This document shows, piece after piece, positions 1-34,172 of a DNA stretch of 34,172 bases (its first letter is position 1; each line of letters opens with the position of its first letter). Source of the stretch: a bacterium BMS3Abin04. GTDB lineage: Bacteria; Bacteroidota; Ignavibacteria; Ignavibacteriales; Melioribacteraceae. The stretch spans positions 1 to 34,172 of the forward strand of contig BDSW01000104.1 of NCBI GenBank assembly GCA_002898175.1. The letters run 5' to 3'. A program made the translations under genes and the position numbers. The notes beneath the pieces were generated by a model that was given only the letters and a program-made list of their open reading frames with translations, was not told where the DNA came from and did not search any database.

Positions 1-38
1 GGGTAAAATAAAAAGAAAATAGAATGATATTCTCATTT

Positions 39-66
39 TTTGCTCAGCTAAAATTTTATAAATTTG
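39..66 (+). promoter_or_regulatory. Candidate Bacteroidota-type promoter of purE
   Basis: TTTG at 39-42 is followed after 16 nt by TAAATTTG at 59-66, about 31 nt before the purE ATG. This fits the TTG/TAnnTTTG promoter pattern known from Bacteroidota primary sigma factors. That the organism uses this pattern is an inference. The same TTG-N16-TAnnTTYG layout occurs before the PASTA gene at 32329-32355. Confidence 0.35.
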
Positions 67-97
67 TATTTTTATTACTTTTCCAAAAGGTTACAAA

Positions 98-589
98 ATG
101 AGTAATTCGCCTCTTATCGGTGTTATTATGGGAAGTGATTCCGACCTTCCGGTTATGCAGAAAACTTTTGATATTCTTAACGAGTTTAACATTCCTTTTG
201 AGGTAAAAATACTCTCTGCTCACAGAACTCCCGGAGAACACGCAGAGTATTCAAAAACGGCTGAGAGAAGAGGTCTAAAAACTATTATAGCTGCAGCCGG
301 GGGAGCTGCTCATTTACCCGGAGTTACTGCGGCGCATACGTCTTTACCTGTTATAGGTGTTCCGATTAAATCTAAATCTTTAAGCGGTTTGGATTCTCTT
401 TTATCTATTGTGCAAATGCCGAGCGGTATTCCTGTTGCTACCGTGGCAATTGACGGAGCTAAAAATGCAGCAATTTTAGCTGTTGAAATTATTGCTTTAT
501 CGGAACCTTCAATTAAGGAAAAGTTGACGGTATACAGGCACAGAATGGCTCAAGATTCTATGGGGAAAAACGATATGCTTCAATTCTGA
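98..589 (+). CDS. purE: N5-carboxyaminoimidazole ribonucleotide mutase PurE
   Basis: This cytoplasmic enzyme of de novo purine synthesis converts N5-CAIR to CAIR (class I PurE). The 163-residue length is normal. The family signatures are all visible: GSDSDLPVM near residues 12-20, SAHRTP in the 40s for the phosphate and active-site loop, [10 protein letters not shown] around residue 67, and the [18 protein letters not shown] loop followed by a GAKNAAILA helix. The SAHRTP form points to class I, which works with PurK; purK is not in this window and may lie upstream of base 1. The gene stands alone on the plus strand, convergent with the CDF transporter only 28 bp away, and has a candidate promoter at 39-66. 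The ATG at 98 places the first strand correctly. Confidence 0.97.
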
Positions 590-617
590 TTAATATTTGG
601 AAATGGATTTGACTTAT

Positions 618-1616
618 TTATGAAATATGAGTGGATTTATTTATAGCATCTCCTAACAATTTTGTTTCATCCCAAGGAATATTTTTAGAAAAATCTTCTT
701 TTCTTACCTTGCATTTTTCATATCGGCAATATTTGCAAAGTGCTTCATTGCAATAATCAAAATGAATTTTAACTTGAGAATTTGGAATCTCATTCTTAAT
801 TATTTCAGCAATATTATCATCCTGCGAATGGGATTCTCTAATTGTAAAATAATAGGGAAGTGTTAAGTGAAAATCAATAAATACTCTCTCAGCAGATTTC
901 CAAAACCTTAATTGATGCAGATCAATCCAATAGTCCTTTCTTTTAGAATTTAAGGTTTCTATTATTTGCCTTAATATCTTTTCATCCGTTTCATTCATTA
1001 GTCCGCCGACGGACTCTCTTAGTAATTTAATTCCGGTATAAATTATATTAAATGCTACGAACAAAGCGATAATCGGGTCGATGATTTTATAATCCGTAAA
1101 TATGACTAAAATAAGTCCAAAGACAATTCCGATGCTTGTAAAAGAGTCGGTTAATACATGTTTCCCGTCCGCAACTAAAGCAATGGAGTTTGTATCTTTT
1201 CCCTTGCGCACTAAATAATTTCCAAGTACTACGTTAATTAATCCGGCAGCTCCAATTAAAAAAGTACCGTAATCAAGCTGTTCTATGTAAGTACCCGAGA
1301 TGATATGATCGATTGAGGTATATATAATAGCAATTGCAGCAATTATAATAAAAAGTCCTTCAACACCTGCGGAAAAATATTCTATGTTGCCATGTCCGTA
1401 CAGATGTGTTTCGTCAGGCGGTTTTGTACTTAGTATTATGCTGTAAACCGCCATTGTAGTGGCAATAATATGAACGACCGACTCTAAGGCATCTGCGAAA
1501 ATTGCGCTCGAACCGGTTAGAAAATAAGCGCCGACTTTTATGATTAATATTAGAATGCTGACAGCCAGTGAAATGTAAATTGCTTTTATTTTGAGTTTGT
1601 TATTCCGGTCGAGCAT
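618..1616 (-). CDS. Cation diffusion facilitator (CDF) family metal transporter with Cys4 tail
   Basis: A 332-residue inner-membrane protein of the CDF family, which exports divalent metal ions in exchange for protons. About six hydrophobic segments fill residues 12-200 and a CDF cytoplasmic dimerisation domain follows at about 205-288. In the transport site, helix 5 carries H153 and D157 (HVLTD), at the same positions as in E. coli YiiP. The helix 2 pair, usually DxxxD or HxxxD, is E45 and H49 (ESVVH). After the dimerisation domain there is a C-x4-C-x2-C-x4-C motif (C289, C294, C297, C302) followed by KVRKEDF, and then about 25 more residues. I have an unverified recollection of similar Cys tails in Bacteroidota CDF proteins. 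The family is certain; the metal (Zn, Fe, Co or Mn) cannot be read from the sequence. Confidence 0.92.
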   Translation of the reverse strand: MLDRNNKLKIKAIYISLAVSILILIIKVGAYFLTGSSAIFADALESVVHIIATTMAVYSIILSTKPPDETHLYGHGNIEYFSAGVEGLFIIIAAIAIIYTSIDHIISGTYIEQLDYGTFLIGAAGLINVVLGNYLVRKGKDTNSIALVADGKHVLTDSFTSIGIVFGLILVIFTDYKIIDPIIALFVAFNIIYTGIKLLRESVGGLMNETDEKILRQIIETLNSKRKDYWIDLHQLRFWKSAERVFIDFHLTLPYYFTIRESHSQDDNIAEIIKNEIPNSQVKIHFDYCNEALCKYCRYEKCKVRKEDFSKNIPWDETKLLGDAINKSTHIS

Positions 1617-1910
1617 ATTAAACTATAAATTTATCTAATGAATTTAATATTTAAAACTATAGAATTTCCTGAGCAAAATAAACAAAATGCATATAAGATT
1701 TGAGCGGTTTTAAATTTAACCATCCGGATATTGGAAAAACAAATTTTATTTTTCACTTTTTAGAATAAAACCAACAACAATTCCTACGGATTAGAAAAAT
1801 AGAACATCCGAATCTTTTTAATAGGGATTATCTCTTAAAATATTAAGTATTTATTTCCAAATAAACGGCATACAAGTTGTCCGATTTAAATAAAATAAGT
1901 GGAAGTATAA

Positions 1911-2381
1911 ATGCTGTTTGCGGAAAAAGTAAAAATATCGAACGAAGTATCGGAGTTGATAAAAAAACACGGTCGTAACCACTCTTCGTTACTTCTAATT
2001 TTGAAGGAATATCATAACAATCACAAAAAAATTCCCGAATTTGCCAAACAGGAAATTACAAGACTCTTAAATATTAACCCGTACGAATTAAACGAGGTTA
2101 TTTCTTTTAACAAGTTTTTAAGAAATAAGCCCGAAGCTAAGAATATTGTTATGTTCTGTAAAGCTAATAGTTGTAGTGCGATTGTTAATAATAAAATAAC
2201 CGATGCAGTTGAAAAAGAATTTAATGTAAAATTCGGACAAGCAACAAAAGACGGTAAATTCTTATTCAAATTTACCGGCTGCTTAGGAATGTGTCATTTG
2301 GGACCTGTTATGACTATAAATGACCGCGTTTATTCGGAAATTACAAAAGAAAAAGCCCTAAAAATCTTAAAATCACTTTAA
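1911..2381 (+). CDS. Orphan NuoE/HndA-like thioredoxin-fold [2Fe-2S] protein
   Basis: This 156-residue protein has the layout of the NuoE (24 kDa) subunit of complex I and of HndA/HydC-type subunits of NAD-linked hydrogenases. A helical N-terminal bundle (about 1-72) precedes a thioredoxin-like ferredoxin domain. The four cluster ligands are present with family spacing: C83-x4-C88 and C124-x3-C128 (GCLGMC), the latter followed by HLGP. The usual ATFYxxF segment before the first Cys pair is changed to ISFNKFL. No nuoF, nuoG or hydrogenase gene flanks it; neighbours are a divergent CDF gene and a convergent ispE. It may feed a NuoF-like partner encoded elsewhere or act as a stand-alone electron carrier. 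GGAAG lies about 6 nt before the ATG, which supports the start. Confidence 0.85.
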   Translation: MLFAEKVKISNEVSELIKKHGRNHSSLLLILKEYHNNHKKIPEFAKQEITRLLNINPYELNEVISFNKFLRNKPEAKNIVMFCKANSCSAIVNNKITDAVEKEFNVKFGQATKDGKFLFKFTGCLGMCHLGPVMTINDRVYSEITKEKALKILKSL

Positions 2382-2417
2382 GTATCTCTAACTATTTATT
2401 TGTACTGACTCCATAGA

Positions 2418-3275
2418 TCAACTTTGAAGTTCTATAAAACTTAACTTTTGCAGAAATGTAAAATACTTATCTCTAAAATTATCTTCCGCTTTTTTAGCAT
2501 CGGATAAATTTTCGAAGATTCCGTAAACAGTAGAACCTGTTCCGGACATCATAGAAAAGAATGCTCCCAGTTTTCGCATTTCCGTTTTAATCCCTTTTAT
2601 TTGGGGGTATTTTGCAAAAATATATTCTTCAAAATCGTTTTTCAGCATTGAATTTAATTTCAATAGTTTTTGTTTGGAAAATGATGATATTTTTAAATAG
2701 TCAATATGTTCATTTAAAGGAGTAATATTTTGAAAAGCTCCTTTTGTGGAGATATGAATATTTGGATTTACCAGTAAAATAGGGAAATCGATGTTGAATT
2801 TTAATGGTACTAGTAATTCTCCCCTGGATTCCGCAAAGGAGGGGACGGGATTTAGAAAGAATGGTAGATCGGAACCAAGTTCAAGTGCTATAGAACGAAT
2901 TTTGTAGGGTTTAATTTTCAGTTCGTATAATTCGTTTAATGCAATAAGAGTTTTAGCGGCATCGGAACTCCCGCCGCCAAGTCCGGCGCCGATGGGAATA
3001 GTTTTGTCCAGTTTAATTTTTGTTTTCAGCCCTCTTCCGGTTAATTCTTCTAATTTTTCTTTTGCTTTTAATATTAAGTTACCTGTTGAATCAGAGGGAA
3101 GTTCAATATTACTTGAAAATGAAGACTCCGCGGCTTTCTCGAAAGTTATAATATCGAATAAATCATTGATCGGATAGAAAATAGTTTCAAGATTATGGAA
3201 TCCGTCGTTTCTTTTTGAAATTATATTTAATCCGAGATTTATTTTAGCCGGGGCTTTAATTATTATTCTTTCCAT
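2418..3275 (-). CDS. ispE: 4-diphosphocytidyl-2-C-methyl-D-erythritol kinase IspE
   Basis: IspE phosphorylates the 2-hydroxyl of CDP-methylerythritol with ATP, the fourth step of the non-mevalonate (MEP) isoprenoid pathway, in the cytoplasm. The protein has 285 residues, typical of the family, and the GHMP-kinase fold is clear. It has KAPAKINLGL at residues 8-17, GFHNLETIF for substrate binding, the ATP loop PIGAGLGGGSSDAA near residue 95 with the catalytic aspartate just after the Ser pair, and a C-terminal MSGTGSTVYGIF glycine-rich motif. Its 5' end overlaps the 3' end of the homocysteine S-methyltransferase gene by 20 bp in another frame, so the two are probably co-transcribed and translationally coupled. 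It converges on the NuoE-like gene, with only 36 bp between the stops. Confidence 0.97.
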   Translation of the reverse strand: MERIIIKAPAKINLGLNIISKRNDGFHNLETIFYPINDLFDIITFEKAAESSFSSNIELPSDSTGNLILKAKEKLEELTGRGLKTKIKLDKTIPIGAGLGGGSSDAAKTLIALNELYELKIKPYKIRSIALELGSDLPFFLNPVPSFAESRGELLVPLKFNIDFPILLVNPNIHISTKGAFQNITPLNEHIDYLKISSFSKQKLLKLNSMLKNDFEEYIFAKYPQIKGIKTEMRKLGAFFSMMSGTGSTVYGIFENLSDAKKAEDNFRDKYFTFLQKLSFIELQS

Positions 3276-4140
3276 CTAAATATTCCTTTATTACTTTAAT
3301 ATGATTTGGATTTGAACCGCAGCATGCACCGACAAACAAAGGATTCATCGGGAGCCATTTTTTTAGGTCATTTAAATATTCTTCCGGGCTTAAGGAGCAA
3401 GTTATTGCTTCATCCGCCGGTTCGCCTATTCCGCAGTTTAAATAAAATCCCCATTCAAAATCCGGGGAATAATTTTTAATAAATGTTTCAAAATTTTTCG
3501 GCGGAACACAATTAGAACTAATTGCGATAGGGGAATAGCTCAAAATTAAATGAACTGCTTCGAATAAAGGTTCTCCGCTGAGTAAATTGAGATTGTTGTC
3601 AAAATACAAACTGACTACGAATGGTATTTTATTCTCCGAACAAAATTTAGAGGTAATCTCAATTTCGTCAAGATGACTTTGTGTTTCATTCAGAATAAAA
3701 TCGCATCCGTTCTCATAGAGTAATTCTATATGCTTTTTGTGATTATATTCAATCTCTCTATAACCGAGTGTTCTTTCGGCTTGGTAGCAATCTTCAGCCG
3801 GAGCATTAGAACCTGCCACAAATATATCGTATTCTTGCTTGAGATCTGTTGCAAGATGAACACTTTTTGCAACGAAATCTTCGGAATTTATATCATAACC
3901 GCTTAATTTTACCGCAGCGGGATTAGTCCGGAAGGTGTTAGTTGTAATAATATCGGTGCCGGCTTTTATGTAATCCAGATGGACCTGCTTTACTATATTC
4001 GGAGCGGTTAAATTTGCAATTGAACTCCACAAAAACTTATCCGCTTTAATTCCATGCGCAATTAACAAACTTCCGATAGCGCCGTCTAAAATAAGAGGAC
4101 GTTTTAATTTATTGTATTTTTCTCGCAGAAAGTTTCCCAT
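3256..4140 (-). CDS. Homocysteine S-methyltransferase family protein
   Basis: A 294-residue zinc-dependent methyltransferase barrel related to MmuM and to the N-terminal domain of MetH. It begins with the family motif LILDGAIGSLL (residues 16-26). The three zinc ligands are in place: C211 in SSNCVPP and the C273-C274 pair in VGACCGSNP. It therefore probably transfers a methyl group to homocysteine to form methionine, using S-methylmethionine, SAM or a related donor. No cobalamin or folate-binding domains follow, so it is not a full MetH. It is first in a two-gene unit with ispE, which it overlaps by 20 bp. Which methyl donor it uses cannot be decided here; homologues are also annotated as betaine- or SMM-dependent. 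Confidence 0.9.
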   Translation of the reverse strand: MGNFLREKYNKLKRPLILDGAIGSLLIAHGIKADKFLWSSIANLTAPNIVKQVHLDYIKAGTDIITTNTFRTNPAAVKLSGYDINSEDFVAKSVHLATDLKQEYDIFVAGSNAPAEDCYQAERTLGYREIEYNHKKHIELLYENGCDFILNETQSHLDEIEITSKFCSENKIPFVVSLYFDNNLNLLSGEPLFEAVHLILSYSPIAISSNCVPPKNFETFIKNYSPDFEWGFYLNCGIGEPADEAITCSLSPEEYLNDLKKWLPMNPLFVGACCGSNPNHIKVIKEYLDGKNNN

Positions 4141-4240
4141 TTCAAGTGCCGTGAAGGATTAATTTGTATTAATAAAGATAAACAATAAAGATGAAATTCT
4201 GTTTATAATAAAATTGATATAATTTGAAGTTAAATTCAAA

Positions 4241-4270
4241 GTTGTAGCACAGATTACCAACCTGTGCAAC
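4241..4270 (+). repeat. REP-like hairpin with GTAG foot
   Basis: GTAG at 4244-4247 runs into an inverted repeat with arms GCACAG (4247-4252) and CTGTGC (4262-4267). Outer GTTG/CAAC can add pairs if a TA bulge is allowed. The layout matches the two elements at 33822-33884 (GTAG, GCTCAG..., CTGAGC). The one changed arm base is compensated on the other arm (T:A there, A:T here), which suggests a conserved DNA or RNA hairpin. Confidence 0.5.
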
Positions 4271-4338
4271 AAAATATTTTACAACTTGTAATGCCGGCTT
4301 TGATTAAGCAGTAAACCGGTTTCTTATATGATAAACAT

Positions 4339-4373
4339 AAAAAAGCCCAACTTTTACCAAAAGTTGAGCTTTT
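4339..4373 (-). terminator. Intrinsic terminator downstream of the glycosyltransferase operon
   Basis: Read on the minus strand, a 15-bp stem (4359-4373 with 4341-4355, three-base loop) has one G-U pair and runs into six Us at its 3' side. On the plus strand the same position is a C-A mismatch and the U tract is shorter, so the minus direction is favoured. It lies about 220 bp beyond the last glycosyltransferase gene. Confidence 0.7.
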
Positions 4374-4550
4374 GCTTAAAACAAACAGGTATGACAAATA
4401 CGTGAGAATTGTTGAATTAAATAGTAAAGTAAATAATATTTGTTTAATATGCCGGTTTAAGTAATAACAGTAACTGCATGTAATAACATAAGTAAGAGAG
4501 AATGCTTAATACTTCTCTAAAATAATACTATTATATTCATAGAGCTATTT

Positions 4551-4572
4551 GGGGACGAAAATTTTCGTCCCC
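4551..4572. repeat. Perfect 22-bp palindrome after the glycosyltransferase operon
   Basis: Two 11-base arms, GGGGACGAAAA and its exact complement, abut with no spacer, 22 bp beyond the stop of the last glycosyltransferase. There is no U tract on either side. It may stabilise the 3' end of the mRNA or bind a dimeric protein; a true terminator lies further on at 4339-4373. Confidence 0.55.
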
Positions 4573-4594
4573 AACAATATAATAAGATCGAATT

Positions 4595-5719
4595 TTATTT
4601 TGAATTATCAAAAAACTCTATAACTTCATTTTCAATTCGCTTAAGATCAATTTGTTCAATACATTCCAAGTTGTAAGGACAAACTTTTTTCCAGCAAGGT
4701 GCACATTCAAGATTTTCCGGGAATAGTTTTACACCTCTATCGTATAAATCAATTTCCTGCCAGCAGCTTAATCCGAACCACGCGATTACATATTTTTGCA
4801 ATGCAATAGCCAAGTGCATTCCAAAAGAATCGCCGGTGATAATTACTTGCGGAATACTTTCGAAACAAGCACCTTTTCGAACTCCTAAATTTGTGGGAGT
4901 GTTTATAACTTTGTCCTCAAATTCTTTGTAAATAGCTGCATTTCTTTCGGTATCTTCAGGTCCGCCCAGCAGCATAATTTTAAAACGGTCATACTTTAAA
5001 AAATTTTTAATTAGAAAAATGTGCTGATCAATTGTCATTTTTTTATTCGGATACAAATTTGAACAGCCTGTATTAAACCCTATTATCTCATCATGTGATG
5101 AAATTCCGTTTTCTTTTTTATAATGTTCAATATAACGGATTTCCTCTTCGGAAAAATTAAAAACATAGTCGTTTCTTTCATAAGGAATTTCAAAAGTTTC
5201 TGCTAGATAATCCTGTCCTACTTGCTTATTTAACTTAAATTTAAGATGGTCGTCCATTCCAAGTAAATAGTTGTATTCGGCTCCTTTATTAAGAGGAATA
5301 ATCTGACCGTTAGCATTTATGCCGAAGCCGAGTTGTTTTTTTGCATTAACGCTCATTGCCAATGCTCCGGAGCGCATTGACTTATCAACATTCATTACAA
5401 AATCAAAACTCAATTGATTTAGAATAGAAATAGACTCAGCGTTATAAACAAATACCTTATCTATGTAAGGGTTATTATCTAAAAGGGGAGCGGCAATTTT
5501 TAAAGTAACCCAATAAATAGTGGACTCAGGGTATTGCTTTTTTAAAGTAGGAAGTTGAGCGGTGGTCATTAAAACATCGCCCATAGCATCTAAGTTGATA
5601 ATTAGAATTTTGCTTCCGAACGGAAGCGGATCTTTACAGCCGTCGGTCAGGCAATTATGACCCGGGAAGCATGGCTTGTACCCGGTAAATCTTTTACAAT
5701 CGAGGATTTCGTTTTTCAT
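4595..5719 (-). CDS. Family 9 glycosyltransferase with two Cys4 motifs
   Basis: A 374-residue member of the GT9/heptosyltransferase (ADP-heptose:LPS) superfamily with a GT-B fold. The N-terminal Rossmann motif reads ILIINLDAMGDVLMTT (about 38-53), and the sugar-nucleotide half has IIGFNTGCSN, MLLGGPED and TGDSFGMHLAIAL. Two Cys clusters frame it: C8, C17, C23 and C28 before the first Rossmann strand, and CAPC-x4-C-x5-C near the C-terminus. These look like zinc knuckles. It probably adds a sugar to a cell-envelope glycan at the inner face of the inner membrane. It is the last gene of the operon, starting 26 bp inside the upstream glycosyltransferase. The donor cannot be told from the sequence, so heptosyltransferase would be an over-call. 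Confidence 0.88.
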   Translation of the reverse strand: MKNEILDCKRFTGYKPCFPGHNCLTDGCKDPLPFGSKILIINLDAMGDVLMTTAQLPTLKKQYPESTIYWVTLKIAAPLLDNNPYIDKVFVYNAESISILNQLSFDFVMNVDKSMRSGALAMSVNAKKQLGFGINANGQIIPLNKGAEYNYLLGMDDHLKFKLNKQVGQDYLAETFEIPYERNDYVFNFSEEEIRYIEHYKKENGISSHDEIIGFNTGCSNLYPNKKMTIDQHIFLIKNFLKYDRFKIMLLGGPEDTERNAAIYKEFEDKVINTPTNLGVRKGACFESIPQVIITGDSFGMHLAIALQKYVIAWFGLSCWQEIDLYDRGVKLFPENLECAPCWKKVCPYNLECIEQIDLKRIENEVIEFFDNSK

Positions 5720-6776
5720 ATAAGTTTTCTTCTAAAAATGGTATAAAATCTTTAACTACTTTATTATAACTTAAATTTTCTAAAGTCGGTTCTTCCGTTA
5801 TTATTGCCTTAAATTTTGATTTATAAGGCGTCCAAATCATATCTTTAGTATTATAATGAACATACAACCCGAATACCGGTACTTTAAAAGCTGAAGCAAG
5901 ATGAACTGCAGAAGTATCCGGTGTAAAAAGCATATCCAATTTTGAAATCATCGCCGCTAATTCATCGAAACTATGGTCATTAAAAATAATAAATTTCCCA
6001 TTGGTAATCTTTTCCGCAAGATTTTCATCTTTAGGCGACCGGAGCACGACAATATCTAAATTCTTATAATTTGATAACACGTTTAATAATTTCCGAAACC
6101 GCTCAATTCCCCAAAATCTTGCTTCGCTGCCGGCGGAAATATTTATTCCTAAAAGATAATGTTTAGTTGGGAAATTATCTTTGATAAAATTATCTGCAAT
6201 TTCTATTGATTCCGAAGCCGGTTTGTAAATAATATTTATATTGTCATACTTAATTTTAATCCCGAATAATTCCGAAATTTTAACTACTCTTTCTACAATA
6301 TGAACTTTTGACGAATCCGGTTTTTCTATTGTATCTGTGTATACCGTTCTGTTTTTTTTATCTAAAGCAAATTTACGGGGAGCATGACTTAACGCCGTTA
6401 AAAATGTAACTGTTGTTGATACATCATCATGCGTATCAACAATTACGTCAAAGTTCATTTTATTTATCCACTTTAACGTATTTAGAAATCCCGGTAATCC
6501 CTTACGGAATGTTACAACTTTATTACGTTCAATTATTGAGTGAAATATAAATTTGTTTTTCTTATCTGAAAGAATATAAATATCAGGATTAAGCCGATTT
6601 TTCACTTCGGAAATTAGGGGAGTGGTTATAAGTGCATCACCAATCCTGTTTAACCGGATAAATAGGATTTTGGTTTTGCCGTCAAATTTAGGTAAGGATT
6701 GATTTTTTCTATTTGAGTGTAATAATAGAATAATTCTAAGCAATATTTTCCTGAGAAAAAGTTCAATATTTTTCAT
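5694..6776 (-). CDS. Family 9 glycosyltransferase (second of three)
   Basis: This 360-residue GT9 protein has a basic, hydrophobic N-terminal stretch (about 1-25, LFLRKILLRIILLLHS) that could sit on the membrane. It is followed by the Rossmann motif ILFIRLNRIGDALITTPL. The acceptor-half landmarks GINISAGSEARFWG and FTPDTSAVHLASAFKVPVFGLY are typical of heptosyltransferase-like enzymes. Unlike its two neighbours it has no Cys4 cluster at either end. It overlaps the next glycosyltransferase gene by 26 bp and the previous one by 4 bp (ATGA), so the three are co-translated. The role is inferred to be successive sugar additions to one envelope glycan. Substrate unknown. Confidence 0.88.
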   Translation of the reverse strand: MKNIELFLRKILLRIILLLHSNRKNQSLPKFDGKTKILFIRLNRIGDALITTPLISEVKNRLNPDIYILSDKKNKFIFHSIIERNKVVTFRKGLPGFLNTLKWINKMNFDVIVDTHDDVSTTVTFLTALSHAPRKFALDKKNRTVYTDTIEKPDSSKVHIVERVVKISELFGIKIKYDNINIIYKPASESIEIADNFIKDNFPTKHYLLGINISAGSEARFWGIERFRKLLNVLSNYKNLDIVVLRSPKDENLAEKITNGKFIIFNDHSFDELAAMISKLDMLFTPDTSAVHLASAFKVPVFGLYVHYNTKDMIWTPYKSKFKAIITEEPTLENLSYNKVVKDFIPFLEENLYEKRNPRL

Positions 6777-7807
6777 GAAATAATAATATGATTTTTCTCG
6801 ATAAGAATCTGCACTTTCTTAATTACATCATTAACGGGTAATTCTGTAAAGCATTCATGGTTTTTAGGGCATTCCAATAAATTACAGCCGATGCAGTCCA
6901 ATTCTTCCAAACGTATCCATTCATGCATATCTCCAAGCGGGCCTTGAAGTTTTGGGTCTGTTGGTCCGTGTAAACTAAGAACGGGAATATTTAGGGCTGC
7001 TGCAATATGCATAGGACCGCTGTCGTTTGCAATTACAAAAGCACATTTTGAAATCAATGCTCCCATTTCTCTAAGGGTAGTTTTAGGAGCAAGGAATGAT
7101 TCATGTTTCATAAAGGCTTTAATTTTCTCAGCGTCATCTAAATCACCCGGTCCCCACAAAATCATTATTTCAGCACCGAATTTCTCAGCAATTTCATCAC
7201 CGATTTCGGAAAATTTGTTAGGTTCACAGCGTTTTGAGCTCCATCCGCCCGATGGAATTAGTCCAACTACTAAGCTATTCTTTAGACTAATTGTATTAAC
7301 ATATTTATCTGCAAAGAGATAAGCGAATTTATCTAAATTAAAATATAGGTTCTGTGTAGAAATTTTCAGTCCGATTCTGTTTAATACCTCAAGATGAAGC
7401 AATCCGGCATGAAATTTTCCTCTTTCGGATGGACCGAAAAGGTTATATGCATACTTTCTACCGCGATACGGGAAGCCTGCACGGTAACGTGCTCCGCTTA
7501 AAAACGTTAATTGTGCCGTGGCTGGATTGGAAAATAAATCCAATACCAAATTATATTTATTTGCTCGTATTTTGGGAAATAATTTTAATCTTTCAATAGT
7601 GCTTTTCCGGTTAAACTCAATAACTTCACTAATTTGCGGAAGACCCTTTATAACCGGGAAACTTGCTTTTTCAGTTAAAAAATCAATCTTTGCGCCTGGG
7701 AAATTAGCTTTTAGACTATCTAAAACAATAGTGGATAAAACTACATCTCCGATTCCTCTTAATTTTATTACAAGTATTTTTTTAACGGAATCTTTATCAA
7801 TTATCAT
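6773..7807 (-). CDS. Family 9 glycosyltransferase (first of three)
   Basis: This 344-residue GT9 enzyme starts directly with the Rossmann strand ILVIKLRGIGDVVLST (about 11-26). Its C-terminal half carries VGLIPSGGWSSKRC, MILWGPGD and the conserved ANDSGPMHIAAALNIPVLSLHGPTDP. It ends in CIGC-x4-C-x5-C, the same C-x2-C-x4-C-x5-C spacing as the third glycosyltransferase of the operon. It overlaps the DoxX/MauE-like gene by 4 bp (ATGA) upstream and the second glycosyltransferase by 4 bp downstream. Of the three it looks most like classical heptosyltransferases (RfaF/WaaF type), but the donor sugar is not proven. Confidence 0.9.
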   Translation of the reverse strand: MIIDKDSVKKILVIKLRGIGDVVLSTIVLDSLKANFPGAKIDFLTEKASFPVIKGLPQISEVIEFNRKSTIERLKLFPKIRANKYNLVLDLFSNPATAQLTFLSGARYRAGFPYRGRKYAYNLFGPSERGKFHAGLLHLEVLNRIGLKISTQNLYFNLDKFAYLFADKYVNTISLKNSLVVGLIPSGGWSSKRCEPNKFSEIGDEIAEKFGAEIMILWGPGDLDDAEKIKAFMKHESFLAPKTTLREMGALISKCAFVIANDSGPMHIAAALNIPVLSLHGPTDPKLQGPLGDMHEWIRLEELDCIGCNLLECPKNHECFTELPVNDVIKKVQILIEKNHIIIS

Positions 7808-8256
7808 CGATTATTTTTCGTTTTATTCTTAACAAAAACAGGAGCATTGTGAAAGGTATGGTATCCGATTAAAAACAGAATCACGTTTTCAAATATTTTC
7901 AGCCAATTAGTTCCCTGCAGAAAAAAGTTACCAAAACAGCCGCAATCTATATCAATTCCTCTCGAAATTGCAGTGAGGACGGCAACTGTAAAAAGGAAGA
8001 GTAAACTTAAAAGTATTGCTGAATTTTCTTTAGGATAAAAATTGAACAGGAGTAATAAACCTGATACAAATTCTATCCACGGAATAATTATTACAAACAA
8101 ATTTATATAAGTTAAGGGGAGCAAGTTATAATTGTTCACAGTTTTTAAGAATGAAACGGGATCATATATTTTAAGAACTGCCGAAAATAAAAATACCGCA
8201 GCAAAAAGAATTCTTGAAATTGTAATAACATTTTTATTTTGTAATAAGGTTTTCAT
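7804..8256 (-). CDS. MauE/DoxX-like redox-associated membrane protein
   Basis: A 150-residue inner-membrane protein with four predicted helices (about 10-32, 46-68, 76-96 and 115-133), the size and topology of the MauE/DoxX superfamily. The loop between helices 3 and 4 holds IDCGCFG, a Cys-Gly-Cys motif common in MauE-like proteins, where such proteins are thought to serve thiol-disulfide or quinone-linked redox steps. It sits 5 bp behind a rhodanese gene and overlaps the first glycosyltransferase by 4 bp. The rhodanese pairing suggests the two share sulfur or thiol chemistry on the periplasmic side, but this is inference. The link to the glycosyltransferases may be only co-transcription. Confidence 0.8.
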   Translation of the reverse strand: MKTLLQNKNVITISRILFAAVFLFSAVLKIYDPVSFLKTVNNYNLLPLTYINLFVIIIPWIEFVSGLLLLFNFYPKENSAILLSLLFLFTVAVLTAISRGIDIDCGCFGNFFLQGTNWLKIFENVILFLIGYHTFHNAPVFVKNKTKNNR

Positions 8257-8261
8257 AAAGT

Positions 8262-8780
8262 CTATTTATTTGTTCGTTCAACGGGATAATCGGCAAAAGT
8301 CCATTCGTCCAAGCCGCCTTTGTATAGAAAAACATTCTTGAATTTATACTTTACTAAGCTGTCGCATAAACTTTTTCCGTCGTCGCATGTATTATCTTCA
8401 CAATAAACAATTATCAAATCTTTTTTCTTCAAACTTGATAAAACAATATTTTTAATCATTGAAAATTTATACAACGGAATATTGATAGCCTTTTTAATAT
8501 GCATATCTTTAAAATCCCATTCATCTCTCGGATCGATAAACTTAGCTAAATTATGCTCATAGACATAATAAGCTTGATCGGTGCGAACGGGATGCCACGC
8601 AATTTTGTCGGGATTATAAGACCATTTTCCCGAATCTTGCTTATTTTCAGTTCTATATTGCTCTGATAAAACACCGGCGCGGGAAGGGAAGAAGTCAATT
8701 CCGTTAACGGAAAATAGATTGTAGATTATTCCCATAGCGGCTGCAACCAGCAGTAATATTATTATTCTGATCTTTGACAT
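8262..8780 (-). CDS. Membrane-anchored single-domain rhodanese
   Basis: A 172-residue protein with one N-terminal membrane segment (about 4-22) and a rhodanese domain (about 65-168) probably facing the periplasm. The active-site loop is VYCEDNTCDDG, with C127 in the catalytic position and a second Cys, C132, five residues on. KNVFLYKGGLDEWTFADYPVE is the typical rhodanese C-terminal strand and helix. It probably moves persulfide sulfur between thiols. A reading from a TTG at 8789 would add three residues; I prefer the ATG at 8780 because ATG is the usual codon and the hydrophobic segment starts right after it. No strong Shine-Dalgarno site is visible for either. It is the first gene of the operon leading to the MauE-like and glycosyltransferase genes. 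Confidence 0.85.
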   Translation of the reverse strand: MSKIRIIILLLVAAAMGIIYNLFSVNGIDFFPSRAGVLSEQYRTENKQDSGKWSYNPDKIAWHPVRTDQAYYVYEHNLAKFIDPRDEWDFKDMHIKKAINIPLYKFSMIKNIVLSSLKKKDLIIVYCEDNTCDDGKSLCDSLVKYKFKNVFLYKGGLDEWTFADYPVERTNK

Positions 8781-8872
8781 TCTATTCAATATTTTGAAAA
8801 TTTCTAATAGCCAAGTTAATCCTTATTTATACTGAAATTTAATACTTTTGTAAATCAACTGCGAACCTTAGA

Positions 8873-9244
8873 TTATTTATCCTCCGAAAAAATCTTAAAT
8901 TCTTCTTTGCAGTAATTTATAATATTTTTTGCATTTTCAAGAGCAGTAATTCCGCTGATTTTTCTAACAGAAATTCTTTCAATTAAAATCTCCGCTGATT
9001 TTTTAATATCACCGGGAATAGAATTGTCTAAACTAAGCGCTTTAAGATGAGTCATAAAACTTTTGCCATATGATTTGCCGGGTTTTATGTTCAGCAATCC
9101 GTCAATATAAAATCCGGCAGCACGGCGGGAGCATGTCCTAACTTTCCCGTCAAAATTATCTTTTATAAATTTTTCTGCTCTGGAAATTTCAACATCACCT
9201 TGAGCAAACAAAACTTTAGCTTTATTAGCTAATTCATTATTCAT
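8873..9244 (-). CDS. Small helical protein, possible HEPN domain
   Basis: A 123-residue, all-helical soluble protein that I do not firmly recognise. The pattern resembles a HEPN domain of the minimal or substrate-binding kind: a first helix with DVEISRAEKFIKDN, then a segment RRAAGFYIDGLLNIKPG, a THLKAL helix near residue 65, and a final helix ALENAKNIINYCKEEF. The RX4-6H motif of HEPN ribonucleases is not obvious, so nuclease activity is not supported. Its start lies 8 bp inside the 3' end of the rqcH-like gene, so it is translated with it. This coupling hints at a role near ribosome rescue or RNA handling, but that is inference only. Confidence 0.6.
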   Translation of the reverse strand: MNNELANKAKVLFAQGDVEISRAEKFIKDNFDGKVRTCSRRAAGFYIDGLLNIKPGKSYGKSFMTHLKALSLDNSIPGDIKKSAEILIERISVRKISGITALENAKNIINYCKEEFKIFSEDK

Positions 9245-10862
9245 ACAATTGCTCGCAATTTTTGGGTATTTCCGGCTTTACCAATAAAACTTTTTCCTTT
9301 GAGATAAGTACTTTGCCGGGTTCCATTCCCTTTTTCTTATGTACAAATTTTGCAAAGGTGTACGAAACCGGAGTTAGTCCGGCGGTTTTACCTTTACTAA
9401 AAAAAGCGGCAATTGAAGCGGCATTCTTCAAAATATTTTTCGGCGCCGGTTCTTTAGGATTATCTAACCTTAAAATAACGTGCGATCCGGGAAGACCTCT
9501 GGCGTGAAACCAGTAGTCATTTTGTTTAGCAAATTTAATTGATAAATAATCATTCTCTTTACTGTCTCTGCCCACAAAAACATGATATTTACCGTCTAAT
9601 AAAAAATGTCTGAATCTATGTTTGTTCTCATCATTTTGCATTTTGGCTGAAGCTGTAATTTTTAATTCTTTTTTGATTTTTTTTAATTCATCAATATCAT
9701 CTAAGCTTTTTAATTTATTAGATACGGACAATAAATAATCGTATCTTTTTTGTGTATTATCAAATAGTTCAATCGATTTACGATAGTTAATTCTTTCATC
9801 ACGGGATTTCTCAAAGTACTTATCAATATTACTTTGAACAGATTTTTTAGGGTCGAGTTTTATTTTAAGAGTATTTCCCGACGTATAATCCGTTAAAGAA
9901 ACTTGCTCCATCCCTTTGTGCAGCACGGCTCTGTTCGATAAAAGCAATCCTCCTATTTTATTATATTCCGTTTCTTTTGATCCGCTTTCTATTCTGTTTT
10001 TCAAGTTATTTAATTTAGAAGCAATTCTTTCCAAATCCTTTGACAGGAATTTTTCAATTTCTTTTTTCAGTTCAATTTTATTAAATAGTCTGAAATGCAA
10101 AGATAAATAATTTTGCAATGCTTCATTGAAACTTTTGGCAGTTGAATTATAAATCAAATTTTGAGCATCCGGGAATACACTTGGAATTAGTTTGACCTTT
10201 TTTTTGTTTTCATCAAATCCAATTGTTATTGAACCGTTTAGAATTTTATCAAATGTATTTTCAAAAGCATCTGTCAATGATGAATTTTGTCGGGTTAATA
10301 GTAATATTTTCGCGTTCTCATAAATATCTTTGGAAATATTCGGATAAGTTTTTCGAATGTCTTTTAATTCGCAATCATCATCAAAAGTTTTTTCAAGTTT
10401 ATATGGTTCCGACGGATTAATAAAATCAAGTTGAGCAAATTCGGTTATTAACTCATCCGGATTGCTTATTTTTTTGAAAGATTGAATTTTATCCGAATCA
10501 AATTTAAACAAGATATTGGTTTTCGGTCCGCGTACAGTAAATATTAATAAGAATTTTTCAAAGGTTATTTTAATTATTCTGTCACGCGCGGCAATTTCAA
10601 ATCCCAAAAGTTTAGCCGGTAATAAGTTGTTTAGGAAGTTGATGGTGTTTTTCCTAGCTTTATGGTGCTCCCGTTTCAAAAGTAAATATGCCGACTGCGG
10701 GTTGGCAGAAATAATTAAATATCTATAGGGGTATTCACCGGAAGGTATATGAAGATTTAGTTTGTTTTTCTCCTGAGTATAAATATCCAGAACAACGCTA
10801 TTATGTAAAAGGCTGTTTAATTCTTTTGCGGATCTTTTTAAGTAAAAATAGTTATTATACAT
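9237..10862 (-). CDS. rqcH: NFACT-family ribosome quality control protein RqcH
   Basis: This 541-residue protein is the bacterial Rqc2/NEMF homologue. In B. subtilis, RqcH binds obstructed 50S subunits carrying peptidyl-tRNA and recruits Ala-tRNA to add C-terminal alanine tails that mark the stalled peptide for degradation. An NFACT-N domain (about 1-200) keeps the functional Asp-Arg pair, D94-R95, in AARDRIIKITF. A helix-hairpin-helix and long coiled-coil arms (about 250-410) follow, then the NFACT-R domain from about 416 with the hallmark YWFHARGLPGSHVIL at 450-464. Older databases call such proteins fibronectin-binding protein A. It is the upstream partner of the small HEPN-like gene, which it overlaps by 8 bp. 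Confidence 0.92.
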   Translation of the reverse strand: MYNNYFYLKRSAKELNSLLHNSVVLDIYTQEKNKLNLHIPSGEYPYRYLIISANPQSAYLLLKREHHKARKNTINFLNNLLPAKLLGFEIAARDRIIKITFEKFLLIFTVRGPKTNILFKFDSDKIQSFKKISNPDELITEFAQLDFINPSEPYKLEKTFDDDCELKDIRKTYPNISKDIYENAKILLLTRQNSSLTDAFENTFDKILNGSITIGFDENKKKVKLIPSVFPDAQNLIYNSTAKSFNEALQNYLSLHFRLFNKIELKKEIEKFLSKDLERIASKLNNLKNRIESGSKETEYNKIGGLLLSNRAVLHKGMEQVSLTDYTSGNTLKIKLDPKKSVQSNIDKYFEKSRDERINYRKSIELFDNTQKRYDYLLSVSNKLKSLDDIDELKKIKKELKITASAKMQNDENKHRFRHFLLDGKYHVFVGRDSKENDYLSIKFAKQNDYWFHARGLPGSHVILRLDNPKEPAPKNILKNAASIAAFFSKGKTAGLTPVSYTFAKFVHKKKGMEPGKVLISKEKVLLVKPEIPKNCEQLYE

Positions 10863-10983
10863 GAATTAAATTTAACAAATAGAAAGGTTTATGACTATTC
10901 CTAAAATTAATTTTAGATGTTTTAATTAAAATCAAATTTTGGTGCTTCAGGAAGTTTAAATTGGAAATAATTATTTGTCTTAA

Positions 10984-12954
10984 TCAAAAATGGTGTGTAT
11001 AAGAGAGGGAAGTTATAAATTCGCTGAAACTACTACTCGAAAAAGCTGATCCGTTAGAGTTTAAATAGGAAATAGTTAATACAAAATCTTCCGATTTAGT
11101 TGGACTGTATTTTGTATTTACTGATGATCTGATTGCCGAATGGGCTTCTAAAATAGAAGCTGAAAGGTTTAGTCCTGCGCTGATATGGTTTTGCGGAGAT
11201 CTGTAATTAAAAGATAGCGCATAATTTTGTGTATTTGTAGATATTGTATCAAGCATTTCGGAGTGGATTAATCCTCCGTTCAGAGCGGCGTTAATTTTTG
11301 ATGATAAAATGAAATTTAGTCCCAAATTAATGGTACTTATAGAATTGTTATTGTTTTTAATAAGTAAAGAATTATTTACTGATGACTGATTAGTATAGTT
11401 AAAAGTTATTGTTCTGAGGAATGATTTTTGGCCTATAATAAAGTTCTGTGAAGTACCAATTACAGTGTTGCCGAAATCTATTCTACTAGTATCATTATTT
11501 GAATCATTTCCCATGTTCAAAATGTTTGTAAAAATTCCTAAAGTCCAGAACTTAGTAACAGCACCATTAATTGAAGCTGTATAAATATTGCGGGAAGTTG
11601 TAAATAGTTTTTGTTTTAAAAGGTTATCCGTTTGGTTTATATAACTGAGTGAAACGGAAAATTTTTGTACCCTGAAACCAGTCATAATAGATAGTTCACT
11701 TTTATCATTTTGAAGATAACCAAGTCCAAGTGAATTATAACCCGGTCCAATTCGCTTATAACCAATTTGGGCATTAAAGGAAGTAAAGTTCAATTTCAAG
11801 TGCGAGATAACCGCATAATCGAAGTTTGAACTTGTCCTCGGCAAAAATATATTTGTGGCAATCGAGGGCACTGATATGGAATCTAAGTTTAATGCTTTTG
11901 CTCTTAAATCCCTTGTATACGCACTTACACCGCCTTCAAATGTTAGTGTTAACTTGTTCTTATAGAAATTGATTCTGCCTTTTGTTCCTACAACTAAATT
12001 TTCTTGCGGGGTAACGGCATTAGGATTTATCAATTTATTTTTAGAATAGTTCCCGGTTTTCGGTTCTGCTCCCGTACCGATCGTAAATGTAAAATCACTA
12101 ATATCTTTTATGGTTGAATCGGCATTGCTGGTAATTCTCAATAATGCTTGGAAAGTTGCCGGCCCGTTTACCGTCCAATTATAAAAACCGATATTCGGGG
12201 CATTTGTTTCAATTGTTTCAAATGTTTTACCGTTGTCTCTAGACAATTCAATTTTCAAATCTCCGCCTAAACTTGACGTTGACCACCTTATAGTATAAAG
12301 ATTACCAATGATAAGAACATCATTCCCGTTGGGATTAAAAAGCGTAATTGATTTTATTCCCTGTTCTAATGAATTTATATCATCTTTAGCTTTAAGAAAT
12401 ATCAAATCGAAAAAAGAATTGTTCTCTTTTCCAATACCTAATTTAGCAGCAAATAAGAACCGTTTGAAACTGCCGTCTTGCGCTCCACCAGGTACACTTC
12501 GCTGTGTAAATCCTGCTGCGGCAGATAATCTAAAAATTCCGGGTGTTAGATTTACCCCGCCGCCGCGTATTTTAATTCCATTCAAAATTAGCTGTGAGTA
12601 GTCTTCATTAAAATCCCCGATATGTGCCGAACCCCAGCCCCATTTGGGGTTCAATCCGAATTGATTGATACTCTGTCTGGCAGAAGAACCTTCCGTAGAT
12701 ATAAGAAAATCGAAAGGAATTTGAAGTAACCCAAACAAATTTAAAACCGGTCTGAAGAATATTCTACCTGTTGATGACGGCCTTCTTTTTTCCTGTCCGG
12801 AAATACTATATAATTCACCATAAGCACCTAACTCTCCTGATATAGTTACCCCTGAATGAGAACTATCATTTTTAGATACATTTATTTGCGCTTGCAACGG
12901 TATAGCCAAAGCAAGAAATACTATAAGTAAAAAGAAAATAAAATATTTTCTCAT
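10984..12954 (-). CDS. Probable outer-membrane beta-barrel protein with inserted Ig-like module
   Basis: This 656-residue secreted protein is not of a family I can name. A signal peptide (residues 1-22, ending LQAQ) precedes a long run of amphipathic beta-strands with many aromatic girdle residues, ending in Phe (LSYTHHF), as expected for outer-membrane barrels. A soluble module at about 200-292 interrupts it. With FNPNGNDVLIIGNLYTIRW, ELSRDNGKTFE, NWTVNG and LLRITSNAD it resembles the Ig-like Ser/Thr-rich GPI-anchored (Kre9-type) repeat. A TTG at 12966 would add four residues; I chose the ATG at 12954, directly before a normal signal sequence. It is the last gene of the three-gene cluster, 8 bp after the FN3 gene. 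It may be the membrane anchor or pore for its two partners. PorP/SprF is an alternative, but I see no clear signature. Confidence 0.75.
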   Translation of the reverse strand: MRKYFIFFLLIVFLALAIPLQAQINVSKNDSSHSGVTISGELGAYGELYSISGQEKRRPSSTGRIFFRPVLNLFGLLQIPFDFLISTEGSSARQSINQFGLNPKWGWGSAHIGDFNEDYSQLILNGIKIRGGGVNLTPGIFRLSAAAGFTQRSVPGGAQDGSFKRFLFAAKLGIGKENNSFFDLIFLKAKDDINSLEQGIKSITLFNPNGNDVLIIGNLYTIRWSTSSLGGDLKIELSRDNGKTFETIETNAPNIGFYNWTVNGPATFQALLRITSNADSTIKDISDFTFTIGTGAEPKTGNYSKNKLINPNAVTPQENLVVGTKGRINFYKNKLTLTFEGGVSAYTRDLRAKALNLDSISVPSIATNIFLPRTSSNFDYAVISHLKLNFTSFNAQIGYKRIGPGYNSLGLGYLQNDKSELSIMTGFRVQKFSVSLSYINQTDNLLKQKLFTTSRNIYTASINGAVTKFWTLGIFTNILNMGNDSNNDTSRIDFGNTVIGTSQNFIIGQKSFLRTITFNYTNQSSVNNSLLIKNNNNSISTINLGLNFILSSKINAALNGGLIHSEMLDTISTNTQNYALSFNYRSPQNHISAGLNLSASILEAHSAIRSSVNTKYSPTKSEDFVLTISYLNSNGSAFSSSSFSEFITSLSYTHHF

Positions 12955-12962
12955 TTTTAATC

Positions 12963-14984
12963 TCAAAATTTTATTGAAACCGGTTGACTGAAACTGCTTT
13001 CTATGCCGTGTTTGTTTACAGATGTAACAAAATAAAAATATATCTTGTTTTTACTTAAATGCTTGTCTGTAATAAAAAGCTTCTTAACGGATTTTACGGA
13101 AATAATATATTTAGATTTTTTACCCAATTGTTGACGGTAAATTTTATATTCAACAATGTTGTCTTTGTAAATTCTATCCCATATAAGCTTTACACCGCCT
13201 GGTAACGGAAGTAATCTCAATCCTCCAGGGGGTGATGGTTTTGGGAAAGGAAAATCTATTAAGTATGAATTACTGACATCACTTTGTCCGCCGAACATAT
13301 CAAGGGCAACAACTGCATATTCGTAATAGCTACCTTGCTCGATTGTTGTATCTTTATATTCATTGTGATTATATGAAAGAATTGAGTCGGTAATGGATTT
13401 ATAATCTGAGATAGCTTTCATGTTTTTATCTAATTCCCGCCTCAGCACAAGGTAGCCCAAAACCGAATTATCATTTTGATGAACATCATCCCACGAAATG
13501 TTGGTGATATTATTTTCAATGTATCCTGTTAAACCGGTAGCAGCAGGCGGCTTAGTCGGTATTAATGGTCTGACGGAAACGGTATCGGAAAAATCACTTG
13601 AAACGTGACTTGTGCTGAATGATTTGACCGCATAATAATAAGTTAATTTACCCGATAGTTCTTTACTCGAATCCACGAATGAGTTTACCGGTTTTTGTTC
13701 GGTAAGAAGATCCGAGATGAGCTTAAGCGAATCTCTGTAACCGGTACTTCTGTAAACTCTGAATCCTTCAATATACTCCTCAGAATTTTCCCATGTAAGT
13801 TTAACACCGTTCCGAAGTCCTTCTGCCGTAATATTTACAGACGGTATAGGCTTCTCTTTAGACATATATATTGCAGGAACTCTTGCCGATTTCATTGAAG
13901 TCTCTCCTAATGTTCCGGTTATTTGAAAGTAATAGTAGTAGGTTTCCATGGGCTTTACCATTAAATCGAGATAATCGGTTTTTATCGGGGATACTTCCGA
14001 AAGCTGCACATAGTTTGAATCATAATTATCACTTTTATATATTTTTACACTAACAACAAGACCCGGCTGAGGCAGAATCCATGAAAGTAATATTCCCCCG
14101 AGCGAGTCGGAACTAACTGCCGTTATGTTAAAAGGAATTGCAACGGTATTAAAATTGTAAGTACCTGTAAAAATTGTATCGGAAGCCACACCTTTATTAC
14201 CATATAAATTTTCGGGTACAATAAAGTAATTGTAAAAATTATACGGTAACACAGTGGTGTCCCGAACTATCAGCGAAGTCGTGTTATTATTGCTGTTAAA
14301 TCCTTTAATTGTATTTACAATATTATAATCACCTTTTCCATTATCCCGCCGTAAAACTTGAAAGTTCGAAGGTTTATTACCGCTGTTTATTTTCCACACT
14401 ATAAAGACCTGCTTTTTATCGGAAGGATGGTTGGATTTTATTAATCTTCCAAATTTCACACTACCCGGGAATTTAGTAGGATTTGTTACAATAGTAAACG
14501 GTTTCGAACCAAAGTCACTGCCTGAAATCTTATATCGATATTCTTCATTCATTATAGCAGTCGAATCAAAGAACATCAAACCCAGGGCAATTTTAACTAT
14601 AGGAAATGCACCCCAAAAAGCTACAGAATCGATAGTACCGGTTTTTCTCAATTTTTCCCAGATGTAATTTATTCCCCGTTCACCGGGAATAGGAAAGTCT
14701 TTTAATATGTTTTTATCTTTTTGAAGATTTTTAACGAACTCATCTTTGCTTGTAACCGTAGATATTTCAGCTATTTTTGATTCTTTACCCGGTTTATCAA
14801 TTCTTATTATCCGGAAATTAGATTTGAGGGCAGAAGAAGAAATATTAATGCGGTTAGAGAAGTTTATGAATATTCCGTTGTTACCCGGAATTGAATATAC
14901 AGAATTTACACTTTGTGCAAAAGTAAAACCTGATAAAACTAAAAGAAACAAAAAATAAACAAACGCAAAAAATGTTTTTCTCAT
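12963..14984 (-). CDS. Secreted protein with about five fibronectin type III domains
   Basis: A 673-residue secreted protein with a signal peptide (1-23, ending FTFAQ). A non-repeated N-terminal region (about 24-190) contains GRLIKSNHPSDKKQVFIVWK. About five FN3-type modules follow at roughly 195-270, 285-368, 376-472, 474-575 and 577-673. They show the usual strand pattern, such as GVKLTWENSEEYIEGFRVYRS and GGVKLIWDRIYKDNIVEYKIYR. There is no T9SS sorting domain; the protein ends on the last FN3 strand. AGGAG lies 9 nt before the ATG and partly overlaps the stop region of the giant gene, a sign of translational coupling. It probably works in a surface or periplasmic complex with the giant protein and the barrel. 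Function unknown. Confidence 0.85.
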   Translation of the reverse strand: MRKTFFAFVYFLFLLVLSGFTFAQSVNSVYSIPGNNGIFINFSNRINISSSALKSNFRIIRIDKPGKESKIAEISTVTSKDEFVKNLQKDKNILKDFPIPGERGINYIWEKLRKTGTIDSVAFWGAFPIVKIALGLMFFDSTAIMNEEYRYKISGSDFGSKPFTIVTNPTKFPGSVKFGRLIKSNHPSDKKQVFIVWKINSGNKPSNFQVLRRDNGKGDYNIVNTIKGFNSNNNTTSLIVRDTTVLPYNFYNYFIVPENLYGNKGVASDTIFTGTYNFNTVAIPFNITAVSSDSLGGILLSWILPQPGLVVSVKIYKSDNYDSNYVQLSEVSPIKTDYLDLMVKPMETYYYYFQITGTLGETSMKSARVPAIYMSKEKPIPSVNITAEGLRNGVKLTWENSEEYIEGFRVYRSTGYRDSLKLISDLLTEQKPVNSFVDSSKELSGKLTYYYAVKSFSTSHVSSDFSDTVSVRPLIPTKPPAATGLTGYIENNITNISWDDVHQNDNSVLGYLVLRRELDKNMKAISDYKSITDSILSYNHNEYKDTTIEQGSYYEYAVVALDMFGGQSDVSNSYLIDFPFPKPSPPGGLRLLPLPGGVKLIWDRIYKDNIVEYKIYRQQLGKKSKYIISVKSVKKLFITDKHLSKNKIYFYFVTSVNKHGIESSFSQPVSIKF

Positions 14985-14996
14985 TTTATTAACTCC

Positions 14997-17900
14997 TTAA
15001 TTTCCGCTGCAAGTACCTTTTTGAAACTTGAGATTTGCATTGCCGTCACTGTCTATATGAAATTTGGCTGAAAAAGCAAAAGTATGACCGATATCTAAGA
15101 GTACCGGAGAACAAAATGGGGGAGTCGACTGAATGATATGACCGGCTATGCTAAGGCTTGCACAGCCGTTAAGATTGAATGTACGCGAACCGGTCTGATA
15201 ATTACCTTCCATGCCTGCTTCTAAAGTAGCATCAGCGGAAAGGGTAGTACAAGTTATAGCACTCATCGTAAGATAAGCATGTATAAATGCGATTGCACCG
15301 ATTCCATAGGTACTGCCTCCTTCTTCATCAAAACCTTTGTATATTCTCACATCACCTCCCGCATCTACTCCAAACTCTAAAGCAACTATTCCAAGATTTA
15401 TATCTATGTTCGGAATAATTACAGGAATTGCAATTTTACCTGAGAATAAGAACCCGCTTATATTATGTTGAAATGAAGAAGGCAAATTTTTATTGTAAGA
15501 AGCAGCGGCAAATATTGTTCTAACCGGTTGCGGCATGGAAGGGTAATCCCCGAAGATCATTGCTGCGTTACCGGCAGGAATTCCCGGAACCTTCATTTTT
15601 GCTGTGCCCAGAAAGTACCACCCTATATTATCAATCAGTATCTCTGCAGTGCCGTTTATTTTCACTCCTCCAAATTTCTTATCAATATTGAACGTACCGA
15701 TTAAACGGCTATTTTTAAATTGATACATCCATTTCATTTTACCGAACGGTGTTGGAACGTTTTTAACACTTATTTGCTGATTGTCTGCAAGTATCTTTCC
15801 GTAAACAGTAAAAGATAATCTTTTATGTTTATCGGTAATTCCCTTTGTCCCGGTCAGATCGCCTTCGAAATGGAAATTGTTCCATTTATTATTGCTTACG
15901 ATCATTCCCCCGGTTAGGTTGCTTAAATAAGTGCTGTTCGCCGAACCGATTATCATTTTTTGATATGTATTTCTTGTTGTAAACGGTGTCGTAGGTGTTT
16001 CAACAAGAATTGAAGTGGAATCGACTGTGTGATATAACCAACTGACTTTTTCGAATTTTCCATCTTCACCAATTACGCCTAGCGAGCGGAAACCCGACTC
16101 ATCTAAAACTTGTGAATTTTGCTGTTCCGGGGTCGCCCCGAATTTTATGTATACTCCGTTGCCGGCATTAGCGCTTAAGTTAATTCCTCTTAACTTAAAT
16201 GCAATTTTACCATCCTTACCTTTGTAATAATCGAAAGCAGTGCTTTGTGTGGCATTCGGTATATTGAAACCGAGTCCCTGAACATAAAGGTAATCATTGT
16301 AAGCTAATAGCGGATTTGAAGCATTAAGATTCAGTATTCCAACTTTATAAATTTTAAGCGTCTGGTTTTCGGGTGTGAGTGAGAAAAAACTTTCTTTACT
16401 GTTTAATACGAAACTCGATATTTTCAAAAGATCGTTGTTTGCCATACCCGGAAGTCCCTTTGCATACGCTGCGTAAGGGTCGTTTAAATTTTTCTTTGAA
16501 ACCGATAAATACCAGTAATCATTTGCATCATCATGATTAAAGTAGAACTTTCCCGTAATAGTAAAAGGAACAATTTTAGACACGGCAATCGATGATAAAT
16601 TAAAATCGCCGAAAGCGAGCGAAGTAGGTGTTACATCAAGCGATTTAACCGGAATATTCAATCCTGAATTAAGTGTCCCTTTCGTAATTCTAATATTGCC
16701 TTTGTAGAAATTCCATTCGGATGCATCCAAAGTCCAATTATCAAGTTTAAATGAAAATTCTTTTTTGCCAATTACCGGCTCAATTGATTTCTGATGAAAT
16801 GTTACATCTCCTATTGCTAATTTTAAATCCGAAGGGTTTGCGTGTGCAATGTTTGTATGAAGCGTGGTTCTAAGCCGGACGGTATCCTGATTAAAAAATG
16901 AGTTATGCGGATCAGTCTCTGCATTAAAATTATTTATTTTTAATGTTAATCCATCGCCGCTGCTGTTTGTTACATTAAAACCGTCTGGAATATTAAGAGG
17001 CGCGGAGCCATCAGCTGTAATTGCAGGAACTAACATTTTCTCCGTATTGTTTTGCACATTAGGGTTAGCGAGATAAAGTCCGTTGTAGTTGCTCAAGCTT
17101 CCTTTGGTATCGAATGACGAAGCCCGTACAAAAAGTTTTCCTTTCAGTAAACCCACATCGTTACCCGGATTAATTAATTGAATGCCATTCTGCGTATCTC
17201 CAAAATCGGCATTGAATTTACTGAACATATTCAGCGATAAAGATGGATTGCTAAATATTAATGGCGGTGATGCAAGGGCTGCATAAGGCACACCCTTACT
17301 GTTTTTTTTGTTTCCCGGTTTGATAAGAACATTTTTAAAACTCAGCTTGCTGTTTTGAGACTCAGATAAATCGAATATGTTGTTCTTTTTAAATTTATTA
17401 ATTAAACCTGTTATTCTAACCTGACCGTTTCCTTCTTCTGTTAAGTTTGTGAGCAGAACAGGAAAGCCGAACAGTTGGGTAATATCCATTCCATTATAAA
17501 TTGTTAAATAAAGATTAACCCCGGTTTTACCGGTTTCTGCCGTATTAACTGCAGCACTGTCGCCAATTATTGTTTCTGTATTGGAATGTTTGGATGCATA
17601 AACTATTATATCTTGTCCGATAGGCACATTGGGTAGGATATATTTGCCATTCTCATTGGTCTTTACAAAAATGTTCAAATCGGGGTTGCCGAAATCTATC
17701 CACACATCGGCATTTTCAACTGGCTGATTGCCTGCAACGAAAACAGAGCCGCTAATGTAAGTTGCTTTATCAAGCGCAATAACATAAGTGACGTCGTATT
17801 TTGAAGGTTTGTTCTGAACCATTCCGGCTTTTTTAACATAATATTTGCCTGCCGGACCTTCAACTATTACTTTGAAGTTTTTTGAATCATTGCTGAATTT

Positions 17901-20891
17901 AAATGATGCTTCCCCGTATTGATCGGTCGTTTTTTCTGAATAGCCGCCCAGTATAGTTATTTTAATTTTTGCGCCCGGTAATGGAGGCCACTGATAAATA
18001 GGTAGAAAAGGATGTTCTAATGTAGGAGTCCATGGCTGTGCTTCTTTAACAATAAATTTCAACCTATGCTTTTTCTCATAAACAATTATATTACCGAGAT
18101 TCTGATTCGGTTGGGTGATATCCACATAAGTCGTGTCGATGATATACTGAGAAGCATTGTAAAGCGGTGTAACAACTAGCGATTGGTGTTTCAGTCTTGC
18201 AGCCGGAAATTCAAAATGCGCCGGAGCTATAACTAACTTGTGATTTTTGCTATCATAGTAGTAGCCGGTGGGAGAAACTGTTTTCTGCGGTGCATCTCCT
18301 ATTTTTATCCGTGCCGAAATTCCGTTTCCGTATTCATCTACAATATTACCTGAAACAATTGAACCGGGATTAAGAGCAAGCAGTTGATTTGATTTGCGCT
18401 CTCCCAAAGAAAGAGCGTTATTCTGAGCGCTGCCATCAACATCAAGAACCTTTTTATCGAACCCGTCGGCATAACCCCAAAGCTGTCTTACAGGCCCGTT
18501 AATTACGTAAGGATTAATGCTATATTCGACGTGAAGTCCGCCGAAATAAAATTTCCCTGTTGCATCGGTAAAAATTGCTTTTTCAATTGTATCAAATTCA
18601 TATAACTTACCAAAAAACTGCTTTTTATTAACTTTTAATAGTAATACGGAAGCACCCTTTATTTTGGTACCCGGTTCATCGCTTCTAACAACCGACCCGG
18701 AAATTTCGGGAAGTAATGGAAAGGCGTAAAAATCTTTGTGCACTATCGGTTGGATATATTGTGAATTATATATAGCATTATCCTGATAGAGATAAATTCC
18801 ATCTGTATCTTTAGAATAATAAGTGTTCCCGGATTTGTCAGGGCCCCCATAGTGATATCCATCGTCGCGATGCCAATCGCTGAAATAGAAATTTTGTCCA
18901 AACAAAATATAGTTGTGAGGCGCATTTTTACTGCTTCTTGCGTAAAGATAGTAATTATCACCTTGTGCAATGTTTAAAATTAATCTTGTAAAAATTATCT
19001 TCCCCTTATGGGGTTCACCTTCGGTTGTTCCCATTGCAACCACTTCATAGCCGGGAAAAGGACTTGCAACAGATGGCTTTGGGCTCCCTTCCGTATTAGG
19101 CAGTCCATAGGGTCTTTTTTTCCTTAATAAATAAACATCCATCTGGTCTAACGGCTGTAAAGTAAATTGCTGCTCTATTACTTTCATTGGTTTTATTGTT
19201 ACTTCGAATGCGTAACTTCTAATAAGACTTGTAACTGAACCGATGTTTTTTGTTTCGTATGGCTGTATCATTATGTCATCATCGGGGCTTGTAAAATATT
19301 CATCTTCTACAATTACTCTTGCCACTCGATATATATCTCCCGTGTAATCATATCCGAATTCAGCTGAAGTACCAATGTGATAATTCGCTTTAATATGTCC
19401 CATACTATCGGGATTGATAAAATTAAAGCTAAAGTTTCCGTTTGCGTCGGTTGTAGTAACTGCAAGTGTCTGATTATTATCTGAAGGATGACCGGGAATA
19501 TCGGAATCTTTTAATAACAATTCGCCCTTTGGTGCTTCTGTTGATCCATAATTACCAGTTCCGCTATTGCTGGTATATTTCATAATATATTTGATAACTA
19601 ATTTTACAGTCCGGTTAGCTAATGACCAGCTTTCGGTGTCGTACTTATAAGCATATTTATAACGGAGCTGCCCGCTTAAAAAACTCCAGGCAGGCAATGT
19701 AAGCACGGGATTTATTACAATGCCTTTAGAGTATGTAAGCTTCCACACATTACTCGATTTTAAGATTGTATTATCAGTTGTATTTATTACATCAACTCTC
19801 CAGACATATCCGGCATTCTGAGAAAAATTTAGATATACCGGAGGCGTAAACGAAGTTTGATTTGAACCGAGGAAAGTTGAATATAAAGGTGGATTATTAA
19901 TCGCATCTGCATTAGATTGACCACTATTCATTTTACAAATCTTTATTTCAAACTTATAGTTTTTACCCTGTGCGGGAGTGTAACTCCATTTAAACGTTGG
20001 CTTATTCGAAGCAACCTGGCTATTGTTTGCCGGTGATTGAAGTAAAGGATTATTAATTATAAATATCGGAAATATTATAAACTTCTTCTTAGTAAAAGTA
20101 AATATTTCACTCTTTCCCTGGTTTTGCGCAGGTGGTATTCCGAACTGATCTAATGCTTGTGTTTGCCATGCGTAAGTTTTTCCATTCTCTAATTTCAGAG
20201 CATCAATTGGATATGTAAAGCTTGTGATATTAATTTGATTATTGATATACTGCGGATAGTTTGCACTGAGTGCCTGGGCAGGTGTTTGTCCTTGGAGAAC
20301 TTCAACAATTTTAAGTGTATAGGTTAATTGATAATCGGGTTGAACGATTACAGGTGTCCATTGAAACGTCGGATATTCATTATCGGCATTAAGCGAATCA
20401 CCATTCAATGGATAAATGAGATGCGGTGGTTCAGGATAAACTATAGTGAAATCGGCACAAACATTACTTACAAGAACTTGATTATCACTATTTCTAATAA
20501 CAAAACAAACCGTATAAGTACCTTCCGGTAAACGCCCTGTCCTAATTACTTTATCTTTCAAATCCTGTTGTGGAAATTGGGAATTTGACGAGTTAAAAAA
20601 CAGTGTGCTGTTTATTAAAGTAGATGGGGCGGAAGATATTGGAATTGTTGTTGTAATACTTGTCGCTACAACACCGTAATTATGATGAGTAACCGTAGAA
20701 GTAATTATTATATCTGTAATTTCATTTGTATTATTAAATAACGTTAATGAACCAAGAGACGAGGGGTTTGTTTCCCAATCGCTTATATAAGGGGAGGGAT
20801 AAGGAATAACATTCAGTATAGCATTCCAATTCTGTGCAGATACTATAGATGCAAAATAAATAAGCAACAAAAAAATTTTCGTTTTATTCAT
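14997..20891 (-). CDS. Giant secreted TANFOR/carboxypeptidase-regulatory-like protein
   Basis: A 1964-residue secreted protein, the largest in the window. After the signal peptide (1-19, ending VSAQ) come Ig-like domains. The one at about 170-265 (FQWTPV, LKIVEVLQGQTPAQAL, KTYAWQTQALDQFG, GKSEIFTF) fits the TANFOR domain described from Tannerella forsythia; a second at about 298-390 has the FKWSY and YVWRV pattern. Several carboxypeptidase-regulatory-like beta sandwiches follow near 480, 730, 846 and 1048 (SGSVFVAGNQPVENADVWI, NENGKYILPNVP). The last 830 residues are beta-rich and unfamiliar. They include glycine-rich strands (about 1750-1900) and four late cysteines, and end KGTCSGN without a T9SS sorting domain. 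It heads the three-gene operon, 12 bp before the FN3 gene. A structural surface or matrix role is inferred; no catalytic motif is seen. Confidence 0.8.
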   Translation of the reverse strand: MNKTKIFLLLIYFASIVSAQNWNAILNVIPYPSPYISDWETNPSSLGSLTLFNNTNEITDIIITSTVTHHNYGVVATSITTTIPISSAPSTLINSTLFFNSSNSQFPQQDLKDKVIRTGRLPEGTYTVCFVIRNSDNQVLVSNVCADFTIVYPEPPHLIYPLNGDSLNADNEYPTFQWTPVIVQPDYQLTYTLKIVEVLQGQTPAQALSANYPQYINNQINITSFTYPIDALKLENGKTYAWQTQALDQFGIPPAQNQGKSEIFTFTKKKFIIFPIFIINNPLLQSPANNSQVASNKPTFKWSYTPAQGKNYKFEIKICKMNSGQSNADAINNPPLYSTFLGSNQTSFTPPVYLNFSQNAGYVWRVDVINTTDNTILKSSNVWKLTYSKGIVINPVLTLPAWSFLSGQLRYKYAYKYDTESWSLANRTVKLVIKYIMKYTSNSGTGNYGSTEAPKGELLLKDSDIPGHPSDNNQTLAVTTTDANGNFSFNFINPDSMGHIKANYHIGTSAEFGYDYTGDIYRVARVIVEDEYFTSPDDDIMIQPYETKNIGSVTSLIRSYAFEVTIKPMKVIEQQFTLQPLDQMDVYLLRKKRPYGLPNTEGSPKPSVASPFPGYEVVAMGTTEGEPHKGKIIFTRLILNIAQGDNYYLYARSSKNAPHNYILFGQNFYFSDWHRDDGYHYGGPDKSGNTYYSKDTDGIYLYQDNAIYNSQYIQPIVHKDFYAFPLLPEISGSVVRSDEPGTKIKGASVLLLKVNKKQFFGKLYEFDTIEKAIFTDATGKFYFGGLHVEYSINPYVINGPVRQLWGYADGFDKKVLDVDGSAQNNALSLGERKSNQLLALNPGSIVSGNIVDEYGNGISARIKIGDAPQKTVSPTGYYYDSKNHKLVIAPAHFEFPAARLKHQSLVVTPLYNASQYIIDTTYVDITQPNQNLGNIIVYEKKHRLKFIVKEAQPWTPTLEHPFLPIYQWPPLPGAKIKITILGGYSEKTTDQYGEASFKFSNDSKNFKVIVEGPAGKYYVKKAGMVQNKPSKYDVTYVIALDKATYISGSVFVAGNQPVENADVWIDFGNPDLNIFVKTNENGKYILPNVPIGQDIIVYASKHSNTETIIGDSAAVNTAETGKTGVNLYLTIYNGMDITQLFGFPVLLTNLTEEGNGQVRITGLINKFKKNNIFDLSESQNSKLSFKNVLIKPGNKKNSKGVPYAALASPPLIFSNPSLSLNMFSKFNADFGDTQNGIQLINPGNDVGLLKGKLFVRASSFDTKGSLSNYNGLYLANPNVQNNTEKMLVPAITADGSAPLNIPDGFNVTNSSGDGLTLKINNFNAETDPHNSFFNQDTVRLRTTLHTNIAHANPSDLKLAIGDVTFHQKSIEPVIGKKEFSFKLDNWTLDASEWNFYKGNIRITKGTLNSGLNIPVKSLDVTPTSLAFGDFNLSSIAVSKIVPFTITGKFYFNHDDANDYWYLSVSKKNLNDPYAAYAKGLPGMANNDLLKISSFVLNSKESFFSLTPENQTLKIYKVGILNLNASNPLLAYNDYLYVQGLGFNIPNATQSTAFDYYKGKDGKIAFKLRGINLSANAGNGVYIKFGATPEQQNSQVLDESGFRSLGVIGEDGKFEKVSWLYHTVDSTSILVETPTTPFTTRNTYQKMIIGSANSTYLSNLTGGMIVSNNKWNNFHFEGDLTGTKGITDKHKRLSFTVYGKILADNQQISVKNVPTPFGKMKWMYQFKNSRLIGTFNIDKKFGGVKINGTAEILIDNIGWYFLGTAKMKVPGIPAGNAAMIFGDYPSMPQPVRTIFAAASYNKNLPSSFQHNISGFLFSGKIAIPVIIPNIDINLGIVALEFGVDAGGDVRIYKGFDEEGGSTYGIGAIAFIHAYLTMSAITCTTLSADATLEAGMEGNYQTGSRTFNLNGCASLSIAGHIIQSTPPFCSPVLLDIGHTFAFSAKFHIDSDGNANLKFQKGTCSGN

Positions 20892-20937
20892 TATTATTCC
20901 AATTTGTTCTTCTTATTTCAACAAAAAATAACTCTTA

Positions 20938-20968
20938 CAAACTTAGACCCTGGTTTTTTGGCCGACAA
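20938..20968 (-). promoter_or_regulatory. Candidate promoter of the giant-protein operon
   Basis: On the minus strand TTG (20968-20966) is followed after 20 nt by TAAGTTTG (20945-20938), about 47 nt before the start codon of the giant gene. This fits the Bacteroidota TTG/TAnnTTTG pattern. It suggests that the three-gene operon is transcribed separately from the LamG-like gene that ends just upstream at 21037. Confidence 0.35.
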
Positions 20969-21036
20969 TCAAATTATAATGGTTTAATTCGTTCTAATAG
21001 TTTCTTCTTTACTATTTATCATCATGAAACTCATTC

Positions 21037-21972
21037 TTACCTTATCAAAACCATTTTTTTCGTTTCGGTAAAACTGCCTGCTTTTATTTGATAGAAATAA
21101 ATTCCGCTTGTTAGATTTGAACCGTCAAATGAAATTTCATAATTTCCCGGCTTTTGATATCCGTTTACTAAAGTCATTATTTCATTACCAAGAAGTCCAT
21201 ATATTTTTACTTGTACATTTCCTTCTTGCGGAATGGAATATTTAATATTAGTACTTGGATTAAACGGATTAGGATAATTCTGCTCTAATTTAAATGGTAG
21301 AGGACTTGATTCTGAATTATCATTTACATCAGTGGTTTGGGGTAAAGAATATATTTTTAAATCATCAAATACTCCATTTAATTCATCTCCTGATCCAAAA
21401 TCTGTAACACTAACATTCTTATCATTACCTGCATCAATTATAAAAGATGTACTATCAATCAACATATTGTCTATATACCATTTCCCTAATTGTGCAACTG
21501 AGTCATAGACCATTGTGATTGTATGAAATGTATCTAGTGAATAAGTCATAGACGATTGAAAATAAATACTTCCATTATTAGCGAAAGTTCTCAAAGTTGA
21601 ATCTTCGAGTAGATAAATTTCCATCCAACGGAAACCGGTTCCCCCAACGATAACAGGATTTTTTTGTGTAACACTTACTTTAAATTTTGCTTGTATTGCA
21701 AATTTTTTGAACCGGAAACCGTTAATTATCGGTGTAGTTGCATCGGAACCGTTTACAGGGTCATTACCAGTATAAATACCATTGCAATATATTCCGCCAT
21801 CTTGATAAGGAGTATTTGTAAGTTGCATTGGTGCATTATTTCCTGTTGCATCATCGGGTGTTCCATCAAGTTTATAATGAGCTATCAAAGTCAAGTCAGG
21901 TGGAATTTGCGCAAAAGTTAAGCTGGTTATAATTAAAAATATACTTACGGCAGGTGTAAATATTGCTTTCAT
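21037..21972 (-). CDS. LamG-like secreted protein with T9SS type A sorting domain
   Basis: A 311-residue exported protein. The signal peptide (1-22, ending LTFAQ) is followed by a concanavalin-like/LamG jelly-roll domain at about 27-212 (LIAHYKLDGTPDDATGNN, FAIQAKFKVS, WYIDNMLIDS, NGVFDDLKIYSL). It ends in a T9SS type A sorting domain (about 225-311) with NYPNPFNPSTNIKYSIP, the G-N-Y-E-I-S-F-D-G-S-N turn, SGIYFYQIKAGSF and KKMVLIR. This domain sends cargo across the outer membrane, where it is cut and often attached to the surface. LamG domains commonly bind glycans. AGGAG before the ATG supports the start. It follows the small secreted gene by 53 bp and lies in the same direction as the nearby histidine kinase and regulator, which may control it. 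Confidence 0.9.
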   Translation of the reverse strand: MKAIFTPAVSIFLIITSLTFAQIPPDLTLIAHYKLDGTPDDATGNNAPMQLTNTPYQDGGIYCNGIYTGNDPVNGSDATTPIINGFRFKKFAIQAKFKVSVTQKNPVIVGGTGFRWMEIYLLEDSTLRTFANNGSIYFQSSMTYSLDTFHTITMVYDSVAQLGKWYIDNMLIDSTSFIIDAGNDKNVSVTDFGSGDELNGVFDDLKIYSLPQTTDVNDNSESSPLPFKLEQNYPNPFNPSTNIKYSIPQEGNVQVKIYGLLGNEIMTLVNGYQKPGNYEISFDGSNLTSGIYFYQIKAGSFTETKKMVLIR

Positions 21973-22025
21973 GATATTGACTCCTCTTCTATTTATAAAT
22001 CAAACTTTTTGAATGTTAAATATTA

Positions 22026-22595
22026 TTAGAACTTTTTTGCAATAATTGAAGCTATATTAATAAGTTCATCTACTTTTTTATTAGCATTGGAAGAGAGCAA
22101 TTTTAAATGAATGACTTTATAGCCTTTAAGAAATTTTACTTCCATACCCTCGGAATTTCCATAAACCCAACCCTGATCGCCTACTTTTATTTTTCGGAAA
22201 TATTTATAAATCAGCTTAAGAGTTGAAACATCCGGTTTAATCTTTGAGAATAGTTTTTTGCTGGGAGCAACGGTTACATATACACTAAACATTTCCCATT
22301 TATCATTAGAATAAGTACATTGGTACGAATCCACGCCTCTAATTAGAGAACCGCCTGAATGTGCTACATATCCGCTGTCATTATCAGGTAATACTGTATT
22401 GACTTGTTCGGGAGTTAATAATTTACAAGGAAAGATTTTACCGGAATTATTACTCTGAGCATTTACAATTTCAAAACAAAAAGTTAATAAAAATATATTT
22501 AATACTAAAATATTAAAAATATACCTATTTAATAAATGTGATATTACCTTTCTATTATCCATGTTATTTATGACAAGGAATTTATAACTTATCAT
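22026..22595 (-). CDS. Small exported protein of unknown function
   Basis: A 189-residue protein with an extended N-terminal region and a hydrophobic export segment (about 27-46, ending EIVNAQ). The mature part is about 140 residues. It opens with FPCKLLTPEQVNTVL, a pattern that resembles DUF3558-type and related lipoprotein domains, in which a Cys before a short helix pairs with a Cys about 35 residues later (here SYQCTYSN). The resemblance is weak, so I give no function. A second ATG at 22561 would leave a more typical signal peptide, but the first ATG has AGGTGA 4 nt upstream and the second has none, so I keep the first. A 7-bp-arm palindrome (22662-22677) lies about 67 bp before its start. 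Confidence 0.65.
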   Translation of the reverse strand: MISYKFLVINNMDNRKVISHLLNRYIFNILVLNIFLLTFCFEIVNAQSNNSGKIFPCKLLTPEQVNTVLPDNDSGYVAHSGGSLIRGVDSYQCTYSNDKWEMFSVYVTVAPSKKLFSKIKPDVSTLKLIYKYFRKIKVGDQGWVYGNSEGMEVKFLKGYKVIHLKLLSSNANKKVDELINIASIIAKKF

Positions 22596-22657
22596 AGTTC
22601 ACCTAATTTTATTATAATCGCACACTGAGTCCAATTTAACTGAATATAAGTTTTGAG

Positions 22658-22680
22658 TCAATCACATGAACATGTGAATT
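22658..22680. promoter_or_regulatory. Palindrome upstream of the small exported gene (copy 1)
   Basis: TCACATG (22662-22668), AA, CATGTGA (22671-22677), preceded by TCAA. It lies about 30 bp past the regulator stop and about 67 bp before the next start codon. It matches the copy at 23400-23423 except for a compensated pair (G:C here, A:T there) and one flanking base. Candidate operator or mRNA hairpin. Confidence 0.45.
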
Positions 22681-22706
22681 TTAGAAATGAATTTCTGAAA
22701 CAAATT

Positions 22707-23345
22707 TTATATAATTTTATTCTTCAAAGCTTTGGCAACTGCTTCGGCTTTTGAGTTAACGTGGAGTTTGGAATAGATGTTTTTTATATGAGTCCGAACA
22801 GTATCTATACTGATAAAAAGGGTTTCGGATATTTTATTATATGTTGAACCTGTAACTAATTCATTTAATATTTCTTTTTCCCGTCTGCTTAAATCGTAAT
22901 TTATAATTCTCTTGTTACTTTCGTTAAAGTAATTAAGTACTTTTCTTGCAATACTTGGGGTCAACGGTGCACCACCTTCGTAAGCTTCTTTAATATGATT
23001 TAAAATATTCTCCAGAGGAGTTTGTTTAAGAATATAGCCGGAAGCGCCTGCTTTCAGTGAATCAAATACTTTTTTATCGTCGTCGAATACAGTAAGAATA
23101 ATAATTGTTAAATCGGCAAATAAACATTTTAATGTTTTTGTACATTCAATTCCGTTTATCTCGGGCATAGAGATGTCCATTAATATTATATCCGGTAAAT
23201 CAGAAGCAATTTTTTCAATTGCCTGAATACATGATGGATAGAACCCCGTACATTTAAATCCTTCCGATGAATTTAAATATGTCATTAAACCTGTACCAAT
23301 TGAGAGATCATCTTCAATTATGGCAACTTCAATAATATTTTTCAT
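22707..23345 (-). CDS. NarL/LuxR-type response regulator
   Basis: A 212-residue DNA-binding response regulator. The receiver domain (1-120) has the acidic pocket E11-D12-D13, the phospho-acceptor D57 in LMDISMPEINGIE, the Thr of IILTVFDDD and the Lys of GYILKQT. A LuxR-type helix-turn-helix (about 146-206) reads LSRREKEILNELVTG, then ISIDTVRTHIKNIYSKLHV. It is the evident partner of the histidine kinase gene 75 bp upstream and presumably activates or represses nearby secreted-protein genes. A TTG at 23360 would add five residues; I chose the ATG at 23345 because the receiver fold starts immediately after it (MKNIIEVAIIEDD). Palindromes of one design lie just before this gene and just after it. 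Confidence 0.93.
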   Translation of the reverse strand: MKNIIEVAIIEDDLSIGTGLMTYLNSSEGFKCTGFYPSCIQAIEKIASDLPDIILMDISMPEINGIECTKTLKCLFADLTIIILTVFDDDKKVFDSLKAGASGYILKQTPLENILNHIKEAYEGGAPLTPSIARKVLNYFNESNKRIINYDLSRREKEILNELVTGSTYNKISETLFISIDTVRTHIKNIYSKLHVNSKAEAVAKALKNKII

Positions 23346-23399
23346 AGTTGATTGAATCAATTACGGTATTAATTATAATAGTTCTAAAAAAAATAAGAA

Positions 23400-23423
23400 T
23401 CAATCACATAAATATGTGATTTA
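23400..23423. promoter_or_regulatory. Palindrome upstream of the response regulator gene (copy 2)
   Basis: AATCACATA (23402-23410), AA, TATGTGATT (23413-23421) forms a 9+2+9 inverted repeat. It abuts the histidine kinase stop codon and lies about 57 bp before the regulator ATG. It shares the TCAATCACAT...ATGTGA frame with the copy at 22658-22680. The similar distance to the next start codon in both cases favours an operator over a terminator. Confidence 0.45.
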
Positions 23424-26375
23424 CTTTACCGGTAATTGCAATAAAATTGACATTCCATTTCCGGGTGATGATTTAATTGTTATTTTACCGTTTATTTCTT
23501 CCGCTCTTCTGTACATATTATTTAAACCGTTTCCTTTTACTTTTTCATTCATATCAAAGCCCTTACCGTCGTCTGTCATTTTGAATATTAATAATTTTTT
23601 ATTTCTGTCGAACATTATTCTTATGTCGATATTATTAGCATTGGAATGTTTTGCCGCATTAGTTACTGCTTCTTTAAATATCAGTAAAAGATTCCTTCTT
23701 ACTCCGATTGTTAAATTTACCCCGGCAGTATTTTCGGGCATTATTATTTTCAGCTGGATATTTTCTGAATTTAAAAGTTGAACAGCATAGTTTTTAAATC
23801 TTTCCAAGGCATCTTCGAGTGTATCGTTTTCAGGGTTTATTGTCCAAACAATGTCGCTCAGTCTTTCAATTAATTCTCTCGATGTGTTTTCAATACCTTT
23901 TAATATTTCAGTAGACTTTACATGCCCGCTACCTAATTCCTTGCGTATTACTTCTGACAAAATAGCTATGCTCGATAAACTTGTACCTACATCATCATGC
24001 AGATCGGCAGAAATTTTTGTCCTAAATCTTTCAATCATTAATAAATGTTTCAGCTTGTTTCGGTAAATTAAAATTGATATGAAAGAAACAAACAAAGTGA
24101 AGAGTAAGATAGCTGAAGATATGAACCACCAAGTTTCCCAAAACGGCGGATGAATTACAAAGCTTATTTTAGCCGGCAATTTACTTTTCGTCCCTCTGCC
24201 GTCAATTGCATAAACAAGAAAGTTGTATCTGCCTGCGGGAAGGTTGTGGTAAAGCACATAATTACGTTTACCGGAGCTTGTCCAGTTTTTATCTACGCCT
24301 TCCATTTTGTATTTGAACGCAATCTTTTCTTCGTTCTCCAATGAAGAGCAGGCAAACTCGATAAGGAAGGAATTTTTTTCGTATGTGAAATCATAAATGT
24401 GATCTCCCTGCGGTTTTTTTATTTTAGAATTGATAAAAATATCACCGGGTGAAAAATTTTTTAGACGAAATTTAGTAACGCTTGTACCATCAATAAAATT
24501 GAACTTTTTTATATAAGCTTTTGGTAAATTATATGATAATGGATATTGCGGATTAAAAGTATAAATTCCATTGTTAGTTCCAAAATATAAGATACCGTTT
24601 TTATCCATTCCAGAAGATTGAATTTCACCGGCTTTCAATCCGTACGATTCATCGAAACGTGTCCAGATCTTTCCGTCAAATCTTGTAATTCCTTTTCCAG
24701 TACCAAACCAATAATTACCAATCCGGTCCTGTAAAATATTTTTTACCCAATTGCTGCTCAGCCCTTCATCAATTGTATACTGTCTCATTTTATCGTCTTT
24801 AAATTTGAAAGCGCCGCCGTATCTTGTACCAATCCAGATATTGCCATCGTCATCTTCGTACAAACATCGTATTTGCTCATCAAGCAGACCGTCGGCTCTT
24901 GTAAATTTTTTAATTCTTCCATTGTGAACCAAATATAATCCAGATGCAAAAGTACCAATCCAGATTCTTCCCTGCTTATCGTTAAGTAAACATGTAGGAT
25001 TAGTTCCACGCAATAACAATTTACTTTTTTCATCAATTAAATTTTTAATACGTCCTTTTACTATTTTAATTAAAGATGCATTGGAACTTAAAACAATTGC
25101 ATTCCCTTCCTTATCTTTGGAAACTTTAAATGAGTATTTGCTTAACAGCGGTGGAGTATCGTATGTAATAAATTTATCGTTTTGTTTTTGTATTAAACCG
25201 GATAAACCAATTATCCATAAATTCTTATTTATAAATTTTATCATCCAGGTTTTTTTCATTATTTGATTATCTATCGGTGCCGGAAACAGCTTATAATTAT
25301 TTAAAATGAATATCTTACTTTTTCCACCTGCCCACAAGATGCTGTCGGCAGACAAAGCAAAAGAATTAATAGTTGGTATATTCTCACTTCCTTTTATTAA
25401 CTGAAAGGAATCCTGTGAATACTTATATAATCCATAAATGGTTCCGATCCAATGGTTATTTTCATTATCTATTAAAAAGGAAGTAATATAATCTTCACTG
25501 AGACCGTTTGATCTGTCAATAACGGAAAATTTATTATTCTCAAATTTCCACAACCCTTTTGAGGAAGAAATCCAAATAGACTTGTTGTGAGCAAATATAG
25601 GGGCATAAGTTAATTTTGGCAGATTAAATTCTTTAAAAAGATTTTTAACTTTACCATTTTGAAAAACCGACAAATAATTTACGGCGCCAATGAAAACTTT
25701 ACCATCATCCGAGCAAAGAATTTGTTTGTAGAAATCATCTTTATTAGAAAGGTAAGAATTTTTGAAAAGTATAAATTTTTCACCGTTCCATTTAATCAAT
25801 CCTTTTTCGGTACCGAACCACAAAAGTTTTTTTTTATAATCGACACTGCCGGTTACCGAAGTTCCGGGGAAGCCCTCCGATTCACCGAAATGATTAACAG
25901 AAAATTTGCCGGAATTAAAACTCCATCTTGTAGTCCCGGAATCAGTACAAAACCAAAAATTATTATCCCAATCTTTTAATATATTATTGACCCTGTCATT
26001 AATCAGAAATTTCTTTCCTCTGAACGATGCAATAAGCGTATCTTTATCAAATGCCGGATGATAAAAAATCATTAACCCGCCATCGTTACCGCCGATCATC
26101 ATCAATGAGTCATTCAAAGGATAGAAACAGTTAATTACTGTGTATGTTAATCCGGAGTTGTAACCGTAATTGGTCATTTCCTTGCCGTCATAAACGCTTA
26201 TCCCTTCAGCAGTTCCAATCCAGAGTCTCCCGAGACTGTCGCGAGTTAATGCTCTGATTGTATTTTGAATTAACCCTGTTTCCGTATCATATTTTTTGAA
26301 ATAAATTTGCTGCGATTCTGATCTGACCGATACAAAAAGAATAATAACAATTATTTTTAATATTAATCCTTTCAT
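23421..26375 (-). CDS. Two-component regulator-propeller sensor histidine kinase
   Basis: A 984-residue membrane sensor kinase. The signal sequence (1-21) leads into a periplasmic double propeller made of Reg_prop repeats, recognised by recurring LWIGT/IWIGT/YWFGT motifs (LWIGTAEGISVYDG, IWIGTRYGGAFKF, YWFGTGKGITRFDG). A Y_Y_Y domain follows (about 655-745; FKYKMEGVDKNWTSSG, PAGRYNFLVYAID). One transmembrane helix lies at about 752-771. The HisKA_3 domain has LHDDVGTSLS with the phosphorylated H793, and the ATPase domain has EAVTNAAKHSNA (N box) and DDGKGFD, NGLNNMYRRA and SPGNGMSI (G boxes). There is no receiver or AraC domain, so it is not a hybrid HTCS; it signals to the LuxR-type regulator encoded just downstream. 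In Bacteroidota such propellers often sense glycans. The ligand here is unknown. Confidence 0.93.
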   Translation of the reverse strand: MKGLILKIIVIILFVSVRSESQQIYFKKYDTETGLIQNTIRALTRDSLGRLWIGTAEGISVYDGKEMTNYGYNSGLTYTVINCFYPLNDSLMMIGGNDGGLMIFYHPAFDKDTLIASFRGKKFLINDRVNNILKDWDNNFWFCTDSGTTRWSFNSGKFSVNHFGESEGFPGTSVTGSVDYKKKLLWFGTEKGLIKWNGEKFILFKNSYLSNKDDFYKQILCSDDGKVFIGAVNYLSVFQNGKVKNLFKEFNLPKLTYAPIFAHNKSIWISSSKGLWKFENNKFSVIDRSNGLSEDYITSFLIDNENNHWIGTIYGLYKYSQDSFQLIKGSENIPTINSFALSADSILWAGGKSKIFILNNYKLFPAPIDNQIMKKTWMIKFINKNLWIIGLSGLIQKQNDKFITYDTPPLLSKYSFKVSKDKEGNAIVLSSNASLIKIVKGRIKNLIDEKSKLLLRGTNPTCLLNDKQGRIWIGTFASGLYLVHNGRIKKFTRADGLLDEQIRCLYEDDDGNIWIGTRYGGAFKFKDDKMRQYTIDEGLSSNWVKNILQDRIGNYWFGTGKGITRFDGKIWTRFDESYGLKAGEIQSSGMDKNGILYFGTNNGIYTFNPQYPLSYNLPKAYIKKFNFIDGTSVTKFRLKNFSPGDIFINSKIKKPQGDHIYDFTYEKNSFLIEFACSSLENEEKIAFKYKMEGVDKNWTSSGKRNYVLYHNLPAGRYNFLVYAIDGRGTKSKLPAKISFVIHPPFWETWWFISSAILLFTLFVSFISILIYRNKLKHLLMIERFRTKISADLHDDVGTSLSSIAILSEVIRKELGSGHVKSTEILKGIENTSRELIERLSDIVWTINPENDTLEDALERFKNYAVQLLNSENIQLKIIMPENTAGVNLTIGVRRNLLLIFKEAVTNAAKHSNANNIDIRIMFDRNKKLLIFKMTDDGKGFDMNEKVKGNGLNNMYRRAEEINGKITIKSSPGNGMSILLQLPVK

Positions 26376-26730
26376 TTTTATTTAGAAATTGGTTAAAACG
26401 GCTATCATTGCAATACATTATCTATAAAAATACACTTTATAGAACAAAATAAGACAGTTTGATGTTCTTAAAAACATCGAATATTCCGTCTTTCGAGCGA
26501 AAGGGGATAAATACATAATTTTGGAAAGGAAAAAAATTGTTTTATACAAATAAAATAATTAGAATAGGCGCAAATAACAGATTTAAACGGTATAAATGCT
26601 TGTCCTTAAAACATTGAAAAAAGGACATAAGTAAATCACATATCCTTTTACATTATACTAAATTACAAATGATAATGCTTGTTATTCATATACTCAATTA
26701 AAATAATTATTTTCCTTTGATATATTATTG
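26376..26730. other. 355-bp non-coding gap upstream of the histidine kinase
   Basis: No credible ORF. Three short inverted repeats are visible: GATGTT/AACATC (26461-26479), CTTTCG-AG-CGAAAG (26490-26503) and TGTCCTT/AAGGACA (26601-26627, 13-nt loop). None has a good U tract on the minus strand, so none is a clear terminator for nagB. The kinase promoter should lie in the left part, but I found no TAnnTTTG match. Confidence 0.5.
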
Positions 26731-27543
26731 TTAGGACAAAAGTGAATTCGGGTCCAAATTTTCAGACTCAATATCCTTGAAGTATTCTACCGTTCCGACT
26801 TTCAATTCGTAAGTTGAATCATCATCGCAAACAATAAGACCTTTAGGATGCAGCTGTAAAGCGCTAACCGTCCACATGTGATTTACTCCTTCCTCTACAA
26901 CTTCGTGTAATGCCCGCGCTTTGTTGTGACCTGAAATCAAAATCATAACACGCTGGGAATCGAGAACGGTTTTAACGCCAACCGTAAGGGCCGTTTTCGG
27001 TACTTTGCTTAAATCATTATCAAAGAAGCGTGAGTTTGCAATAATTGTATCTTTGGTTAAAGTTTTAACCCTGGTTCTGGAGCCGAGCGAAGAACCCGGT
27101 TCGTTAAATGCAATATGTCCGTCGGGACCAATTCCGCCAACGAATAAATGAATACCGCCGTATTTAGCAATTCTCTTTTCGTAATTTTCACATTCTTTGA
27201 ATAAATCCTTGGCGTTACCGTTTAGGATATTTACATTTTTCTTTAATATATCAATATGCTTAAAGAAATTGTTCCACATAAACGAATGATAGCTTTCCGG
27301 GTGGTCTTCCGGGATACCGACGTATTCATCCATATTAAATGTTACTACATTTTTAAATGAAATAACTTTTTTCTTATTTAATTTTACGAGTTCTTTGTAC
27401 ATTCCGATTGGAGATGAACCGGTGGGTAGACCAAGAACGAAAGGTTTTTTAGCTGCCGGTTTGAACTTTTTAATTCTCATTGCAACATAATTTGCCGCCC
27501 ACTTTGAAAGTTTGTCGTAATTCGGTTGAATAATAACGCGCAT
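26731..27543 (-). CDS. nagB: Glucosamine-6-phosphate deaminase NagB
   Basis: NagB converts glucosamine 6-phosphate to fructose 6-phosphate and ammonia in the cytoplasm. At 270 residues it can be numbered directly against E. coli NagB. D72 lies in FNMDEYVGI, and the catalytic triad D141, H143 and E148 falls in [19 protein letters not shown]. The phosphate loop [11 protein letters not shown] (39-49) and the late [13 protein letters not shown] segment are intact. A strong AGGAGG lies 7 nt before the ATG. The gene starts 16 bp after the GlmU-like gene in the same direction, so the pair forms an amino-sugar operon. It could run catabolically, feeding glycolysis, or in reverse if GlmS is lacking. 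Confidence 0.96.
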
Positions 27544-27559
27544 AATTTCCTCCTAATTG

Positions 27560-28828
27560 TTATTCGGGCATTTGTCTTTTAGCCCGTTCTGCTTGAGTTA
27601 ATTTGAATACAGTTTTAAATATATTTTCATCTGATTCATTAAATTGAACATCTCTTCTTGCCATTACCTTTTTAGCAACTGCCATACTTTTATCTAATTT
27701 GTAAGTTGTAAAACCTTCGCTGCCGCCCCATGAAAAAGAGGGGATATATTTAGGCGGAAAATTACCTCCGTAAATATTACAGGAAACACCCACAACAGTA
27801 CCCGTATTGAACATAGTATTTATTCCGCATTTTGAATGGTCTCCCATTGTAAGTCCGACAAATTTAGAACCGGTATCAACCTGCTCATCGTTTATAAATA
27901 CTTTTACATTTCCGTAATTGTTTTTCAAGTCGCTGTTATTTGTATCTGCTCCTAAGTTAACCCACGATCCTAAATAAGCATGACCCAGAAATCCATCGTG
28001 CTGTTTATTGGAGTATGAATGAATAATCGATTCTTCTACTTCACCTCCTACTTTACAAACAGGACCGATACTAGTATTCTCATAAATTTTAGCTCCCACT
28101 TTTATTTTAGAACCATCGCCGATATAACATGGTCCTTCAATTACAACATTGGGAAAAATAGTTACATCTTTACCAATATAAATAGGGCCTTCCTCAGCAT
28201 CCAGTATTACTCCGGGTTTTATCTTGCTGTTTTCACCGATGAAAATTTTAGACTCATTTACAAAGGTTGTCCCATTGTAAATTTTTCCGTTAAGTTTTTC
28301 TGCTTTATCATGTACAAGGAAATTAAAGTCTTTTCTAATCTCGTCGCCGTTATTGTTAACAAGTTCCCAAGCATAGTGTACTAAAGTAGCATCAATCTCT
28401 ATTTTTGATAATCCATCTGAGCTTACAAGATTCTCAATCTCTTTAAAATCATTTGATATTTTATTTAACTGAGCTTTATCAAGATTAGCCGCTGCTATTT
28501 CATTATTAGAAACCAACATTTGGTTAGTCCTTAAAGCTATAATTTTATCGGCTAAATTATTATCTACTAAAAGTCTTCCGTTTATAAATATACAATTGTC
28601 TAATTCTGCAGGGAACTTATTAACATTCTGACCGGGATTTTTAGTTTTCTGGTCATCTGCTAAATATTCTCTGGTTAACAGAATAACATTTGAAGACTTC
28701 AGGTAGTTTAATATTTTTTCTTTTAGAGTAAATATTCCACAGCGCAAATCGTAAATAGGTCGTGTGTAGGTTAGAGGTTGAAAATTTTTGAATCCGGAAT
28801 CTTCAAAAATACAAATAGGTTTGTCCAT
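27560..28828 (-). CDS. GlmU-like bifunctional nucleotidyltransferase/acetyltransferase
   Basis: A 422-residue protein of the alternative bacterial GlmU type. Members are predicted to make UDP-GlcNAc from glucosamine 1-phosphate by acetylation and uridylylation. The N-terminal third opens with CIFEDSGFKNFQPLTYTRPIYDLRCG instead of the classical LAAGxGTRM loop, a hallmark of this group. The C-terminal half (from about 195) is a left-handed beta-helix of hexapeptide repeats (FIGENSKIKPGVIL, PIYIGKDVTIFPNVVIEGPCYIG), with GADTNNSDLKNNYGNVKV and GGNFPPKYIPSFSWGG near the end. An ATG at 28840 would add four residues, but GAGG inside that codon region sits 7 nt before the ATG at 28828, which I chose. 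The enzyme is assigned by similarity of pattern and not proven. Confidence 0.85.
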   Translation of the reverse strand: MDKPICIFEDSGFKNFQPLTYTRPIYDLRCGIFTLKEKILNYLKSSNVILLTREYLADDQKTKNPGQNVNKFPAELDNCIFINGRLLVDNNLADKIIALRTNQMLVSNNEIAAANLDKAQLNKISNDFKEIENLVSSDGLSKIEIDATLVHYAWELVNNNGDEIRKDFNFLVHDKAEKLNGKIYNGTTFVNESKIFIGENSKIKPGVILDAEEGPIYIGKDVTIFPNVVIEGPCYIGDGSKIKVGAKIYENTSIGPVCKVGGEVEESIIHSYSNKQHDGFLGHAYLGSWVNLGADTNNSDLKNNYGNVKVFINDEQVDTGSKFVGLTMGDHSKCGINTMFNTGTVVGVSCNIYGGNFPPKYIPSFSWGGSEGFTTYKLDKSMAVAKKVMARRDVQFNESDENIFKTVFKLTQAERAKRQMPE

Positions 28829-28969
28829 ATTAATCCTCATTATTTAATTTTTGGTGCTCTAAAATATTTCAAAATAGCATCATTTCCAAATTACTCAATT
28901 TACGTAAGAATACATTATATTTAATATTATACAATTGAAGTAAAAATATATAACAATTTTATAATATAA

Positions 28970-29003
28970 ATTAAAGGATAGCGAGAGTCCGCTATCCTTT
29001 AAT
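28970..29003 (-). terminator. Strong hairpin after the downstream POT gene
   Basis: Arms of 14 bases (28970-28983 and 28990-29003) pair perfectly around a 6-nt loop, 15 bp beyond the stop of the POT gene ending at 29018. On the minus strand it is followed by an AT-rich, U-containing tract (TTTATATTAT) in place of a pure U run. It probably ends transcription of that transporter gene. Confidence 0.75.
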
Positions 29004-29017
29004 ATTATCAGAAGCTT

Positions 29018-30520
29018 TTATCTGGTAGCATGTTTTAATCTTTTTAAGAAAATTAAAATTAATCCGGCAGAAATTAGTGAAGTTGTTACTAAAAGTGCGA
29101 AAAATTGCCATAGTTCCCAATTCTGATAAAACCTTCCGACAAACCCTGAAAGATAATTCCCAACAGCTGTAGCTCCAAACCAAAGACCCATCATTAAACC
29201 CTTTATTTTGGGCGGAGCGACTTTAGACACAAATGATAAACCCATCGGACTTAAATGCAGTTCGCCTATTGTTACAATAAAATATGAGGATATCAGCCAA
29301 TATGGAGAAACGGTGATAGATGATGATGCTCCATTTAATGTATGAGAAGCAGGTAATGCTTGTGAGGCTATTACCATTACAAAGAAAGCTAATGCTGTAT
29401 AGAGCATTCCTAAACCGATTTTAGCTGGAGATGACGGCTCTTTCCCTTTTTTATTTAAATATTTGAAAAACCCAACAATAATTGGTGTCATTAGAACGAT
29501 GAACATCGGGTTGAAATATGCAAATTGTTCCGGTGCAATTTCATTTACATTGCCTAATGTAGACAGCTTATATATTAAAATTGATATTCCTACAGCAACT
29601 GCAAAACCCGCATAAGCTTTTGCTTTTGGTGAAGTCTTTTTAGAGAAAAGGAAACCTGTGCCTAACAAAACAGCAAGAATACCGTGAATACCGAAAAAAT
29701 CGAATAGAATGTATGTTATCTTACCAACTATATGACTAGTATAATCTCTCGCAAATAAAGTTAAAGCTGATCCGTTTTGATGGAAAGCCATCCAAAAGAA
29801 AATAACGATTGCAAAAATTGTTAGCAGTGCTCCAATTCTTTCCCTTTCCTGTTCCTTGGAAAGATGCAAATCTTTGTCTGTGTTTGTAACGTTTTTAGAT
29901 TGGTAGTCGGCATCTTTGTAATATTTTTTAAATACTGTAAAAATTAAAAAAGATACTATCATACCAATTGCTGCAACTGCAAAACCGGCATTGTAACCTT
30001 CGGCTAAAGTACTTCCGAAATTAGCTATCATAAAATTTTTAATTCCTGAAGCTGCTTGCGGAGCGTAAAACGCGCCGATATTTATTCCCATATAGAAAAT
30101 GTTATAACCTGCATCTTTAACAGAACCGCTTTTATGAGAATATAAGTTACCGACCAACACCGATATATTGGCTTTAAACAAACCGTTTCCAAGTACAACC
30201 ACTGTTAATGCTAAGTATAATTGAACAGGAGAGTGAGTTGGAATAGCCATCAACGCATAACCAATTGCCATAATTACTGCGCCTATAGTAATTGTTTTAC
30301 CATATCCTAAATAATTATCTGCTATCCAACCGCCTAAAATTGGAGTAAAATATACAGCAGCCAGAAATATACCGTAAATGCTGGTTACTTCGGTTGTTCC
30401 CCAGTGATAATTTTCTTGGAGGTAAAGAACGAAGATTGCCAGCATTGTATAAAACCCGAACCGTTCCCACATTTCAGTGAAAAAAAGTACTGCTAATCCC
30501 TTAGGATGGTCTTTGAACAT
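29018..30520 (-). CDS. POT-family proton-coupled oligopeptide transporter (copy 2)
   Basis: A 500-residue major facilitator of the POT/PTR2 (DtpT-like) family, which imports di- and tripeptides with protons across the inner membrane. The helix 1 motif ExxERFxYY appears as EMWERFGFY, where Glu and Arg couple proton movement. The PTR2 signature on helix 5 is IFYMGINIGAFYAPQ. About 14 hydrophobic helices are present, with a charged loop (about 210-235) in the middle. A start at 30616 would add 32 residues. The ATG at 30520 has AGGAG 5 nt upstream, gives MFKDHPKGL, and makes the protein exactly as long as its tandem paralogue, so I chose it. It has its own terminator (28970-29003) and lies 226 bp after the paralogue. 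Confidence 0.95.
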   Translation of the reverse strand: MFKDHPKGLAVLFFTEMWERFGFYTMLAIFVLYLQENYHWGTTEVTSIYGIFLAAVYFTPILGGWIADNYLGYGKTITIGAVIMAIGYALMAIPTHSPVQLYLALTVVVLGNGLFKANISVLVGNLYSHKSGSVKDAGYNIFYMGINIGAFYAPQAASGIKNFMIANFGSTLAEGYNAGFAVAAIGMIVSFLIFTVFKKYYKDADYQSKNVTNTDKDLHLSKEQERERIGALLTIFAIVIFFWMAFHQNGSALTLFARDYTSHIVGKITYILFDFFGIHGILAVLLGTGFLFSKKTSPKAKAYAGFAVAVGISILIYKLSTLGNVNEIAPEQFAYFNPMFIVLMTPIIVGFFKYLNKKGKEPSSPAKIGLGMLYTALAFFVMVIASQALPASHTLNGASSSITVSPYWLISSYFIVTIGELHLSPMGLSFVSKVAPPKIKGLMMGLWFGATAVGNYLSGFVGRFYQNWELWQFFALLVTTSLISAGLILIFLKRLKHATR

Positions 30521-30691
30521 AGTGGCTCCTAAATGAGTTGATAAAAAAATGCTTGTTGAAATGAAAAGGTAATTTACTTTTCTAAAAAGATAAAAGTTAA
30601 CATTCTTTTTAATCACATACCACTAGAAAGAAAACTTTCTTTTGAAAGTTTTAATTTGTAATTCTTCGGAAAGTTTACTAAACGCAAAATT

Positions 30692-30720
30692 AAAAAAAAG
30701 GACAGCCGGTTTTGCTGTCC
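30692..30720 (-). terminator. Intrinsic terminator between the two POT genes
   Basis: On the minus strand GGACAGC (30720-30714), a 7-nt loop and GCTGTCC (30706-30700) are followed directly by eight Ts (30699-30692). This is a textbook rho-independent terminator 27 bp after the stop of the first POT gene. It implies that the two paralogues have separate transcripts. Confidence 0.88.
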
Positions 30721-30746
30721 CTTAACGAAAAATTATATCTGCATTT

Positions 30747-32249
30747 TTAGTCTGTAGCTCTTTTAAGTCTTTTAAGAAAGATTAAAATTAATCCTGCGGA
30801 AACGAGTGATGTAATTACTAAAAAAAGGAAAAATTGCCAAAGCTCCCAATTCTGATAGAACCTTCCGATAAATCCTGAGAGGTAATTTCCTATTGCTGTA
30901 GAAGCGAACCATCCGCCCATCATTAAACCTTTCATTTTTGGAGGCGCTACTTTGGAAACGAATGACAGTCCCATCGGACTTAAAAATAATTCGGATACTG
31001 TTAAAGTAAAATACGTTGAAATTAACCAAAACGGAGAAACTGTAGCAGATGAAACTCCTCCGCTCAAACTATGGACTGAACTCAAACCCAAAGAAGCAAC
31101 AACCATAATTACAAATGCAATTGCCGATATTACCATACCAATACCAATTTTAGCAGGGGAGGAAGGTTCTTTACCTCTTTTGTTTAGATATCCGAAAAAG
31201 CCGACAATTATAGGAGTCAGCAGAACTATGAACATAGGATTGAAAGACTGAAATTGTTCCGGTGCAATTGGATTATCAGATGGGAAACTGTTGATTTTAT
31301 AAATTAACAATATAACACCGGCTAAGAAAAATCCGCCTGAAATCAGTTTTGTTCTAGATGTACTGTTTTTACTGAAAAATATTCCGCCGCCGAGCAGAAT
31401 AAAAAGAACAGCATGAAGTCCGACAATATCAAAAAGTATATAGGTAATGTTATTTACGATACTCGATGTATAATTTTTTGCAAATAAAGTTAAAGCCGCT
31501 CCGTTTTGCATAAAAGACATCCAGAAAAATATTACAATTGCAAAAACTGTGAACAATGCAATTACTCTTTCCTTTTCTTGTTTGGGAGTAAGTACAATGT
31601 CATTTTCATGGTCGGGTTCGTTTTTTGAAGTATAATCTGCTTTTTTATAATACTTGCGAAAAACAGTGAAGATAATTATTGAGAACAGCATTCCGACAGC
31701 CGCCACTGCAAACGCTGCATTATATCCTTCGGATAGTGTTACATGGTAATTGTTAATTAAAAAGTCTTTAATTCCTTTTGCTGCTTGAGGTGCATAAAAT
31801 GCACCTATATTTATACCCATATAAAAAATATTGAATCCGGCATCTTTCATCGATCCGTTTGAATGAGAATATAAATTCCCTACAAGGACAGAAATATTTG
31901 CTTTGAAAAGGCCGTTTCCAATAGCGACAATACCTAACGCAAGATATAGAAAAGTAGGACTTTTGGTCGGGATTGCCATTAAGAAATAACCGACAGCAAT
32001 TACTAACGCCCCGGTAATTATTGTTTTGCTGTAACCCCAAAAATTATCGGCAATCCAACCGCCGACAATAGGAGTAAAATAGACAGCCGCTAAAAATATT
32101 CCATATACATTTGTTACTTGTGCAGTATTCCAATGAAAGTTCTCACCTAGATAAAGAACAAAGATTGAGAGCATTGTGTAGAATCCAAAACGTTCCCACA
32201 TTTCTGTAAAAAATAATACGTATAAACCTTTCGGATGATTTTTTAACAT
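30747..32249 (-). CDS. POT-family proton-coupled oligopeptide transporter (copy 1)
   Basis: A 500-residue paralogue of the adjacent gene, with the same layout: EMWERFGFY on helix 1, IFYMGINIGAFYAPQ on helix 5, GNGLFKANISVLVGNLYSH between them, and ELFLSPMGLSFVSKVAPP near the end. The two proteins can be aligned end to end by eye with few gaps. Most differences fall in the cytoplasmic loop around 210-230 and the helices around 310-340. This points to an older tandem duplication, with possible divergence in peptide specificity. GGAG lies about 7 nt before the ATG. The gene diverges from the PASTA gene and ends in a strong terminator (30692-30720). Confidence 0.95.
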   Translation of the reverse strand: MLKNHPKGLYVLFFTEMWERFGFYTMLSIFVLYLGENFHWNTAQVTNVYGIFLAAVYFTPIVGGWIADNFWGYSKTIITGALVIAVGYFLMAIPTKSPTFLYLALGIVAIGNGLFKANISVLVGNLYSHSNGSMKDAGFNIFYMGINIGAFYAPQAAKGIKDFLINNYHVTLSEGYNAAFAVAAVGMLFSIIIFTVFRKYYKKADYTSKNEPDHENDIVLTPKQEKERVIALFTVFAIVIFFWMSFMQNGAALTLFAKNYTSSIVNNITYILFDIVGLHAVLFILLGGGIFFSKNSTSRTKLISGGFFLAGVILLIYKINSFPSDNPIAPEQFQSFNPMFIVLLTPIIVGFFGYLNKRGKEPSSPAKIGIGMVISAIAFVIMVVASLGLSSVHSLSGGVSSATVSPFWLISTYFTLTVSELFLSPMGLSFVSKVAPPKMKGLMMGGWFASTAIGNYLSGFIGRFYQNWELWQFFLFLVITSLVSAGLILIFLKRLKRATD

Positions 32250-32328
32250 AGTATCTCCGTAAATTTAAGAATGAACATTTTATAAAGACTTCCAAATTGA
32301 ATAGGAAAGTGCGAAAAATACATAAAAG

Positions 32329-32355
32329 TTGAGTAATAAAAAATCCTTATATTCG
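32329..32355 (+). promoter_or_regulatory. Candidate promoter of the PASTA-rpe pair
   Basis: TTG at 32329-32331 and TATATTCG at 32348-32355 are 16 nt apart, the same spacing as at purE. A transcript would begin near 32362. This leaves too little leader for the TTG codon at 32369 and supports the ATG at 32405 as the PASTA start. Confidence 0.35.
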
Positions 32356-32404
32356 AGATAATATTGATTTGTCAATCTGTTTACCTCTTGCTATATTTAA
32401 AACT

Positions 32405-33136
32405 ATGAAAAAAATATTCAAAAAATTATTAATTATATTAGTTGTACTTATAGTTGGCTTTGCCGGTATCTTGTTACTATTGGATAAAGTAATCATGCCC
32501 AGCATTGTTGACAGACCAATAGTTACTGTCCCGGATTTAGTTGGAATGAAAAAAGACAGCGCTGTAAAAGTTTTAGATAGTTTAGGTTTAGTACCGGTGT
32601 TAAAGGGACCTCGCTACAACCATCAATATCCAAAGGATTATGTGATTTTCCAAAAACCGCACAAAAATGTTCCCGTTAAAATTAACCGAAGAATATATTT
32701 GGCAATAAGCGGCGGCGATCCTTTAATTAAAACACCGAATTTTATGAGTAAAACATTAAGAGATGCGAAAATTATAATTGAATCTCTAGGTCTAAATCTG
32801 GGTAAAATTTCTGAAGTGCGAACAGAATTTCCTGCAAATACCATTGTTGATCAAGACCCGAAACCGGGTAAAAATATTTCTAAAGGGACTAGTATAGATC
32901 TCGAAGTGAGCATTGGGCCCAGTGTTGGAAAAATAAGAGTTCCTGATCTAATTGGAAAGTCTCTTAGTGAAGCTAAGAAAATATTGCGGGATAACTCTTT
33001 ATATTTAGGTAAAGTCAGTTATCAGAAATCCCTTAATTTATTACCTAATACAATTATTGCCCAATATCCCAGCAAAGGGAAATTAGTTGATATTGGTGAA
33101 AGTATTGATGTATTCATTACTAAAAGTTCAAAATAA
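32405..33136 (+). CDS. Membrane-anchored PASTA-domain protein without kinase domain
   Basis: A 243-residue protein with one N-terminal membrane helix (about 8-26) and three extracytoplasmic PASTA domains at about 39-107 (VTVPDLVGMKKDSAVKVLDSL), 108-176 (IIESLGLNLGKI, DQDPKPGKNISKG) and 178-240 (IRVPDLIGKSLSEAKKIL). PASTA domains of Ser/Thr kinases and penicillin-binding proteins bind peptidoglycan stem peptides or beta-lactams, so this protein probably binds the cell wall. There is no kinase or transpeptidase domain. It lies 11 bp before rpe. In Firmicutes the PASTA kinase gene prkC lies just upstream of rsgA-rpe, which suggests a relic of that order. An upstream TTG at 32369 would add 12 residues before the membrane helix and lies too close to the candidate promoter. 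Confidence 0.88.
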   Translation: MKKIFKKLLIILVVLIVGFAGILLLLDKVIMPSIVDRPIVTVPDLVGMKKDSAVKVLDSLGLVPVLKGPRYNHQYPKDYVIFQKPHKNVPVKINRRIYLAISGGDPLIKTPNFMSKTLRDAKIIIESLGLNLGKISEVRTEFPANTIVDQDPKPGKNISKGTSIDLEVSIGPSVGKIRVPDLIGKSLSEAKKILRDNSLYLGKVSYQKSLNLLPNTIIAQYPSKGKLVDIGESIDVFITKSSK

Positions 33137-33147
33137 TAAGGAATATT

Positions 33148-33804
33148 ATGTCTAAATTTTTAGCTCCTTCCATACTTTCCGCGGATTTTTCTAATCTTTC
33201 AGGACAATTAAGATATATAGAAATAGCAGGAGCCGATTTAATCCATTGCGATATTATGGACGGACAGTTTGTTCCTAATTTAACTTTCGGTCCGCTGGTT
33301 GTTAAAGCGATAAATAAAGTTACAAATCTTCCTTTGGATATCCATTTAATGATAAAAAATCCTGATGCCCTTATTCAGGACTTTGTTGATGCCGGAGCAG
33401 GTTATATTACGGTACATCAGGAAGAAGTTACTCACTTAAATAGAACATTAAACAATATTAAAAAATTAGGTGCGAAAGCAGGTGTAGCAATAAATCCGGC
33501 AACACCAATTGAAACCCTATCTGAAGTTTTAGATATTGTTGATTTAGTTTTAATTATGTCCGTTAATCCGGGATTTGGCGGACAAACTTTTATTCACTCT
33601 TCGGTCGATAAAATAAAAAAACTAAATAAATTAAAAATGGATTCGAACCTGGATTTTGCAATTGAAGTGGATGGGGGAATAAACTCAAAAACTATTAAAG
33701 AAGTTTCCGAAGCCGGATGTAATATATTTGTTGCCGGGTCTTCAATATTTAAAGCCGATAATATCACCGCCGCTGCTGCAGAACTTAAAAACCTCATCTC
33801 TTAA
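33148..33804 (+). CDS. rpe: Ribulose-phosphate 3-epimerase Rpe
   Basis: Rpe interconverts ribulose 5-phosphate and xylulose 5-phosphate in the pentose phosphate pathway, in the cytoplasm. The 218-residue TIM barrel shows all the family motifs. LAPSILSADFSNL is at the start, HCDIMDGQFVPNLTFGP supplies a metal-binding His and Asp, and DIHLMI supplies another His. VLIMSVNPGFGGQTFI provides the lid and phosphate loop, and IEVDGGINSKTI has the second catalytic Asp. AAGGAAT lies about 5 nt before the ATG. It is transcribed with the PASTA gene. No classic terminator follows, but two REP-like hairpins lie 18 bp after the stop. Confidence 0.97.
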   Translation: MSKFLAPSILSADFSNLSGQLRYIEIAGADLIHCDIMDGQFVPNLTFGPLVVKAINKVTNLPLDIHLMIKNPDALIQDFVDAGAGYITVHQEEVTHLNRTLNNIKKLGAKAGVAINPATPIETLSEVLDIVDLVLIMSVNPGFGGQTFIHSSVDKIKKLNKLKMDSNLDFAIEVDGGINSKTIKEVSEAGCNIFVAGSSIFKADNITAAAAELKNLIS

Positions 33805-33821
33805 GAATAACACAGTCAGTC

Positions 33822-33884
33822 CGTAGCTCAGATTAGTAATCTGAATTAATTTTGTATTTCGTAGCTCAGATTAGTAATCTGAGC
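33822..33884 (+). repeat. Tandem pair of REP-like GTAG-footed hairpins
   Basis: Two direct copies share 23 identical bases (33822-33844 and 33860-33882) with a 38-bp period. Each has a GTAG foot and a palindrome of arms TCAGATTA and TAATCTGA around a single G. In the second copy the arms extend to 10+1+10 (33864-33884). A GTAG foot on a hairpin is typical of REP elements moved by RAYT (TnpA-REP) enzymes. They lie between rpe and a transposase remnant. Confidence 0.65.
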
Positions 33885-33923
33885 ATTAGAGCTTTATACA
33901 CAACCCCAAAAGGTTTTCGGAGC

Positions 33924-34172
33924 TTAAGCACCCTCAAGAAGGTGCATTTTATTACCAACAAATTCTTTAATTTCAGTCATAAATTCTGCTGAGTTATTAA
34001 AGAAATCTAGTACAGCATCTCTAAATTTATTGAAAGTATCATAATGATGACTGTTTATTACTTTCTTCCGTAATAATTTCCAAACTCTCTCAATAAGGTT
34101 CAAATTTGGTGAGTATGGTGGTAAAAAGAGCAACTCAATTCTAGAAGTTTCAATATATTTTTTAACTGTTTT
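33924..34172 (-). CDS. IS630-type DDE transposase, C-terminal part (runs off window)
   Basis: An open frame from the window edge encodes the last 82 residues of a transposase. LLFLPPYSPNLNLIERVW is the hallmark of the IS630/Tc1-mariner group DDE domain, and the Glu in LIERVW is the third catalytic acidic residue. A TTG at 34133 is not the real start: the frame continues upstream (TVKKYIETSRIE) to the last base, so the N-terminal part lies beyond the window. A short helical tail follows and the stop is normal. Whether the whole element is intact cannot be judged. IS630 elements insert at TA; the right-hand end probably lies somewhere in 33885-33923, but I could not fix a terminal inverted repeat without the other end. 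Confidence 0.85.
   Translation of the reverse strand, partial: KTVKKYIETSRIELLFLPPYSPNLNLIERVWKLLRKKVINSHHYDTFNKFRDAVLDFFNNSAEFMTEIKEFVGNKMHLLEGA

What the first reader, a model, noticed from the sequence alone, without database searches (positions are those of the whole stretch)
10984..20891. Three-gene giant secreted-protein cluster that may be an undescribed surface system
A 1964-residue TANFOR/carboxypeptidase-regulatory-like protein, a multi-FN3 protein and an outer-membrane barrel candidate are packed with 8-12 bp gaps and a likely own promoter. All have signal peptides and none has the T9SS sorting domain that the neighbouring LamG-like protein carries. They may form an outer-membrane assembly in which the barrel exports or anchors the giant protein.
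Basis: partly seen in the sequence, partly recalled or inferred. Interest (0 to 1): 0.62.

Follow-up and report, generated by a model that had tools for sequence, protein, structure and literature searches.

The report
TANFOR giant protein and its barrel
The three genes are a recurring cell-surface module in which a very large secreted protein is paired, through its front end, with its own large outer-membrane barrel; this gives a testable answer to how this class of proteins, some of which are antibacterial toxins, reaches or stays on the cell surface.

Summary
In detail: three tightly packed minus-strand genes encode a 1964-aa secreted protein, a 673-aa FN3-like protein and a 660-aa outer-membrane barrel. 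They are not a local accident. The barrel is predicted with ~25 strands (best PDB match MtrB, Z 21.1), and the families recur together: 49 of 75 mapped barrel loci show all three. In 395 genomes of the phylum, 105 of 129 strong matches to the giant's N-terminal (TANFOR-type) head lie within 16 kb of a barrel, always on the same strand; all 90 genomes with a strong barrel encode the head. The barrel co-varies with the head (r 0.87) and hardly with the rest of the giant, which is replaced in some relatives; so the likely docking end is the N-terminus, not the C-terminal 300 residues. No library names the barrel, and the one TANFOR paper found (toxin carriers, guessed to be T9SS substrates) does not mention it in the parts read. 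Best reading: a dedicated barrel that holds and possibly exports TANFOR-headed proteins, working like SprF-SprB or CdiB-CdiA but a member of neither. Export, anchoring and T9SS dependence are open. The window giant shows no toxin domain.

The parts
14997..20891 (-). giant secreted protein, 1964 aa, signal peptide; head domain conserved with the barrel, body variable between lineages
   Evidence: full-length relatives in G048, G029, G042, G010 and L111, L113, L114, L117
20082..20831 (-). N-terminal TANFOR-type head (residues 21-270; TIGR02542 stretch 78-146 plus an FN3-like second half)
   Evidence: alignment A4; co-location and co-variation with the barrel
17598..17756 (-). carboxypeptidase regulatory-like domain (residues 1046-1098)
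   Evidence: PF13620, 46.2 bits over cut-off 32.3
15000..17444 (-). conserved beta-rich C-terminal part (residues 1150-1964); no toxin or T9SS sorting family
   Evidence: alignment A3; low-confidence model; (last 400 residues)
12963..14984 (-). FN3-like secreted partner, 673 aa
   Evidence: recurs beside giant and barrel
10984..12966 (-). outer-membrane barrel, 660 aa (alternative ATG start at 12954), about 25 predicted strands, C-terminal F
12049..12351 (-). Ig-like module (residues 206-306) inserted between strands 8 and 9 of the barrel, only in window-type barrels; Kre9_KNH-like
20938..20968 (-). candidate Bacteroidota-type promoter TTG-N20-TAAGTTTG, ends 46 nt before the giant's start codon
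   Evidence: consensus recalled from memory

Best explanation
The cluster is one copy of a widespread surface module. The constant pair is a large outer-membrane barrel and the TANFOR-type head (about 250 residues after the signal peptide) of a giant protein; the rest of the giant and its FN3-like companion are the variable part. All three are exported to the periplasm by Sec (inferred from the signal peptides). The head docks on its cognate barrel, which then holds the giant at the outer membrane with its body outside (inferred). Whether the body crosses through this barrel or through the T9SS translocon before being handed to the barrel is not settled. Shown: the genes, the predicted barrel fold, the recurrent linkage, and the co-variation of head and barrel. 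Inferred: direct binding, surface exposure, route of export.
For: Linkage: 105 of 129 strong head matches in 395 genomes lie within 16 kb of a barrel, 105 of 105 on the same strand, 73 within 2 kb, against at most 7 under random placement. Co-occurrence: all 90 strong-barrel genomes have the head, 123 of 132 head genomes have a barrel, Fisher p 4e-63, and 5e-46 among SprA-positive genomes only. Gene order is permuted (giant-FN3-barrel, barrel-giant-FN3, giant-barrel-FN3), and one barrel can lie between two giant-FN3 pairs (G042/L117), so this is not one inherited gene order. Head and barrel are fused in one protein in 11 of 75 loci. Co-variation: barrel vs head r 0.87, partial 0.83; barrel vs last 350 residues r 0.47, partial 0.14. 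In G046, L110 and L112 the barrel is 47-53% and the head 43-51% identical to the window's while BLASTP finds nothing in the rest of the giant. Barrel model pLDDT 79; MtrB (6r2q_B) Z 21.1, rmsd 4.6, 441 aligned; FimD usher and SprA chains also match at Z 17. The same logic is experimentally known for SprF-SprB type pairs (PMC9143113, PMC12618676).
Against: No interaction, localisation or export was tested. Co-variation is confounded with species phylogeny, and faster evolution of the C-terminal parts lowers their correlation. Some genomes have unlinked heads and lone barrels (24 of 129 strong heads unpaired), and 9 of 132 head genomes show no barrel. The barrel model has pTM 0.61 and some low-confidence stretches. 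Barrel folds resemble each other, so the MtrB match says size and fold, not function.
Confidence: 0.62

Rival explanations
1. T9SS cargo with a specialised shuttle: the giant crosses the outer membrane through SprA and the barrel only collects and anchors it, as PorV or SprF do for CTD substrates. (A sub-version of the best explanation.)
For: SprA is present in the own genome, in 150 of 150 barrel and 132 of 132 head genomes of the phylum while none of 91 SprA-negative genomes has either, and in the genomes of the Zixibacteria, Calditrichota and Kryptonium loci. A cognate barrel encoded next to its giant substrate, and orphan substrates sharing an orphan shuttle, are the known SprF pattern. 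Jana 2020 found T9SS-substrate genes enriched near TANFOR genes.
Against: None of 31 giants' last 400 residues has a type A or B sorting domain. The barrel matches no PorP/SprF or FadL/PorV family and is predicted much larger. Most listed SprA-negative genomes belong to one family, so the correlation may be ancestry. Two of four barrel-positive genomes of the Gemmatimonadetes record's phylum show no SprA (assemblies may be incomplete).
Confidence: 0.35
2. The barrel is itself the translocon: a two-partner-like secretion route unrelated in sequence to TpsB, in which the N-terminal head is the export signal and the body threads through the wide barrel, as CdiA does through CdiB. (The other sub-version of the best explanation.)
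For: Constant N-terminal domain next to the signal peptide, variable body, some bodies ending in nuclease toxin families (Col-Pyo_DNase, LHH), barrel of usher size, barrel-positive genomes without detected SprA.
Against: No POTRA or other TpsB family in the barrel; no energy source or gating seen; SprA always present in the window's phylum.
Confidence: 0.25
3. The barrel-head pair is primarily a sensor or regulatory gate and the giant a ligand-binding surface part, as suggested by the related head-FecR-barrel-CHASE2 operon.
For: A barrel paralogue lies with a head protein of 350-410 aa, FecR and CHASE2 or CHASE2-cyclase genes in several genomes.
Against: The window cluster has no FecR or CHASE2 gene; a two-component pair lies at 22707-26375 but is separated by two genes and was not seen as a conserved neighbour.
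Confidence: 0.12
4. Coincidental clustering of ordinary surface genes in a genome rich in them.
For: These genomes are rich in secreted Ig-like and FN3-like proteins.
Against: Linkage statistics in 395 genomes, same strand in 105 of 105 cases.
Confidence: 0.03

Closest known systems
SprB/SprF and other type B CTD substrate - PorP/SprF shuttle pairs of T9SS (PMC9143113, PMC12618676)
   Same: Giant surface protein with a cognate outer-membrane barrel encoded beside it; orphan substrates can share an orphan barrel.
   Different: Recognition element is probably N-terminal, not a C-terminal domain; barrel belongs to no PorP/SprF family and is predicted far larger; giants lack CTDs.
TANFOR polymorphic toxins (Jana, Salomon and Bosis 2020, PMC7073777)
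   Same: Large Sec-exported proteins with an N-terminal TANFOR domain, Fn3 genes nearby, T9SS in the genome.
   Different: Window head scores below the TANFOR cut-off, no toxin domain or immunity gene seen; the parts of the paper read here do not describe the barrel.
Two-partner secretion CdiB/CdiA
   Same: Barrel gene paired with a giant gene; conserved N-terminal region and variable body, with toxin tips in some relatives.
   Different: No TpsB or POTRA family; about 25 predicted strands against 16 (from memory) in TpsB; head unrelated by the libraries used.
MtrB of the Mtr complex (6r2q)
   Same: Best fold match of the barrel (Z 21.1, 441 residues aligned).
   Different: No sequence relation found; no cytochrome gene in the cluster; function not implied.

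Membership tests
TANFOR polymorphic toxin | N-terminal TANFOR domain over the curated cut-off (TIGR02542, 67 bits) | tested here: not met
   20 bits, E 5e-4 in the window giant; none of 395 genomes of the phylum exceeds the cut-off, so the cut-off may be strict; relatives of the head reach 51.7 bits
TANFOR polymorphic toxin | C-terminal toxin domain | tested here: not met
   no Pfam or NCBIfam toxin in the last 400 residues of the window giant; unknown toxins not excluded
TANFOR polymorphic toxin | immunity gene downstream | tested here: not met
   next genes are the FN3-like protein and the barrel
T9SS type A or B substrate | C-terminal sorting domain (TIGR04183, TIGR04131, CHU_C) | tested here: not met
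   absent in giant, FN3-like protein and barrel; present in the LamG neighbour; absent in 31 giants
PorP/SprF shuttle | PorP_SprF Pfam family | tested here: not met
   none of 20 barrel family members matches it at E up to 1
PorP/SprF shuttle | binds and anchors a T9SS-exported protein | not testable with these tools
   needs pull-down or mutant work
Two-partner secretion (TpsB/TpsA) | TpsB barrel with POTRA domains | tested here: not met
   no such Pfam family in the barrel or 19 relatives
Two-partner secretion (TpsB/TpsA) | barrel exports the giant through an N-terminal signal domain | not testable with these tools
   genetic pattern fits, transport untested
MtrB/PioB | MtrB_PioB Pfam family and cytochrome partners | tested here: not met
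   no family match, no cytochrome gene among the window genes scanned; only the fold matches

The most novel reading that the evidence does not exclude
A separate outer-membrane secretion route of the Bacteroidota and relatives: an unnamed large barrel family recognises an N-terminal TANFOR-type head and moves or displays giant proteins, including antibacterial toxins, without any C-terminal T9SS signal and in some genomes without T9SS.
Probability: 0.28. Interest if true: 0.88.

Novelty: new variant of a known kind. Interest (0 to 1): 0.7.

Why it matters
TANFOR-headed proteins are a described class of polymorphic toxins whose exit route is unknown and was only guessed to be T9SS. A constant, unnamed barrel partner, which a domain-based neighbourhood analysis could not see because no library models it, turns that guess into a one-gene deletion experiment. 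It would also name an outer-membrane barrel family found at strong score in 90 of the 395 genomes sampled in the phylum, and show giant-protein/barrel pairing with an N-terminal recognition domain outside two-partner secretion.

Tried and rejected
Single-sequence scan of genome contigs with the giant found nothing; the barrel alignment worked. Sequence searches of the PDB with giant, barrel and barrel profile gave no useful relatives. The C-terminal model of the giant is poor (pLDDT 59.6, pTM 0.39) and its fold matches have TM-scores too low to use, so its LptD and ApoB hits are not used. Sigma-70 promoter and terminator scans are at chance level. The Ig-like insert of the barrel floods single-sequence searches with unrelated proteins, so profile searches, in which it drops out, were used for counts. 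That the weak ~800-aa barrel hits are LptD was considered and dropped: no LptD family, and they sit with FecR and CHASE2. GC content of the cluster (36% against 33% for the rest of the window) is not strong evidence of transfer. The TANFOR paper's supplementary tables could not be opened, so it was not checked whether they list the barrel gene. T9SS dependence could not be settled by distribution because SprA-negative genomes cluster taxonomically.

Full report
What is there. The three genes lie at 14997-20891, 12963-14984 and 10984-12966 on the minus strand, with 12 bp and 8 bp between them if the barrel starts at the ATG at 12954. Each protein starts with a Sec signal peptide followed by Q, the Bacteroidetes pattern described in PMC5837995 (abstract seen). 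A Bacteroidota-type promoter, TTG-N20-TAAGTTTG, ends 46 nt before the giant's start codon. The LamG neighbour carries a T9SS sorting domain and the three proteins do not.

What the libraries say. The giant has a weak TANFOR match at residues 78-146 and one CarboxypepD_reg domain; the other two proteins have no family over a curated cut-off in Pfam or NCBIfam. Twenty barrel family members scanned singly match no barrel family at a credible score, and a barrel profile finds no PDB chain. So the barrel is an unnamed family as far as these libraries go.

The barrel is a barrel. AlphaFold2 with 20 sequences gives pLDDT 79 and pTM 0.61: eight strands, the Ig-like insert at 206-306, then about 17 more strands, ending in F. 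The best solved match is MtrB, Z 21.1 over 441 residues at 4.6 A, clear of the next rows at 18; ushers and SprA come at 17. This shows a large barrel fold, not a function.

The families recur together. Relatives in 58 near genomes and 22 named loci from Kryptonium, Ignavibacteria, Melioribacter, Zixibacteria, Calditrichota and a Gemmatimonadetes record show giant, FN3-like protein and barrel side by side. Of 75 distinct barrel loci mapped, 49 show all three partners (counting giants cut by contig ends), 50 show a head or a full-length giant relative, 54 an FN3-like partner, and 11 barrels carry the head fused to them. These loci were partly chosen because they held a head or a barrel. The fairer test uses two separate profile searches of the same 395 genomes: 105 of 129 strong heads lie within 16 kb of a barrel, all on the same strand; random placement gave at most 7 (the lists printed by the tool were cut at about 150 rows each). 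At genome level all 90 strong-barrel genomes hold a head, and 123 of 132 head genomes hold a barrel. The curated TANFOR model, used on its own, points the same way: of 13 genomes with a match, ten have one within about 12 kb of a barrel (counted by eye from the two tables).

Which part of the giant goes with the barrel. In G046, L110 and L112 the barrel (47-53%) and the head (43-51%) are close to the window's, while the rest of the giant has no BLASTP match. Over 36 loci the pairwise distances of barrel and head correlate at 0.87, of barrel and the giant's last 350 residues at 0.47; the partial values are 0.83 and 0.14. Phylogeny is not removed by this test. Still, head and barrel look like the constant pair, body and FN3-like protein like the variable part.

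What the bodies are. The window giant's C-terminal 815 residues are conserved among full-length relatives, and the last 400 match no toxin family. Among 31 giants scanned, two nuclease toxin families (Col-Pyo_DNase, LHH) and an Lcl domain turn up once each; none has a T9SS sorting domain. So the same head-barrel pairing carries toxins in some lineages and structural or unknown bodies in others, including this one.

T9SS. The own genome has SprA. In the phylum every head and barrel genome has SprA, as have the Zixibacteria and Calditrichota genomes tested. Most SprA-negative genomes that the tool listed are of one family, so this may be ancestry. In the phylum of the Gemmatimonadetes record, 4 of 111 genomes have a barrel, and 2 of those 4 show no SprA, while 31 of the 40 others checked do; in two of the barrel loci the FN3-like partner and a large open frame lie next to the barrel. 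The assemblies may be incomplete. T9SS dependence is open.

Comparison. The genetic pattern is that of SprF-like shuttles with type B substrates, for which secretion and anchoring by the cognate barrel were shown (PMC12618676, PMC9143113), and of CdiB-CdiA (from memory). Defining sequence features of both were tested and not met, so the system is filed under neither. The one TANFOR paper in the library (PMC7073777) names SprB, Fn3, PKD and sorting domains as enriched neighbours and proposes T9SS export; a domain-based screen could not have seen a barrel that no library models. I read three of the six parts of that paper and none of its supplements.

Verdict. The strongest new point is the phylum-wide pairing of TANFOR-type heads with an unnamed large barrel.

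Noticed in passing
L213:8593-14977, L212:5699-12635, L211:1228-8102: A second recurrent operon: head-like protein of 350-410 aa, FecR protein of about 245 aa, barrel paralogue of 800-918 aa with an N-terminal extension, and a CHASE2 or CHASE2-cyclase gene. It looks like an outer-to-inner-membrane sensor built on the same head-barrel pair.
   Followed up: partly
window 12049-12351: The Ig-like insert of the barrel belongs to a module that is abundant in other large proteins of these genomes; only window-type barrels carry it.
   Followed up: partly
L193:5721-8456, L194:7010-9721, L195:7303-9894: Proteins of about 900 aa that fuse the TANFOR-type head to the barrel in one chain.
   Followed up: partly
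L174, L175, L176, L177: In one family of the phylum the heads lie several genes away from the barrel. Among the 31 giant C-termini scanned, Col-Pyo_DNase and LHH nuclease families each turn up once; which members carry them was not listed by the tool.
   Followed up: no
G286, G396, G254, G316: Genomes with several unlinked head genes and a barrel elsewhere, as if one barrel served several head proteins in trans.
   Followed up: no
G031:C46:90820-91608 (L010): In-frame TAG inside the head of a 4050-aa giant frame, so either a sequencing error or a broken gene.
   Followed up: no
window 22707-26375: LuxR-type response regulator next to a Reg_prop/Y_Y_Y histidine kinase, upstream of the cluster; possible regulator of nearby surface genes.
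   Followed up: no
window 4595-7807: Three consecutive glycosyltransferase family 9 (heptosyltransferase-type) genes.
   Followed up: no
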